Source: Cyanobium sp. NS01 (GTDB taxonomy: Bacteria > Cyanobacteriota > Cyanobacteriia > PCC-6307 > Cyanobiaceae). From it: a DNA stretch of 64,000 nucleotides. Positions 1-64,000 of this stretch are shown in pieces. The stretch spans positions 1,798,001 through 1,862,000 of the forward strand of contig NZ_CP047940.1 in NCBI RefSeq assembly GCF_014280235.1, written 5' to 3'. The translations under genes and the position numbers were made by a program. How positions within the stretch are numbered: position 1 is the first letter of the stretch; every line of letters begins with the position of its first letter. Under the pieces are notes generated by a model. That model saw only the letters and a list, made by a program, of their open reading frames with translations, was not told the DNA's origin and ran no database searches.

Positions 1-311
1 CGCCCTGACCACGGCAGGGCGTTCAAGGCTGAGACTTGCTGCCGCGCAGCAGCTGTTGATCAGCTGAACCAACAGCCGGCGACCCGGGAGCGCCCCAGCG
101 CCACGGTGTCAAGACGACGCTGAACAGATCGCCGAAATCCCCAGCACCCCCGCCGCAACGGTCATCGGGAGCACCGTTCTGGGGAAAACCCCCTGCGGAT
201 CTGGGGAAAAGCCCCGAAACATGGGGAAAGGCTTCAATGATCAGCCTTGCTGATCTGGGGGCCTGGAGCCGCGAAGCTCCCACGCGAGACAACTGCGCCA
301 GGTGCGGCTGG
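1..311. other. Intergenic region at left edge with a hairpin and phased repeats
   Basis: No convincing gene is visible before the cbiX stop codon. Bases 1-21 form a short hairpin with 7-bp arms (CGCCCTG and CAGGGCG) around a 7-base loop; there is no T-run, so it may be the 3' end of a gene outside the window. Bases 180-230 hold three copies of a TGGGGAAAA-like motif, listed separately. Confidence 0.6.
176..232 (+). repeat. Tandem phased TGGGGAAAA repeats, left copy
   Basis: TGGGGAAAA occurs at 180-188 and 202-210, and TGGGGAAAG at 222-230. The start-to-start distances are 22 and 20 bases, close to two turns of B-DNA. The first two copies continue into CCCC, so each can fold as GGGG-AAAA(G)-CCCC. 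The same motif with the same 22-base step recurs upstream of glnN on the other strand. This is direct observation; function is unknown. Confidence 0.7.
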
Positions 312-1418
312 CTACGCCGTCGCGCCACCGGAGCGCAGGGTGCGGGGGCCCAGGGGGTGGTCGGCGTGGGGGTAGACGGGGTGGTGGTGGTGGCCATGGC
401 CATGGCCGTGCTCGCTGGCCGCGGCCCCCAAGGGGATGGGAACCCCATCGGGCTGACAGGCTCCGGTGCATTCGCGCTCGCACAGGTCACAGCCATCCGT
501 GAGCCCTTCCACATGGTGGTGGTGGCTGTGCTGCGGCGCCCCCACATCCGTTTCAAAGCCGAGCACCTGGGCCCGGTATTTGCAGAGGGAGCAGTTCATC
601 GCGGTGTCGCCCCGCACCACATCCATCACCCGCTCCTCGAAGGTGTCGAGCACATGGGGATGGTCACCTAAATAGGCGGCCTGAATGAATTGCAGCTCGG
701 GATGATCGGCCGCCACGCGCTCGGTGTGCTGCACGATCCGGCTCACCAACACCCCTGAAAAAAGGAAGTAGGGAAACACCACCACCCGGCGGTAGCCCAG
801 TCGCACCGCCTGGCGCAGGCCTGGCTCCACCAAGGGAAAAGTGACGCCTGAGTACACCGTTTCGCCCCAGCCGAAACCAAAGCCCTCCACCAGCATGCGG
901 GTGACCTTGGCCACGTTGGAGTTGGCATCGGGGTCGGACGACCCGCGCCCCACCACCACCAGCAGGGTGTCCTGCAGGGGCACAGAGCCGGTGGCCCTGG
1001 CGAGGGCCTCCCGGATCCGGGCCCCGGCGGCCTGGATCATGCGGCGATCCACCCCGAGCTCCCGGCCGTAGTCGATGCGCAGTCCGGTTTCTGCAGCGTA
1101 GGTGTTGAGCACCGAAGGGATGTCGTTCTTGGCGTGGCCCGCCGCAAACAGCATCGCCGGCACCGCCAGGATGTGCTCCGCACCGCGGCGGCGCAGGGCC
1201 TCCAGACCGTCGCGCAGGATCGGCCGGGCGAACTCCAGGTAGCCGTATTCCAGGGGCAGCGGCCGCAGCCGCTGCTGCAGCTGCTCGGCCAGGGCGGCAA
1301 ACTCGGCCACCGCCAGGCGGTTGCGGCTGCCATGGCCACACACCAGCACCCCGAGGGAACGGCCCCCGGCCGTGAGGGTGGCATCGGCCAGAAACGAAGC
1401 GGAAGCCTGTGAACTCAT
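312..1418 (-). CDS. cbiX: CbiX-type sirohydrochlorin chelatase with metal-binding C-terminal tail
   Basis: Class II chelatase of 368 residues that inserts Co2+ or Fe2+ into sirohydrochlorin for cobalamin or siroheme synthesis in the cytoplasm. It is the two-lobed long form: GHGSR at 28-32 with candidate metal ligands His29 and His95, and a second lobe with GRGSSDPDANS from about 157. The last ~95 residues are unusual. They carry Cys276/Cys279, a second Cys cluster (310, 313, 317, 321) and two His runs at about 297-302 and 338-346. Such tails probably store or deliver metal, or hold an Fe-S cluster. The gene stands alone and diverges from the HLIP gene. Family is clear; Co versus Fe preference is not. 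Confidence 0.93.
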   Translation of the reverse strand: MSSQASASFLADATLTAGGRSLGVLVCGHGSRNRLAVAEFAALAEQLQQRLRPLPLEYGYLEFARPILRDGLEALRRRGAEHILAVPAMLFAAGHAKNDIPSVLNTYAAETGLRIDYGRELGVDRRMIQAAGARIREALARATGSVPLQDTLLVVVGRGSSDPDANSNVAKVTRMLVEGFGFGWGETVYSGVTFPLVEPGLRQAVRLGYRRVVVFPYFLFSGVLVSRIVQHTERVAADHPELQFIQAAYLGDHPHVLDTFEERVMDVVRGDTAMNCSLCKYRAQVLGFETDVGAPQHSHHHHVEGLTDGCDLCERECTGACQPDGVPIPLGAAASEHGHGHGHHHHPVYPHADHPLGPRTLRSGGATA

Positions 1419-1611
1419 GGCAACGGAAGCCTGTCACGACCCTATCGCCGCCTCAGCCGGGCCCTGCTGGGCCTCCGAGCTGAGCGGCAGGACGCAGGAG
1501 GGGCGGGCCCGGGGCGAACCGATCAGCGCTGCTAAGGCCAAAAATAAGCAGATCAAAACCCATTAGTGGTCAAGATCCTGCATTGATTCGTAACATTGGC
1601 CCATCGTTGCC

Positions 1612-1827
1612 ATGGCTCCCATGACGTCCTCCTCCCCCCAAGCCGACGAGCGCTGGTTCCTGAACGCCGCCGCTGCCCAGATCCATGCCGAGCAGCTGCA
1701 GCGGGCCGAGCGCTTCAACGGCCGCGCCGCCATGCTCGGCTTTGTGATCGGCGTGCTCACCGAAGCCATCACCGGCCAGGGCATCCTGCACCAGATCGGC
1801 CTCGGCACCCTGTTGAGCCAGGGCTGA
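1612..1827 (+). CDS. hli: High-light-inducible protein (HLIP/SCP)
   Basis: Small thylakoid membrane protein of 71 residues, or 68 from the second ATG at 1621. It has one chlorophyll a/b-binding-type helix with the core ExxNGRxAMxGF at about 33-44, followed by FVIGVLTEAITG. HLIPs bind chlorophyll and carotenoid and protect newly made chlorophyll proteins and photosystem II under excess light. It is monocistronic, divergent from cbiX, with about 190 bases upstream. I saw no convincing HLR1-type box there. The motif makes the call secure; which HLIP subtype it is remains open. Confidence 0.93.
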   Translation: MAPMTSSSPQADERWFLNAAAAQIHAEQLQRAERFNGRAAMLGFVIGVLTEAITGQGILHQIGLGTLLSQG

Positions 1828-1902
1828 GGCCCTTCCGGCGCCACAGGATGGTCACGGCGGCTTTCCAGGCGAGGATGGCACTGATCCGGTCCGTCCTCGC
1901 CG

Positions 1903-2574
1903 ATGGCGCTGCGCCTTCCCCCCTATCAGCAGCTGCCCCCACCCCGGCCGGACACACCCCTGATCGAGCTGCCTGTGGCCAGCCTGCGGCCCACCCAGCT
2001 CTGCGTGGGCATGGCCGAAGTGCGCAGCCGCCAGAACGACTTTCAGGCTGAAGACCGCGGCGAACGCCAGCGCTACCTGGGCACCAAGCCTGTGCCCCTG
2101 GTCCGCAGTGGAGCAGGGGAGGTGTGGATGGTGGATCGCCACCACCGCCTCAGGGCCCTGCTGGAGCTCGACCCCGCCGCCACCGCCTTTGGTTATGTGG
2201 TGTTGGATCTGCCCACGGCCGACCGCGCCGCGGTGCTCCAGCACCTGCTGGGCCTCGGCTGGCTGTACCTCTATGACGGCCGCGGCCTCGGTCCCCTGCC
2301 TGCCTCGGTGCTGCCGGACCAGCTGCTGGGCCTGCAGGACGACCCCTTCCGCAGCCTCGTGTGGCGCCTCAAGAAGGAGGGGGTGATCGAGCCGGCACCC
2401 CTGATCCCCTTCCACGAGTTCCGCTGGGGCGCCTGGCTGCGCAGCCGCTCCCTGCCCCCCTTCAGCTCGGCTCAGCTGCAGCCGGCCCTGCCCGCCGCCC
2501 GCACCCTGGCCCGCTCCGCCGCCGCCAGCCACCTGGCCGGCTGGAAGAGCGCCCTGCGGCGGCAGAGCCCCTGA
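1903..2574 (+). CDS. ParB-like nuclease-fold protein (ParBc_2 type)
   Basis: Protein of 223 residues that looks like the ParB/sulfiredoxin-fold family found widely in cyanobacteria and proteobacteria (ParBc_2/DUF-type), not a chromosome-partitioning ParB. Visible features are an N-terminal VASLRPTQLCVGMAEV segment, a VDRHHRLRAL motif around residues 77-86, and a conserved GLGPLP stretch. No helix-turn-helix CTP-ParB core follows. It ends three bases before the antiporter gene, so the two are probably cotranscribed. The biological role is unknown; the fold assignment is from motif recognition only. Confidence 0.75.
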   Translation: MALRLPPYQQLPPPRPDTPLIELPVASLRPTQLCVGMAEVRSRQNDFQAEDRGERQRYLGTKPVPLVRSGAGEVWMVDRHHRLRALLELDPAATAFGYVVLDLPTADRAAVLQHLLGLGWLYLYDGRGLGPLPASVLPDQLLGLQDDPFRSLVWRLKKEGVIEPAPLIPFHEFRWGAWLRSRSLPPFSSAQLQPALPAARTLARSAAASHLAGWKSALRRQSP

Positions 2575-2577
2575 GCC

Positions 2578-4665
2578 ATGCCCCCCAGCAGCGGCATGGC
2601 CGCCTTCCTGCACGGATCGCCCCTGGCGGTGTTCGCCCTGCTGCTCAGCCTGAGCGTGCTGGTTCCGCCCCTGGCCCGCTGGCTGCGGCTGCCCGATCTC
2701 GTGGGCCTGCTGGCCGCCGGCGTGCTGATCGGCCCCCATGCTCTGGGGTGGCTGCAGACCGAGGGCCCCACCGTGGGGCTGCTGTCCGACATCGGCGTGA
2801 TCTACCTGCTGTTCATCGCAGGACTGGAGATCGATCTGGCCGAATTCGCCCGCATCCGCCAGCGCTCCTTCCAGTTCGGCCTGCTCACCTTCAGCCTGCC
2901 CCTGCTGGGGGGGGCCGGCCTGGCCCTGGCCTACGGCTACGCGCCCCTGAGCGCCGTGCTGCTGGGCTCGGTGCTCGCCTCCCACACCCCTCTGGGCTAT
3001 CCGATCGTGCGCAGCTACGGCGCCGTGGGGGAAGAGTCGGTGGTGGTGGCCATCGGCGGCACGATTTTCACCGACCTGGCCGCCCTGCTGCTGCTCGCCC
3101 TCTGCATGGGGCTGAGCCGCGGGGAGCTCTCAGCGCCGGCCGTGGCCCTGCTGCTGGGCAAGGTGGCCCTGTTCGCCCTGCTGCTGGTGGGCACGATCAC
3201 CCAGCTGGGCACGGGCCTGGTACGCCGCAGCGTCAACAACGACAGCCAGCTCTTCGTAGCCGTGCTGCTGACCCTGTTTGTGGCCGGCCTGGGGGCTGAA
3301 CTGGCGGGCGTGGAGAAGATCGTGGGGGCCTTCCTGGCCGGCCTGGCCGTGAACCGCGTCCTGCCGGAAGGGAGGGTCAAGGAGCAGGTGGTGTTCGTGG
3401 GGGCCGCCCTGTTCATCCCGATCTTCTTCATCGACCTGGGGCTGCTGCTCAACCTGCCCACCTTCTTCAGCACCATCCTGGGCAGCCCCTTCGCGATCGC
3501 CCTGATCGCCACGCTGATCACCACCAAGGGGCTCGCCGCCCTCTGGGCCGGCCGGATCTACCGCTACAACAGCACCCAGGTGCTCACCCTGTGGTCGTTG
3601 TCGCTGCCCCAGGTGGCGGCCACCCTGGCCGCCACCTTCGTGGGGTTTCGCGCCGGCCTCTTCGACGCCGCGGTGCTCAACAGTGTGCTGGCGATGATGG
3701 TGGTCACCGCCACCCTCGGCCCTGCCCTCACCGCCCAGGCCATCCCCAGGCTGGCCCAGGCCACCGCCGCGTCGCTGACCGCGGAGGGGGCCGGTCGCCT
3801 GGCCCTGGTGCGGCGCTCGCTGCGGGTGCTCCTGCCGGTGTCGAACCCCAGCAGCGAGGCGCGGCTGTTCGCCCTGGCCGGGCTGCTGATCGGGGGCTCC
3901 TCCGAGGATCCCGGCCTGGTGCTGCCCCTGGCAGTGGTGTCACCGCGGCAGGCGGAGGCCGGCCACGCCAGCCCCCTGGCGATGGCGGCGAGCCTGGCCA
4001 GGGCCCGGGAGCTGCTCCAGAGCGCCAGCTCGATCGCCGAGGCCGATCAGGTGCCCTGCCAGCCCCTGCTGCGCGTGGACAGCGATGTGGCCGCCGGCAT
4101 CGCCCGGGTGGCGATGGAGCAGGCCAGTGACCTGGTGCTGATGGGCCTGGCCCGCCCCGGCAGGTTCGGCCAGTGGCTGTTCGGCGACCTGGTGGAGGCC
4201 ACCTGCCGCCAGGTGAGCTGCCCGGTGGTGGTGGCCGGTCTGCGCCGCGATCCCGCCAGCCTGAAGCGGCTGCTGGTGCCGATCAAGGACGTCACCGCCG
4301 GCGCCCTGGAGCAGTTTCAGCTGGCCGAGCGGCTGGCCGCCGCCCTCGGCGGCAGCATCACCCTTCTGCACGTGCCCGACCTGGGGCAGAGCAGCCAGCA
4401 GCGGGCTGAGGTGGAGGCCCAGCTGGCCCGCTGGCAGCCCGGCGCCGAGGGCCAGGCGGTCTCGGTGGCGATCAAGGTGGACATCCGGCCCGACCAGAAC
4501 ATCGAAACCAGCATCGAGGACGCCGCCCGCAGCCACGACCTGGTGATCCTGCGGTCCCAGCGCCGCCTGGTGGCCGGCCTGCCCATTCCCGCCGGCGGCC
4601 GCATGGGAGGGCTGATGCGACGCCTGAGCATCTCGGTGCTGGTGATCAGTGATCCGCTGCACTGA
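2578..4665 (+). CDS. CPA2-type cation:proton antiporter with C-terminal universal-stress domains
   Basis: Integral membrane protein of 695 residues. Residues ~15-400 are a CPA2-type (NapA/KefB-like) Na+/H+ or K+/H+ exchanger with about twelve hydrophobic helices, including FIAGLEIDLAEF, ASHTPLGYPIVR and GAFLAGLAVNRVLP. Residues ~410-555 and ~560-690 are two UspA-like alpha/beta domains, seen as DLVLMGLARPGRFGQWLFGDLVE followed by CPVVVAG, and as KRLLVPIKD with DLVILRSQRR. These probably sense nucleotides or stress. The gene follows the ParB-like gene by three bases and precedes a free USP gene. The transported ion cannot be deduced. Confidence 0.9.
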   Translation: MPPSSGMAAFLHGSPLAVFALLLSLSVLVPPLARWLRLPDLVGLLAAGVLIGPHALGWLQTEGPTVGLLSDIGVIYLLFIAGLEIDLAEFARIRQRSFQFGLLTFSLPLLGGAGLALAYGYAPLSAVLLGSVLASHTPLGYPIVRSYGAVGEESVVVAIGGTIFTDLAALLLLALCMGLSRGELSAPAVALLLGKVALFALLLVGTITQLGTGLVRRSVNNDSQLFVAVLLTLFVAGLGAELAGVEKIVGAFLAGLAVNRVLPEGRVKEQVVFVGAALFIPIFFIDLGLLLNLPTFFSTILGSPFAIALIATLITTKGLAALWAGRIYRYNSTQVLTLWSLSLPQVAATLAATFVGFRAGLFDAAVLNSVLAMMVVTATLGPALTAQAIPRLAQATAASLTAEGAGRLALVRRSLRVLLPVSNPSSEARLFALAGLLIGGSSEDPGLVLPLAVVSPRQAEAGHASPLAMAASLARARELLQSASSIAEADQVPCQPLLRVDSDVAAGIARVAMEQASDLVLMGLARPGRFGQWLFGDLVEATCRQVSCPVVVAGLRRDPASLKRLLVPIKDVTAGALEQFQLAERLAAALGGSITLLHVPDLGQSSQQRAEVEAQLARWQPGAEGQAVSVAIKVDIRPDQNIETSIEDAARSHDLVILRSQRRLVAGLPIPAGGRMGGLMRRLSISVLVISDPLH

Positions 4666-4760
4666 AGGCGCTGCCCTGAATCCGCTGCAGCGGGAGTGCG
4701 CGAAGCCCGGGCGCCAGGCCAATGGCGGGGCTAAACCGGAGTCAGGCACCGGGCTTCACC

Positions 4761-5207
4761 ATGACGTTTCAACACCTGCTTGTCGCCACCGATGGTTCGG
4801 AGCTGTCGCAGCGGGCCCTGCTGCAGGCCCTGGCTCTGGCCAAGGCCCTGGGGGCTCGGCTGCGCATCCTGACGGTGGAGGGGACCTTGCCGGTCTCCCT
4901 GGTGGGAGCGGGAGAACTGGTGGACACCGGCGCCATCGAGGCGCTGATGAAGGCGGCCCAGCTGCAGTCGCAGCAGATCCTGGACACCGCCGCCGCCACG
5001 GCGGAACAGGCCGGGGTGAGCGCTGAGGTGGTGAAACGGATCAGTGCCCAGCCCTCCATGGCGATCCTGGAGGAGGCCCGCAGCCAGGCCTGCGACCTGA
5101 TCGTGATGGCCTCCCACGGCCGGCGCGGGCTGCAGGGGCTGCTGCTCGGCAGCGAGACCCAGCGGGTTCTGACCCAGAGCTCCTGTCCGGTGCTGGTGGT
5201 GCGTTGA
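4761..5207 (+). CDS. Universal stress protein (UspA family)
   Basis: Single-domain USP of 148 residues. The start at 4761 gives the usual MTFQHLLVATDGS opening. The C-terminal ATP-binding pattern is present as MASHGRRGLQGLLLGSETQRVLTQSSCPVLVV, close to the family G-2x-G-9x-G(S/T) signature, so nucleotide binding is likely. USPs are cytoplasmic regulators under starvation and stress. It lies 95 bases downstream of an antiporter that carries two related domains, suggesting a functional link or local duplication. Confidence 0.93.
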   Translation: MTFQHLLVATDGSELSQRALLQALALAKALGARLRILTVEGTLPVSLVGAGELVDTGAIEALMKAAQLQSQQILDTAAATAEQAGVSAEVVKRISAQPSMAILEEARSQACDLIVMASHGRRGLQGLLLGSETQRVLTQSSCPVLVVR

Positions 5208-5265
5208 GCGGGGGTGGCAGCAGCCGCTTTGGTGGTATTAAGAGGATTCGCTGGGGGCTGGGGCG

Positions 5266-5907
5266 GTGAGCATGGATCCGGGCCTGGCTGCCTTCGGCTC
5301 CGGCCTGAGTGCCATCACCGTGGCGGAGCTCGGCGACAAGACCTTCTTCATGGCCCTGATCCTGGCGGTGCGGCACCCGCGCCGCTGGGTGTTTCTCGGC
5401 AGCTTCGCGGCCCTGGCGGTGGTGACCCTGCTCTCCCTCGGGGTGGGCTACGGCCTGCGGGAGCTGCTGCCGGTGCGCCTGCTGCCCTGGCTGGCGGGGG
5501 GCCTGTTCCTGGTGTTCGGCATCCGGCTGCTGCTGGAGGCCCAGGCCCTGCCGGCCGATGCCGCCCGCGGCGAGGCCCAGGAAGCGGAGCAGGCCGTGAT
5601 CGCCGCCGATCGCCAGCTGCTGAGCAGCCGCCCCCTGGCCGTGATCTGGGAGGCCTTCGCCCTGGTGTTCATCGCTGAACTGGGCGACCGCACGCAGCTG
5701 GCCACGATCGTGCTGGCCACCGCCCCCGGCTTCACCTTCGCCGGACTGCTGGCCGGCACCCTGCTGGGCCACGCCCTGGTGACGGCCCTGGCTGTGGGAT
5801 CAGGCCGCTGGATCGGCGACCGGGTGGATGAACGACTGCTCTACCGCCTGGGGGGCGGCCTGTTTCTGCTGTTCGCCGTGGTGGCCTTCCACCAGGCCCT
5901 GGGCTGA
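5266..5907 (+). CDS. mnx: TMEM165/GDT1-family (UPF0016) Mn2+ exporter
   Basis: Membrane protein of 213 residues with two homologous three-helix halves. Each half has the signature E-x-G-D-(K/R)-T: ELGDKT near residue 21 and ELGDRT near residue 133. In Synechocystis the homologue Mnx moves Mn2+ from cytoplasm to thylakoid lumen or periplasm, which protects from Mn excess and supplies photosystem II; the same role is inferred here. The start is the GTG at 5266 or the ATG at 5272. No room exists upstream for a yybP-ykoY riboswitch (58 bases to the USP stop). Confidence 0.9.
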   Translation: MSMDPGLAAFGSGLSAITVAELGDKTFFMALILAVRHPRRWVFLGSFAALAVVTLLSLGVGYGLRELLPVRLLPWLAGGLFLVFGIRLLLEAQALPADAARGEAQEAEQAVIAADRQLLSSRPLAVIWEAFALVFIAELGDRTQLATIVLATAPGFTFAGLLAGTLLGHALVTALAVGSGRWIGDRVDERLLYRLGGGLFLLFAVVAFHQALG

Positions 5908-5928
5908 CCCTTACGCTGCCCACCAACC

Positions 5929-6612
5929 TTGCGTGAGCTGGTGGTGGTGAAGGACGAGAGCAGCAGGACCGAGGAACTGCAGGCCCTGGGCTGGTCCGCG
6001 GAGGACCTGCGCCGCTATGAGGAGCTGTGGGAGTACCGCCAGCGCTGGGGAGCGATCAACCTCGAGCCGGAGGATCGGGCCTTCCTGCGCAAGGCCGAGG
6101 CCCTGCTGCCCAAGCGCCAGAAAGGGAAGTCGGCCCAGAAGAAGACCCTCCAGGAGAAGTCCCACTACCGCTGGCTGGCTCTGCACCGGGACGCCATGGC
6201 GGCCAGCCCGGCCGAGCAGCAGCTGGCCGAAGGGGAGATCGGTGCCTGGCGCGTGCTGCTGGAAGAGGAGCTGGCCGTGCTCGATCACTACCAACCCGTG
6301 CTCGGCCTGCCCGACACCCTCAAGGCCCGCACCCTGCAGGAGCGGCGGGAGGCCTGGATCGCAGCACTGGACGAGACAGCCTCCAGCCTCAGCTTCGACT
6401 TCCAGGCCCCGGTGGCGGAGTTGAAAGCACGGGAGAGCACCAGCTGGAAGCCCCTGCGCGGCGAGGCCAACAGCGACCAGAGCTATCCCGTGCTGACGGC
6501 CGAGGCGGCCAGGAGCTTCCGGGCCAGCATCCGTCAGGAGCTGGCCGCCGCCATCAGGGAGAGCTTTCCCTCCCTCCAGGACAGCAACAAGCCAGCCCCC
6601 CCCAGCCCCTGA
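5929..6612 (+). CDS. Cyanobacterial protein of unknown function, mostly helical
   Basis: Protein of 227 residues without a domain I recognise. It is rich in Glu, Arg, Leu and Ala, and reads as long charged helices (for example LGWSAEDLRRYEELWEYRQ and a Lys-rich KRQKGKSAQKK segment near residue 67). No signal peptide or membrane segment is visible. The TTG at 5929 opens the frame 21 bases after the Mn-exporter gene; GTG codons at 5941 and 5944 are alternatives. Same-strand spacing suggests cotranscription. It converges with cpcL, the two stop codons being only four bases apart. Confidence 0.7.
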   Translation: MRELVVVKDESSRTEELQALGWSAEDLRRYEELWEYRQRWGAINLEPEDRAFLRKAEALLPKRQKGKSAQKKTLQEKSHYRWLALHRDAMAASPAEQQLAEGEIGAWRVLLEEELAVLDHYQPVLGLPDTLKARTLQERREAWIAALDETASSLSFDFQAPVAELKARESTSWKPLRGEANSDQSYPVLTAEAARSFRASIRQELAAAIRESFPSLQDSNKPAPPSP

Positions 6613-6616
6613 GGGC

Positions 6617-7369
6617 TCAGGTGCGCAGCATGGCGACCACGGTGATCAGGCTGACGACACTGAGGAAGCCCACACCGAAGAGGATCGTGCCCGACCAGAT
6701 CTTGCGGGCCAGGGGGCTGGGCTGATCGCGCAGCCAGGCGGGCCTGGGCACACCGGGCTGCCAGGGGCTGGAACCGGCGGAGGGCAGGCGGCGGGCATTG
6801 GTGTCGCGCCAGTAGGCCCCGTAACGGGGAGCCTGCTGGTTGAAGGGGACCTGGCCCACCGCCTTGCCGGCCAGGGTGCGGGAGCGCTGGAACGGCACCT
6901 GATCGTCGCCGAACTGGCAGAGGTATTCGTCGGACTCCAGCAGGGCATCCACAAAGGCGGGCAGCCCCTGTTCAGCGATCAGGATCGACCAGGCGATCCG
7001 CTCCTGGTCGCCGTACACCGGCCGGCCCAGCACCCGGCCCACCACCTGCTCCACGATCTGGTAGTTGCTGTTGCAGCGGTAGAAGTCCTGGCGGAACTTC
7101 TCGGAGAGCAGCAGGCCCCGGATGAAGTCGCGCATGCGGATCTGGCCTGAGCGCAGTTGCGACTCCAGCACGGGGTCGCGGTCGCTGCGGAAGGCGTGGA
7201 AAAAGATCTGGCGGTAGGCCTGGTCGATCTGCACATCCACGCTGGCGGGATCCTGGGTCGGCGTCAGGGCGAAGGGGGCCCTCAGCGGCGACTCCTCGGT
7301 GGCCGGCATGAAGTTGGCGACCCGGGCGTTCACGGCCGTGGGCTTGACATCCAGCAGGGGCAGAGCCAT
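6617..7369 (-). CDS. cpcL: CpcL-type (CpcG2) phycobilisome rod linker with C-terminal membrane anchor
   Basis: Phycobilisome linker of 250 residues starting MALPLLDVKPTAVNARV, the typical CpcG/CpcL opening; this sets the start at 7369 instead of upstream in-frame codons. Residues ~20-170 are the Pfam linker-polypeptide domain, with AYRQIFFHAFRSDRDPVLESQL and RDFIRGLLLSEKF. The C-terminus ends in one hydrophobic helix (about 225-247, WSGTILFGVGFLSVVSLITVV). That anchor defines CpcL, the linker of rod-only, core-less phycobilisomes that feed photosystem I and the NDH complex. Core-binding CpcG1 lacks it. The gene is monocistronic and diverges from bioA. Confidence 0.92.
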   Translation of the reverse strand: MALPLLDVKPTAVNARVANFMPATEESPLRAPFALTPTQDPASVDVQIDQAYRQIFFHAFRSDRDPVLESQLRSGQIRMRDFIRGLLLSEKFRQDFYRCNSNYQIVEQVVGRVLGRPVYGDQERIAWSILIAEQGLPAFVDALLESDEYLCQFGDDQVPFQRSRTLAGKAVGQVPFNQQAPRYGAYWRDTNARRLPSAGSSPWQPGVPRPAWLRDQPSPLARKIWSGTILFGVGFLSVVSLITVVAMLRT

Positions 7370-7533
7370 GGAAGAGAGAAGAGGGCGTTGAGGGAAGGTA
7401 TCCAGCTCCGTCCAAAATCGGACGCTGCCTGGGTAAAAACTCACAGAGCGTGACCTCAGTTCATGGACCTTTGTTGCCGCGGCCGAGCAGACTCTCCCCC
7501 GGCCGGCACGCAGCCCGTCTGAGACAGCCCACC

Positions 7534-8847
7534 ATGCAGCTGAACGTGCCGCTGACCATGCCGCAGGACTTCGATCCTCAGCCCCGCTGGCATCCGCACC
7601 TGTGGCACCCCACCACCCAGGTGGCCACGGCGCCGGTACCCCTGCGGGCCGTGGCCGGCCGTGGCGCCCTGCTGGAGCTCGATGACGGCCGCACCCTGAT
7701 CGACGCCATCAGCAGCTGGTGGGTGACCCTGCATGGCCATGCCGAGGCCAGCATCGCCGCGGCCGTCAGCGCCCAGAGCCAGGCCCTCGAGCAGGTGATC
7801 TTCGCCGACTTCAGCCATGGCCCGGCCGAGCGGCTGGCGGAGCGGCTCAGCGCCCTGACGGGGCTGGAGCGGCTCTTTTTTTCCGACAACGGCTCCACGG
7901 CGGTGGAGGTGGCCCTCAAGATCGCCTGGCAGTGGTGGCACAACCAGGGGGCGGAGCGCCGCCAGCTGGTCGCCTTCGAGGGGGCCTACCACGGCGACAC
8001 CGTGGGGGCCATGGCCGTGGGGGCCCGCTCCCTGTTCACCACCCCCTTCGATCCATGGCTGTTCTGCGTGGCCCGGGTCGACTGGCCCCACACCTGCTGG
8101 CACGACGCCAGCGTGGAGACCAGGGAACAGGCGGCCCTGGAGGCCCTGGAGCGGGCCCTGGCCGTGCCCACGGCGGCGGTGATCCTGGAACCCCTGATCC
8201 AGGGAGCTTCCGGCATGGCGATGGTGCGGCCGGCCTTTCTGCAGGCGGTTGAGGCGAGGGTGCGGGCTAGTGGCGCCCTGCTGATCGCCGATGAGGTGAT
8301 GACCGGCTTCGGCCGCAGCGGCGCCCTGTTCGCCTGCCAGCGGGCGGGCCTCCAGCCCGACCTGATGGCCCTCTCCAAGGGGCTCACCGGCGGCTTCCTG
8401 CCCATGGGGGTGACCCTGGCCAGCGAGCGGCTCTACCAGGGCTTCGTCAGCAGCGACCCGATGGCCACCTTCTTCCATGGCCACAGCTTCACCGCCAATC
8501 CCCTGGGTTGCGCGGCGGCCCTGGCCAGCCTTGACCTGCTGGAGGCCTTCCCAGAGCGCTATCGCAGCTTCGAGGCTCGCCACCGGCCCCGGCTGGAGGC
8601 CCTCAGCCGCCACCCGCTGGTGCGGCGTCCCCGCTGCCTGGGCACCGTGGCGGCCTTTGACGTGGCTGTGAACCAACCGGGCTACCTCAGCGCGGTGGGC
8701 CGCCAGATTCAGCGCCACTGCCTGGCGGAGGGGGTGTACGTGCGACCCCTCGGCAACGTGGTGTACCTCCTGCCGCCGCTCTGCCTCGACGAGGCCCAGC
8801 TGGAGCGCTGTTACAGCGCTCTGCACTCAGCTCTCGATCAGCTCTGA
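7534..8847 (+). CDS. bioA: Adenosylmethionine-8-amino-7-oxononanoate aminotransferase
   Basis: PLP enzyme of biotin synthesis that converts 8-amino-7-oxononanoate to 7,8-diaminononanoate using S-adenosylmethionine as amino donor. It has 437 residues from the ATG at 7534. BioA hallmarks are ISSWWVTLHGH, the GAYHGDTVGAMAVG loop, DEVMTGFGRSG and the PLP lysine in LSKGLTGGFLPMG. An upstream frame to 7450 exists but gives a non-homologous Arg/Pro-rich leader. No other bio genes are adjacent. It ends 19 bases before the end of the convergent phosphatase gene. Confidence 0.95.
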   Translation: MQLNVPLTMPQDFDPQPRWHPHLWHPTTQVATAPVPLRAVAGRGALLELDDGRTLIDAISSWWVTLHGHAEASIAAAVSAQSQALEQVIFADFSHGPAERLAERLSALTGLERLFFSDNGSTAVEVALKIAWQWWHNQGAERRQLVAFEGAYHGDTVGAMAVGARSLFTTPFDPWLFCVARVDWPHTCWHDASVETREQAALEALERALAVPTAAVILEPLIQGASGMAMVRPAFLQAVEARVRASGALLIADEVMTGFGRSGALFACQRAGLQPDLMALSKGLTGGFLPMGVTLASERLYQGFVSSDPMATFFHGHSFTANPLGCAAALASLDLLEAFPERYRSFEARHRPRLEALSRHPLVRRPRCLGTVAAFDVAVNQPGYLSAVGRQIQRHCLAEGVYVRPLGNVVYLLPPLCLDEAQLERCYSALHSALDQL

Positions 8848-8866
8848 AACAGAGCCGAAGCCCCCG

Positions 8867-9508
8867 TCAGCCGGGGCCCGCCACGGGGGCATTCCAGCAG
8901 CCCAGAGCCGGGATGCCCCGATACCACGAGAGCACTGAGCGTGAGGAGGTGTCGAGCAGCAGCTGGGCACCGGCCGCCGCCGGCAGCTCCAGCCAGCGGG
9001 CCGCCAGCACCCGCAGCAGGTGACCGTGGGCGAACAGCACCACCGGCCCCTCGGCCGCGCGGGCCCTGGCGATCACCCGATCCGCCCGGCGGGCCACCTG
9101 GCCCGGGGATTCCCCCTCCGGGCAGCCATGCCGGAACACCAGCCAGTCCGGCGCCTCGGCGTGGATCTGGTCTGTGGTCAGCCCCTCGTAGCGGCCGTAA
9201 TCCCACTCCCTCAGATCGGGGTCGATGACGGCCCGCTCCGCCAGCCCCGCCAGGGCACAGGTCTGGCGTGCCCGCTGCAGCGGGCTGCAGAGCACCAGGG
9301 CGAAGGGCCGCGCCGCCAGGGCCGGCTGCAGCTGACGCGCCTCGGCTTCGCCCCGCGCGCTGAGCGGCAGATCGGTGCGGCCGGTGTGCTGGCCCGAAAG
9401 GCTCCAGGCGGTCTCACCGTGGCGCACCAGCAGCACCTCATGGGGCGTCGCAGCAGCTGGCGGGGATGGCTGGCGACCAGAAGGAGGGGGCGGAGCCGGG
9501 GCGGTCAT
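8867..9508 (-). CDS. Histidine phosphatase superfamily (phosphoglycerate-mutase-like) protein
   Basis: Cytoplasmic phosphatase of 213 residues. The phospho-histidine motif [23 protein letters not shown] lies near residue 27. Other core features are [23 protein letters not shown] and the second catalytic His in [17 protein letters not shown]. The pattern suits a small-molecule phosphatase of the CobC/GpmB type more than a true mutase, but the substrate cannot be read from sequence. It diverges from the ferredoxin gene; the ~220-base shared upstream region contains a long stem-loop and an inverted repeat. Confidence 0.88.
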
Positions 9509-9591
9509 CGCTCAGGGGCCTGCGGCGGCGGTGATGGGCTACCAGCCTGCCGCCGGGCCCGAGCGACTGAGGGCCGAGCGGTGTGTCCCTG

Positions 9592-9622
9592 CTCCCCCAC
9601 GCCCCATCGGGGCACGGGGGAG
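9592..9622. other. Strong stem-loop between phosphatase and ferredoxin genes
   Basis: CTCCCCC-AC-GCCCC pairs with GGGGC-AC-GGGGGAG around a 3-base ATC loop. This gives 12 G-C or A-T pairs interrupted by a symmetric AC/AC internal loop. No T-run follows on either strand. It lies upstream of both divergent genes, so it is more likely a leader or regulatory structure than a terminator. Confidence 0.55.
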
Positions 9623-9631
9623 GGAAGCCGA

Positions 9632-9667
9632 TGTGATCGAATCATCACAGCGGTGTTCCCGATCACA
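9632..9667. promoter_or_regulatory. Candidate operator: TGTGAT-N6-ATCACA plus an extra half-site
   Basis: A perfect 6-bp-arm inverted repeat, TGTGAT-N6-ATCACA, occupies 9632-9649, and another ATCACA lies at 9662-9667. The half-sites resemble those of CRP/FNR-family regulators, but the spacing is two bases longer than the usual CRP layout (TGTGA-N6-TCACA). It sits about 80 bases before the ferredoxin start. Regulator identity is inference. Confidence 0.4.
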
Positions 9668-9731
9668 GGATGGGAACGGCGCCGGGGATGCAATGGAGCT
9701 CTCCCACCGAGCGCCCCTGGGCTCCCTTGCC

Positions 9732-10013
9732 ATGGCCAGCTTCACCATCAGCCTCGACGACGGCCGCAGCTTCAGCTGCAGCGACGACACCTACATCCTG
9801 GATGCGGCTGAAGAGGCGGGCATCGATCTGCCCTATTCCTGCCGGGCCGGCGCCTGCAGCACCTGTGCCGGCAAGGTGCTCAGCGGCAGCGTCGACCAGT
9901 CGGACCAGAGCTTCCTGGACGACGAACAGATCGAAGCCGGCTTTGCCCTGCTGTGTGTGAGCTACCCCCAGAGCGACTGCTCAATCAAGCCCGACATGGA
10001 GAGCGAACTCTGA
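9732..10013 (+). CDS. petF: Plant-type [2Fe-2S] ferredoxin
   Basis: Soluble electron carrier of 93 residues. The four cluster ligands are Cys37, Cys42, Cys45 (CRAGACSTC) and Cys75 (LLCVSYP), with the conserved [16 protein letters not shown] segment between. It takes electrons from photosystem I or NADPH reductase and passes them to FNR, nitrogen-assimilation enzymes or thioredoxin reductase. The start [11 protein letters not shown] at 9732 matches the family. The C-terminus (KPDMESEL) differs from the major PetF, so it may be a paralogue with a special partner. Flanking inverted repeats suggest regulated expression. Confidence 0.93.
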
Positions 10014-10132
10014 GCTGCCCCGGCAAGACCTGACCCGCTTCCCTCACAGGGCCGGCCTTCTGTAGTGATCCCGACAGCACCAAACTTGCGCCAGAAGCAG
10101 AACGGATCTTCTTTCAGCCCATCCCGGCTCCC

Positions 10133-12559
10133 ATGGCCGATCCCAGCTCCATGAGCCGAAGCTGCTTCATCCACCGGCCCCTGGCCGAAGACATGCAGCG
10201 GCATCTGTTCTTCAGCCAGGCCAAGGCCCCCTCGCTGGCCACCCGCCACGACCACTACCGCAGCCTCGCCCTGGCGGTGCGCGATCGCCTGCTGCACAAC
10301 TGGGTCGACACCGCCGAGACCTACACCCGCGCCCAGGTGCGCACGGCGGTGTACCTGTCGGCGGAGTATCTGCTTGGACCTCACCTCGACAACAACCTGG
10401 TGAACCTGGGCCTGCGCCAGGAGGCCGAGGACGCCTGTGCCCAACTGGGGCTCGACCTGGAGAAGCTGATCGACGAGGAGCCGGAACCGGGGCTGGGCAA
10501 CGGCGGTCTCGGCCGGCTGGCCGCCTGTTTCCAGGAGTCGATGGCCACGCTGGAGCTTCCGGCCATCGGCTATGGCATCCGCTACGAGTTCGGCATCTTT
10601 CGTCAGCAGATCACCTCCCGGGGCCAGCAGGAGATCACCGATGCCTGGTTGGCCCAGGGCAACCCCTGGGAAGTGATCCGGCCGGAGTGGAGCTACCCGG
10701 TGACGATCGGCCAGCACACGGTGATCGGCGTGGCCTACGACACGCCGATCCTCGGCTATGGGGTGCGCACCGCCAACACCCTGCGCCTGTGGGCCGCCGC
10801 AGCGCCTGAGGCCCTCGACTTCGCCTCCTTCAACGCCGGCGATTACACCAAGGCCGTGCTGCACAAGATGCAGTCGGAAACCCTCTCCAAGGTGCTCTAT
10901 CCGAACGACGAGATGGAGCAGGGCAAGCGCCTGCGCCTCTCCCAGCAGATCTTCTTCGTGAGCTGCTCTCTGCAGGACATGTTCCGGATCCTCAAGGGTC
11001 AGGGGCTGCCCGCCACCGCCTTCCACACCAAGTTCGCCGTCCAGCTCAACGACACCCACCCAGCCATTGCCGTGGCCGAGCTGATGCGGCTGCTGCTGGA
11101 TGAGCACCAGCTCGACTGGGAGACCGCCTGGGGAGTCACCACCGCCAGCCTCAGCTACACCAACCACACCCTGCTGCCGGAAGCCCTCGAAACCTGGGGG
11201 GTGGAGCTGTTCGAGCAATTGCTGCCGCGCCACCTGCAGATCATCTACGAGATCAACGCGCGCTTCCTGCGCATGGCCCGGATCAAGTACCCGGGCCAGC
11301 CTGAGAAGCTGGCGCGCCTCTCATTGATCCAGGAGGGTCCGCAGCGCAAGGTGCGCATGGCCAACCTGGCCGTGGTGGGCTGTCACCAGACCAACGGGGT
11401 GGCCGAACTGCACAGCGACCTGCTGCGCCGCCACGTGCTCGCCGACTTCGCCGAGCTCTGGCCGGATCGCTTCACCAATGTCACCAACGGCGTCACACCG
11501 CGGCGCTGGATGCTGGTGTCCAACCCCGGCCTGGCCAGCCTGCTGGATGAGGTGATCGGCAGCCAGTGGCGCCGTGATCTCACCCATCTGCAGGATCTCT
11601 CCGGCCACATGGAGGATCCGGGCTTCCTGGCCCGCTGGATGCAGGTGCGTGACGCCTCCAAACAGCGCCTGGTGCACCACATCCACCAGAGCCAGGGACT
11701 GCTGCTCGATCCGGCCTCGATTTTCGATGTGCAGGTGAAGCGCATCCACGAGTACAAGCGCCAGCACCTGGCGGCTCTGCACGTGGTGGAGCGCTATCTG
11801 CGGCTGCGCAACGGCGAGGACCTGCCGCCACGCACGGTGATCTTCGGGGGCAAGGCCGCTCCGGGCTATGCCATGGCCAAGCTGATCATCCGGCTGATCA
11901 TCGGCATCGCTGAAATCGTGAACATGGATCCCGCCATGGAGGGGCGGCTGCGCGTGGTGTTCGTGCCGAATTTCAGTGTGAGCCTCGGCCAGAAGATCTA
12001 TCCCGCCGTGGACCTCTCCGAGCAGATCTCCACCGCCGGCAAGGAGGCCTCCGGCACGGGCAACATGAAGATGGCCCTCAACGGCGCCCTCACGATCGGC
12101 ACCCTCGATGGCGCCAACGTGGAAATCCGCGACCGGGTAGGCGCCGAGAACTTCTTCCTCTTCGGCCACACCGCTGAACAGGTGCAGGAGTTCGATCAGA
12201 TGGGCTACCACCCCATGCCCTGGATCGAGAAAGACCCCGTGGTGCGTGCTGCGATCGAGTTGATCGGCGCCGGCCACTTCAGTGAGGGCGATCGCGACCT
12301 CTTCCATCCACTGCTGGCCAACCTCACCAGCCACGATCCGTTCAAGGTGATGGCCGACATCGGCGGCTACCGGCTGGCCCAGGAGCAGGTGGATGCCTGC
12401 TGGCAGGACCCGACCCGCTGGGCGCGCATGTCGGTGGCGAACACCATGGGCTGCGGCTTCTTCTCCAGCGATCGCTCGATTCAGGAGTACGCCGAGCGGA
12501 TCTGGAACGTGCAGCCCATCGCCGTGGAGGCCACAACCAACGCCTTCCAGAAGGCCTGA
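10133..12559 (+). CDS. glgP: Glycogen (alpha-glucan) phosphorylase
   Basis: GT35 enzyme of 808 residues that releases glucose 1-phosphate from glycogen, mobilising reserves at night. Conserved blocks are EPEPGLGNGGLGRLAACF, VQLNDTHPAIAVAEL, the VKRIHEYKRQHLAAL motif and the PLP-lysine block GTGNMKMALNGALTIGTLDG. Oddity: between NPWEVIRPEWSYPV and AYDTPILGY only about a dozen residues remain. This loop normally includes a GGHTE-type beta segment and is some 15-25 residues longer. No frameshift is seen, so it looks like an in-frame loop loss. The gene is monocistronic. Confidence 0.95.
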   Translation: MADPSSMSRSCFIHRPLAEDMQRHLFFSQAKAPSLATRHDHYRSLALAVRDRLLHNWVDTAETYTRAQVRTAVYLSAEYLLGPHLDNNLVNLGLRQEAEDACAQLGLDLEKLIDEEPEPGLGNGGLGRLAACFQESMATLELPAIGYGIRYEFGIFRQQITSRGQQEITDAWLAQGNPWEVIRPEWSYPVTIGQHTVIGVAYDTPILGYGVRTANTLRLWAAAAPEALDFASFNAGDYTKAVLHKMQSETLSKVLYPNDEMEQGKRLRLSQQIFFVSCSLQDMFRILKGQGLPATAFHTKFAVQLNDTHPAIAVAELMRLLLDEHQLDWETAWGVTTASLSYTNHTLLPEALETWGVELFEQLLPRHLQIIYEINARFLRMARIKYPGQPEKLARLSLIQEGPQRKVRMANLAVVGCHQTNGVAELHSDLLRRHVLADFAELWPDRFTNVTNGVTPRRWMLVSNPGLASLLDEVIGSQWRRDLTHLQDLSGHMEDPGFLARWMQVRDASKQRLVHHIHQSQGLLLDPASIFDVQVKRIHEYKRQHLAALHVVERYLRLRNGEDLPPRTVIFGGKAAPGYAMAKLIIRLIIGIAEIVNMDPAMEGRLRVVFVPNFSVSLGQKIYPAVDLSEQISTAGKEASGTGNMKMALNGALTIGTLDGANVEIRDRVGAENFFLFGHTAEQVQEFDQMGYHPMPWIEKDPVVRAAIELIGAGHFSEGDRDLFHPLLANLTSHDPFKVMADIGGYRLAQEQVDACWQDPTRWARMSVANTMGCGFFSSDRSIQEYAERIWNVQPIAVEATTNAFQKA

Positions 12560-12736
12560 GGCCCTGGGCCAGCTTCCGGAGCGTCCTGCTTCAGTCGTGT
12601 AGGGTGAAAGGGATTCAAAAGCAGTCTTCAGCAGGTTTCTCTCCGAAACGGCGGCTCCAACAAGGTTTCTCCACTAGGCCAGCAACTTTTCTCAGGGCTT
12701 CGACGAATCGATTCATTGACTCAAAGACCAGATTTC

Positions 12737-13048
12737 ATGACCATTTACGTAGGCAACCTCTCGTTCGACGCTGAGGTTGAAGACGTTCAGCACCTGTTCT
12801 CCGAATACGGCGCTGTGCGCAAGTGCACCCTGCCCCTCGACCGTGACACCGGTCGCAAGCGCGGGTTCGCCTTTGTTGAGATGGCCAACGAGGCCGACGA
12901 GACCAAGGCCATCGACGATCTTCAGAACGTCGAATGGATGGGCCGCAACATCCGTGTCAACAAGGCTGAGCCCCGCACCGGTGGTGGCGGTGGCCGCCAG
13001 TACGCCGGCGCCGGCGGCGGTGGCGGTGGCGGCGGCAGCCGCTGGTGA
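12737..13048 (+). CDS. RRM-domain RNA-binding protein (Rbp family), copy 1
   Basis: Glycine-rich RNA-binding protein of 103 residues. One RRM spans ~1-80 with RNP2 IYVGNL at 3-8 and RNP1 RKRGFAFVEM around 40-49. A Gly-rich tail ending GGSRW follows. These cyanobacterial proteins bind U-rich RNA, are cold-responsive and help localise thylakoid-protein mRNAs. The start at 12737 gives the canonical MTIYVGNLSF. It has a ~175-base leader and its own terminator. A close paralogue is encoded at 45141-45467 and shares the DDLQNVEWMGR block. Confidence 0.95.
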   Translation: MTIYVGNLSFDAEVEDVQHLFSEYGAVRKCTLPLDRDTGRKRGFAFVEMANEADETKAIDDLQNVEWMGRNIRVNKAEPRTGGGGGRQYAGAGGGGGGGGSRW

Positions 13049-13114
13049 TCAGACCGGTTGACTCGGCTGGCCTCACCAGCTGATTCAACCGGCACGCATT
13101 GATTCAGCCCACCT

Positions 13115-13141
13115 AGCCGTCCCTCTCGGGGGCGGCTTTTT
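13115..13141 (+). terminator. Rho-independent terminator of the RRM gene
   Basis: AGCCGTCCC and GGGGGCGGCT form a GC-rich stem with a short TCTC loop, followed by a run of T. It starts about 65 bases after the stop codon of the RNA-binding protein gene, and the desaturase gene ends just beyond on the other strand. Confidence 0.8.
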
Positions 13142-13196
13142 GCTGTGACCTGTTGTGTGACTCACGGCGCCGGCAGGGGCCGCAGTGGCGCCAGCC

Positions 13197-14033
13197 TCAG
13201 CGTGCCCTGGCCAGGAGCGCGTGATCACTCGGCAGCCGCAACTGACTGGCCCAGCCGAGCTTCTGCAGCAGGCGCACGAAGCTGTAGGTGGGATCAGGCA
13301 GCCGGCGCACCTTGCCATGGCGCAGCGTGAACCCCTGCCGCACCGAAGCCTGGAAGCCATGGTGCAGGTTGTGCCAACCCTCACCCAGGGTGATCAGTGC
13401 CACGAAGCCATTGTTGCGACTGTCATCGCCCGTGTTGAAGGGCTGGTCGCCGAAGAGGTGGGCCAGGGAGTTGACGCTGGCCACAGCGTGGTAGAGCACC
13501 ACGGTGCTGAGACAGAACGCGCCCAGCCACTCCAGCCCGCCCAGTTGCCAGGAGAGTGCCGCCAGGGCCAGCACGGGCACCACGTGCAGGCGATCCATCG
13601 TGCGCAGCACCGGATCGGCTTCGATGTCTGCCGGGAGTTCGGCAGGGTGGAACTCGGGCGTGAGCAGCCAGCCCACCTGGGAGTGCCAGAAACCGCGCCA
13701 GCCGTTGGCGGATTGCAGCGGCGTGTGGGGGTCGGCCGCCGTATCCACATGGCGGTGGTGCTGCAGGTGGTGCGCTTTCCACCAGCTGGGGCCCATCTGG
13801 CCCGAGGAGCAGGCCACCAGGGAGCCGATCCACCACACCATGCGCGGAGCTCGGTAGCTGCCGTGGGTGAGCAGCCGGTGGTAGATGGCGGTGGTGCCGA
13901 GCATCCTGAGCAGATAGAGGGCCACGGCCCAGAGGGCCGCTCCCACACCCAGCCCAGTCCACAGCAGTACGGCGCAGCCCAGATGGATGAGAATCATCAG
14001 CTTGGGGCCCAGGCCGTGCAGCAGCCGCCTCAA
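13197..14033 (-). CDS. Membrane fatty-acid desaturase (DesC/acyl-CoA desaturase family)
   Basis: Integral membrane di-iron desaturase of ~278 residues. The three His boxes are HRLLTH, HHLQHH and HNLHH, the order and spacing of delta-9 (DesC-like) enzymes, which introduce the first double bond into membrane acyl chains. Hydrophobic helices flank the boxes. The frame lacks an obvious ATG; TTG at 14033 is the nearest start and the open frame continues upstream without stop to the AraC-gene end, so the true N-terminus may be ~15 residues longer. An inverted CAATC-N11-GATTG lies upstream. The adjacent regulator gene is oriented the same way. Confidence 0.88.
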   Translation of the reverse strand: MRRLLHGLGPKLMILIHLGCAVLLWTGLGVGAALWAVALYLLRMLGTTAIYHRLLTHGSYRAPRMVWWIGSLVACSSGQMGPSWWKAHHLQHHRHVDTAADPHTPLQSANGWRGFWHSQVGWLLTPEFHPAELPADIEADPVLRTMDRLHVVPVLALAALSWQLGGLEWLGAFCLSTVVLYHAVASVNSLAHLFGDQPFNTGDDSRNNGFVALITLGEGWHNLHHGFQASVRQGFTLRHGKVRRLPDPTYSFVRLLQKLGWASQLRLPSDHALLARAR

Positions 14034-14111
14034 CAGGAAGGGGCGTTGGCCGGCCGCAACAGGGGTTGACAGAACAATCTCACTGACAGGATTGATCCTA
14101 GGCAGATGGGC

Positions 14112-14621
14112 CTAGGCGGATGAGGCCTGCGCCAGCACCAGGGCCGCCCGCTGGGGATGGCCACGGCGAAAGTGGCGATCTTGCTCAGCCCGCCGGCAGG
14201 TGAGCAGGAACAGGGGCATGGCGATGCCGAAGGTGGCTTCGAAGCGTGTCAATGTGTCTGCACTGCGCTGCAGGCCGCAGGCCAGGATGGCCCTGGTGAG
14301 CGAGCGGCGGGGCTGCCTGGTGATGGCCGCAAACAGGCGGTTGAGCCGATGGTGCTGCAGGGCCTCGTAGGGGGTCATGCCCCGCGACTGGTCAAAGCAG
14401 AAGTCGAGGCAGGCCTCCGAAATGCCCAGGGCGTCGGCCACTGCGGCCATGGCGATCGGACGCCGGAAATGCAGAGCGAAATAGCCCAGGGCCTGGCCCA
14501 CCACCAGGCGGCTCAGGGCTGGGCTCGCCGCGGGGCAATCCCTGGGAATGGCGCGGATCAACGGCAGGACTCCCGATCCTGAGGGCATGCCCTCGTCATA
14601 GGCAGGACATGACGGGAGCAC
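14112..14621 (-). CDS. AraC-family transcriptional regulator, DNA-binding domain only
   Basis: Protein of 169 residues (158 from the Met codon at 14588). Most of it is an AraC/XylS-type double helix-turn-helix: RPIAMAAVADALGISEACLDFCF, then GMTPYEALQHHRLNRLFAAI, and a second helix set with LTRFEATFGIAMPLFLL. No N-terminal sensor domain is present, so activity may be set by its level or by a partner. It is directly upstream of the desaturase gene on the same strand (78-base gap), making membrane-lipid control a reasonable but unproven guess. Confidence 0.8.
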   Translation of the reverse strand: MLPSCPAYDEGMPSGSGVLPLIRAIPRDCPAASPALSRLVVGQALGYFALHFRRPIAMAAVADALGISEACLDFCFDQSRGMTPYEALQHHRLNRLFAAITRQPRRSLTRAILACGLQRSADTLTRFEATFGIAMPLFLLTCRRAEQDRHFRRGHPQRAALVLAQASSA

Positions 14622-14693
14622 CAGAGGTGTGGGCTGGAGTGGAACAGATCGATGCCTGCTGCAACCAACCGAATCAGGGCTGATGAGCGCGAA

Positions 14694-14810
14694 TCAGGGC
14701 CTGCGATCGGGAAGGTCGCTGGGGCGCAGCACAATCACCACCGCGCCTACCACGATCAGCACGATCAGCACCAGGCCGGCCCCGATCGGAAGCACCACAT
14801 CTGGATCCAT
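14694..14810 (-). CDS. Small single-span membrane protein (38 residues)
   Basis: Short open frame starting MDPDVVLPIGAG, with one long hydrophobic helix (about residues 7-28: Leu, Ile, Val, Gly only) and a basic tail ending LPDRRP. It resembles the small one-helix subunits of cyanobacterial membrane complexes in size and layout, but I cannot match it to PsbX, Psb30, PetM, PsaM or another named subunit. It lies 68 bases downstream of glnN on the same strand, immediately behind a strong hairpin. Codon use fits the neighbours. Expression is unproven. Confidence 0.5.
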   Translation of the reverse strand: MDPDVVLPIGAGLVLIVLIVVGAVVIVLRPSDLPDRRP

Positions 14811-14815
14811 GGGTC

Positions 14816-14852
14816 GCTCTGGGCAGGGGACTTTCGCCATCCTGCCCAGAGC
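14816..14852 (-). other. Perfect 12-bp stem-loop between glnN and the 38-residue frame
   Basis: GCTCTGGGCAGG and CCTGCCCAGAGC pair perfectly around a 13-base loop. On the minus strand it starts about 26 bases after the glnN stop and ends five bases before the start codon of the small membrane protein. No T-run follows. It may act as a glnN terminator or RNA-stabilising hairpin and could mask initiation of the small gene. Confidence 0.65.
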
Positions 14853-14878
14853 CAACCGAACGTGCGAGCCAGCCAGGC

Positions 14879-17047
14879 TCAGCGCATGAACAGCATCTCC
14901 TGGTAGGTGGGCAGCGGCCAGGCGTCATCGTCGATGAGCTGCTCGAGACCATCGGCGGCGGCGCGGATCTTGAGCATCACCGGCAGCACCCCATCGGCAC
15001 AGTGGCGCAGGTGGGCATGAATGCCGTCGGGATGCACCGCCATGGCCTCCTCCAGGGCCGTGCAGCCTTCCAGCAATTGCCCGCCCAAGGACTCCATCGT
15101 CTTGAGCATGGAGGTGTCGGGGGACAGGCCCACCTTCTCCTGGCTCTTGATCGAGAAGGCCATCTTGCCCAGGCTGTCCGACACCGCCGGATAGATCTGG
15201 GTGCGGGCCAGGCGCAGCAGCAGGCGGGCCTCCACCTCGATCGCCTGCACGTACTGCTCGGCGTAGACCTCGAAGCGGCTTTCGAGCTCCAGCGGCGAGA
15301 GCACGCCCTGGCGCTCGAACAGGGCCGTCACGTCAGGCCGCTCCAGCACCGGCAGGGCGTCGGCGGAGGTGGGCAGGTTCTCGAGTCCACGCTCCTCCAC
15401 GGCGATGCGGTGCCATTCGGAGGAATAGCCATCCCCCCCGAACACCACATCACCGTGCTGGTTCATGACGTCCTTCATCACCGCCAGGGCCGCCTCATCG
15501 AGGCTGCTGCCGGCGGCCATGGCAGCCTCCAGCTGGTCGTTCAACCACTCGAGGGAATCGGCCAGGATCGTGTTCAATACCACCAGCGGACCAGCCACCG
15601 ACTGGCCGGAGCCAACAGCCCTGAACTCGAAACGGTTGCCGGTGAAGGCGAAGGGTGAGGTGCGGTTGCGGTCGCCGGGATCCTTGTTGAGCTCGGGCAG
15701 GGTGTCGATGCCAAGGGACATCAGCGCCGCCTGGGCCGAACCCTGCAGGCTGCCGGAGCGGATCTGCTGGAACACATCCTCCAGCTGACTGCCCAGATAC
15801 ACCGAGATGATCGCCGGCGGCGCCTCGTTAGCCCCGAGGCGATGGTCGTTGCTGGCGGTGGCGATGGCGGCCCGCATCAGCGGACCGAACAGGTGCACGC
15901 CACGGATCACGGCGGAGCAGAACAGCAGAAACTGCAGGTTCTCGTGGGGCGTGGAACCCGGATCGAGCAGATTGCCCTGGGTGGGGTTGCCGATCGACCA
16001 GTTGACGTGCTTACCGCTGCCGTTGACGCCGGCGAAGGGCTTCTCGTGCAGCAGGCAGCTGAAGCCATGCCTCTTGGCCGTGCTCTTGAGCACGGTCATG
16101 GTGAGCTGCTGGTGGTCGGTGGCCACGTTGGCGGCCTCGAAGTAGGGCGCCAGCTCGAACTGACCCGGGGCCACCTCGTTGTGGCGGGTCTTGGCGGGAA
16201 TGCCGAGGCGATACATCTGCCGCTCGACGTCCTGCATGAACACCTGCACCCGTTCGGGGATCGCACCGAAGTAGTGGTCATCGAACTGCTGGCCCTTGGC
16301 CGGAGGGGCTCCCACCAGGGTGCGACCGGCGAGCTGCAGATCGGGCCGCAGGGCGGTGAAGGCCGAATCCACCAGGAAGTACTCCTGCTCAGCACCGCAG
16401 CTGGAGTTCACCGTGGCGATTTCGGTTTCACCCAGCAGCTTCAGCAGGCGCTGGGCCTGCTTGTTCATCGCCTTGTTGGAGCGGAGCAGAGGGGTTTTCT
16501 TGTCGAGGGCCTCGCCGGTCCAGGACACGAACACCGTGGGGATGCAGAGGGTGACCCCATTGGGGGTCTCCATCAGATAGGCCGGACTGGTCACATCCCA
16601 GGCGGTGTAGCCGCGGGCCTCAAAGGTGGAGCGGATACCGCCGTTGGGGAAGGACGAGCCGTCAGGTTCCCCCTGAACCAGCACCTTGCCACTGAATTCG
16701 GTGAAGGCTGAACCATCCCCCTGGGCCGAGATGAAGCCGTCGTGCTTCTCCGCGGTGAGGTTGGTGAGCGGGTAGAAGACGTGGGCGTAGTACAGGGCAC
16801 CTCGGCTTGTGGCCCAGTCCTTCATGGCCTGGGCGACCACATCGGCCACGGAGGTATCGAGCTTGCTGCCTTCGCGGATGCAGCGCTGGATCGATTTGAA
16901 GACGTTCTTCGGCAGCGCCGACTTCATCTTCTCGAGCGTGAACACATCGCTGGCCCACAGCTCTTCAAGCGAGGTGGCGGGCGTGGTGGGCACCAGGGGC
17001 CGCGCCAGGATCGTGTCGATGGCGTGGAGCCGCGGGTTTGAAGGCAT
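14879..17047 (-). CDS. glnN: Glutamine synthetase type III
   Basis: ATP-dependent glutamate-ammonia ligase of 722 residues, the usual GSIII length (dodecameric GlnN, unlike the ~470-residue GlnA). GSIII markers are the N-terminal [78 protein letters not shown] and the [21 protein letters not shown] block. In cyanobacteria GlnN is typically induced on nitrogen loss. The start [13 protein letters not shown] at 17047 is chosen because upstream sequence is Arg/Gly-rich and non-homologous. I found no clear GTA-N8-TAC NtcA box upstream. Two TGGGGAAAA motifs lie about 180-210 bases upstream. Confidence 0.96.
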
Positions 17048-17531
17048 AGTCCGAAAATGGGCTGTGGGGTAGCCAAGCCCGCCGACCATCCCCCCCAATG
17101 GCGCGATTGATACAACTCGTCGAAGTGCTTCTGGACCGACGCGGTGGAGCGATGACCAGAAGGCCGCTGGGCCGCTGCGACCGATCACCATTGCTGAGCA
17201 ATCAACTTTTCCGCCGCTCCTGTGGTTTTTCCCCACTGGCACGCGGGGTTTTCCCCAGCCGTCACGGCGGGCAACCGGCCCAGCGGCGCCGGCGTGGCCA
17301 ATCTCCGTGGAAAAGCGGTTCTCCCGTTGACGGCCCGGGGCTGAGGCCTGACGGCCTCGGGGCAAGCCGGCAGCAACTCCCCAGGCAGCCCCATCCCCAC
17401 TCACTTCTCAGCGTGCGTCTTGGCGGGATGGGGCCCTGAGCCGCGGCTTTGACGCCGGCCACTCGCCATGGCCTGATGGGGTCGAAGCGCGACTGATCCC
17501 CTTGAGCGACACCCCGTTGAGCCGCAGCCCG
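17048..17531. other. Intergenic region between divergent glnN and DUF2811 genes
   Basis: About 480 bases with no believable gene. It must hold the promoters for glnN (minus strand) and the DUF2811/DoxX/sigma/arsenosugar row (plus strand). The only repeated pattern I see is the phased TTTTCCCCA pair at 17227-17257, annotated separately. Confidence 0.6.
17227..17257 (-). repeat. Tandem phased TGGGGAAAA repeats, glnN upstream copy
   Basis: TTTTCCCCA at 17227-17235 and 17249-17257 are TGGGGAAAA on the glnN strand, 22 bases apart, exactly the step seen at the left edge of the window. The copy nearer 17257 continues as GGGGAAAACCCC. The pair sits 180-210 bases upstream of the glnN start. Confidence 0.65.
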
Positions 17532-17783
17532 ATGAGCGCCATCCCCAACCATGCCCCGGCCACCGTGTCGATCGAGAACCAGTTCCCCGAAGACCTGTTC
17601 GAGGCGATGGGCGAGTTCGTGCGCACCCATCCCCAGTGGGACCAGTACCGGCTGATGCAAGCCGCCCTGGCAGGGTTCCTGTTCCAGCAGGGCTGCCAGG
17701 ATCGGGCCGTGGTGCGTCACTATCTCGACGGACTGTTCCAGCGGGAGAACACCTCCGGCAAGCCGGGATCGGCCCCAGCCTGA
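17532..17783 (+). CDS. DUF2811 domain protein
   Basis: Small soluble protein of 83 residues from the ATG at 17532. The core IENQFPEDLFEAMGEFVRTHPQWDQYRLMQAALAGFLFQQG matches a cyanobacteria-specific DUF2811 family in which the same FPE-LY-M--F---HP-WDQ-R pattern is kept. Function is unknown. It is first in a same-strand row with DoxX, an ECF sigma factor, an anti-sigma factor and the arsenosugar genes. Confidence 0.8.
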   Translation: MSAIPNHAPATVSIENQFPEDLFEAMGEFVRTHPQWDQYRLMQAALAGFLFQQGCQDRAVVRHYLDGLFQRENTSGKPGSAPA

Positions 17784-17802
17784 ACAACCTGCCTGCCCAG
17801 CC

Positions 17803-18186
17803 ATGACCCGTTCGTTTTCCTGGTGGGCCGCCCTGGGGCGCACCCTGCTCTGCCTGGTGTTCCTGCAATCCCTGCTGGGCAAGATGGGGGGCTTCGGGGC
17901 GGTGGCAGCCCAGATGCAGCAGCGGGGGCTGCCCATCCCAGCAGTGGTGCTGGCGGTGTCGATGGCCCTGATGGCCGTGGGCTCGGTCCTGGTGATCAGC
18001 GGCTGGCGTCAGCGCCTGGGGGCTGCCCTGTTGCTGGTGTTCCTCGTGCCCGCCACCCTGGTGTTCCACACCGCCCTGGAGGATCCCCAGGAACGGATCC
18101 AGCTGTTCAAGAATCTGGCCATCATGGGCGGCCTGCTGCTGGTGATTGATCGGGAGGCCCCATCCGATCGGCCCGTTCGCAGGTAG
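17803..18186 (+). CDS. DoxX-family membrane protein
   Basis: Four-helix membrane protein of 127 residues with the DoxX outline: an N-terminal GRTLLCLVFLQSLLGKM helix, two central helices and a C-terminal LFKNLAIMGGLLLVIDR helix, which is diagnostic for the family. DoxX proteins take part in thiol or quinone-linked redox homeostasis in other bacteria; the role here is unknown. It lies 19 bases after DUF2811 and 32 bases before the sigma factor gene, which suggests membership of the ECF regulon. Confidence 0.85.
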   Translation: MTRSFSWWAALGRTLLCLVFLQSLLGKMGGFGAVAAQMQQRGLPIPAVVLAVSMALMAVGSVLVISGWRQRLGAALLLVFLVPATLVFHTALEDPQERIQLFKNLAIMGGLLLVIDREAPSDRPVRR

Positions 18187-18218
18187 AGGCTCCAGATCTG
18201 CTCCCTGCCAAGACGGCC

Positions 18219-18875
18219 ATGGCGCCCCCGCACCCCCGATCTGCCCAGGGAACAACTGGCGCCTTGAAGCAGCCAGCTGCGCTGCACGCCGGCGCAGCCG
18301 ACGCGCCGGACCTGGAGATCGACCACGGTGATCTGGCGTCGCTCTATGACGCCTACAGCCCGGCGGTCTACCGCCTGGCCCTGAGGCTCTGCCGCAGCAG
18401 CCACGCCGCCGAAGACCTGGTGCACGATGTGTTCCTGCGCTTCTGGCGGCAGGGCAGCTATGACCCCAGCCGGGGGCCCGTGCTGGCCTATCTGCTGCTG
18501 CTCACCCGCTCGATGGCTCTGAACAAGCTGTCCCAGCAGCGCAACCGCTGGCAGATCCTGCAGCAGTGGTCCCACCAACTGCTGGGCCACGAGCCCCCCA
18601 GCACCCAGCGCTGGGCCGAACTCACCGACCTGGGCGAGCGCATGGCCCTGGCCCTGGGTCAGATCGATCCCAAGCAGCGGCAGGTGCTGGAACTCGCCTA
18701 CTACCAGGGCCTGAGCCAGTCCGCGGTGGCGGAGCGGCTGCAGATCCCCCTGGGCACGGTGAAGACCCGCTCCCGCCAGGGCCTGCTGGCCCTGCGGCGC
18801 CACATGGTCGATTTCCAGGCCGGTCCTGGCCCCGTCGGCCAGCCCAGTACCCCTTCTCCCTCCCCGCGCCGCTGA
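18219..18875 (+). CDS. ECF-type RNA polymerase sigma factor
   Basis: Sigma-70 family protein of 218 residues with regions 2 and 4 only. Region 2 reads LYDAYSPAVYRLALRLCRSSHAAEDLVHDVFLRFWRQ; region 4 reads IDPKQRQVLELAYYQGLSQSAVAERLQIPLGTVKTRSRQGLLALR. It resembles the SigK/RskA-regulated class of ECF factors. Its stop overlaps the start of the anti-sigma gene (TGATG), typical translational coupling. The first ~40 residues are a poorly conserved leader, so a later start is possible. Confidence 0.92.
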   Translation: MAPPHPRSAQGTTGALKQPAALHAGAADAPDLEIDHGDLASLYDAYSPAVYRLALRLCRSSHAAEDLVHDVFLRFWRQGSYDPSRGPVLAYLLLLTRSMALNKLSQQRNRWQILQQWSHQLLGHEPPSTQRWAELTDLGERMALALGQIDPKQRQVLELAYYQGLSQSAVAERLQIPLGTVKTRSRQGLLALRRHMVDFQAGPGPVGQPSTPSPSPRR

Positions 18876-19606
18876 TGTCCGCACCCGATCTGACACCACC
18901 GACCGGCAGCGCTCTCGATGAACTGCTGGCCGGCCACGCCCTTGGCGATCTCGATGAGACCGAGCAGGCGGAACTGCAGCGCCACCTGGCCGCCGACCCG
19001 AGTCTGCAGGTGCGTCTCGACGAGCTCACCACCACCCTGCAGCTGTTGCCCCTGGCCCTGCCGAACCAGGAGCTTCCGCCGGCGCGGCTGCGGCGGCGCC
19101 TGCTCAAACCGGCTGCCCCCGCCCCGGCCCGGCCCGCGGCCACAGCTCCCCCCCGCTGGGCGGGAGTGGCCATGGCCGCCATGGCCGGCGCTCTGGTGCT
19201 GATGGGCGTGCAGGTGCAGCAGCTGCGCCACCAGCTGGCCGAACGGCCGCCGGCCGCCGGCGCCGCGGGGGATCCCCTGCCCGTGAGCCGCACCATGGCC
19301 CTCAAGGGCATGACCCCCAGCGGTGCCGTGAGCGGCCAGGTGGTGGTGCAGGCCGACCAGGGCTACAACCTGCTGCGGCTCAAGGGCCTGCCAGCGCCTC
19401 CGCCCCAGCACGCCTACCGTCTCTGGGCCGAGGTGGACGGCCGGCAGGTGGGCTGCGTGCAGTTCGTGCCGGACCTGGCCGGCACCGTGGCGATGCCGAT
19501 TCCAACCGAGCCCTCCAGCAGCGCCAGCAAGCTGAGCATCAGCCTCGAACCCCTGCGCCCGGGGGGGGATCAGCCCCGGGGTCCCCGCGTTCTCACCAGC
19601 GTCTGA
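18875..19606 (+). CDS. RskA-like membrane anti-sigma factor
   Basis: Protein of 243 residues. Residues ~12-50 (LDELLAGHALGDLDETEQAELQRHL) are an anti-sigma domain without the HxxxCxxC zinc motif. Then come a Pro/Ala linker and one membrane helix (about 91-107, WAGVAMAAMAGALVLMG). The extracytoplasmic C-terminal domain (QHAYRLWAEVDGRQVGCVQFVPD) is RskA-type. It should sequester the partner sigma factor at the membrane until a signal, perhaps redox or proteolysis, releases it. Its stop codon directly abuts the arsS start (TGA-ATG). Confidence 0.88.
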   Translation: MSAPDLTPPTGSALDELLAGHALGDLDETEQAELQRHLAADPSLQVRLDELTTTLQLLPLALPNQELPPARLRRRLLKPAAPAPARPAATAPPRWAGVAMAAMAGALVLMGVQVQQLRHQLAERPPAAGAAGDPLPVSRTMALKGMTPSGAVSGQVVVQADQGYNLLRLKGLPAPPPQHAYRLWAEVDGRQVGCVQFVPDLAGTVAMPIPTEPSSSASKLSISLEPLRPGGDQPRGPRVLTSV

Positions 19607-20614
19607 ATGTCCAGCGCATCCCTCAGCACCAGCCGCAGCAGCCAGCCCAGCGCCGGCAGCAACGGCGTAGCGGCAGAGCCCCCGGGCTTTCCAGCCCTGC
19701 GGCGCCAGGCCCTCAGTTGCCTCCAGGTGAACCTGGGCTACCGCTGCAACCAGAGTTGCAGCCACTGCCACGTGGGCGCGAGCCCGACCCGCACCGAGAG
19801 CATGGACGCCGCCACCGCGGCCCTGATCCCCCAGGTGCTGAAGGCCAGGGGTCTGGGCAGCCTGGATCTCACCGGCGGCGCCCCGGAGCTGCATCCGCTG
19901 TTTCGCCAGCTGGTGCGGCAGGCGCGCCAGCTGGGGGTGACGGTGATCGACCGCTGCAACCTCACCATCCTCAGCGAACCCGGCCAGGAGGACCTGGCGG
20001 CCTTCCTGGCCGACCAGGAGGTGGTGGTGGTGGCCTCCCTACCCTGTTACTCCGCCGACAACGTGGATCGTCAGCGCGGCGATGGCGTGTTCGAGCGCAG
20101 TATTGCCGGCCTGCAGCAGCTCCAGGCCCTGGGCTACGGCGAGCAGGGCTCAGGCCTGGTGCTGAACCTCGTGTACAACCCCCAGGGGGCCGCCCTGCCG
20201 CCGCCCCAGCAGCAGCTGGAGGCGCAATACAAGCAGGTGCTGGAGCGCGACTTCGGCCTCCGCTTCAACCAGCTGTTCGCCCTGGCCAACATGCCGATCC
20301 AGCGCTTCGCGGCAGTGCTCAAGGCCAGCGGCCAGCTGGAGAGCTACCTCGAGCTGCTGCGCTCCAGCCATCGCGACGCCAACCTGGATGGCGTGATGTG
20401 CCGCTCGCTGATCAGCGTCGACTGGCAGGGGCAGTTGTTCGACTGTGACTTCAACCAGATGCTCGACCTGCCTGCTGGCGGCAGTGACAGGCCCAGGCTC
20501 CACCTGAGGGATCTGCTGCGGCTGGATCCCAGGCACCAGCCGATCGCCGTGGGCGAGCATTGCTTCGGCTGCACTGCCGGCAGTGGCTCCAGCTGCAGCG
20601 GCTCCCTGGCCTGA
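19607..20614 (+). CDS. arsS: Arsenosugar biosynthesis radical SAM protein ArsS
   Basis: Radical SAM enzyme of 335 residues that attaches the 5'-deoxyadenosyl group to dimethylarsenite on the way to arsenosugars. The 4Fe-4S motif is Cys47-x3-Cys51-x2-Cys54 (CNQSCSHC), followed by the DLTGGAPELHP signature of ArsS. The C-terminal DUF3641-type region has Cys in CDFNQML and CFGCTAGSGSSC. It begins directly at the anti-sigma stop and precedes arsM by 26 bases, so all are probably one transcript. Confidence 0.93.
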   Translation: MSSASLSTSRSSQPSAGSNGVAAEPPGFPALRRQALSCLQVNLGYRCNQSCSHCHVGASPTRTESMDAATAALIPQVLKARGLGSLDLTGGAPELHPLFRQLVRQARQLGVTVIDRCNLTILSEPGQEDLAAFLADQEVVVVASLPCYSADNVDRQRGDGVFERSIAGLQQLQALGYGEQGSGLVLNLVYNPQGAALPPPQQQLEAQYKQVLERDFGLRFNQLFALANMPIQRFAAVLKASGQLESYLELLRSSHRDANLDGVMCRSLISVDWQGQLFDCDFNQMLDLPAGGSDRPRLHLRDLLRLDPRHQPIAVGEHCFGCTAGSGSSCSGSLA

Positions 20615-20640
20615 CGCCACCCGGACTCCTTCCTCTCCCC

Positions 20641-21750
20641 ATGACCACCACCAGTGACCGGGCCGGCTGCGACGCCGCCCAGCCCGACCAGGACCTCAGC
20701 CGCCAGGTTCAGCATTACTACGGCACGGTGCTGAGCAGCAGCGCCGACCTGCGCACCAGCGCCTGCTGCGACGCCACCGCCCTGCCGGCCGACCTGAAGC
20801 CACTGCTGGCCCGCCTCCACCCCGAGGTGCTGGCCCGCTACTACGGCTGCGGCCTGGTGATGCCCCCCCTGCTGGAGGGCGCCCGGGTGCTGGATCTGGG
20901 CTGCGGCAGCGGCCGCGACGTCTACCTGCTCTCCCAGCTCGTGGGCCCCACGGGCAGCGTGGTGGGGGTGGACATGACCGCCGAGCAGCTGGCGGTGGCC
21001 CGCGAGCACCAGGCCTTCCATGCCGAGCAGTTCGGCTTTGCCAACGTGCAGCTGCTGGAGGGGCGGATCGAGCAGCTCGACGCCCTGGGGCTGGAGCCGG
21101 GCAGCTTCGATGTGGTGGTGTCCAACTGCGTGGTGAACCTGAGCACCGACAAGCGGGCGGTGCTCAGCGGCGTGCGCCGCCTGCTGCGGCCCGGGGGAGA
21201 GTTCTATTTCGCCGATGTCTATGCCGACCGGCGCGTGCCCGAGGCACTGCGCCTCGATCCGGTGCTCTACGGCGAATGCCTCGGCGGAGCCCTCTACTGG
21301 AACGACTTCCTGCGCCTGGCCCGCCAGGCCGGCTTTGCCGACCCGCGCCTGGTGGAGGACCGTCCCCTGGCGATCACCGACCCGCAGCTGGCGGCCCGCA
21401 CCGGCGAGCTGCAGTTCTTCTCAGCCACCTACCGCCTGTTCCACTGCGACAGCCTCGAGGACGCCTGCGAGGACCATGGCCAGGCGGTGATCTATCGCGG
21501 CAGCGTGCCGGGCCAGCCCCATCGGCTGGACTTCGACAAGCACCACAGCATCGAGACCGGCCGGGTGTTCCCGGTGTGCGGCAACACCTACCGGATGCTG
21601 GCGGAGAGTCGCTTCGCTGAGCACTTCAGCTTCATCGGCGACTTCAGCCGGCACTACGGCCTGTTTCCCGGCTGCGGCGGCACGCTGCCCTTTGAGCCCG
21701 GCGGCCGGGAGCTGCCCACTGCCGGGGCGGAAGCGGGCAGCTGCTGCTGA
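20641..21750 (+). CDS. arsM: Arsenite S-adenosylmethionine methyltransferase ArsM
   Basis: Class I methyltransferase of 369 residues, of the cyanobacterial arsenosugar ArsM type. SAM motif I is VLDLGCGSGRDVYLL near residues 88-102. Arsenic-binding Cys candidates are Cys42/Cys43 (SACCDA) and the SNCVVNLSTDK motif. The C-terminal part (RVFPVCGNTYRMLAESRF and GLFPGCGG) is the extra domain of this type, ending in a CC pair. It methylates arsenite to mono- and dimethyl forms for ArsS. The ATG at 20641 opens the conserved SRQVQHYYGTVL region. Confidence 0.94.
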   Translation: MTTTSDRAGCDAAQPDQDLSRQVQHYYGTVLSSSADLRTSACCDATALPADLKPLLARLHPEVLARYYGCGLVMPPLLEGARVLDLGCGSGRDVYLLSQLVGPTGSVVGVDMTAEQLAVAREHQAFHAEQFGFANVQLLEGRIEQLDALGLEPGSFDVVVSNCVVNLSTDKRAVLSGVRRLLRPGGEFYFADVYADRRVPEALRLDPVLYGECLGGALYWNDFLRLARQAGFADPRLVEDRPLAITDPQLAARTGELQFFSATYRLFHCDSLEDACEDHGQAVIYRGSVPGQPHRLDFDKHHSIETGRVFPVCGNTYRMLAESRFAEHFSFIGDFSRHYGLFPGCGGTLPFEPGGRELPTAGAEAGSCC

Positions 21751-21812
21751 GCAGTCGAGCGTCTGCAGACAGATCAGCGGCGCCGCTGGATCAACGCCGC
21801 GTCGGATCGCAA

Positions 21813-21884
21813 TGGGTCGCCTGAGATTCGAACTCAGGACCAATCGGTTAAAAGCCGAGTGCTCTACCGCTGAGCTAGCGACCC
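21813..21884 (-). tRNA. trnK: tRNA-Lys (UUU)
   Basis: Read on the minus strand the 72-base gene folds as a full cloverleaf. The acceptor stem is GGGTCGC/GCGACCC, the D arm GCTC-AGCGGTA-GAGC, the anticodon loop CTTTTAA with anticodon TTT, and the T arm CCTGAGTTCGAATCTCAGG. CCA is not encoded. It lies alone between arsM and the carbonic anhydrase gene. Confidence 0.97.
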
Positions 21885-22020
21885 GCGCCCTTGGGGCACC
21901 CATGGAACGTATCACCCCGTGGCGACCTCCTCCAAACAGCACAGCGGGCGGGTTCTGGAGCCCGGAAAATGGCTCCGACCCAGTCCGCCAGTTCGCCACC
22001 CCAACCTCCGGCATTCGACC

Positions 22021-22527
22021 ATGGCTCCCCTCCCCTGGCCCGACCCCACCATCCACCCCGACGCCTGGGTGGCCCCCAGTGCGGTGGTGATCGGCGCCGT
22101 AGAGCTGGCTGAGGGGGCCAGCCTCTGGCCCACCGCCGTGGCCCGCGGTGATCTCTGCGCCATCCGCATCGGTGCCGGCAGCAATGTGCAGGACGGAGCT
22201 GTGTTGCACGGCGATCCTGGCCAGCCCGTGCTGATCGGCGCCGGCGTGACCATCGGCCATCGGGCCGTGATCCATGGCGCCACCCTGGAGGACGGGTGCC
22301 TGATCGGCATCGGCGCTGTGGTGCTCAACGGCGTGACCGTGGGACGGGGAGCCCTCGTGGCGGCGGGATCGGTGGTGACCCGCGATGTGCCGTCCGGCGC
22401 CGTGGTGATGGGGGCCCCGGCCCAGGTGAAACGCCAGCTCAGCGAGGAGGCGATGGCCGAGCAGCTCGACCATGCCCGCCACTACCGGGAGCTGGCCATG
22501 GTCCATGCCGGGCGCGGGGCCACCTAA
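22021..22527 (+). CDS. Gamma-carbonic-anhydrase-type hexapeptide-repeat protein
   Basis: Left-handed beta-helix protein of 168 residues. Hexapeptide repeats run from residue ~15 to ~135 ([26 protein letters not shown] onward). Candidate zinc His residues are in DGAVLHG and [11 protein letters not shown], at the positions used in gamma carbonic anhydrases. It is the free-standing YrdA/PaaY-like type, not the carboxysomal CcmM, since no RbcS-like repeats follow. The start at 22021 ([16 protein letters not shown]) is chosen over an in-frame ATG at 21919. Catalytic activity is not assured. Confidence 0.88.
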
Positions 22528-22607
22528 CAAAACCAATCAGAGCACCAGCCCGGAGGCACCACAGCGGCGGCCTGTCCTTAAGATCACCAAACTTCCCTCT
22601 GCCCTCC

Positions 22608-22730
22608 ATGGACGCTCGGCTGGTGCTGGTTGCCGCTCCGATCCTGCTCGCTGCCGGCTGGGCCGTGTTTCACATCGGCCGCGCTGCCGTGGGCCAGCTG
22701 CAGCTGATGATCAGGCGCGCCCGCGCCTGA
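22608..22730 (+). CDS. psbY: Photosystem II protein PsbY
   Basis: Forty-residue thylakoid protein starting [20 protein letters not shown] with one membrane helix and a basic tail (QLMIRRARA). The MD-RL-LV-AP--LA-GWA-F-IG-AA pattern matches cyanobacterial PsbY, a peripheral low-mass subunit next to cytochrome b559. It is too short to stand out among open frames. It lies 80 bases after the carbonic anhydrase gene and 28 bases before trmFO, on the same strand. Confidence 0.88.
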
Positions 22731-22758
22731 GTTCACGGCAGACCAAACCGATTCCTCC

Positions 22759-24177
22759 GTGCCCTCTGAGCAGCCAGTGATCACCGTGGTGGGGGCTGGA
22801 TTGGCGGGCACAGAGGCCGCCTGGCAGATCGCTTCGGCCGGCCTTCGGGTGCGGCTGGTGGAGATGCGGCCCCTGCGGCGCTCGCCGGCCCACCACAGCG
22901 CTGAATTCGCGGAGCTGGTGTGCAGCAACAGCTTCGGCGCCCTATCCAGTGACCGGGCCGCCGGCCTGCTGCAGGAGGAGCTGCGCCGGCTCGGATCCAC
23001 CGTGATCGGCACCGCCGATCGCCATGCGGTGCCGGCAGGCGGTGCCCTTGCCGTGGACCGGGGCCGCTTCAGTGCCGCCCTCACCGCCTCCCTGGAGCGC
23101 CACCCCCTGATCACGGTGGAGCGGGGAGAGCAGCGCTGCCTGCCCGGGCCCGACGAAATCGGTGTGCTGGCCACCGGGCCGCTCACCAGCGATGCCCTGG
23201 CCGACGACCTGCGCGCCTTCACGGGCCGGGCCGACTGCCACTTCTTCGATGCCGCCAGCCCGATCGTGGAGGGGGAGGGCCTCGATCTCTCGGTGGCCTT
23301 CCGCGGCTCGCGTTACGACAAGGGCGACGCCGATTACATCAACTGCCCGATGGGCGAGGCGCAGTATCGGGTCTTCCGCCAGGCCCTGCTGGAGGCCGAG
23401 CAGGCCGAGCTCAAGGACTTCGACACCCAGAGCGCCAGCTTCTTCGAGGGCTGCCTGCCGATCGAGGAGCTGGCCCGCCGCGGCGAAGACACGATGCGCT
23501 ACGGCCCGCTCAAGCCGATCGGGCTCTGGGATCCCCGCTGGGGCGACCTGCACGACCGGGAGGTGCGCCGCAGCCGGCGGGCCCATGCCGTGGTGCAGCT
23601 GCGCCAGGAGGACCGCGACGGCCGACTCTGGAACCTGGTGGGCTTCCAGACCAACCTGAAATGGGGCGAGCAGAAGCGGGTGTTCCAGCTGATCCCGGGG
23701 CTGGAGAACGCCAGCTTTGTGCGCTTCGGCGTGATGCACCGCAACACCTTCCTGGAGGCTCCCCAGCTGCTGGAGAGCACCCTGCAGTTCCGGCAGCGCC
23801 CCACCCTGCTCGCCGCCGGCCAGATCACCGGCACCGAGGGCTACGCGGCGGCCGTGGCCGGTGGCTGGCTGGCCGGCACCAACGCGGCCCGGCTGGCCAG
23901 GGGCCTGGAGCCGCTGCGGCTGCCGCCCACCACCATGGCCGGGGCGCTGCTCCACTTCATCGCCACGGCGCCCAGCGGCAAGTTCCAGCCGATGCCGCCC
24001 AACTTCGCCCTGATGCCGGACTTGCCCGAGCGCATCCGCGACAAGCGCCGCCGCTATGGCGCCTACCGCGATCGCTCCCTGGCGGATCTGGAGCCCTTCT
24101 GCGGCATCTCAGCCGGATCGCCCGGCAGCTGCCGCGAGCGCCTGATTGAGCCTGTCTATGCCGAAGCCCGGACCTAG
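22759..24177 (+). CDS. trmFO: Methylenetetrahydrofolate--tRNA-(uracil-5-)-methyltransferase TrmFO
   Basis: FAD- and folate-dependent enzyme of 472 residues that makes m5U54 in the T loop of tRNA. Visible motifs are the N-terminal FAD-binding [51 protein letters not shown] and [28 protein letters not shown] at 22759 is the start and is in register with the family. It follows psbY by 28 bases. Confidence 0.96.
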
Positions 24178-24222
24178 CCTGCCGCAACAGCTGGTCTTCC
24201 ATCCCCAGCAGTCCCCTCGACC

Positions 24223-25347
24223 ATGTCGCGCCTCGGCCTCGGCCTGACCGCCGCCAGCACCGCTGTACTGGTCCTGACCACGGCCCCCCTGGCCCTGGCC
24301 TGCACGGGGGGAGCCCTCACCGCCACCGATGGGGGTGTGGCGGTGGGGCGCACGCTGGAATTCGGCAAACCGCTCGATTCACAGATCGCCGTGTGGCCGG
24401 CGGGCAGCAGCTTCACTGGCTCCAGTAACCGGGGCAAGGGCCTCAGCTATCGCTCCCGCTACGGATTCGTGGGGGCCACCGCGGCCCAGTACGCGGACAT
24501 GATCCTGGATGGGCTCAACGAAAAGGGGCTCAATGTGGGCCTCTTCTATTTCCCCGGCTTCGCCCAGTACACCCCCGAGGCCCGGGCGCGGCAGGATCGC
24601 ACCCTGGCGCCGGCTCAGCTGGGCACCTGGCTGCTGGCCAACTTCGCCACCGTGGAGGAGGTGAAGGCCGGCCTGAGCGGCGTGGAGCTCACGGCCCAGG
24701 TGATCAGCCTGCTGGGGGCGGTGCCCGATGTGCATTTCAAGGTGCAGGATGCCAGCGGCAAGAGCATCGTCATCGAGCCGCGGGATGGCCGCCTGCTGGT
24801 GCACGACAACCCCACCCGGGTGCTCACCAACGCACCCACCTTCCCCTGGCACCTCACCAACCTCACCAACTACCTCACCGTCAGCAGCGCCTACGCGCCC
24901 GCTTCCACGATCGGGGCCCCCGGTGCGGGCCAGCTCAAGCTCACCCCCTTCGGCATGGGTGCCGGCAGCATGGGCCTGCCAGGAGATTTCAGCCCGCCGT
25001 CGCGCTTCGTGCGGATGGTGTTCTTCACCCAGAACGCCTCGAAGAGCCCCACCACCACGGCGGCAGTGGGCCAGCTCTTCCACATCCTCAACAACTTCGA
25101 CATCCCGCTCGGCGTGGCCAGGCCGCCGGCCGGCACAGCCGAGGTGACCCCCGACTACACCACCTGGACCAGCGTTTCCAACCTCAGGGATCTCACCTTC
25201 AACTGGAAGACCTTCGGCGATCAGCGGGTGCGGACCCTCGATCTGCGCCAGGCCCTCAGCGCCGCAGGCGGTCAGTTGAAGCTGCTGCCGATGGGGCCCC
25301 AGCAGCCCGACGCGGTGAGCCCCACCCTGGAGGTGCGGCTCAACTGA
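24223..25347 (+). CDS. Exported Ntn-type linear amide C-N hydrolase (choloylglycine hydrolase family)
   Basis: Protein of 374 residues in the penicillin V acylase/bile salt hydrolase family. An N-terminal signal (about 1-26, ending ALA) is followed directly by Cys27, the expected autocatalytic nucleophile, in the CTGGALTATDGGVAVGRTLEF motif. Further family blocks are GLNEKGLNVGLFYFPG and VLTNAPTFPWHLTNL. It is probably periplasmic and may cleave N-acyl amides such as acyl-homoserine lactones, but the substrate is unknown. It sits between trmFO and crtH. Confidence 0.88.
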   Translation: MSRLGLGLTAASTAVLVLTTAPLALACTGGALTATDGGVAVGRTLEFGKPLDSQIAVWPAGSSFTGSSNRGKGLSYRSRYGFVGATAAQYADMILDGLNEKGLNVGLFYFPGFAQYTPEARARQDRTLAPAQLGTWLLANFATVEEVKAGLSGVELTAQVISLLGAVPDVHFKVQDASGKSIVIEPRDGRLLVHDNPTRVLTNAPTFPWHLTNLTNYLTVSSAYAPASTIGAPGAGQLKLTPFGMGAGSMGLPGDFSPPSRFVRMVFFTQNASKSPTTTAAVGQLFHILNNFDIPLGVARPPAGTAEVTPDYTTWTSVSNLRDLTFNWKTFGDQRVRTLDLRQALSAAGGQLKLLPMGPQQPDAVSPTLEVRLN

Positions 25348-25416
25348 GCACTCCCGCGCCAGACGTCACGGCTGGTCTCGGTCCTAGGGTCGCGCCCTGT
25401 TGAGAGCGAGACCACG

Positions 25417-26958
25417 GTGGAGCGGCCAGAGTGGGACGCCATTGTGATCGGCTCCGGCATCGGCGGGCTGGTCACCGCCACCCAGCTGGCTGCCAAGGGT
25501 GCCAGGGTGCTGGTGCTGGAGCGCTACCTGATCCCGGGCGGCAGCGGCGGCAGCTTCAGGCGCGAGGGCTACACCTTCGATGTGGGCGCCTCGATGATCT
25601 TCGGCTTCGGCGAGAAGGGCCACACCAACCTGCTCACCCGCGCCCTGGCCGATGTGGGCGAGCACTGCGCCACGGTGCCCGATCCAGCCCAGCTGGCCTA
25701 CCACCTGCCCGATGGCCTGGAGGTGGCGGTGGACCGTGACTACGACACCTTCATCGCCGATCTCACCGCCCTGTTCCCCCACGAGGCCAGGGGCATCCGC
25801 GCCTTCTACGACACCTGCTGGCAGGTGTTCCGCTGCCTCGATGCGATGCCGCTGCTGTCGCTGGAGGATCCCGCCTACCTGGCCAAGGTGTTCTTCAAGG
25901 CGCCGCTGGCCTGCCTGGGGCTGGCCCGCTGGCTGCCGGAGAACGCTGGAGCGGTGGCGCGGCGCCACATCCGCGATCCGGCGCTGCTCAAGTTCATCGA
26001 CATGGAGTGCTTCTGCTGGTCGGTGATGCCGGCGGATCTCACGCCGATGATCAACGCCGGCATGGTGTTCTCCGACCGCCACGCCGGCGGCATCAACTAC
26101 CCCCGCGGCGGCGTCGGCACGATCGCCGAGAAGCTGGTGGCGGGCCTGGAGCGCCACGGCGGCACGATCCGCTACCGCTGCCGCGTCACCCGGGTGCTGC
26201 TGGAGAACGGCCAGGCCGTGGGGGTGGAGCTGGCCGATGGCGAACAGATCCACTGCCGCCGGGTGGTGAGCAATGCCACCCGCTGGGACACCTTCGCGGG
26301 GGAGGATTCGCCCCGCAGCACCCTGGTGGAGGCGGCCGACACCCCCGCTGCCGAGGCCACCTGGCGGCGGCGTTACAAGCCCTCCAGTTCCTTCCTCTCG
26401 CTGCACCTCGGCATCGACGCCGCCCTGGTGCCCGAGGGCTTCCACTGCCACCACCTGCTGCTGGAGGCCTGGGAGGCGATGGAGGCCGAGCAGGGGGTGG
26501 TGTTCGTGTCGATGCCGACGCTGCTCGATCCCTCCCTGGCGCCTGAGGGCCACCACATCCTGCACAGCTTCACCCCCAGCGCCATCGAGGCCTGGAGCCA
26601 GCTCAGCCCGGGCGCCTACGCCGCCAAGAAGGAGGCCGATGCGGCGCGCCTGATCCAGCGGCTGGACACGATCCTGCCTGGCCTCAGCGGCGCCATCCGC
26701 CACCGGGAGATCGGCACCCCCCGCACCCACCGGCGCTTCCTGGGCCGCAGCGGCGGCAGCTACGGGCCCGTGCCGGCCCTGCGGCTGCCGGGGCTGCTGC
26801 CGATGCCCTTCAACCGCACCGGCGTCAGCGGGCTCTACTGCGTGGGCGATTCCTGCTTCCCGGGCCAGGGCCTCAACGCCGTGGCCTTCAGCGGCTTCGC
26901 CTGCGCCCACCGGATCGGTGCCGACCTGGGGCTCAACCCCTGGGCGCTGCCGGCCTGA
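25417..26958 (+). CDS. crtH: Carotenoid isomerase CrtH (prolycopene isomerase)
   Basis: FAD enzyme of 513 residues that turns cis-lycopene (prolycopene) into all-trans lycopene, needed for carotenoids in the dark. The dinucleotide-binding motif VIGSGIGGLVTATQLAAKGA opens the protein, then GGSGGSFRREGYTFDVGASMIFG. CrtISO-type blocks are SDRHAGGINYPRGGVGTIAEKL and the C-terminal GLYCVGDSCFPGQGLNAVAFSG. GTG at 25417 is the start. Plant-type CrtISO/CrtH is favoured over CrtI because of the GGINYPRGG segment. Confidence 0.94.
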   Translation: MERPEWDAIVIGSGIGGLVTATQLAAKGARVLVLERYLIPGGSGGSFRREGYTFDVGASMIFGFGEKGHTNLLTRALADVGEHCATVPDPAQLAYHLPDGLEVAVDRDYDTFIADLTALFPHEARGIRAFYDTCWQVFRCLDAMPLLSLEDPAYLAKVFFKAPLACLGLARWLPENAGAVARRHIRDPALLKFIDMECFCWSVMPADLTPMINAGMVFSDRHAGGINYPRGGVGTIAEKLVAGLERHGGTIRYRCRVTRVLLENGQAVGVELADGEQIHCRRVVSNATRWDTFAGEDSPRSTLVEAADTPAAEATWRRRYKPSSSFLSLHLGIDAALVPEGFHCHHLLLEAWEAMEAEQGVVFVSMPTLLDPSLAPEGHHILHSFTPSAIEAWSQLSPGAYAAKKEADAARLIQRLDTILPGLSGAIRHREIGTPRTHRRFLGRSGGSYGPVPALRLPGLLPMPFNRTGVSGLYCVGDSCFPGQGLNAVAFSGFACAHRIGADLGLNPWALPA

Positions 26959-27021
26959 GCCACGGGCAGCCACGTCGCCCCGGCAGCCTTCATAACGTGG
27001 AGTCCAACGCCGCTCCCTGAG

Positions 27022-27318
27022 ATGTCCAGCAGCTCGTCCCCGCCTGAGCAACCGAGCGCGGCCCAGCTGGCCCTCTACCTGGAGCAGCGGGGCGACCTCA
27101 GCAAGCCCTGGCTGCTGCAGATGCTGCGTCTGGCCAAGTTGAAGGAATCGAAGCATGAGCTTTCCCCCGAGGACTACCTGGAGCGGCTGCAGGAGGCCCA
27201 CGCCGATCTGATGCGGTTGGGCGCGTTCTGGAAGGGGCGCGAGCAGGAGGTGTTCAGCGGGGCCTACAGCCCCTCAGCGCTGCTGGAACCCCTGCCGGGC
27301 TCTCCTGGCGACCGATGA
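27022..27318 (+). CDS. Conserved hypothetical protein (98 residues)
   Basis: Soluble, largely helical small protein. After a Ser/Pro-rich N-terminus it reads AQLALYLEQRGDLSKPWLLQMLRLAKLKESKHELSPEDYLERLQEAHADLMRLGAFWKGREQEVF. I do not recognise a named domain; a similar short protein is common in picocyanobacteria. Its stop overlaps the next start by four bases (ATGA), so both are translated from one message, behind crtH. Confidence 0.7.
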   Translation: MSSSSSPPEQPSAAQLALYLEQRGDLSKPWLLQMLRLAKLKESKHELSPEDYLERLQEAHADLMRLGAFWKGREQEVFSGAYSPSALLEPLPGSPGDR

Positions 27319-27866
27319 CCCCAGCGACCCAGCGCTACCCGATGGCGCCGCTGATCCGCTTCACGCTGCTGGGCCTCTATCTGGCCCTGGTGGTGCCGTT
27401 GCCGGCCCTCGCCCCGGCGGGCGTCAGCGGCGGCATGCTGGTGCTGGCAGTGGCGTGGGGCCTGGCTCTGGTTCTCGCCCTCACCAGCGAACGGGTCGAG
27501 CTCGATGGCGAGGGGATCAGGGTGGGCCATCCCCGCTGGTGCAGCTGGCTGCTGCGCCGTGGCTGGAGCCTGAACTGGACCAGCATCACCGCCCTCACAC
27601 CCGTCACCACCAGCCAGGGTGGCCGGGTGTACTACGTGCGCTCAAGCGATGGCTCCGCCTGGCTCCTGCCCCAGCGCGTGGCCCGCTTTCCAGACTTCCT
27701 CGATCGTTTCGCGAAGGGGACGGGCCTGAGCGTCAAGGGCATCGGACGGATCAGCCCGCCATGGACCTACCAGTTGCTGGCCGCTCTCAGCGCTCTGATG
27801 CTGGCTGGCGAACTGATCTGGGCACTGGCGTCAGGCCAGGGAATTGACCGGATTGGGCAGGGGTGA
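27315..27866 (+). CDS. Membrane protein with PH-like core, unknown function
   Basis: Protein of 183 residues. Two N-terminal hydrophobic helices (about 11-31 and 35-54) are followed by a beta-rich cytoplasmic segment (RVELDGEGIRVGH, WTSITALTPVT, GRVYYVRSSDG) and a last hydrophobic helix near 150-170. The layout resembles bacterial PH-domain membrane proteins. It is translationally coupled to the gene before it. Its 3' end overlaps the end of the convergent response regulator gene by 36 bases. Confidence 0.65.
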   Translation: MTPATQRYPMAPLIRFTLLGLYLALVVPLPALAPAGVSGGMLVLAVAWGLALVLALTSERVELDGEGIRVGHPRWCSWLLRRGWSLNWTSITALTPVTTSQGGRVYYVRSSDGSAWLLPQRVARFPDFLDRFAKGTGLSVKGIGRISPPWTYQLLAALSALMLAGELIWALASGQGIDRIGQG

Positions 27867-28634
27867 ACCCACCGGCAGCAGGTCAGGTCCGGCCGCAGGA
27901 TGCTCGGGAAGGGTGTCGAGGCTGAAGCGGTAACCCTGCTGACGCACGGTGTCGATACCGCCGCCCTCCCCGAGGCCGGCCTGCTCCAGCTTGCGGCGCA
28001 GCGTGAGCACCTGGGTGTCCACGGAACGGGGGCCGCCACTGAACGGGGGCCAGGCCATGCGCAGCAGTTCCTGGCGGCTGCGCACCACCCCCGGGGGCAT
28101 CAACAGGGCACAGAGCAGGGCAAATTCGCGCGGACTCAACTCCACGGGCTGGTCGCGGAGGGTGACCTGTCGCAGCAGCAGATGCACCTCCAAGGGGCCC
28201 ACGCAGACCTGCTCCTGCAGACCCGTTGAGCTGCGACGCAGCAGGGTGCGGCAGCGGGCAGCGAGTTCCTCGAGCCCGAACGGCTTGCGCAGCACGTCGT
28301 CAGCGCCGGCATCGAGCAGGGTGACAACGGGCTCGGAGCCCGAGCGGGCCGTGAGCACCATCACCGGGCAACGCAGCTGGCTGGCCAGGCGCAGAGCACT
28401 GCTCTCATCCAGCAGTTCCGCGCTGATCAGCAGGTCAGGCGACTGGTCGCGGCACACTTCCAGGGCCTCTTTGGCCGTGGCGACGGCGGCAGCCAGGTGG
28501 GAGTCCTGACGGAGGCGCTGGGCCAGAACGGTGCGCAGGGTGGCGTGGGGATCAACCACCAGCACACGCTTGGCCAGATCGGAGGCAGGCTGCGGCAAGG
28601 GAGGTTGTTCGGGTGGCACCGCTGTGTGGGTCAA
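27831..28634 (-). CDS. OmpR/PhoB-type response regulator with degenerate receiver
   Basis: Protein of 267 residues with a receiver (~20-135) and a winged-helix DNA-binding domain (~145-245; ELSPREFALLCALLM and the recognition segment SVDTQVLTLRRKLEQ). The receiver is atypical. The usual acidic pair after VLVVD is replaced by PH, and the phospho-acceptor position in the PDLLISAELLD strand is Ala where PDLVVLDVMMP would have Asp. Thr of VLTA and Lys of RKPF are kept. Control by phosphorylation is therefore unlikely. Upstream lie two direct AGCCGTGGC repeats (28669 and 28685). Confidence 0.88.
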   Translation of the reverse strand: MTHTAVPPEQPPLPQPASDLAKRVLVVDPHATLRTVLAQRLRQDSHLAAAVATAKEALEVCRDQSPDLLISAELLDESSALRLASQLRCPVMVLTARSGSEPVVTLLDAGADDVLRKPFGLEELAARCRTLLRRSSTGLQEQVCVGPLEVHLLLRQVTLRDQPVELSPREFALLCALLMPPGVVRSRQELLRMAWPPFSGGPRSVDTQVLTLRRKLEQAGLGEGGGIDTVRQQGYRFSLDTLPEHPAAGPDLLPVGSPLPNPVNSLA

Positions 28635-28668
28635 GACCCTGAGTCATTCCAACCTAACGGTCCTGTCG

Positions 28669-28693
28669 AGCCGTGGCACGTATCAGCCGTGGC
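28669..28693. repeat. Direct repeat upstream of the response regulator gene
   Basis: AGCCGTGGC occurs at 28669-28677 and again at 28685-28693, 16 bases start to start, about 35 bases before the start codon of the regulator gene. OmpR-family proteins often bind direct repeats, so it may be an autoregulatory site, but nothing in the sequence proves this. Confidence 0.35.
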
Positions 28694-28860
28694 TGTAAAC
28701 AGGAGCCTGGTGTGCTGCGGCGCAGACCTCAGCACCCCGCAGACCCCCTCAGACCCCTGCAGGGACCTGAACCAGGAGCGCTCAGAGCGTGTGGTTCGGT
28801 GGTCCGCTCCGCGCCCGTCAACGATCAAGGCCACAATGGTCATCAGGGTCAGCCCTCACC

Positions 28861-29139
28861 ATGAACGCGCTTCAGCACCCCGACGCCATCCGCCACTTCC
28901 AGTCGCTGTGTGACGCCTGCCAGGAGCTCTCACTCCGGCACCACGGCCCGGCGGACCTGCGGCTCTATGCCGATGGCTACCTGCACGCACTGCGCCGCAC
29001 CGCCGTACTCGACCCCCTGGTCCTGCGGCGGCTTGAAGATCTGGTGGAACGCTGGATTCTCGACCCCTCCAGCTTCATCGGCCCAGACGGCGACCCCAGG
29101 GCGCTGTACGAGAGCGGCTACGAAACCGGCCGCCGCTAG
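28861..29139 (+). CDS. Conserved cyanobacterial small protein (DUF6761-like)
   Basis: Protein of 92 residues from the ATG at 28861. The core AIRHFQSLCDACQELSLRHHGPADLRLYADGYLHALRRTAVLDPLVLRRLEDLVERWILDPSSF matches in outline a small cyanobacterial family (I believe DUF6761) with the same IRHYQSL and LR-Y-DGYL-ALR pattern. Function is unknown. It diverges from the atypical response regulator gene. Confidence 0.7.
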   Translation: MNALQHPDAIRHFQSLCDACQELSLRHHGPADLRLYADGYLHALRRTAVLDPLVLRRLEDLVERWILDPSSFIGPDGDPRALYESGYETGRR

Positions 29140-29170
29140 CTGGATCGCGGCAGCCAGGCCGACCTGGAGT

Positions 29171-29494
29171 TCAGCTGGCGAGGGCCACCGCCAGCTGCTC
29201 CTTGAGCTCACCGGAGTTGTACATCTCGATCAGGATGTCTGAACCGCCGATGAATTCCCCGTTCACATACACCTGAGGGATGGTGGGCCACTCGGAGAAT
29301 TCCTTGATGCCCTGGCGGATCTCAGCGTCGGAGAGCACATCGAAGCTGTCGAAGGGCACGCCGAGGGCGTTGAGGATCTGCACCACGTTGTTGGAAAAGC
29401 CGCACTGGGGCATCAGCTTGGTGCCCTTCATGAACACCACCACCGGGCTGCTGGTGACCAGCGTCTGAATGCGCTGTTTGACAGAAGCGTCCAT
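29171..29494 (-). CDS. grxD: Monothiol CGFS glutaredoxin (Grx4/GrxD)
   Basis: Protein of 107 residues. The active-site motif is CGFS in KGTKLMPQCGFSNNVVQIL, and the glutathione-binding TIPQVYVNGEFIGGSDI is present. CGFS glutaredoxins bind a labile [2Fe-2S] cluster with glutathione and pass it on. The bolA gene starts four bases upstream of it on the same strand, matching the known Grx4-BolA complex. The start MDASVKQRIQTLV at 29494 is chosen over an upstream in-frame codon. Confidence 0.95.
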   Translation of the reverse strand: MDASVKQRIQTLVTSSPVVVFMKGTKLMPQCGFSNNVVQILNALGVPFDSFDVLSDAEIRQGIKEFSEWPTIPQVYVNGEFIGGSDILIEMYNSGELKEQLAVALAS

Positions 29495-29498
29495 GGAA

Positions 29499-29732
29499 TC
29501 AGCTAGGGGTTGAAGTTTGCAGGGCCAGGGCATGGATCGCCTCACTGGCCAGTTCCTGGCGCAGGGCGCCATACACGAGTTGATGCTGGCGGATCCTGGT
29601 GAGGCCCGTGAAGGCCGTGGACACCACGGTCACCTGGAGGTGGTCACCACCGCCGGTGAGATCCTCCACCGCGATCTGGGCATCGGGCATGGCGCGCTGG
29701 ATGGCGGCCTTGACCTCGTCAGGTTGCACCAT
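29499..29732 (-). CDS. bolA: BolA/IbaG-family protein
   Basis: Small protein of 77 residues with the BolA fold: [32 protein letters not shown], then the conserved R-x2-QHQLVYGAL segment with the His used in cluster sharing. It partners the CGFS glutaredoxin encoded four bases downstream for iron sensing or Fe-S transfer. It appears to be third in a minus-strand row: acyltransferase, exported helical protein, BolA, glutaredoxin. Confidence 0.92.
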
Positions 29733-29775
29733 GGAGCAGGCCTCGCAACGGCGGGAATCTAGGGGGTTGTCCGGC

Positions 29776-30330
29776 TCAGTTGGTCGCCGCCGCCTGGCCG
29801 GCCGTGTAGGGCGTGGTGGCGAAGCCGATCTCCAGAAGCATCTGGTAGGCCTTGCGGCCCTCCTCGGTGGTGGGGGTCATCACCTTGACCACCTCCACCA
29901 GCAGGGGCACGGCCACTTCGGGCTCGTTCTGCCGGCGGAACAGGGCCGCCAGCCGCAGGTTGGTCTGGGCCATCAGTTCCAGGGCCTCCCTGCCCTTCTG
30001 GTCCATCTCCCTCGGGATGCGGGCGTCGAGGCCCCGGAAAGAGCCGCTCAGATCGCGGTAGAACCCCAGCAGGCGGCGACAGTAGTCGCGGGCGAGGTCG
30101 TAGTTGCGGCGGGCCTCGGCGAGATTGCCGCTGGCGGCGGCAGCGTCTCCCTGGGCCAGCAGACGCCGCACGGCATCCAGACTGATCGGGCTCTGGGTCC
30201 CGGCCAGGGTGCGCTCAGGCTCTTGCTGGGCCAGGACCGGAGTCGCCGCGAGGGGCGCGAGCACGGCCGTGAGGGCCAGCGCAGTTCCGCACAGACGGCG
30301 GTGGAGCCTATGCACGGCAAAGGGTGTCAT
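29776..30330 (-). CDS. Exported helical (TPR-like) protein, unknown function
   Basis: Protein of 184 residues with a Sec signal peptide (about 1-35: basic [13 protein letters not shown], hydrophobic core, VLAQQ end). The mature part is helical: [41 protein letters not shown], then [21 protein letters not shown] and a further helix pair. This looks like degenerate TPRs. It is probably periplasmic or lumenal. It starts 12 bases after the acyltransferase stop and precedes bolA by 43 bases. Confidence 0.72.
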
Positions 30331-30342
30331 GGTGGCGAAACT

Positions 30343-31167
30343 CTAAGGGGACTGGTCTGGAGCACCGGATGGCTCTGGGCCGCCGTCCTGGAGCACCCCG
30401 GGGCAGGATCCCGGCAGCGATGGCAGGCCGATGCTCTCGGCCGCCTGGCTTTCGAGAACCGTCATGGCAGCGGCGAGCTGGGCCGTGAAGACCTTCGCCG
30501 CCTCCCGGCCCTCGCCCTGGATCTGCATCGGCGCACCCAGGTGAAGCGCTGCGCGGGCACAGGGGAGGGCCAGGCTGTGGCTGTAGGCAATGCCCACGGG
30601 CACCACCGGAACCTGCACGCCCTTACTGGCCGCCAGCAGAGCCAGACGCGCCAGCCCCTGCTGCAGCCGGGGCACGGCGGGCTCCCGGCGGATGCGCCCC
30701 TCCGGAAACACCACCAGCTGTTCGCCGGCCTCGAGCAGTTCCACGGCGTAGCGCAGGCTGGCCAGGGAAGGCCGCAGCTGGTTCACAGCAAAGCAGCCCA
30801 GCCGCTGCAGAAACCAGCCCTGCAGGCCCTGCATCTCATCCACGGTCACCATGAAACGGCAGTCGCGTCCGCTGACCCGGCGACCCGCCGCATGGGGCAG
30901 CAGCAGAGCATCCCAGCGGGCCTTGTGGGTGGGGGCCAGCAACACCGGGCCGTGGAGGGGCAGGAATTGCTGGCCGCGCACCGTGATGGAGCGGAACCAC
31001 AGGGGCAGGGCCAGATCCTGGGTGGCCAGCATCGCCACCGGGGCCAGCCAGGGGCTGATGCCGCGGCACACGCTGGGCTCCCGCGAGAGCCCCGCAAGCG
31101 GGGGGCGCTCCGCAGCAGCACTTCCGGGTCGGCCCGGGCCCTCGGATTCATCCTCCGGTCGGGCCAT
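30343..31167 (-). CDS. 1-acyl-glycerol-3-phosphate acyltransferase-like protein (PlsC family)
   Basis: Lysophospholipid acyltransferase-fold protein of ~274 residues. The catalytic block is HKARWDALLLPHAAG, an H-x4-D motif with Lys-Ala where NHxSxxD is common. The acceptor block is VVFPEGRIRRE. An ATG at 31197 would add ten residues; 31167 has an AGGAG-like stretch upstream. It probably acylates lysophosphatidate or a related lipid at the membrane. It heads the row leading to bolA and grxD and diverges from pdxJ. Confidence 0.85.
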   Translation of the reverse strand: MARPEDESEGPGRPGSAAAERPPLAGLSREPSVCRGISPWLAPVAMLATQDLALPLWFRSITVRGQQFLPLHGPVLLAPTHKARWDALLLPHAAGRRVSGRDCRFMVTVDEMQGLQGWFLQRLGCFAVNQLRPSLASLRYAVELLEAGEQLVVFPEGRIRREPAVPRLQQGLARLALLAASKGVQVPVVPVGIAYSHSLALPCARAALHLGAPMQIQGEGREAAKVFTAQLAAAMTVLESQAAESIGLPSLPGSCPGVLQDGGPEPSGAPDQSP

Positions 31168-31325
31168 CGTCGCCGCTCGCTCCTGGGTCGAGATCATCCA
31201 GGCAAGTTACGGACTCACTCCCACCTGTCGCCGCCCGGGCGGGCAGTTGACCCTGCGGCCCAACGGCGGCAGCGCGATCGCCCCGGGGCTGCTCCATAGG
31301 ATCCGCAAGGCCCCCTTCCGCTGCC

Positions 31326-32075
31326 ATGGCCAGCCTCGGCGTCAACATCGATCACATCGCCACCGTGCGCCAGGCCCGCCGCACGGTGGAGCCCGATCCG
31401 GTCACCCATGCCCTGCTGGCCGAGCTGGGTGGCGCCGATGGCATCACCGTGCACCTGCGCGAAGACCGCCGCCACATCCAGGACCGTGACGTGGAGCTGC
31501 TGCGCCAGACCGTGCGCAGTCGCCTCAATCTGGAGATGGCAGCCACCGCCGAAATGGCCGCCGTGGCGCTGCGCCTGCAGCCCGACATGGTGACCCTGGT
31601 GCCCGAGAAGCGCGAGGAGGTGACCACCGAGGGGGGCCTCGACGTGGCCGGCCAGGGCGCTGCGCTGGCGGATCTCGTGGGCCGTCTGCAGCAGGAGGGC
31701 ATCGGCGTGAGCCTGTTCGTGGATCCCGTGGCGCAACAGCTGGAAGCCAGCCAGGCCAGCGGCGCCCGCTGGGTGGAACTGCACACCGGGGCCTATGCGG
31801 ATGCCGCCTGGAGTGAGCAACCCAGGGAGCTGGCCCGGCTCTGCGAGGCCAGCTTCATCGCCCGCAGCCTGGGCTTGAGGCTGAACGCCGGCCATGGCCT
31901 CAACTACCAGAACGTGGAGCCGGTGGCGGGAATCGAGGGCATGGAGGAGCTGAACATCGGCCACAGCATCGTGGCCAGGGCCCTGGCCGTGGGGCTGAGC
32001 CAGGCCGTGCGCGAGATGAAGGCGCTGGTTCAGAATCCGCGCCGCGATCCCCTGTTCGGCAGCCTGCAGCCATGA
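31326..32075 (+). CDS. pdxJ: Pyridoxine 5'-phosphate synthase
   Basis: TIM-barrel enzyme of 249 residues that condenses 3-amino-2-oxopropyl phosphate and deoxyxylulose 5-phosphate to pyridoxine 5'-phosphate. Family motifs are [63 protein letters not shown] and [12 protein letters not shown]. It overlaps ycf54 by four bases (ATGA), so the two are translationally coupled. Confidence 0.97.
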
Positions 32076-32392
32076 GCACCTATCACTTCGTTGCCGCCAG
32101 CGAGTCGTTCCTCACGGTGGAGGAGCCCCTGGAGGAGGTGCTGCGCGAGCGGGTGCGCCACTACGGCGAACAGGGCAAGGCGATCGATTTCTGGCTGGTG
32201 CGTCGGCCGGCCTTTCTGGAGGCCCCGGAGCTCGCCGCCAGCACCAGCACTGTGCCCAGGCCCGCTGCGGCGGTGGTCTCCACCGACGAGAAGTTCATCA
32301 CCTTCCTGAAGCTGCGGCTGGAGTTCGTGCTGGTGGGCCAGTTCGAGGGCCCCAGCAGCACCATCGCCGATCCCCTGGCCAGCCTCGCCTGA
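32072..32392 (+). CDS. ycf54: Ycf54, subunit of the Mg-protoporphyrin ester cyclase complex
   Basis: Protein of 106 residues (DUF2488). The pattern [51 protein letters not shown] and [24 protein letters not shown] matches cyanobacterial Ycf54. It is needed for stability or activity of the aerobic cyclase AcsF/CycI, which forms ring E of chlorophyll. Coupling to pdxJ by a 4-base overlap ties vitamin B6 supply to chlorophyll synthesis on one message. Confidence 0.93.
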
Positions 32393-32398
32393 GCCGGT

Positions 32399-32764
32399 TC
32401 AGAACAGTCCGAGAAAGCGCTTGCGTTCGGGCGGCGCGGCCTGATCCTGCTCTGCCGGGCTGGAGCCAGGCTCGGGCCTGGCCCGTCCCTGGCCTCCGTC
32501 CTGCTGATAGCGGGGCTTGTTGTCGCCGATGGTGAGCAGGGCCTCCTTGTTCTTCCACCACACCCAGTCGCGGATCGGCGGCGTGTCGCGCAGCTGCTCG
32601 CGGCTGAGGCCCAGGCCGAGCTTGGCGGAGGCGTTGAGCAGCACATCGAGCATCTCCTCGCCGTTCGAGCAGCGGGCCAGGGCCTCGTTGGTGCGGCGGG
32701 CGCCGTTGAGGGCCTTGACCAGGGCCCGCACCCTCTGCAACACCGTCAACGACTGCAACTCCAT
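32399..32764 (-). CDS. Nif11-like small protein
   Basis: Protein of 121 residues from the ATG at 32764. The N-terminal half (LTVLQRVRALVKALNGARRTNEALARCSNGEEMLDVLLNASAKLGLGLSREQL) looks like a Nif11 leader-type domain: a helical repeat ending in a (G/A)-x-x-L-(S/T)-xE-L turn. The tail is Pro/Gln/Arg-rich and ends ERKRFLGLF. No bacteriocin core peptide or lanthionine synthetase is adjacent, so it is more likely a free-standing Nif11-domain protein. Convergent with ycf54 and divergent from the phosphoesterase. Confidence 0.6.
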   Translation of the reverse strand: MELQSLTVLQRVRALVKALNGARRTNEALARCSNGEEMLDVLLNASAKLGLGLSREQLRDTPPIRDWVWWKNKEALLTIGDNKPRYQQDGGQGRARPEPGSSPAEQDQAAPPERKRFLGLF

Positions 32765-32915
32765 GGCTCCCGGTGGCAGGTGAGGCGAACCGTACCAGTG
32801 CTGTCCGGGAGTTGAGGGCCAGGGCCCGAGCCCATCCTGTTGGGCGCTGATTGCGGGCTGATTGCTGACAGGTTGGGCGTCCAGGGGCCAGACTGGCAGC
32901 AACGCAGACCTCCTG

Positions 32916-33608
32916 ATGACGCCCCCCGCCGTTCCCTCCCGCCACTGGGTGATCGGGGACGTTCATGGCTGCGCCGACGCCCTGCAACGGCTGGTCGATC
33001 TCCTGCCGGCGCGCGACCGGCTCGTGCTCTGCGGCGATGTGATCAACCGGGGCCCCCAGATCGAGCGCAGCATGGAACTGGCCTGGGGGCTGGTCTGTTG
33101 CGGTCGCGCCGTGTGGCTCCAGGGCAACCATGAGGCCAGCCTGGTGCAAGCCCTGAAGCAGCAGGGTCCGGGCGCCCGGGAGACCTTGGCCGCCTGCGAG
33201 ACCTACCGCCAGCTGGGGGATCGCCGCTGCCGCCTCTGGCTGGAGCGGCTTGAGGCCCTGCCCCTGATCTACCGGAGAGCCGGTTGGGTGGCCACCCACG
33301 CCGGCTTCGATCCCGACAGCTGGGAGCCCTCGCTCACGGTGCGGCAGGCGTTCTGGGACACCTATGACGGCCGCTTCGGCGATGTGATCGTGGCCCACAC
33401 CCCCGGCAAGGCCGTGCGGCGCAAGAAACGCGGCCAGATCGTGCTGATCGACACTGGTGCCTGCTACGGCGGCCGCCTCTCCGCCTATTGCCCCGAAACA
33501 GGGGCCAGCCGCAGTGTGGCCGGTCACCGCCCCTGGTTCATGGATTCCGTTCCCCAGCCCACCGCCCCCCCGCCGGTTTCTCCCTCCCGCCTGGCCGCTC
33601 CGGCCTGA
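32916..33608 (+). CDS. Metallophosphoesterase (ApaH/PrpE-like)
   Basis: Calcineurin-type phosphoesterase of 230 residues. Metal-binding motifs are HWVIGDVHGCADAL near residue 9, LCGDVINRGPQ, LQGNHEASL, ATHAGFDP and VIVAHTPG, the order seen in Ser/Thr phosphatases and Ap4A hydrolases of the ApaH type. It has a Pro/Ser-rich C-terminal end. The start at 32916 is set by homology. The recC start lies 14 bases downstream, so it may be cotranscribed with recCBD. Confidence 0.88.
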   Translation: MTPPAVPSRHWVIGDVHGCADALQRLVDLLPARDRLVLCGDVINRGPQIERSMELAWGLVCCGRAVWLQGNHEASLVQALKQQGPGARETLAACETYRQLGDRRCRLWLERLEALPLIYRRAGWVATHAGFDPDSWEPSLTVRQAFWDTYDGRFGDVIVAHTPGKAVRRKKRGQIVLIDTGACYGGRLSAYCPETGASRSVAGHRPWFMDSVPQPTAPPPVSPSRLAAPA

Positions 33609-33622
33609 GCCGGGCGCCGGCC

Positions 33623-36600
33623 GTGCTCACCGTCTTCCGCAGCAACCGGGCCGAAACCCTGGCCAGCCTGTTGGCCGTGCAACTTCGCGAGGCGCCGCCG
33701 CCGCCGCTGGAGACCGTGCAGGTGGTGGTGAACACCTGGCCCACCAGCCGCTGGCTGGGCGAGCAGCTGGCGGTGGAGCTGGGGGGCATCGCCGCCAACA
33801 TCCGCTACCCCTTCCCCGGCAGCCTGTTGCGCCGGATCCTGGAGGCCGTGCTGGGCGGGGAAGGCGGCGAGCGCGATCCCTGGCGGGCCGGCGATCTGGT
33901 GTGGCCGGTGCTGGAGCTGCTGCCGGCCCTGGTGGACGAGCCCGCCGCCGCCCCCCTGCGCGACTGGTTGCAGCAGCGGACTGGATCCGGCCGGGAGCTG
34001 GGGCTGGCCCAGTGGCAGCTGGGCCGCTGCATCGCCGATGCCCTCGACGACTACGCCCTCTACCGCCCCGACCTGCTGGGGCAGTGGTGGGAGGGGTTGG
34101 ATGAGGGCAGCGACTGGCAGGCCCTGCTGGTGCGGCAGCTGCGCCAGCAGCTGGGGGTGAAGCCCTTCGGGCTGCGGGTGCGGGAGGCCGTGGAACGGCT
34201 GCAGCGGCACCCGGACGCCTGCCCCGAGTTGCCCGCCCGCCTGCGCCTGTTCGGCCTCAGCAGCATGGCTCCGGTGCAGGTGGAGCTGCTGCAGGCGCTC
34301 AGTGGCCGCATGGCGGTGGAGTTGTACCTGCTCACGCCCTGTCCCGACCTCTGGCAGCACTGCACCAGCCGCCGCTCCCTGCTCAGCGATGCCGTGGCCC
34401 TGCGCCAGCCCCTGGGGGCGGACTGGCTGGCCCAGGCGGGGGGGCTGGAGGCCCGCTTCGGGCGGCTGGGGGCCGAGTTTCAACAGCTGCTGGAGGGCAC
34501 CGGCGAGAGCCAGCTGGGGGCGAGCCAGCAGGCAGACCTGTTTGTCGATCCCACCAGCCTCCCCCCCCTTGCCGGCCCGGGGCAGCCGGCACCCCTGCTG
34601 CGTCAGCTGCAGCGCCAGCTGGTCGATCCTGCCGGCGCTCCCGAGCTGACTCGGGCCCGGGGGGATCGCTCGCTGGAATTCCACGCCTGTCCGGGGCAGC
34701 TGCGCCAGCTGGAGCTGGTGCGGGACCGCATCCTGCAGCTGCTGCATGACGACCCCAGCCTGCAGCCTCGGGACGTGCTGGTGATGACGCCCCAGGTGGA
34801 TGCCTTCGCGCCGCTGGTGGCCTCGGTGTTCGGCGACCGCGAGGCCACCGGGGTGGCGCTCGACTGGCGACTCACCGATCGCAGCCAGCAGGGCCAGAAC
34901 GGTCTGGGGCCCAGCCTGCTGGCCCTGCTGCGCCAGGCGGGGGAGAGGCTCACCGCCTCGTCGCTGCAGGCCCTGCTGGAGAGCCCGGCCCTGCGGCAGC
35001 GCTTCCAACTCAGCGCCGAGGAGATGGCCGACCTGCACCGCAACCTGCAGCGGCTCGGGTTCCGCTGGGGACTGGATGGCACCGAGCGGGGCGGCGAGGC
35101 CTGCGGCAGCCTCAGCTGGGCGATCGATCGGCTGCTGCTGGGGCTGGTGCTGCCCGAGACGCCCGGCCTGGCCCCGGCGGAGACGGCACCGTTTGCCGCA
35201 GGCGCCAGCCTGGAGCTGCTGGGGCGCTGGCTGCACCTGCTGGGCCGCCTGCGCCACTGGCTGGAGCGCTGGCGGCGGCCTCGCAGCTGTGGCGCCTGGG
35301 CCAGGAGCCTGCAGGCTGGCCTGGAGGATCTGTTCGGCGACGCAGGGGAGGCGGCCTGGGAGCTGCCGCCGTTGCTCGCCGCCATCGACGACTGGCAGCG
35401 GGCCGCCGCCGGCTGTGACCTGCAACTCGCGGCTCCCGTGGTGGCGGCGGTGCTGGAGGAGCGGCTGGCCGAGGAGGCCGGCCGGTTCGGCCACCGCAGC
35501 GGGGCACTCACGATCAGTGCCCTGGAGCCGATGCGGGCGATTCCCCACCGGGTGATCGTGCTGATGGGCCTGGATGGGGGCCGTTTTCCGCGGCAGAGCC
35601 GGCGGCCTGGCTTTCACCACCTGGAGCAACGGCGGCAGCTGGGCGATCCCAGCCCGGCGGATCAGGATCGCTACGCCCTGCTGGAGGCCCTGCTCTCGGC
35701 GCGCGACCACCTGCTGATCACCTGGAACTGCCGCGACGAGCGCAAGGGGGAGCCCCTGCAGCCCGCCACCCCGGTGAGCCAGTGGATCTCCTGGCTCCAG
35801 AGTGCCCTCAGCCCCGCCGAGGCCTCTTCAGGACTGGTGCAGGAGCATCGCGCCAACCCCCTCGAGCGGGCCAATTTCCTCCCCACGGCGGAGGGGCCGC
35901 CGGCCAGCTGCGACCGCCGCCGGCTGGCGGCCCGGCAGCTGCTGGATCGGCCGCAGCCCCCCCAGCCCCTGCGTCCCCTGGCGGCCACGGCCGCCCCGCA
36001 GAGCACCGCGCCCAGCGCCTCCCCCATCAGCCCCTACGAGGACCTGCGCCGCTGGTTGGTGCAACCGCAGGGGAGCTGGCTGGAGTCGCTCGGCCTGCAA
36101 CCGAAGGAGTGGAGCGAGGCCATCGAGGATCTGGACGCCGCCGGCCTGGACGAGCGCCAGCGCTCCTCCCTGCTGCGCCAGGCCCTGGGTCGGGACGAGG
36201 CCTGCCCGGCCGATCCTGCGGATGATCCCCTGGCTGAGGCCGGCAGCTGGCTTGAGGCCCAGCGGGGGCGCGGCCTGCTGCCGCCCCTGGCGGGAGGAGA
36301 ACTGGAGGCCGAGGGCCTGGCGCAACGCTGGCGCGACCTCACCGAAGCCCTGGAGGCCCTGGGACCGGCCCAGCAGCGGTTGGCCAGCTGGCAGTGCTGG
36401 CAGCAGGAGCTGCCCTGGCGCGGCAGCTGCGTGGTGCTCGTGCACACGGCCCGGGCCCGCAGCCACCAGCGGCTGGAGCTGTGGCTGCGGCTGCTGCTGG
36501 CCGCCGCCGCCGACCAGCAGCCCAGCGGGGCCGTGCTGGTGGCCCGCGGCAGCAAGGGATTCGGGAAGGAGCTGGAGCTGCGGACCCCCGATGCAGCGGG

Positions 36601-36880
36601 CGCCCGGGCCGAACTGGAGCGCCTGGCCGCCCTGCACCAGGAGTGGCGGCAGCGCTGCTGGCCGGTGCCGCCGCAGACGGGCTGGGCCTTGCTGCAGAAA
36701 GGCGACAGCGCCGCGATCAGCTGCTGGGAGGGGGGCTTCCAGCTGGCCGGTGAGCGGCTGGAGCCCGAGCAGGCTCTCTGTTTCGGGGCTGAGCTGCCGG
36801 GGGTGGTGCTGCTGGAGCAGAACCCGGTGCGGGAGCTGGCCGCCGAGCTGCTCGCTCCGCTGCGGGAGCGGCTGGCATGA
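33623..36880 (+). CDS. recC: RecBCD exonuclease V, RecC subunit
   Basis: Protein of 1085 residues, the Chi-scanning subunit of the RecBCD helicase-nuclease. Recognisable RecC features are the N-terminal LTVFRSNRAETLASLLAVQL, VVVNTWPTSRWLGEQLAVELGGIAANIRYPFPG, DVLVMTPQVDAFAPLV, the ALDWRLTDRS region and LTISALEPMRAIPHRVIVLMGLDGGRFPR. GTG at 33623 is the start; upstream in-frame codons would overlap the phosphoesterase gene. It overlaps recB by four bases. Long antisense frames here are composition artefacts. Confidence 0.93.
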   Translation: MLTVFRSNRAETLASLLAVQLREAPPPPLETVQVVVNTWPTSRWLGEQLAVELGGIAANIRYPFPGSLLRRILEAVLGGEGGERDPWRAGDLVWPVLELLPALVDEPAAAPLRDWLQQRTGSGRELGLAQWQLGRCIADALDDYALYRPDLLGQWWEGLDEGSDWQALLVRQLRQQLGVKPFGLRVREAVERLQRHPDACPELPARLRLFGLSSMAPVQVELLQALSGRMAVELYLLTPCPDLWQHCTSRRSLLSDAVALRQPLGADWLAQAGGLEARFGRLGAEFQQLLEGTGESQLGASQQADLFVDPTSLPPLAGPGQPAPLLRQLQRQLVDPAGAPELTRARGDRSLEFHACPGQLRQLELVRDRILQLLHDDPSLQPRDVLVMTPQVDAFAPLVASVFGDREATGVALDWRLTDRSQQGQNGLGPSLLALLRQAGERLTASSLQALLESPALRQRFQLSAEEMADLHRNLQRLGFRWGLDGTERGGEACGSLSWAIDRLLLGLVLPETPGLAPAETAPFAAGASLELLGRWLHLLGRLRHWLERWRRPRSCGAWARSLQAGLEDLFGDAGEAAWELPPLLAAIDDWQRAAAGCDLQLAAPVVAAVLEERLAEEAGRFGHRSGALTISALEPMRAIPHRVIVLMGLDGGRFPRQSRRPGFHHLEQRRQLGDPSPADQDRYALLEALLSARDHLLITWNCRDERKGEPLQPATPVSQWISWLQSALSPAEASSGLVQEHRANPLERANFLPTAEGPPASCDRRRLAARQLLDRPQPPQPLRPLAATAAPQSTAPSASPISPYEDLRRWLVQPQGSWLESLGLQPKEWSEAIEDLDAAGLDERQRSSLLRQALGRDEACPADPADDPLAEAGSWLEAQRGRGLLPPLAGGELEAEGLAQRWRDLTEALEALGPAQQRLASWQCWQQELPWRGSCVVLVHTARARSHQRLELWLRLLLAAAADQQPSGAVLVARGSKGFGKELELRTPDAAGARAELERLAALHQEWRQRCWPVPPQTGWALLQKGDSAAISCWEGGFQLAGERLEPEQALCFGAELPGVVLLEQNPVRELAAELLAPLRERLA

Positions 36881-39800
36881 AGGCTGTGTTCGAAGCCAAC
36901 CGCTTTCCGCTGACGCCGGGGCTGAGGCTGCTGGAGGCGAGCGCCGGCACCGGCAAAACCTTCTCCCTGGCCCATCTGGTGCTGCGCTTCGTGAGCGAGG
37001 CCGAGCTGCCCCTGAACCAGCTGCTGGTGGTGACCTTCACCAACGCCGCGGCCGCCGAGCTGCGCGAGCGGATCGGCCGGCGCCTGCAACAGGCCCTCAC
37101 CGGCCTGGAGGCGGGGGCAGCAGCCGGGGAGGGGAATGGAGCGGGCCCTCGGGCGGACATGGATCCGGCCCTGGCGGACTGGCTCACCTGGGCCCGGCCC
37201 CGGGCCGAGGCCCTGCGGGCGCCCCTGCTGCTGGCGCTCGAGGACCTCGACGGGGCCGACATCACCACCATCCACGGCTTCTGCCTGCGCAGCCTGCAGC
37301 GCCATGCCCTGGAGTCGGGCCATCCGCCCGAGCTGCAGCTCGACACCGATGCCGCCCCCCTGCTGCGGCAGGTGTGCCACGACTACTGGCGCCAGCAGGT
37401 GCTGGCCCTGCCAGCCCACCTGCTGGCGGGGGTGCAGAGCCAGATCAAGGGCCCGGACACCCTGGTGCAGTTGCTGGCGCGGCTGGATGGCGATCCCGCC
37501 CTCGCCCTCGACCCCCTGCCCGAGGGGATGGACGTCCATCAGCCTCTGACGGACCAGCTGGTGGGCCTCTGGCGGAGCAGCTGGACCCACTTCTGCGCTC
37601 TGTGGGCCCGGCACGGCCAGGCCCTGGAGGCCAGCCTCTGCAGCACGGCCGCCGACTGGCGCTCCAGGGGGATCAGCAAGACCGGTACGTACTCCCCCCG
37701 CCCCCGAAAGGACCGCTGCGCCATCGTGAGCGTCTGGATCGCGGCCCAGCCGGACGGTGGCGACCACGCCGCCTGCCTGGCCCAGAAGGAACTCAACGAT
37801 TACTTCCACCCCGGCGCCTTCCTGAAGCAGGCCAGGCCGATCGAGGCCACCGCCCCGTCAGCCCCCGGCGGCCGGGAGCCGAGCCTGCCCGAGCGCCCCC
37901 TGATGGAGGCCGTGGCAGCCCTGCTGGAGGGTCCGGCGGAGGCGCTGCTGCTTCACGCCTGCCACTGGGGCCGCCGCGAGCTGGCCCGGCGGCGGCAGCG
38001 CAGCGGCCGCATGGGCTATGGCCAACTGCTGGAGAGCCTGGATCCGGGCGAGGACCCCCACGCCCACTCCCCCCTGCTGGAGGCCGTGGCCCAGCGCTAC
38101 GCCGCCGCCCTGATCGACGAGTTCCAGGACACCGATCCGATCCAGTGGCGGATCCTGTCGCGGGCCTTCAGCCCGGAGCGGCACCGGCTGGTGCTGGTGG
38201 GTGATCCCAAGCAGGCGATCTACCGCTTTCGCGGCGGCGAGCTGGCCACCTACAGGCTCGCGGCCGCTGCGGCTGAAACCAGCGGGGGCGTCAGCGCCCT
38301 CACCACCAACTACCGCGCCACGGCAACCCTGATCAAGGCCTTGAACGGCCTGATGGCACTGGGCCTGCGGCGCTCCGGTCTGGAGGTGCCCCAGGTGGAG
38401 CCCCGGCCCGGTCAGGCGGCCCCAGGGGCCCAGGGCCCGCCCACCAGCCTGGAGCTGCTCTGGCTGGGCAGCGGCGAGGGCGCCGGCGAGGCCCCCCAGA
38501 CCAGCACGGAGCTGGAGAAGCGCCTGCCCGGCCAGGTGGCCCGGGTGGTGGTGGAGCTGATCGCTGGCGGCGAGGTGCCCCAGGACATCTGCCTGCTGGT
38601 GAACACGCACCGCCAGGCGGAGCAGCTGCGGGCCGCCCTGGAGCGCTGCCGGATCGCCAGCCGGCTGGTGATGGACGGCGATGTGTTCACCAGCCCGGCG
38701 GCCACGGCCCTGCAGCGCCTGCTCGATGCCCTCGCCCACCCCGGCCATCCCCGCCGTCTGCGGCTGCTGGCGGCCTCACCGCTGCTGGGCTGGAGTGCGG
38801 CGGAGCTGGCCGCGGCCAGCCCGGAGCGGTGGAGCGCCCTGGCCGCGGAGCTGGCCGAGGGCGCCGAGCAGCTGCAGCGCCGCGGGCTGATGGGCGTGCT
38901 GGCCGCGCTGCTCGACGCCCCGGGCCTGGCCCGGCTCGCCCCGGGCGGCAGGGTGCTGGCCGATCTGCAGCAATGCGCCGTGCTGGTGCAGCAACAGCTG
39001 CACAGCCACCGGCTCGGGCCGGCCGCCGCCGCCGACTGGCTGCGGCAGCGGCGCCTGGAGCCGGACCCCGATCCCCCCGAGACGCACCAGCCCCACAGCG
39101 ACCTGGAGGATGGGGCCGTGTGGGTGGTGACGATCCACCGCAGCAAGGGCCTCGAATACCCCGTGGTGCTCTGCCCTTACCTGTGGAAGGCCCCCAGCCG
39201 CCGCCTGACGGGCCCTGGCCTGCGCTGGCAACCACCGCACCATCCGGCACCGGTGCTCGACCTGCACCTGAACGCCCACTGGGGCCAGGGCTGCCAGGCC
39301 CGGCTGCAGCACAGCGAGGCGGATCTGCAGGAGGCGGAGCGGCGGGCCTACGTGGCCTGCACCAGGGCCCGGCGGCGCCTGCTGCTGGCCTGGGGTCCGG
39401 TGAAGGAGCAGCAGGGCAACCCCCTGCACAGCTGGCTGTTCGGCCAGGAGCCCCCGCCGGGGCTGGACGACGCTCCCTACACCGACCCCTCCGACCAGGA
39501 GTGGCGCCAGCGCCTCGATCAGGAGATCGCCCGGCGGAACCTGCCGATGCGGCTGCGCGACCTTCCCGATCCGGGCGCATCCGTGCAGGTGGCGCCAGCG
39601 GCTGCGGTGGGCCCTGAGCTGGCCGTGGGGCCTGTGCCCAGCCACCGCCTCGATCGCAGCTGGGGCCGCAGCAGCTACACCAGCTGGACCCGGGGCAGCC
39701 ACGCCGCCGCGCCCCAGACCCTGGAGGAGGGCCGCGAAACCGATGGCCTCGCCCTGGAGCTCGAGCTGCCGGAGCCGCTGGGCGCCTCCGAGGCCGGCGA

Positions 39801-40638
39801 GCCGTCCGGGAAGCCGGAAGCAACATGGCCGGCCGAGAGCCCCCTGGCGCACTTCCCCCGCGGCTCCCAGGCGGGTGATTGCCTGCACCGCATCCTCGAG
39901 CAGCTCGACTACCAGCAACCCGCTGCCGAGCAGGCCGAGCTGGTGGGCCGCGAGCTGCAGCGCAGCGGCATCGCCGCCAGCCACCTGGAGAACGCGCTCT
40001 CAGGGCTCGACCAGCTGCGCCTGAGCCCCCTGGGTGGCCCGCTCGGGGCCTTCCAGCTGGACCAGCTGCCCGCGGCGGAGCGGCTGAACGAGATGGGCTT
40101 CGATCTGCCCCTGGGCCTGGTGCGGGCCGAAGCCCTGGCCCGGCCATTCCGGGATCACCCCGGCGGCGCCTGCGGCGCCGACTACGCCGACCGGCTGGCC
40201 CTGCTAGAGGTGCATGACCGCGGTTTCCTGACCGGTTCGATCGATCTGGTGTTCCGCCAGGGCGAGCGCTGGTGGGTGCTCGACTGGAAGAGCAACTGGC
40301 TGGGCGAGCGGGATGCCGACGGCCAGCCCCTGGCCTGCGGCCCCCGCCACTACGGCCCCGGCGCCCTGGCCGACCTGATGGCCGCGAACCACTACCCACT
40401 GCAGGCCCACCTCTATCTGGTGGCCCTGCACCGCTACCTGCGCTGGCGTCTGCCGGGCTACGACCCCGCCTGCCACCTGGGCGGCTATGCCTACGTGTTC
40501 CTGCGCGGCGTGCCGGGGCCATCGGAGCGGGCGCGGCAGGAGGCCGCCCAGGCCGAGCTGCTGCCGGGGATGGCGGTGGAGTGTCCGCCCCTGGCGCGCC
40601 TGCTGGCCCTGGATCGGGTGCTGGAGGGGGCGGCGTGA
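36877..40638 (+). CDS. recB: RecBCD exonuclease V, RecB helicase-nuclease subunit
   Basis: Protein of 1253 residues: SF1A 3'-5' helicase plus C-terminal nuclease. Helicase motifs are I ASAGTGKTF (21-29), Ia TFTNAAAAELRERI, II ALIDEFQDTDPIQW, III VGDPKQAIYRFRGGEL, IV TTNYRA, V TIHRSKGLEYPVVLCPYLW and VI AYVACTRARRRLLLAW. The RecB-family nuclease has GSIDLVFRQGERWWVLDWKSNWLG, with the D-x(n)-DWK catalytic pattern complete. It should load RecA at double-strand breaks. It overlaps recC (ATGA) and recD (GTGA) by four bases each. Confidence 0.95.
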   Translation: MKAVFEANRFPLTPGLRLLEASAGTGKTFSLAHLVLRFVSEAELPLNQLLVVTFTNAAAAELRERIGRRLQQALTGLEAGAAAGEGNGAGPRADMDPALADWLTWARPRAEALRAPLLLALEDLDGADITTIHGFCLRSLQRHALESGHPPELQLDTDAAPLLRQVCHDYWRQQVLALPAHLLAGVQSQIKGPDTLVQLLARLDGDPALALDPLPEGMDVHQPLTDQLVGLWRSSWTHFCALWARHGQALEASLCSTAADWRSRGISKTGTYSPRPRKDRCAIVSVWIAAQPDGGDHAACLAQKELNDYFHPGAFLKQARPIEATAPSAPGGREPSLPERPLMEAVAALLEGPAEALLLHACHWGRRELARRRQRSGRMGYGQLLESLDPGEDPHAHSPLLEAVAQRYAAALIDEFQDTDPIQWRILSRAFSPERHRLVLVGDPKQAIYRFRGGELATYRLAAAAAETSGGVSALTTNYRATATLIKALNGLMALGLRRSGLEVPQVEPRPGQAAPGAQGPPTSLELLWLGSGEGAGEAPQTSTELEKRLPGQVARVVVELIAGGEVPQDICLLVNTHRQAEQLRAALERCRIASRLVMDGDVFTSPAATALQRLLDALAHPGHPRRLRLLAASPLLGWSAAELAAASPERWSALAAELAEGAEQLQRRGLMGVLAALLDAPGLARLAPGGRVLADLQQCAVLVQQQLHSHRLGPAAAADWLRQRRLEPDPDPPETHQPHSDLEDGAVWVVTIHRSKGLEYPVVLCPYLWKAPSRRLTGPGLRWQPPHHPAPVLDLHLNAHWGQGCQARLQHSEADLQEAERRAYVACTRARRRLLLAWGPVKEQQGNPLHSWLFGQEPPPGLDDAPYTDPSDQEWRQRLDQEIARRNLPMRLRDLPDPGASVQVAPAAAVGPELAVGPVPSHRLDRSWGRSSYTSWTRGSHAAAPQTLEEGRETDGLALELELPEPLGASEAGEPSGKPEATWPAESPLAHFPRGSQAGDCLHRILEQLDYQQPAAEQAELVGRELQRSGIAASHLENALSGLDQLRLSPLGGPLGAFQLDQLPAAERLNEMGFDLPLGLVRAEALARPFRDHPGGACGADYADRLALLEVHDRGFLTGSIDLVFRQGERWWVLDWKSNWLGERDADGQPLACGPRHYGPGALADLMAANHYPLQAHLYLVALHRYLRWRLPGYDPACHLGGYAYVFLRGVPGPSERARQEAAQAELLPGMAVECPPLARLLALDRVLEGAA

Positions 40639-42248
40639 GCCCCTCCCCCGCCACCCTGCCCGACCCCGCCGGCGATCCGCGGCCGGCCTGGCTTGCCGCC
40701 CTGGCCGCCTCGCTTGCGGAGGCCCTGCCGCGGCTGCATGGCGTCCAGGGCGATCCGGCCCTGGACACCGTGATCGCGGCCCTCACCGGCGCCCTGGCGG
40801 AGGGTCAGCTGGAGCTGCTGCTGGCCGATCCCGAGCAGCGCCGGGCCGTGGCGGCCTCACCCCTGGCCAGCGACCCCTGGGGCCCCCTGGTGCTGGAGGG
40901 CGAGCGGCTGTTGTGGCGGCGTTGGCACGCCCAGCGCCAGCAGGTGCTGGAGGCCCTGATCCAGCGGGCCGGGCAGCCCTCCGCCCTGGCGGAGGCTGGG
41001 CCGGTTCCGGCCCTGGCCAGGCTCGACTCAGATCAGCAGCGGGCGGTGGCGGCCGTGCTGAATCACCGGCTCGTGCTGCTGGAAGGCGGCCCAGGCACCG
41101 GCAAGACCAGCACCGTGGCCGGGATGCTCGAGGCCGTGCGCGAGCGGAACGGCGGCGCCCGCATGCATCTGGCGGCACCCACCGGCAAGGCCGCGGCCCG
41201 GCTGCGGGCCAACCTGGCCCCCAGCGAGGCGGTGCCCTGCACCACGGTGCACCGCCTGCTGGAGAGCCAGGGGGAGCGCTTCGGGCGCAACCGCCAGCAC
41301 CCCCTGGAGCTGGATCTGCTGGTGATCGATGAGGTGTCGATGCTCGACCTGGCCCTGATGCAGGCGGTGCTGGAGGCGTTGCCGGCCCAGGCCAGCCTGG
41401 TGCTGGTGGGGGATGGCGCCCAGCTGCCGCCGGTGGGGCCCGGGCCGGTACTCCTGGAGCTGCAGCGTGCCGACAGGCGGCAGGCCCTGGGGCCCGCGGC
41501 CGTGGAGCTGCGCACCACCTACCGCAACGGCGGCGCCATCGCCGAGCTGGCGGCCAGCCTGCGGCCCAGCCCTGGCCCCAAGCCGGTGGACGCGGCGGCG
41601 CAGGGATCAGGCGACTGGCGTCATCTGATCCCCCAGCTGCGCCAGCTGCAGCCCGGGGCCAATCTGGCCTGGCGGCAGGCCTCTCCGCGGCGGTTGCCGG
41701 GGGAACTGCTGGAGCGGCTGCAGCGGCAGCAGCAGGAGCTGCGCCGGCTCTGCGACAGCACCAGGCCCGGCGACCAGCAGGCCGAGGCGCGGCTGCTGGC
41801 CCAGCTCGATGCCCTGCTGGTGCTCACGCCCGTGCGCCGCGGTCGCTGGGGGGTGGAGGCGATCCATCGGGCCCTGCTGGGGGAGCGCCTGGAGCAACCC
41901 GTGCAGCAGTGGCCGCTCGGAACGCCGGTGCTCTGCCAGCAGAACCTGCCCGAGCTGGGCCTGGCCAACGGCGATGTGGGGATCCTCACGCGGCCGGCAG
42001 CGGGGCAGGAGCCACGTCTGCTGTTCGGCGTGGGAGGCGGAGAGCATCTCTGGCTCCATCCCGCCCAACTGCCTGCACGGCAGCCTGCCCTGGCCCTCAC
42101 GGTGCACAAGGCCCAGGGCAGTGAAGCCGAGGAGGTGTGGATCCTGATGCCGGACACGGGTCGCCCCAGCGACCGCTTGCTGTACACCGCCCTCACCCGG
42201 GCCAGACAGCGGGCGGAGCTGATCACACCAGAGGGTGATAAAGTTTGA
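40635..42248 (+). CDS. recD: RecBCD exonuclease V, RecD helicase subunit
   Basis: SF1B 5'-3' helicase of 537 residues from the GTG at 40635. Motifs are LEGGPGTGKTSTVAGML (Walker A), LLVIDEVSMLDLALM (Walker B), LVGDGAQLPPVGPG (motif III) and LALTVHKAQGSEAEEVWIL near the C-terminus. An N-terminal RecB-interaction domain of about 130 residues precedes the ATPase. Length is typical for cyanobacterial RecD and shorter than the 608-residue E. coli protein. Last gene of the recCBD operon. Confidence 0.94.
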   Translation: MSPSPATLPDPAGDPRPAWLAALAASLAEALPRLHGVQGDPALDTVIAALTGALAEGQLELLLADPEQRRAVAASPLASDPWGPLVLEGERLLWRRWHAQRQQVLEALIQRAGQPSALAEAGPVPALARLDSDQQRAVAAVLNHRLVLLEGGPGTGKTSTVAGMLEAVRERNGGARMHLAAPTGKAAARLRANLAPSEAVPCTTVHRLLESQGERFGRNRQHPLELDLLVIDEVSMLDLALMQAVLEALPAQASLVLVGDGAQLPPVGPGPVLLELQRADRRQALGPAAVELRTTYRNGGAIAELAASLRPSPGPKPVDAAAQGSGDWRHLIPQLRQLQPGANLAWRQASPRRLPGELLERLQRQQQELRRLCDSTRPGDQQAEARLLAQLDALLVLTPVRRGRWGVEAIHRALLGERLEQPVQQWPLGTPVLCQQNLPELGLANGDVGILTRPAAGQEPRLLFGVGGGEHLWLHPAQLPARQPALALTVHKAQGSEAEEVWILMPDTGRPSDRLLYTALTRARQRAELITPEGDKV

Positions 42249-42511
42249 TTTCACCCTTTTCTCAAGGGCAAGGCAGTTCTAAGGATTCTCAAGAACTCAA
42301 GGATTTCAAGGAGATCCGCGCCCCTTGGCGCAATCTCAACGGCAGCAAGGTCAACGGCTCCTCAGCCCATCGCCTCAGCGTCGTGCATGTCATCGACCGG
42401 CGGGAGCCAACAGCGACGACACCCCCTTGATGGTCCAGCGGTTCCCTCCATCTGGGCATCTGCCGTCCTGCGAAGAAGGATTCCACCAGGCCCTGGCCTG
42501 GACAGGTTCGA
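42249..42511 (+). promoter_or_regulatory. Long leader of the DEAD-box helicase gene
   Basis: A 263-base untranslated gap separates recD from the helicase. It starts lower in GC than its surroundings and contains repeated CAAGG words and a small hairpin, GCGCC-CCTT-GGCGC, at 42318-42331. Cold-induced RNA helicase genes often have long structured leaders, so post-transcriptional control is plausible. No promoter box is certain. Confidence 0.4.
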
Positions 42512-44617
<2,106 letters not shown>

Positions 44618-44626
44618 GTCCAGCCC

Positions 44627-44642
44627 CTGGGCTCAGGCCCAG
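44627..44642. terminator. Possible bidirectional terminator hairpin
   Basis: CTGGGC and GCCCAG form a 6-bp stem with a TCAG loop, ten bases past the helicase stop codon and overlapping the last codons of the convergent small gene. No T-run is present, so the terminator role is tentative. Confidence 0.35.
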
Positions 44643-44833
44643 AGCCTGGTGACACTGGTGCAGTGGCTGCCGCTGACCTCGGTCAGCTCCATGACCTCCA
44701 CAGCCGCGATCAGGGAGGGCTGCACGTCCTGGCTCTCGGTCTGCACCAGGCTCTGAAGCAGATCAAAGCGATCCTGGGGTGCCAGCTCGCCGTCTTCGCT
44801 CCAGGCCAGGCTCCAGGGAACGGGGGCCGTCAT
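44633..44833 (-). CDS. Small hypothetical protein (66 residues)
   Basis: Soluble acidic protein starting MTAPVPWSLAWSEDGELAPQDRFDLLQSLVQTESQDVQPSLIAAVEVMELTEV. I do not recognise a domain. The balanced composition, acidic helices and lack of Arg/Pro-rich shadow-frame character support it as real. A GTG three codons upstream is an alternative start. It converges with the helicase gene and diverges from the second RRM gene. Confidence 0.5.
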   Translation of the reverse strand: MTAPVPWSLAWSEDGELAPQDRFDLLQSLVQTESQDVQPSLIAAVEVMELTEVSGSHCTSVTRLWA

Positions 44834-45140
44834 GGCATCCACCTGATCAGATCACGATTTGCTGACAATGCCCCAGCGATCGGGAGCAGCGCAGCTTCTT
44901 CAGAGTCTTTTCGGGAACTGCTTCAGGCTTCTTTACGCTCGCCCCGGCCGCCGCCCCCCGTCAGCGACGGGTGGCCAGGGATACCTTCTGCCGGACAGCA
45001 GAGGCTTGTGAGCTGGCTTCGCCCCCTAAATTGGGTTCCATTCCTGTTGGCACCGCAATGGTGCTGCGCCGGTTCGCCACGGCTGGGCCAGCACTCATTC
45101 TTTCCGTTCACAGGACTTCGTTCCAGGTTCTGCTTCATTC
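44834..45140. other. Intergenic region upstream of the second RRM gene
   Basis: About 300 bases without a gene, lower in GC than the neighbours. It includes the hairpin CCCGTC-AGC-GACGGG at 44957-44971. It probably holds a long leader for the RRM protein gene, as is usual for cold-responsive rbp genes. No tRNA or other RNA gene is recognised. Confidence 0.5.
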
Positions 45141-45467
45141 ATGACCATTTACGTTGGCAACCTCTCCTTCCAGGCTGAACGCGAGGACCTGCTCGATCTC
45201 TTTGGCCAGTACGGGGAGGTGCGTCAGTGCAGCCTGCCGCTCGATCGAGAAACCGGGCGCAAGCGCGGCTTCGCCTTTGTGGAACTCGCCAGCGACGACG
45301 ATGAGCAGAAGGCCATCGACGATCTCCAGAACGTGGAGTGGATGGGGCGGATGATCCGGGTCAACAAGGCCACCCCCCGGGAGGGCGGCAGTGGCGGGCG
45401 CGGCGGCTACGGCGGCGGCAACCGCGATGGGGGCGGCGGCTATGGGGGCGGCGGCAACCGCTGGTGA
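45141..45467 (+). CDS. RRM-domain RNA-binding protein (Rbp family), copy 2
   Basis: Protein of 108 residues, paralogous to that at 12737-13048. RNP2 IYVGNL is at 3-8 and RNP1 RKRGFAFVEL near 40-49. The shared IDDLQNVEWMGR block is followed by a longer Gly/Arg/Asn-rich tail with YGGGN repeats, ending GGNRW. It binds single-stranded RNA. It lies next to a DEAD-box helicase gene, suggesting joint action in cold-shock RNA remodelling. It precedes an ABC exporter gene by 48 bases. Confidence 0.95.
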   Translation: MTIYVGNLSFQAEREDLLDLFGQYGEVRQCSLPLDRETGRKRGFAFVELASDDDEQKAIDDLQNVEWMGRMIRVNKATPREGGSGGRGGYGGGNRDGGGGYGGGGNRW

Positions 45468-45515
45468 GCCCGGAAGGGGAGAGTGGGGCCTGCATGCCCA
45501 GCCCTTTCCTCTGCC

Positions 45516-47366
<1,851 letters not shown>

Positions 47367-47441
47367 GCCGCCAGAGGGGCTGCCCGTCCAACCGGCTCAG
47401 CGGCAACCGTGCCCCACGCCGCTGTGCAATAGCGTTTCTCC

Positions 47442-48362
47442 ATGAAGACCAGCGAGGCCCGGCGGGCCCCCCATCAGCAGCCTCGACAGCGGCGACGGCG
47501 TGGGCCGGTGCTGCTGGCCATGCTGATCGGGCTGGGGGGCGGGCTGCTGGCGTCCATGCCGCTGGCCGACTGGTTGAGCGGCACCGCGTTGCCGGAGAAC
47601 CCCCGCATCACCAACCCCTTTGCCGCCTGGAGCGGCATCGGCGACCAGAACATCCTCGTGCTGGGCACCGATGCCAGCGGCGCCAACACCGATGTGATCG
47701 CCACGCTGCGCATCAATGGCGGCATCACCAGCATCACCCAGGTGCCCCGCGACACCTACATCGATCCAGAGGGCTACCGCCCCACGAAGGTGAATGCCCT
47801 CTACGCACTGGGGGGCACCGAGCTGCTGGAGAGGGAGCTCTCCTTCAAGATGGGGCGCCCGATCACCCACCACGTGGTGGTGAATCTGAACGCGATCAGC
47901 CGCATCTCCGACGCCCTCGGCGGCATCGAGGTGGATGTGCCCAAGCGGATGCGCTACACAGACAGAAGCCAGGGGCTATCGATCGATCTCCAGCCCGGAC
48001 CCCAGCTGCTCAGGGGCAACGACCTGGAGGGCTTCCTGCGCTTCCGCCATGACGAGTGGGGCGACATCGGCCGCATCGAGCGGCAGCAACTGGCCCTCAA
48101 GGCCCTGTTCCGCAAACTCACCCGGCCTGAAAACCTGGTGCGGCTGCCGATGCTGCTCGCCGCCGGTGGCAACGACGTGAAGACCAACCTGGGGCCGATG
48201 GAACTGGGGGGCCTGATCACCGCCATGGGCAGCACCGAACTCAAGACAGAGCGCCTGGGGGGACGGCCCTTCATGCTCGATGGCATCAGCTACTGGGAGG
48301 CCGACTGGCCCAGACCGGCCGGCGAAGGCGACGGCAGCTTCGACAACAACTACGTGTACTGA
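47442..48362 (+). CDS. LytR-CpsA-Psr (LCP) family transferase
   Basis: Membrane-anchored protein of 306 residues with a basic N-terminus, one hydrophobic helix (about 22-42) and a periplasmic LCP domain. Conserved pieces are NILVLGTDASGANTDVIATLRI, ITQVPRDTYI, KVNALYALGG, ITHHVVVNLNAISRISDALGGIEVDVP and FLRFRHDEWGDIGRIERQQ with the catalytic Arg set. LCP enzymes attach polysaccharides from lipid carriers to the cell wall. In cyanobacteria the acceptor is unsettled. Confidence 0.92.
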   Translation: MKTSEARRAPHQQPRQRRRRGPVLLAMLIGLGGGLLASMPLADWLSGTALPENPRITNPFAAWSGIGDQNILVLGTDASGANTDVIATLRINGGITSITQVPRDTYIDPEGYRPTKVNALYALGGTELLERELSFKMGRPITHHVVVNLNAISRISDALGGIEVDVPKRMRYTDRSQGLSIDLQPGPQLLRGNDLEGFLRFRHDEWGDIGRIERQQLALKALFRKLTRPENLVRLPMLLAAGGNDVKTNLGPMELGGLITAMGSTELKTERLGGRPFMLDGISYWEADWPRPAGEGDGSFDNNYVY

Positions 48363-48392
48363 GGTTTGCCCCGCTGACTGAGGCTCACTCCG

Positions 48393-49442
48393 TTACTGAA
48401 CCGGATCGGCCGCGGCAGTAGCGATGGCCTGGGCCAGGCGCAGCGCCTGCTGGGGCACCTGGCTGAAGGCCGCCGAGAAGCCGCTCAACACCCACAGCCC
48501 CGGCGCCCCGCCCACCGGGCCCACCAGCGGCGTGGCCGTAGGGGAGAAGGTGACAGGCACCTGGCGGTAGCGGGCGGGGGCCCCAGCCAGGGCAGGGCTC
48601 AGGCCGCTCAGCCCCTGGCGCAGGCGCTCCTCCATCGCCGCCGGATCGGGCTGCGGCGTATCGGGCGCCTGCGCACCCAGCGCAGCTTCCGCACCCACCA
48701 GGCTGATCTGGCCGGCCAGCCAGCGATCCGCGCTCGGCACCAGGCCGGCATCCACCACCCAGGCCAGTGGCCCTGGGGCGAGGGTCTGGCGTTTCAGGGC
48801 AGGCCGCTGAAACCGCCGCGGCACGGTCAGTTCAGCCGGCCAGCAGAGGCCCCGGGGCGGGGCTTCGGCGAGCTCCAGCACCCCCGCCCAGCTGGTCTGC
48901 AGGCCTGGTGCAAGAGCAGGCCAGAGCTGGCGGCAGCCGCCACCGGCGGCCAGCACCACCTGGGCGGCCTCCAGCCCAGGATCAGCAGCTGAGCCCCTGG
49001 CGCCACCACCAGCAGCCGGGGCCGGCTCCAACACCAGCCGCCAGCCGCCCGGGCCGCGCTGCAGCGGGCCCCGCACCTGAGCCGGCAGCACCTGCACCCC
49101 AGCGGCGGCCAGGGCGGCGGGCAGGGCGGCCAGGAACAGCGGCGCCTCCACCTGGGCGGCGGGCAGGGGCAGGCGATCCAGCCAGGGAACGGAAGCTGCG
49201 GGTTCAGCGGCGCTGTGCAGCCGCAGCCAGCGGCAGCGCAGCCCCAGGGGGCCATGGCGGAGTTGCAGCCGCAGCCAGGGCAGGGCGGCCGGCAGCGGCA
49301 TCAGGCCGTAGCTCAGCTCTGTGGCGGCGGGCCCACCCCCCTCCAGCAGCACCACCTCCAGCCCCAGCGCCGCCAGCTCCAGGGCCACCAGCCCGCCGCA
49401 GAGGCCGCCCCCCACCACCACCACAGCAGCCGCCATCGCCAT
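48393..49442 (-). CDS. FAD-dependent oxidoreductase (DAO family)
   Basis: Flavoprotein of 349 residues. The N-terminal dinucleotide-binding motif is VVVVGGGLCGGLVALELAALGLEVVLLEGG, and the C-terminal FAD-closing part is PLVGPVGGAPGLWVLSGFSAAFSQVPQQALRLAQAI. The DAO-like fold acts on amines, amino acids or related substrates; none can be named. Composition is extremely Ala/Leu/Gly-rich, so the middle part is hard to align. It starts 28 bases after the psbP-like gene on the same strand. Confidence 0.82.
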   Translation of the reverse strand: MAMAAAVVVVGGGLCGGLVALELAALGLEVVLLEGGGPAATELSYGLMPLPAALPWLRLQLRHGPLGLRCRWLRLHSAAEPAASVPWLDRLPLPAAQVEAPLFLAALPAALAAAGVQVLPAQVRGPLQRGPGGWRLVLEPAPAAGGGARGSAADPGLEAAQVVLAAGGGCRQLWPALAPGLQTSWAGVLELAEAPPRGLCWPAELTVPRRFQRPALKRQTLAPGPLAWVVDAGLVPSADRWLAGQISLVGAEAALGAQAPDTPQPDPAAMEERLRQGLSGLSPALAGAPARYRQVPVTFSPTATPLVGPVGGAPGLWVLSGFSAAFSQVPQQALRLAQAIATAAADPVQ

Positions 49443-49470
49443 GTCCCTGGCCGGCTCCCGCCGTTCCGGC

Positions 49471-50037
49471 TCAGACCAGCAGCGTGAAGGAGGTCACCAC
49501 CTGGTGGAACAGCTCGTTCACCTTGTCCCAGCGGGCCTCATTGGTGCTGGCCGCGAAGGTGTACAGGCGCCCCCGGTCCACCACCACCGTGGCGAACTCG
49601 TGGCGATCGCGGTCGTCGAGGTGCACCGCGTACTCGAGGTCATAGAAGGTGCGGCCGTCCTGCTGGCGCTCATCGGCCTGGAGCAGCTCCGCCTGGCGGC
49701 CACTGCCCTCGGTGGCGATCACGGCTCGGCGCAGCTGCTCCCCCACGGCCACCGCACTGCCCAGGCTGGTGAGGTCGCTCTCGGGGGTCACCTCGGAGAT
49801 CACCAGGCTGAGGGTCTCGTCACTGTTGATCAGGTCGTGAAACACCACCTGGGGTCCACCGCTCACCTGCACCCGCACCCAGCCGGTGGGATAGAGGAAG
49901 GCAAAGCGGCCGTCTGGGTTCTGGAAGCGGTTCAGCCCCGCTGAAGCGGCACTGCAGCCCACCAGCGCCACGGCCAGCAGCAGGGCCAGAGCCCCCCGCA
50001 CAAGGGGCCGAGGCAGCAGGGCGGAGGGGCTGGTCAT
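49471..50037 (-). CDS. psbP: CyanoP (PsbP-family photosystem II lipoprotein)
   Basis: Protein of 188 residues. A lipoprotein signal ends in LVGC (Cys28), so it is lipid-anchored on the lumenal side. The mature domain [49 protein letters not shown] is the PsbP fold. CyanoP assists early photosystem II assembly. Its start codon overlaps the first possible recR codon on the other strand (CATG), so both promoters lie inside or beside the coding ends. Confidence 0.94.
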
Positions 50038-50716
50038 GGCAGGGAGAGGGGGACCGGTGGCGCCATTCTGCTGCGAGCGCCGGCCCGCCTACATTCAGCC
50101 CACCTGCGGCGGTTCGCTGAGCGGCTTCACGCGCCCGTTGGCCCGGCTGATCGACCAGTTCGAGCGGCTGCCCGGCATCGGCCCCCGCACGGCCCAGCGG
50201 CTGGCCCTGCACCTGCTGCGCCAGCCGGAGGAGCAGATCCGCAGCTTCGCCGAGGCCCTGCTGGCGGCCCGCAGCCAGGTGGGCCAGTGCCAGCGGTGCT
50301 TTCACCTCTCGGCTGAGCCCCTGTGTGAGATCTGCCGCAATGAGGAGCGCCGCAATGGCCAGCTCTGCGTGGTGGCCGACTCCCGCGACCTGCTGGCCAT
50401 GGAGCGCACCCGGGAGTTCCGGGGCAGCTATCACGTGCTGGGCGGCCTGATCTCGCCCATGGACGGGATCGGCCCGGAGCTGCTGCAGATCGGACCGCTG
50501 GTGCAGCGGGTGGCCGATGAGGGCATCAAGGAGCTGATCCTGGCCCTCACCCCCAGCGTGGAGGGAGACACCACCAGCCTCTACCTGGCCAGACTGCTCA
50601 AACCCTTCACCACCGTGAGCCGCATCGCCTACGGCCTGCCCGTGGGCAGTGAGCTGGAGTACGCCGACGAGGTGACCCTGGCCCGGGCCTTCGAGGGGCG
50701 GCGGCGGATGGAATGA
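50036..50716 (+). CDS. recR: Recombination mediator RecR
   Basis: RecFOR-pathway protein. The body begins [31 protein letters not shown] with the helix-hairpin-helix, followed by the zinc finger [16 protein letters not shown] and a Toprim domain ([27 protein letters not shown]). RecR normally has ~195-200 residues, and homologues begin near residue 31 of this frame. The ATG at 50036 is therefore too early and overlaps psbP; GTG 50057, CTG 50117 or TTG 50138 are candidates. lipA follows ten bases downstream. Confidence 0.92.
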
Positions 50717-50726
50717 ACCAGCAGCC

Positions 50727-51638
50727 ATGAGCCAGACCTCCAGCCGTTACAGCAGCATCGCCCCGGCCGAACGGCTGCCCGCCTGGCTGCGGCGGCCGAT
50801 CGGCGAGGCCTCCGCCCTGGAATCGGTGCAGGGGGTGGTGAAGCAGCAGCGGCTGCACACCATCTGTGAGGAGGGCCGCTGCCCCAACCGGGGCGAGTGC
50901 TATGCCGCCGGCACGGCCACCTTCCTGCTGGGCGGTCCGATCTGCACCCGCAGCTGCGCCTTCTGCCAGGTGGACAAAGGCCGGGCGCCGCTGCCCGTGG
51001 ACGGGGCCGAGGCCGAGCGGGTGGCGGAGGCCGTGGCCACGCTGCAGCTGCGCTATGTGGTGCTCACCGCCGTGGCCAGGGACGATCTGGCCGACCACGG
51101 CGCCAGCCTGTTCACCGCCACCATGGCCGCGATCCGGCGCCGCAGCCCCGCCGTGGCGATTGAAGTGCTCACCCCCGATTTCTGGGGCGGCCTGGCCGAT
51201 CCCGAGGCGGCCCTGGCCGCCCAGCGCCAGCGGCTGGCCACGGTGCTGGCGGCGGCGCCGGTGTGCTTCAACCACAACCTCGAAACCGTGGAGCGGCTGC
51301 AGGGGGAGGTGCGCCGCGGCGCCACCTACCGCCGCTCCCTGGGACTGCTGGCCGCAGCCCGGGAGCTGGCCCCCGCCATCCCCACCAAGAGCGGCCTGAT
51401 GCTGGGGCTGGGGGAGAGCGAGCAGGAGGTGGTGGAGACCCTGCGCGATCTGCGGGCGGTGGACTGCCAGCGCCTCACCCTGGGCCAGTACCTGCGCCCC
51501 TCCCTGGCCCACCTGCCGGTGGCGCGCTACTGGACTCCGGACGCGTTCGAGCGCCTCGGTGCCCTGGCCCGGGAGCTGGGCTTCGTCCAGGTGCGCAGCG
51601 GGCCGCTGGTGCGCAGCAGCTACCACGCCGGCGACTGA
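50727..51638 (+). CDS. lipA: Lipoyl synthase
   Basis: Radical SAM enzyme of 303 residues that inserts two sulfurs into octanoyl groups of lipoyl domains. The auxiliary cluster motif is [12 protein letters not shown] and the radical SAM motif CTRSCAFC, in the right order. The LipA blocks HNLETVERL and [11 protein letters not shown] are also present. It lies ten bases after recR. Many cyanobacteria carry two LipA copies; which one this is cannot be told from the window. Confidence 0.96.
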
Positions 51639-51656
51639 TCCGCGGCCAGACACGAC

Positions 51657-53045
51657 CTAGAGATGGTTGTAGGAGGCCGCCTCGGCAGCCGAGAGGGGCA
51701 CGCTGATCGGGTGCTGCTCGAAGTGGTCGATCGCCTGGCGGATGTCCTGCAGCAGCAGATCGGCCATGTCGCGGCTGAAGCCGCGCCGCACCATGATCCG
51801 CTGGAAGGCCTGGCTGGCGAGGGCGCCGGTGAAGGGGTAGGCGGGCACCTGCCAGCCCCTGCTGCGCAGGCGGTCGGCGAGGTCGTAGAGGCTGAAGCCC
51901 GGATCAGTGCCCGGCTGCAGCTGCCACACCACGGCCGGGATCCCCTTGGCGGGGTCGCCGTCGTGCAGCACCGAGAACAGCGGCAGCCTGGCCAGCTCGG
52001 CGGCGAGATAGCGGGCCACCTGGTAGGCCACGCCATGGGTGAGGCGGTAGCCCTCCCGGCCCAGGCGCACGAAGGTGTAGTACTGGGCGATCACCTGGCC
52101 GGCCGGCCGCGAGAAGTTGATCTGAAAGGTGGGCATGTCCCCCCCCAGATAGGACACGCTGAAGACCAGCTCCCGGGGCAGATCACTGGCCTGGCGCCAC
52201 AGCACCCAGCCCACCCCCAGGGGGGCCAGGCCGTACTTGTGGCCCGAGGCATTGATCGACTTCACCCGTTCGAGGCGGAAGTCCCAGGGGGGCAGGTCCG
52301 GGGCGGTAAACGGGGCCAGAAAGCCGCCGCTGGCGGCGTCCACGTGGATCGGTACGTCCAGGCCGGTGCGGGCCTGGAGGTCGTCGAGGGCGGCACTGAT
52401 GGCCGCCACATCCTCGTAGAGGCCGTGATAAGTGACGCCGAGGGTGGGCACCACCATGATCGTGTTCTCATCCACCTGGGCCAGCACATCCGCCGGTGTG
52501 ATGCAGAGACGGCCCGGCGTCATGGTGATCTCGCGCAGCTCGATGTCCCAGTAACGGGCGAACTTGTGCCAGCAGATCTGCACGCTGCCGCACACCATGT
52601 TGGGCTTGTCGGCCGGCAGACCCGCCGCCCGCCGCGCCGCCCGCCAGCGCCACTTGGCGGCCATGCCGCCGAGCATGGCCGCCTCGCTGCTGCCGATGGT
52701 GGAGCAGCCGGTGGCGCCGGCAGGGGCATGCCAGAGGTCGGCCAGCAGGCTGACGCAACGGCGTTCCAGTTCGGCGGTCTGGGGGTATTCGTCCTTGTCG
52801 ATCAGGTTCTTGTCGAGGCCCAGATCCATCAGGGCGTGGACTTCGGGCTCCTCGCAGGTCTGGCAGAAGGTGGCCAGGTTCTGCTTGCTGTTGCCATCGA
52901 GCAGCAGCTCCTCCGTGAGGATGGCGGCGGTGAGGGCGGGCTCCTGGCCCTCGGCGGGGAACAGGTCCAGCGGCAGTGGCCGCACCAGCAGCTCGGCCTC
53001 CTGCTGATCGCGTTGGCTGGTGGCGCCGGTGAGGTGCAGGGCCAT
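51657..53045 (-). CDS. gadB: Glutamate decarboxylase
   Basis: PLP-dependent decarboxylase of 462 residues converting glutamate to GABA and consuming a proton. The PLP lysine is Lys270 in [19 protein letters not shown] supplies the cofactor-binding Asp. [17 protein letters not shown] and the N-terminal [14 protein letters not shown] are Gad-specific. In cyanobacteria Gad feeds the GABA shunt that helps close the TCA cycle. It lies 56 bases downstream of a nitrilase-family gene on the same strand. No Glu/GABA antiporter is adjacent. Confidence 0.95.
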
Positions 53046-53101
53046 GGGCGGCTTGAGGGGGCCAGGGCCCTCACCGTATGCACGCTGGCGGGAATCGTCC
53101 T

Positions 53102-54091
53102 TCAGCAGGCGGGGGTGTGCAGCGGGCCGTAGAGGTCAGGGCGGCGGTCGGCCCGGTAGGTGGTGCCCTCCGGGTGCGGCGCGCGGAACTCAGCGGGAAT
53201 CAGGTCGGCGAGCAGCAGGGTGGGGCGGTTCTGGGCGGCCAGCAGCAGGGCGCCATCGGGGCCGCAGATGACGCTGTTGCCCAGGTAGTGGGCCCACGGC
53301 TCCCCCTCCACCAGCTCGAGGCCGCAGCGGTTGGCGTAGGCCACAAAGCAGCCGTTCGCGAAGGCATGAGCCGGCAGCAGGTTGCGCGACACATCGGGGT
53401 AGGGGTGTTCGGTGCGGCGGCCGTCGCTGAGACGCACCCAGGTGTCGGCGGCGGTGGGGATCAGCACCAGGCTGGCGCCGGCCAGGGCCAGCAGGCGCGT
53501 GAGCTCCGGGAACTCAGCCTCGTAGCAGTTGAGCAGGCCCACGCCGACACCGTTGACGGCGTGCACGGTGAAGGGCTCGCCCTCCTCGGCCAGCCTGTAG
53601 CCCTCGCTCCAGAACAGCCGTTCATCCGGTCCCCAGAGGTGGGTCTTGCGGTAGTTCTTGAGCAGGCTGCCGTCGGCGGCCACCAGGGCAATGGCGTCGT
53701 AGAAACGCTCCTGGCCGCCCACCAGGGCCCGCTCGGCGTAGGGGCAGGCGATGGCCATGCCGTGGCGGCGGGCGCAGGCCGCCACCCGCTCCAGGCCGGG
53801 ACCATCCACCGGCTCCGCCAGCCGGCGCACCCGCTCCGGATCGCTGGCATAGCCGCTGAGAAACAGCTCGGGGAAGGCCAGCAACTGGGTGCCCCAGGTG
53901 GCGGCCTCAGCGGCTACCTGCTCCAGGCGCAGCAGGTTTGCCTCCACCGCCTCTGGGGTTCCCGCCGTCCCCTCCCCCTGCCAGAGAGCGAGCCGCAGCC
54001 CCTCCCCGGGGGCGGGCGGCGTGGGCAGCAGCCGGCTCAGCAGCAGCGGCGGCAGCGCGCTGAAGGGGGATTCCTTGGGATGGGGGAGCAC
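53102..54091 (-). CDS. Carbon-nitrogen hydrolase (nitrilase superfamily)
   Basis: Amidase-fold enzyme of ~329 residues with the catalytic triad Glu75 (FPELF), Lys149 (YRKTHLWG) and Cys189 ([11 protein letters not shown]). The pattern suits aliphatic amidases and deaminated-polyamine or omega-amidase-type enzymes more than true nitrilases. The first ~30 residues are a Pro/Leu-rich leader, so a later start near LRLALWQGE is possible. Being 56 bases upstream of gadB it may supply a C4 or C5 nitrogen compound to the same pathway; that is inference. Confidence 0.87.
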
Positions 54092-54262
54092 AGCGACGGC
54101 TGCGGGAGGTCACGGCCGAAGAGTCTGGGGCCCGTTGGCCCGCAGCCCAGCTGTCTGTGGCCCATGGAGCGCGATCTCACCAACCACTCCCCGGCATCGC
54201 CCGTAGGCAACGGCGGGGAGAGAGGGAAGCCCCCATTGGCCACCGATGTCCTGGCCTGCTCA

Positions 54263-54315
54263 CAACATGTTGATCACTCTTTGGTTCTCAGCCAGACCCT
54301 TCGGCATAGAGTGAT
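54263..54315. promoter_or_regulatory. Palindrome and inverted repeat upstream of the globin gene
   Basis: CAACATGTTG at 54263-54272 is a perfect 10-base palindrome. Next to it ATCACTCT (54273-54280) and AGAGTGAT (54308-54315) form an 8-bp inverted repeat with a 27-base spacer, ending about 20 bases before the globin ATG. They could be an operator, or a leader hairpin affecting translation. Confidence 0.4.
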
Positions 54316-54335
54316 GGGCTAACAACAAAAACAGG

Positions 54336-54827
54336 ATGACGGCAGGAATCTCACAGAAGACGATCGACATTGTCAAGGCAACGGCTCCGGTGGTGAAGGA
54401 GCACGGTGAGAAGATCACCTCTCGCATGTATGAAATCGCTTTTTCGGAGCGGCCTGACTACAAACTTGGCTTTGAGAGCACCTGGATGGTTGATGCCCAT
54501 GGCAACGGGCAGGCCAAGAAGCTGGCTTCATCCGTTTATGCCTATGCAACCCATATTGACCGGCTTGACGAACTTGCCAATGCGGTTGATGCCATTGCCC
54601 ACCGGCATGTTGCCTGTCGAATACTGCCTGAACAGTACCCCCTGATTGGAGAAAAACTGCTCCAGGCCATGAAAGAGGTTCTGGGTGATGCCGCCACTGA
54701 TGAAGTGATGGCCGCATGGACCGAAGCCTATGGGGCTTTGGCAGCCATCCTCATTGATGCAGAGGCAAGTCTGTACAAGCAGAACGACATTGACCTGGTC
54801 GAAAAGCTCGGCACAAGCCAGATCTAG
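54336..54827 (+). CDS. Single-domain globin of the flavohemoglobin type
   Basis: Globin of 163 residues without a reductase domain. Key haem-pocket residues of flavohemoglobin globins are present: B10 Tyr32 (ITSRMYEIAF), E7 Gln59 (GNGQAKKLA) and proximal F8 His91 (IAHRHVACRI), followed by PEQYPLIGEKLL and AWTEAYGALA. This pocket favours O2 binding and NO dioxygenation, with electrons from a separate reductase. Codon use is visibly less GC-rich than its neighbours, hinting at transfer. It converges with corA. Confidence 0.92.
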   Translation: MTAGISQKTIDIVKATAPVVKEHGEKITSRMYEIAFSERPDYKLGFESTWMVDAHGNGQAKKLASSVYAYATHIDRLDELANAVDAIAHRHVACRILPEQYPLIGEKLLQAMKEVLGDAATDEVMAAWTEAYGALAAILIDAEASLYKQNDIDLVEKLGTSQI

Positions 54828-54856
54828 GTGCGCAGAAGCCGGATGGGAGTGGGTCT

Positions 54857-56008
54857 CTACCGACCCAAGCGCCCGCCGCGGTCCGATCCACCACGCTGGG
54901 ACGGCCAACCGCGCTGGGCTGTCCAGTCCTCGAACCAGCCGCGCCGCCATAACCAGTAGCTCTGCAGCATGGCAATCAGGGCCATGAAGGCCAGGGCCAG
55001 GGGATAGCCGAAGCTCCACTTGAGTTCGGGCATCCGCACGAAGTTCATGCCGTAGATGCCCGCCACGAAAGTGAGCGGGGCAAAGATGGTCGACACGATG
55101 GTGAGTGTCTTCATCACCTGGTTCATGCGACTTCCCATGCTGGCCATGTAGGCGTCGGTCACGGCATCGCACTGGTGCCGCAATAACTCCACATGTTCAA
55201 AGATCAGCGTCACCTGCTGATCCATGTCCCGGAAACCGCTGAGCGCCTCGCCACCGAGCAGGCGATGGTTCTGGCGCAGCAGGATCATGATCTGGGGCCT
55301 CAGGGGCCACACCTGGCTGCGGATCTGCCTCAGGGTGGCGCGCACCTGGTAGGTGCGGTTCAGCAGGCTCGGCCTGGGGTTGCGCAGGGCTGCCTCCTCC
55401 ATGCCATCCAGCAGATCGGCCAGTTCCTCCAGCATCGGGAAGAGCTCATCGAGCAGCTCATCAATCAGGAAGTGCAGCAGATCATCGAGATCCTCCTGGC
55501 CGGGCGGCGGCCTCAGGCCCAGCAGCCAACGGCTGAGGCGGGGGAAGGCCTCCGGCTTGGGGGCTTCCTCGAGGCTGAGCAGCAGGTTGGGCAGCAGCAG
55601 CAGACCCACCTGCTCAGAGATCAGCCGCGCCGGCGTTCTCGAAAAGCTGAGGCGGTGCATCACCACCAGCACCACGTCCTCCACCGCATCGAGGCGGGTG
55701 CGCTGGGGCGTGTCGATCAAGGGGGCGTGCAGCAGCTCAGGAACCCCCACCCGTGCCAACACCTCGCTCACCAGCGCCGTATCGGCCTGGCCCTGCAGGC
55801 GCAACCAGCAGGGCATGCCCGTGGCCAGCAGAGCATCAAGATCGTCGAGGTTATCGAGCCGCTGCTCCACGGCCCCATCGGGTGTGAACAGCAGGGCCGA
55901 GAGGCTGGTGGGAGGCTGGCCGCCGTGCACGAACAGGGGCCCGGGAAGCTCGCCCGGCCGCTCCTGCAGCCGGCGGGACACGAGCGACCCCGGGGCCAGA
56001 CGGATCAT
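54857..56008 (-). CDS. corA: Magnesium/cobalt transporter CorA
   Basis: Membrane channel of 383 residues. A large cytoplasmic N-domain with long helices (LRQIRSQVWPLRPQIMILLRQ and EHVELLRHQCDAVTDAYMASM) precedes two C-terminal membrane helices. The selectivity motif YGMNF lies at the end of the first. A basic, Arg/Gly-rich tail follows. Works as a pentamer for Mg2+ uptake. Its start overlaps the stop of the small upstream gene (ATGA), so it is the last gene of a row with a nitroreductase and Coq4 homologue. Confidence 0.95.
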   Translation of the reverse strand: MIRLAPGSLVSRRLQERPGELPGPLFVHGGQPPTSLSALLFTPDGAVEQRLDNLDDLDALLATGMPCWLRLQGQADTALVSEVLARVGVPELLHAPLIDTPQRTRLDAVEDVVLVVMHRLSFSRTPARLISEQVGLLLLPNLLLSLEEAPKPEAFPRLSRWLLGLRPPPGQEDLDDLLHFLIDELLDELFPMLEELADLLDGMEEAALRNPRPSLLNRTYQVRATLRQIRSQVWPLRPQIMILLRQNHRLLGGEALSGFRDMDQQVTLIFEHVELLRHQCDAVTDAYMASMGSRMNQVMKTLTIVSTIFAPLTFVAGIYGMNFVRMPELKWSFGYPLALAFMALIAMLQSYWLWRRGWFEDWTAQRGWPSQRGGSDRGGRLGR

Positions 56009-56250
56009 TCAGCGCTTCTCGCCAGGGGCGGAGCGCAGGGCGGCGGCGCCGGGCTGAGCCGGCCCTCCAGGGCCATCCCCGTGCCGAGGAAGGCGGCCTG
56101 CAATAACAGACAGCAGCCGATCTGGCGGCGCTGAGCCCAGAGCAGCACGGCCATGGCGGGGGACGGCGGGGCCACCCAGTTCATCGCCCCGGCGGCTGGA
56201 GGGCTGTCGCCTGGACGACGCTTGAAGGGATCGCGGCGAACACGGGCCAT
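56005..56250 (-). CDS. Small hypothetical protein (81 residues) coupled to corA
   Basis: Protein with a basic N-terminus (MARVRRDPFKRRPGD), a hydrophobic middle (about 43-60, IGCCLLLQAAFLGTGMAL) and a Pro-rich tail. One membrane span is likely. No family is recognised. The 4-base ATGA overlap with corA and the 12-base gap from the Coq4-like gene favour a real gene, but the Pro/Arg-rich composition is also what chance frames look like here. Confidence 0.5.
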   Translation of the reverse strand: MARVRRDPFKRRPGDSPPAAGAMNWVAPPSPAMAVLLWAQRRQIGCCLLLQAAFLGTGMALEGRLSPAPPPCAPPLARSAE

Positions 56251-56262
56251 GCCCTGACCCTT

Positions 56263-56937
56263 TCAGGCGCCCTCCGCAGGCAGGCCCAGCTCCTGGCGCC
56301 AGGCCAGCAGGGGCCGCTCCCAGCCCTCCTCCAGCCTGGCGGCCACCACCAGGCGGGCGGCCAGGCCCATCGAAAAACCGTGGCTGAGGGCCCGCAGCAG
56401 GGGCTCAAGCGGCTCATCCTCCTGGAGCACATTGAGCAGACCGCCGAAGATCAGCATCACCGCCAGGGGGGAGCGCACCTGGGCCAGGTTGAAGGCCTGC
56501 AGGCCCAGCTCGCCCGGCCCATCCACGCCGAAACCGGTGAGCACGTGCACGATGTCGTGGGTCTCGCGCAGCCGGTGGGTGAGGTACTGCTGCGGCGAGG
56601 TGATCGGCGTGGGATCGATCAGGCTCTCCGCCGTCAGACCCTGGCCGCGCAGGTGCTGGGCGTAGGCATGGCCCAGGCTGCCTGCGGGCAGCGCCAGCAG
56701 CTGATCGAGATCCACCGGGGCGGGCCGCCAGCCGGCTTCCACCAGGGCGGCCATCCCCGGGTGCGCCAGCAGATGGCGCTGCATCTGGGTGGCGAGGGGA
56801 CTGCCCTGCAGATGGCGGGTGATGGCGAACACGTTGTCGAGCTCGCCTGGATGGTTGAGGAACTGACCGAGGCTGGCCACCAACCGCAACGACTCCAGCC
56901 GTTGCCTCAGCTGCTGCATCATCGCGGCCGCGCCCAT
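56263..56937 (-). CDS. Coq4-family protein
   Basis: Protein of 224 residues with the Coq4 zinc-type motif H-D-x2-H-x11-E, read as HDIVHVLTGFGVDGPGE, followed by LGLQAFNLAQ. In mitochondria Coq4 is a ubiquinone-synthesis protein recently linked to C1 decarboxylation/hydroxylation. Cyanobacteria make plastoquinone, so a role in quinone chemistry or assembly is inferred. It lies 20 bases after a nitroreductase gene and 12 bases before the small gene coupled to corA. Confidence 0.88.
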   Translation of the reverse strand: MGAAAMMQQLRQRLESLRLVASLGQFLNHPGELDNVFAITRHLQGSPLATQMQRHLLAHPGMAALVEAGWRPAPVDLDQLLALPAGSLGHAYAQHLRGQGLTAESLIDPTPITSPQQYLTHRLRETHDIVHVLTGFGVDGPGELGLQAFNLAQVRSPLAVMLIFGGLLNVLQEDEPLEPLLRALSHGFSMGLAARLVVAARLEEGWERPLLAWRQELGLPAEGA

Positions 56938-56957
56938 CCAATCAAGCCCAGCATGGA

Positions 56958-57563
56958 TCAGAAGTGGTTCTCCACCACCAGCTCTTCCAGAGGCACCTGA
57001 CCGGGCTTGGGCCAGGGCTCCTTGGTGCCCTTGCCGATGGCCACCAGCGGGCCCATCACATGGTCGGAAGGCAGCTGGATCAGCTGGGCCAGCTGTTCGA
57101 TCTCAAAGCCGATCATCGGGCAGGTCTGATAGCCCATGCCGGTGGCGGCCAGCATCATGGTCATCATCGCCATGCCGATCGAGCGCTGGGCCTCATCGCG
57201 CTGCAGCCACTCGCGGCCTGCGTGGAAGGGGCCCATCCAGCCCACCAGCAGCTCAGCCACCTCCTGGGGTGCATTGACCCAGTAGCGCTCGGGGTTCTTG
57301 GCAAAGGCCCTGGTGTCGGCCGTGAACAGCACCAGCAGGGAGGCGTCGGTGATCTGGGCCTGGTCGTTGCCCAGCTCGGTGCGGATGCGGGCGCGCAGCT
57401 CGGGATCCCGCAGGATCACAAAGCGCCAGTGCTGGATGTTGAAGCTGGTGGGGGCCTGGATGGTGGCCTCCAGCAGGCGGCGCTCCTCCGCAGGCGTCAG
57501 CCGGTGGCTGGGATCGAACTGCTTGACGGCGCGTCGGCTGACAATGGCCTCGAACACATCCAT
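56958..57563 (-). CDS. Nitroreductase-family FMN oxidoreductase
   Basis: Flavoprotein of 201 residues. Typical parts are the N-terminal DVFEAIVSRRAVKQFDPSH, the SFNIQHWRFVILRD segment (Pro-x-Ser-x-Asn-x-Q-W/P-type FMN binding) and the GYQTCPMIGFEIEQL region. It probably reduces nitroaromatics, quinones or other acceptors with NAD(P)H. It is first in the nitroreductase-Coq4-81aa-CorA row, with 56 bases to the upstream small membrane protein gene. Confidence 0.9.
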   Translation of the reverse strand: MDVFEAIVSRRAVKQFDPSHRLTPAEERRLLEATIQAPTSFNIQHWRFVILRDPELRARIRTELGNDQAQITDASLLVLFTADTRAFAKNPERYWVNAPQEVAELLVGWMGPFHAGREWLQRDEAQRSIGMAMMTMMLAATGMGYQTCPMIGFEIEQLAQLIQLPSDHVMGPLVAIGKGTKEPWPKPGQVPLEELVVENHF

Positions 57564-57619
57564 GGGGATCTGGCTGCCTGAAAGGCGGTAGTTGGGGGCA
57601 ACTTAGGGACCAGGGGCCT

Positions 57620-57775
57620 TCAGGGCAGCGTGAAGCCGGAGGTGTTGAGGTGCTTGAGGTCGAGCATCACAACGGTGGACCACACCACCACGGCCAGGCC
57701 CGCCAGCACGCCAAGCACCACCAGGGCACTGATCAGGCGCGATCTGAGGGAGGGGTCGGAGTTCGTCTCGGCCAT
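57620..57775 (-). CDS. Small single-span membrane protein (51 residues)
   Basis: Starts MAETNSDPSLRSRLISALVV; one hydrophobic helix (about 14-36) is followed by LDLKHLNTSGFTLP. I do not recognise a named family, though the conserved look (soluble N-terminus, single span, short polar tail) fits small thylakoid or plasma-membrane subunits of cyanobacteria. The start at 57775 is preferred to an upstream in-frame codon. It diverges from the alpha/beta hydrolase gene, 49 bases apart. Confidence 0.6.
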   Translation of the reverse strand: MAETNSDPSLRSRLISALVVLGVLAGLAVVVWSTVVMLDLKHLNTSGFTLP

Positions 57776-57824
57776 GGGGGACACCAGCAGAACGCCAGTG
57801 TGGCACTGCCCTAGGCCTGGAACG

Positions 57825-61405
<3,581 letters not shown>

Positions 61406-62527
61406 ATGAAGCCAAAGCTAATTCTTCATGTAGGCCCAGGCAAGTGCGGATCTTCGTCTATTCAACAATTCTTTTCAACTCAGAAATCACCTTGCATTGA
61501 GAGGATACGCTTCAAGCTGCTTGCTCCAGCGGTAATTTCCAAGTTGAATAGCAATGATCCAAGCAAGATATTGCTTGAATCAACAAGAGAACAATTGTCT
61601 GCTGATCTGCATGGATGCGATTCGCTTATTCTCAGTCATGAGTTCTTGTTTCAAAATCCATATGCTGTAAATTGGCTCTGCCTCTTGGCAAATACCATAG
61701 CGGAGAAGATATTCGTTATTGGCTATTGCCGGAGGCAGTCTGATTTTCTCGCGTCAGCCTATTCTCAGTGGTTTTTCCGCTCACCAGTGCGAGTTAGGGA
61801 AGTAAACGCAATTGTAAATAGACTGGGATTTGATCCGAGTGTGTTCACAGGACTTGAGCGACAGTTTATTGCCTCGATTGAAAACAACTATGATAGCGCA
61901 AGAATGCTGTCAGGGTACAGCATTCTTGATTGGAACAGCTCTTATAACAGCATCACTCAAGCCACAAATGACTTAAACGTAACAATAAGATGTGGCACTC
62001 TTCCAAATAAAGAAAAAGATCGGCCTCTAATCCAAGACTTCTGCGATAAGGCTGAGCTAAGATTACATGCGGGCATAGAATATTCTTCTCAAGAGAGAGC
62101 CAATAGGAGTTTTGATCCAAATGTTGTGGAAGCGATAAATGCTGCCGTTGGCTTGGGCATTGAAATGATGGGCCCCCACGAAAGCAATGATATTATTAGT
62201 CTAATATCTTCATTGAGCAGAGAGGCAGGCGACCAGAATATCTCATGCGATCTTAATGGCATATTATCTGATCTTGCATCCTATACAGATTGGTATTACT
62301 GGCCAGCAAACCAGACTTTGTGCAATCGCTACGACCTAGAACAAGAATATTTTAAGCCCAGACAGAGTTTTAGCAAGCAAGATGTGCTTGACAGGCTAAA
62401 GCTCGAAAATCACAAGCGAACCACGAATATGTCGGTCAGCATTGAAAGATATCAATTGCTTTCGGCAATGATAATCGAGCTATGCATAACTCTAGCCAGA
62501 GTGGACCGAAATGCACAGGCTACATGA
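61406..62527 (+). CDS. Sulfotransferase-like P-loop protein (horizontally acquired)
   Basis: Protein of 373 residues. The N-terminal HVGPGKCGSSSIQQFF (8-23) is a P-loop like the PAPS-binding loop of sulfotransferases, and the ILSHEFLF...KIFVIGYCRRQSDFLASAYSQWF part fits the 3'-phosphate-binding Arg/Ser region of that fold. It probably modifies a surface sugar or lipid, but acceptor and donor are unknown. Codon use is AT-rich (about 42% GC by eye), unlike everything to the left, pointing to recent transfer. The start is 45 bases after the attC-like GTT. Confidence 0.72.
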   Translation: MKPKLILHVGPGKCGSSSIQQFFSTQKSPCIERIRFKLLAPAVISKLNSNDPSKILLESTREQLSADLHGCDSLILSHEFLFQNPYAVNWLCLLANTIAEKIFVIGYCRRQSDFLASAYSQWFFRSPVRVREVNAIVNRLGFDPSVFTGLERQFIASIENNYDSARMLSGYSILDWNSSYNSITQATNDLNVTIRCGTLPNKEKDRPLIQDFCDKAELRLHAGIEYSSQERANRSFDPNVVEAINAAVGLGIEMMGPHESNDIISLISSLSREAGDQNISCDLNGILSDLASYTDWYYWPANQTLCNRYDLEQEYFKPRQSFSKQDVLDRLKLENHKRTTNMSVSIERYQLLSAMIIELCITLARVDRNAQAT

Positions 62528-62691
62528 ATTTCGTGATCACTCATAAATATGGATCGAGCAAGCAATCTGTTACCGCATAACATCAAGATGCAGAAGACGG
62601 TAGCATTGGCTGTTTCCAGTCCCAAGACCCGTCCCGCTTCTGATCTTGGCATTCCGACTTGATTACCTTCTTGTTCTGAAGTGGCATTGAA
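62528..62691. other. Spacer between the two foreign genes, with GCATAAC box
   Basis: GCATAAC at 62575-62581 is the exact reverse complement of GTTATGC at 61361-61367. ATCAAG (62582-62587) and CTTGAT (62658-62663) form a weak inverted pair. If the upstream element is attC, this would be the R'' end of the cassette's own site, but I cannot find a matching closing GTTRRRY box. Confidence 0.35.
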
Positions 62692-63234
62692 ATGAGCAAA
62701 CATTCTGATCAATCAGACGATCTAATGCAGAGCTGGATCGCAAATGCCGATCTATGGATAGACATCATCCGAGGTGGCGGTATCGAAAGCCGCCGACTCG
62801 TGACAGATCAAGCTATCGTTGACGCGGTGCTCGCTCAACAACCAAAGCGAGTACTCGACCTGGGCTGTGGTGAAGGTTGGTTGGTTCGGAGGCTTTGTCA
62901 ACAAGGAGTTGATGCTGTGGGATTGGACGGCTCACCGACCCTGATTGCAGCGGCTCAGTCTGCGGGAGGTGGCAAGTTTCAGGTTTGCACATACTTTGAA
63001 TTAGCCAACAATCCTAGCCGTGCTGGCAACGGCTTCGATGTGATCTCGGCCAACTTTTCCATTCTCCACCAGGAGGCTGCTGCGCTATTGAAAACCCTTA
63101 GGCGGTTACTCGTACCACGAGGCAGAATCGTGCTGCAGTCGCTACATCCCTGGTCAGTGGCCAATGCGTATTGCGATGGCTGGCGCGAAGAGAGTTTTCA
63201 CGATTTGGAGGGCTCCTGGCTGCCCATGCCTTAG
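62692..63234 (+). pseudogene. Class I SAM methyltransferase, 3'-truncated
   Basis: Frame of 180 residues with SAM motif I VLDLGCGEGWLVRRLCQQG (54-72), GVDAVGLDGS and the FDVISANFSIL motif. The ending HPWSVANAYCDGWREESFHDLEGSWLPMP then stops. Related enzymes continue from the W-PMP position with an aromatic-rich C-terminal part (about 40-50 residues), which is missing in all frames downstream. It is therefore probably a truncated remnant, perhaps still folded. GC is intermediate. It abuts the channel gene by 14 bases, which suggests the right end of the insert is here. Confidence 0.65.
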
Positions 63235-63248
63235 CCCACCGTTCAGGT

Positions 63249-64000
63249 TCAATTCTGCGTTGACTGGAAAGAGCCCCCCACTCTCGGCTCCAGCACCCGC
63301 CGCAACCGCCCCCTGAGCCACTGCAAGGGATTGCCCAGATCCCCCTCCCGCAACAAGCCCCGCTCCCGCAGGCAACTCTCGTAGCTGCGCAACACATCGC
63401 CGCGACGGGCCAGGGCCTGCAGCACGATCTCGGCGAAGTCGGGCCGGTTCTCCAGCAGCAGGCGAACGTTGCCGCTTGGGATCTCGAACAGCACGGCGTC
63501 CTCCTGCACCCACATGGCGGTGGGGTAGGGCACCTGCAACAGCAGAGGCAGTTCGCCGAAGAACTCACCGGGGCCGAAGCTGAATAGCCGGTGGCTGATG
63601 CGCTCGGTTTCGTGGATGGCGCTGATCCTCCCCTCCAGCACCAGATGCAGGGCCCGGCCTGGGTCCCCCTTCTCAACCAGCATCTGCCCCGCCGTCAGCC
63701 GGCGGCGGGCGCCACTGCCCACCAGCTCGCGCAGGCGGCGCGCATCCATGTTGGCGAAGCAGGGGATGGCGGCCAGCTGTTCATCCAGATCAAAAGCCAG
63801 GGGCGCCCCAGGGCCTGCCTCGGGCAGCAACTGCAGAACCTGCTTCTCACCCAGCAGGTGGATGCCGCGCCGCTTCAGGGCCCGGTGGATCGCGTAGTTC
63901 ATGGCGCTGCGCAGCAGCAGCTGGTTCTGGATCTCGGCGGTCCACACCCACAGTTCGAATTCCAGGCCCTCGCGGCCGATCTGGTGCAGCACCACCTTGG
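63249..64000 (-). CDS. Mechanosensitive (MscS-type) channel with cyclic-nucleotide-binding domain, partial
   Basis: The C-terminal ~250 residues are inside the window; the 5' end lies beyond 64000. The first visible part (HQIGREGLEFELWVWTAEIQNQLLLRSAMNYAIHRALKRRGIHLL) is the cytoplasmic C-terminal domain of MscS channels. A CNB/CAP-type domain follows (about residues 78-200; VEKGDPGRALHLVLEG, FGPGEFFGELPLLLQVPYPTAMW). This layout matches bacterial cyclic-nucleotide-gated channels of the MscS superfamily (bCNG). Ligand-gated ion flux is inferred; the PGEFFGELPLL phosphate-binding cassette looks intact but lacks the RxA Arg (PYPTAM). Confidence 0.88.
   Translation of the reverse strand, partial: KVVLHQIGREGLEFELWVWTAEIQNQLLLRSAMNYAIHRALKRRGIHLLGEKQVLQLLPEAGPGAPLAFDLDEQLAAIPCFANMDARRLRELVGSGARRRLTAGQMLVEKGDPGRALHLVLEGRISAIHETERISHRLFSFGPGEFFGELPLLLQVPYPTAMWVQEDAVLFEIPSGNVRLLLENRPDFAEIVLQALARRGDVLRSYESCLRERGLLREGDLGNPLQWLRGRLRRVLEPRVGGSFQSTQN

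Follow-up and report, generated by a model that had tools for sequence, protein, structure and literature searches.

ECF systems of the SigK/RskA type (SigK promoters have a CCATCC-like −35 element) are the nearest described counterparts of the regulatory pair considered here, and elsewhere among ECF regulators the bufferins of Caulobacter are targets of SigF. A second point of comparison is the ECF16 group with DUF1109 (NrsF), for example BcrS/AbcS, which is described as having a membrane anti-sigma factor with a periplasm-exposed cysteine and as controlling methionine sulfoxide reductase genes (PMC8315932). ArsR controls ars operons such as arsBHC of Synechocystis (PMC4010505) and arsQML of Burkholderia gladioli (PMC8552651); in Synechocystis the reach of ArsR is described as seemingly limited to five genes, and arsM as showing no induction by either arsenite or arsenate in the conditions of that study (PMC4010505). 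The ArsM/ArsS arsenosugar pathway of Synechocystis PCC 6803 (Xue et al. 2019, cited in PMC8552651) employs two enzymes identical by family to those described below, and the account cited there makes no mention of sigma-factor control, which is proposed here for the present locus. In the literature searched, outside of which most subscription papers fall, we found no ECF control of arsenosugar genes.

The window analysed here is a stretch of 64,000 nt from Cyanobium sp. NS01 (GCF_014280235.1, NZ_CP047940.1, positions 1,798,001–1,862,000, forward strand), and all coordinates refer to it (Table 1). An earlier note on this DNA had described six consecutive genes on one strand, with the sigma and anti-sigma genes overlapping and the anti-sigma stop touching the arsS start. 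All six open reading frames are present as described, with the families assigned to them, and both junctions can be read in the sequence: the sigma gene ends and the anti-sigma gene begins on one shared base (TGATG), and the ATG of arsS directly abuts the anti-sigma stop.

Table 1. Positions and assignments of the genes and promoter-like element at the arsSM locus
Feature	Position	Strand	Assignment and remarks
DUF2811 gene	17532–17783	+	PF10929; upstream neighbour
DoxX gene	17803–18186	+	PF07681; upstream neighbour; 3' end overlapped by the sigma promoter motif
ECF promoter-like motif CCCATCCGATC-N12-GGTA	18159–18186	+	31.5 bits; overlaps the doxX end, 32 bp before sigma
ECF sigma factor	18219–18875	+	Sigma70_r2, Sigma70_r4; best solved relative SigK (4nqw)
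RskA-type anti-sigma factor with invariant Cys194	18875–19606	+	PF10099 RskA_C, 48.9 bits (cut-off 29.4)
arsS, arsenosugar radical SAM enzyme	19607–20614	+	TIGR04167, 445 bits (cut-off 300)
arsM, arsenite methyltransferase-like	20641–21750	+	PRK11873, 168 bits (cut-off 263); Pfam methyltransferase domains

The sigma factor falls in group 4 (ECF), with regions 2 and 4 matched and no region 3 family listed, and its partner is of the RskA type by its score over the PF10099 cut-off. The predicted structure of the anti-sigma factor (pLDDT 80.5, pTM 0.48) has helices at residues 11–61, a long membrane-type helix at 95–123 and strands at 139–242, so that in this model a helical N-terminal domain, one transmembrane helix and a beta C-terminal domain reproduce the RskA-type layout. 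No solved relative was found for it by sequence, and a likeness of the model to Cu,Zn superoxide dismutase (best match a loop-deleted human form, E 0.0029, TM 0.33 by query) was discarded as too weak. ArsM lies below every curated NCBIfam ArsM cut-off (PRK11873 as in Table 1; NF040538, 134 of 500 bits; NF038099, 88 of 400 bits), although the families nearest to it in the profile search are nonetheless arsenite methyltransferases.

The locus resembles SigK/RskA-type systems in the solved relative of its sigma factor, the RskA_C anti-sigma factor with one long membrane-type helix, the overlapping genes and a motif before sigma, but differs from them in its predicted targets (arsenosugar, methionine-sulfoxide-repair, bufferin-like and DM13 genes) and in an invariant cysteine in the C-terminal domain of the anti-sigma factor. 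The pair may work like ECF16 as that group is described (PMC8315932) without being a member of it, as the anti-sigma factor matches PF10099 and not DUF1109 and no arsenic genes figure in that description of ECF16. As in ArsR-controlled operons, the arsenic-processing genes are grouped; here, however, no ArsR gene lies in or beside the operon (the nearest of four HTH_5 matches in the genome is about 75 kb away), the promoter motif is of ECF type, and the acr3 exporter gene is found elsewhere in the genome. Neither this acr3 nor two of the four ArsR-type loci scanned have a motif site.

Beyond the gene order already noticed, the new element is the promoter motif. By matrix scan, CMATCCGATC-N12-GGTA occurs upstream of sigma at 18 bits or more at 42 of the 44 close sigma loci in 201 genomes of the family, with low scores at the other two (L101, −2.3 bits; L103, 10.3 bits). 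The matrix was built from sites chosen by their core pattern; 37 of the 42 sigma sites served to train it and are therefore not independent evidence. In a control on 61 sequences, it found 93 sites of at least 16 bits, against 0 when reversed, while 20 column-permuted versions averaged 0.15. A looser pattern scan of 40 chosen genomes gave, in totals summed from the matches listed, 174 hits against 44 in the backwards control for 20 sigma-bearing genomes, and 89 against 30 for 20 genomes without a close sigma; because the latter also exceed their control, GATC-rich sequence bias contributes to these counts. Within the 64 kb window the motif is the sole site of 14 bits or more, and a conserved two-part motif before sigma is the arrangement of an autoregulated ECF operon. 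It is likely that the element at 18159–18186 is the autoregulated promoter of sigma, anti-sigma, arsS and arsM, its use by this sigma being inferred from their co-occurrence.

Sigma, anti-sigma and arsS are consecutive at 20 of the 44 close loci, and since the order recurs while the flanks differ from genome to genome, it exceeds chance. Further evidence comes from genus g6, in which arsS lies apart from sigma: the motif precedes arsS in six of the seven sigma-bearing genomes (the exception being G005) and in none of the three that lack the sigma, all of these sites being outside the training set. The conserved adjacency and these separate sites support the earlier proposal of a link between the two genes, arsS and arsM, and an ECF sigma factor associated with the membrane, and from such comparisons of sequence we regard control of both genes by this sigma as very probable.

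Other genes carry the motif too. In the window's genome these are GT2-DUF547, DM13, DUF4079 and bufferin-like genes. Sites that had no part in training the matrix precede GT2-GTC-DUF547 (in the window's genome, G099 and G072), DM13 (at least 23 loci in relatives, as well as the window's genome), DUF4079, and all three DUF2282 genes found in 32 genomes. MsrA, whose control would be an ECF16-like trait, has sites in relatives that are likewise outside the training set, but the window genome's own MsrA site is weak (8.3 bits), as is that before a VTT-MerA fusion (10.0 bits). The set resembles an envelope redox and soft-metal regulon into which arsenosugar synthesis has been recruited. Because the arsenosugar genes in this group of cyanobacteria have a promoter signal in common with genes of metal binding and of oxidised-protein repair, it is probably a membrane-sensed stress switch, rather than the usual arsenic sensor, that activates the arsenosugar genes.

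We favour, as a probable reading, a model in which the RskA-type pair transcribes itself, arsS and arsM from 18159–18186, together with unlinked envelope redox and soft-metal genes. By analogy with its family, the sigma would be kept at the membrane by the anti-sigma factor; a periplasmic oxidant or soft metal(loid) would then act on Cys194, perhaps with Met207, and the freed sigma would initiate at the computed motif. The output in the window's genome would comprise sigma, anti-sigma, ArsS, ArsM, the GT2-GTC-DUF547 operon, DM13, DUF4079-glycosyltransferase and the bufferin-like operon, and probably also the VTT-MerA-like fusion and MsrA. In such a regulon, arsenosugar synthesis would be one branch of the response to envelope stress. 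Cys194 is a candidate sensor residue: it is invariant in the 40 anti-sigma factors aligned (proteins longer than 200 aa, with L138–L141 left out) and absent from four of nine anti-sigma factors outside the family, which were compared in the same analysis as an alignment (A2) of 29 sequences from plus-strand loci. The chances that the system senses redox state or soft metals seem about even. Where the earlier note had suggested redox or methylated-arsenic sensing, the motif-bearing genes and the invariant cysteine lend the former indirect support, while methylated arsenic found none.

A further, tentative step, which we think rather unlikely, would make arsenosugars mainly a physiological output of the envelope redox and soft-metal stress response rather than of arsenic detoxification, with ArsS, ArsM, methionine-sulfoxide repair, DM13, DUF4079 proteins, copper-type bufferins and glycosyltransferases in one ECF regulon. 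Should the favoured model hold, oxidants or copper would affect arsenic methylation and arsenosugar output, the products of which pass into aquatic food webs, as strongly as arsenic does. The present analysis supplies a regulator and one sensor residue as candidates, the sequence of a promoter and a set of genes predicted to be co-regulated, and so opens the control of cyanobacterial arsS and arsM to direct test in freshwater picocyanobacteria that can be grown in culture.

The sigma might instead be an arsenic regulator proper, its anti-sigma factor sensing arsenite or methylated arsenic with arsS and arsM as the main, purposeful targets. The operon does include both genes, a VTT-MerA-like fusion is found at 15 of 17 other arsS-adjacent stretches, an LMWP-family gene in G037 has a motif site, and the co-regulated GT2 resembles the arsenosugar-associated glycosyltransferase TIGR04283, although far below its cut-off (30 of 182 bits). 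However, at 24 of the 44 close loci the pair is not accompanied by arsS, the neighbours there being DM13, DUF4079, DipZ, MsrA or MsrP-like genes, and the window genome's acr3 is without a site. Chelation of arsenite usually requires two or three thiols, whereas the anti-sigma factor has a single conserved one, and we consider this explanation improbable.

Less probable still is that arsS and arsM merely lie behind the pair, perhaps receiving weak read-through but transcribed mainly from another promoter, in a coupling without function. In its favour, arsS is common in genomes without this sigma: it exceeds the curated cut-off in 171 of 201 genomes, most of which lack the sigma, a figure preferred to the 182 of 201 obtained at E ≤ 0.001 because that search was unspecific and also positive in 14 of 14 control genomes. 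Outside g6, none of seven genomes with sigma and a separate arsS has the motif before it, and no site precedes the arsS of G045 or the second copy of G195 (L149, L150). The sigma tree accounts for arsS adjacency with no fewer than two changes, and a single clade of arsS-adjacent loci is not rejected (p-AU 0.124); one sigma tree left out L140 and L143, and that used for adjacency and p-AU additionally dropped L138, L139, L141 and L142. Against it stand the retention of adjacency at 20 loci despite differing flanks and the motif before arsS in trans in g6. The internal promoter or terminator that could separate arsSM from the sigma pair was not found either: a scan of 17000–22100, sigma-70-type and blind to ECF promoters, turned up neither a sigma-70-like promoter nor a terminator-like site, and in the window arsS and arsM have no ECF motif immediately upstream.

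The preferred reading, control of arsSM by the sigma, leaves DUF2811 probably outside the regulated unit, and this part of the earlier interpretation, which had counted DUF2811 and DoxX in the operon, is not supported: the survey of relatives found them before the pair at just three of 44 loci (the window, G099 and G072), and we rejected them as conserved members. That they are working operon parts, with DoxX in membrane thiol or copper redox, draws on their shared strand and tight spacing in the window, an order kept in all three sets and a weak match of DoxX to the copper-RiPP maturation protein HvfX (20.5 bits, cut-off 80), but is very unlikely given that the sigma motif sits at the doxX 3' end, setting the two genes apart from sigma, anti-sigma, arsS and arsM, that neither gene has a motif before it in the window (best −6.7 bits for DUF2811 and −3.2 for DoxX), and that the gap between DUF2811 and DoxX is wider in G099 and G072. 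In G099 a 12.3-bit site lies upstream of DUF2811. Elsewhere, a 20.5-bit site occurs at G000:C1:1145271 on the minus strand, its target uncertain. An in-frame TGA in relatives' sigma genes, read at plus-strand loci, proved to be an artefact: it is their normal stop, which the match overruns on account of the longer tail of the window's sigma.

Most probably the ECF sigma/anti-sigma pair in the window is an RskA-type system that regulates its own expression, with arsenosugar synthesis in both its operon and its regulon; ArsS together with ArsM is said to catalyse the first steps of that synthesis (Xue et al. 2019, cited in PMC8552651). The earlier note had proposed a pair built into an arsenosugar operon with DUF2811 and DoxX, and its six genes have the places and families it gave them, with the TGATG overlap of sigma and anti-sigma and the TGA-ATG junction of anti-sigma and arsS both exact. 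It had also raised a promoter and terminator that would part arsSM from the sigma pair; neither a sigma-70-like promoter nor a terminator-like site was found in a scan of positions 17000-22100. No report of ECF control of arsenosugar genes was found in the literature searched. Passages of a Synechocystis study (PMC4010505) indicate that ArsR control seems limited to five genes and that neither arsenite nor arsenate induced arsM in the strains grown there and under the conditions of that work, although an earlier report cited there disagrees on arsM induction.

Inspection of the sequence ahead of the 44 sigma genes closest to that of the window (44 loci in 42 genomes, window counted in, E <=5e-63) reveals a common ECF promoter-like element, CMATCCGATC-N12-GGTA, and the 37 sites that show the core ATCC[GA]A-N14-GGTA served to build a 28-column matrix. 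The matrix reaches at least 18 bits in 42 of the 44 upstream regions, low scores being those of loci L101 (-2.3) and L103 (10.3). Across 61 sequences there are 93 sites of at least 16 bits. The reversed matrix finds none, 20 column-permuted matrices average 0.15 (maximum 1), and letter-shuffled sequence gives one. The window holds a single site of at least 14 bits, ahead of sigma, and none ahead of DUF2811 (best -6.7) or DoxX (best -3.2) or directly ahead of arsS or arsM, so that the transcription unit is likely to be sigma-anti-arsS-arsM. We infer that the window sigma uses this motif.

Among 201 family genomes ArsS is above its cut-off in 171, and the sigma and anti-sigma queries have matches in 54 (E <=0.001) and 46 respectively. 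Neighbourhoods were fetched for the 43 close sigma loci besides the window, and the gene order that the earlier note wished to see surveyed recurs in part: arsS directly follows the anti-sigma gene in 20 of the 44 loci, with anything from an overlap to a gap of less than 100 bp before the arsS match, but DUF2811 and DoxX precede sigma in just three (the window and relatives G099 and G072). Lacking a motif in the window as well, these two genes are probably bystanders rather than parts of the unit. A VTT (TVP38-like)-MerA-like fusion lies downstream in 15 of 17 other arsS-adjacent stretches, in several of them directly 3' of arsS, between arsS and arsM. The arsS-adjacent loci cluster on the sigma tree, yet at least two changes are required, and a single clade is not rejected (p-AU 0.124). 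In genome G182 a C-terminal anti-sigma remnant precedes arsS (L143) and a complete pair lies on another contig (L105), so the copy linked to arsS is apparently in decay; at L137 (G132:C47) the recognisable anti-sigma is upstream of sigma, not downstream, which suggests a rearrangement.

Sigma and arsS lie in separate places in another genus, g6, where a site precedes arsS in six of seven sigma-bearing genomes (all but G005; 19.7-28.1 bits, 106-112 bp ahead of the arsS profile match start) versus none of three without sigma (G062, G163, G187), a one-sided chance of 0.033 among these ten. Three sigma-bearing g6 genomes (G198, G175, G090) have a site ahead of a VTT-MerA-arsM pair. In genomes without a close sigma, no site is found upstream of arsS in any of a first set of 18 or of a second set of 13, which includes the three sigma-less g6 genomes. 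Counting against arsS as a regulon member, a site is missing in all seven genomes outside g6 that bear sigma and have arsS elsewhere; it is likewise missing ahead of arsS in G045 and ahead of the second copy in G195 (L149, L150). Thus arsS is a regulon member in the lineage of the window and some others, but not in every one.

The complete 2.75 Mb genome to which the window belongs was scanned for further sites. Two pattern scans gave 6 matches versus 3 in the backwards control and 11 versus 4, and summed counts over 40 genomes were 174 versus 44 with sigma and 89 versus 30 without a close sigma. With controls of that size raw counts are weak evidence, and genomes without a close sigma surpass the control too; the regulon claim is carried by matrix scores and conserved positions.

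Genes around the window locus and candidate target sites in its own genome (G000, contig C1); scores in bits
Feature	Position	Strand	Score	Remark
Long ORF	window 14879-17404	-		upstream of locus; resembles type III glutamine synthetase by eye
DUF2811	window 17532-17783	+		
DoxX	window 17803-18186	+		
Motif site	window 18159-18186		31.5	32 bp ahead of sigma ATG; ends together with doxX stop codon
ECF sigma	window 18219-18875	+		
Anti-sigma	window 18875-19606	+		
arsS	window 19607-20614	+		
arsM	window 20641-21750	+		
tRNA-Lys	window 21813-21884	-		after arsM
Choloylglycine-hydrolase family (PF02275)	window 24223-25347	+		downstream of locus
GT2-GTC-DUF547 operon	site 1024125	-	24.5	
Target unsure	site G000:C1:1145271 (L342:5271-5298)	-	20.5	DUF819 gene downstream; DUF4079 diverges from site
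Bufferin-like operon DUF2282-MbnB/TglH/ChrH-DUF2063	site 2188917; operon L341:1916-4032, about G000:C1:2188915-2191031		18.1	
DUF4079-glycosyltransferase			16.8	own site, 35 bp ahead of start
DM13	site 339691		16.7	
VTT-MerA fusion	gene G000:C1:2207179-2209359		10.0	weak; about 21 bp ahead of start
MsrA			8.3	weak

The GT2-GTC-DUF547 operon has sites in G099 (24.5 bits) and G072 (25.0 bits) too. DUF2282 occurs in two of 32 genomes searched, as three copies, every one with a site (18.1, 26.5 and 13.1 bits); two of the copies are in G083. The VTT-MerA fusion, a VTT/TVP38-like membrane domain joined to a MerA-like flavoprotein and common beside arsS (another copy lies at L128:9186-11363), is possibly a membrane-bound arsenical reductase. 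It is found at 77-85% identity in the window's genome, G099, G072, G155, G140 and G195, and same-genus genomes without sigma (G121, G168, G192) have relatives of at most 44% identity with partial query coverage only; best upstream scores in five relatives range from 3.2 to 18.4. The acr3 locus of the window's genome has no site, nor do two of its four ArsR-type loci.

In relatives, sites lie ahead of DM13 in at least 23 loci, of the DUF547 operon in at least five and of MsrA in four; further sites lie ahead of an MsrA-cytochrome b561-molybdopterin oxidoreductase operon (L203), MsrA (G099 and G072), DUF4079 (G030) and an LMWP-family gene (G037). Among 20 more distant cyanobacterial sigma loci outside the close set (L255-L274), DipZ and MsrP-like genes are nearby in four, one of them also with MsrA, and DM13 in two further loci; a 16.8-bit site precedes sigma in one (L257), and two others (L258, L273) reach 9-14 bits. 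These sites and neighbourhoods suggest methionine-sulfoxide repair as the older role and arsenosugar synthesis as a later addition.

The pair would work like ECF16/DUF1109 systems, from which it differs in anti-sigma family; in the passages of PMC8315932 compared here, those systems control Msr genes, one is induced by hypochlorous acid, and a periplasm-exposed Cys likely detects the signal. SigI-type cyanobacterial sigma factors are possibly related, and a 2009 review (PMC2758279), in the part concerned, describes information on them as limited. The gene order with its conservation and the motif with its distribution are observed, whereas we infer which signal acts and what the coupling is for. 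In the anti-sigma structure model (mean pLDDT 80.5, pTM 0.48) the N-terminal part is helical, residues 95-123 form a long helix, and the C-terminal beta domain contains Cys194, the sole conserved Cys (40 of 40 family sequences; counterpart kept in five of nine anti-sigmas outside the family); 38 of the 40 also have Met207. As there is one conserved thiol only, oxidation or Cu(I) binding would fit better than multi-thiol arsenite chelation. Each of the seven g6 loci with sigma (L126, L127, L129, L130, L131, L134, L137) has a ChrR-type cupin gene beside the pair, which hints at singlet-oxygen-type signals.
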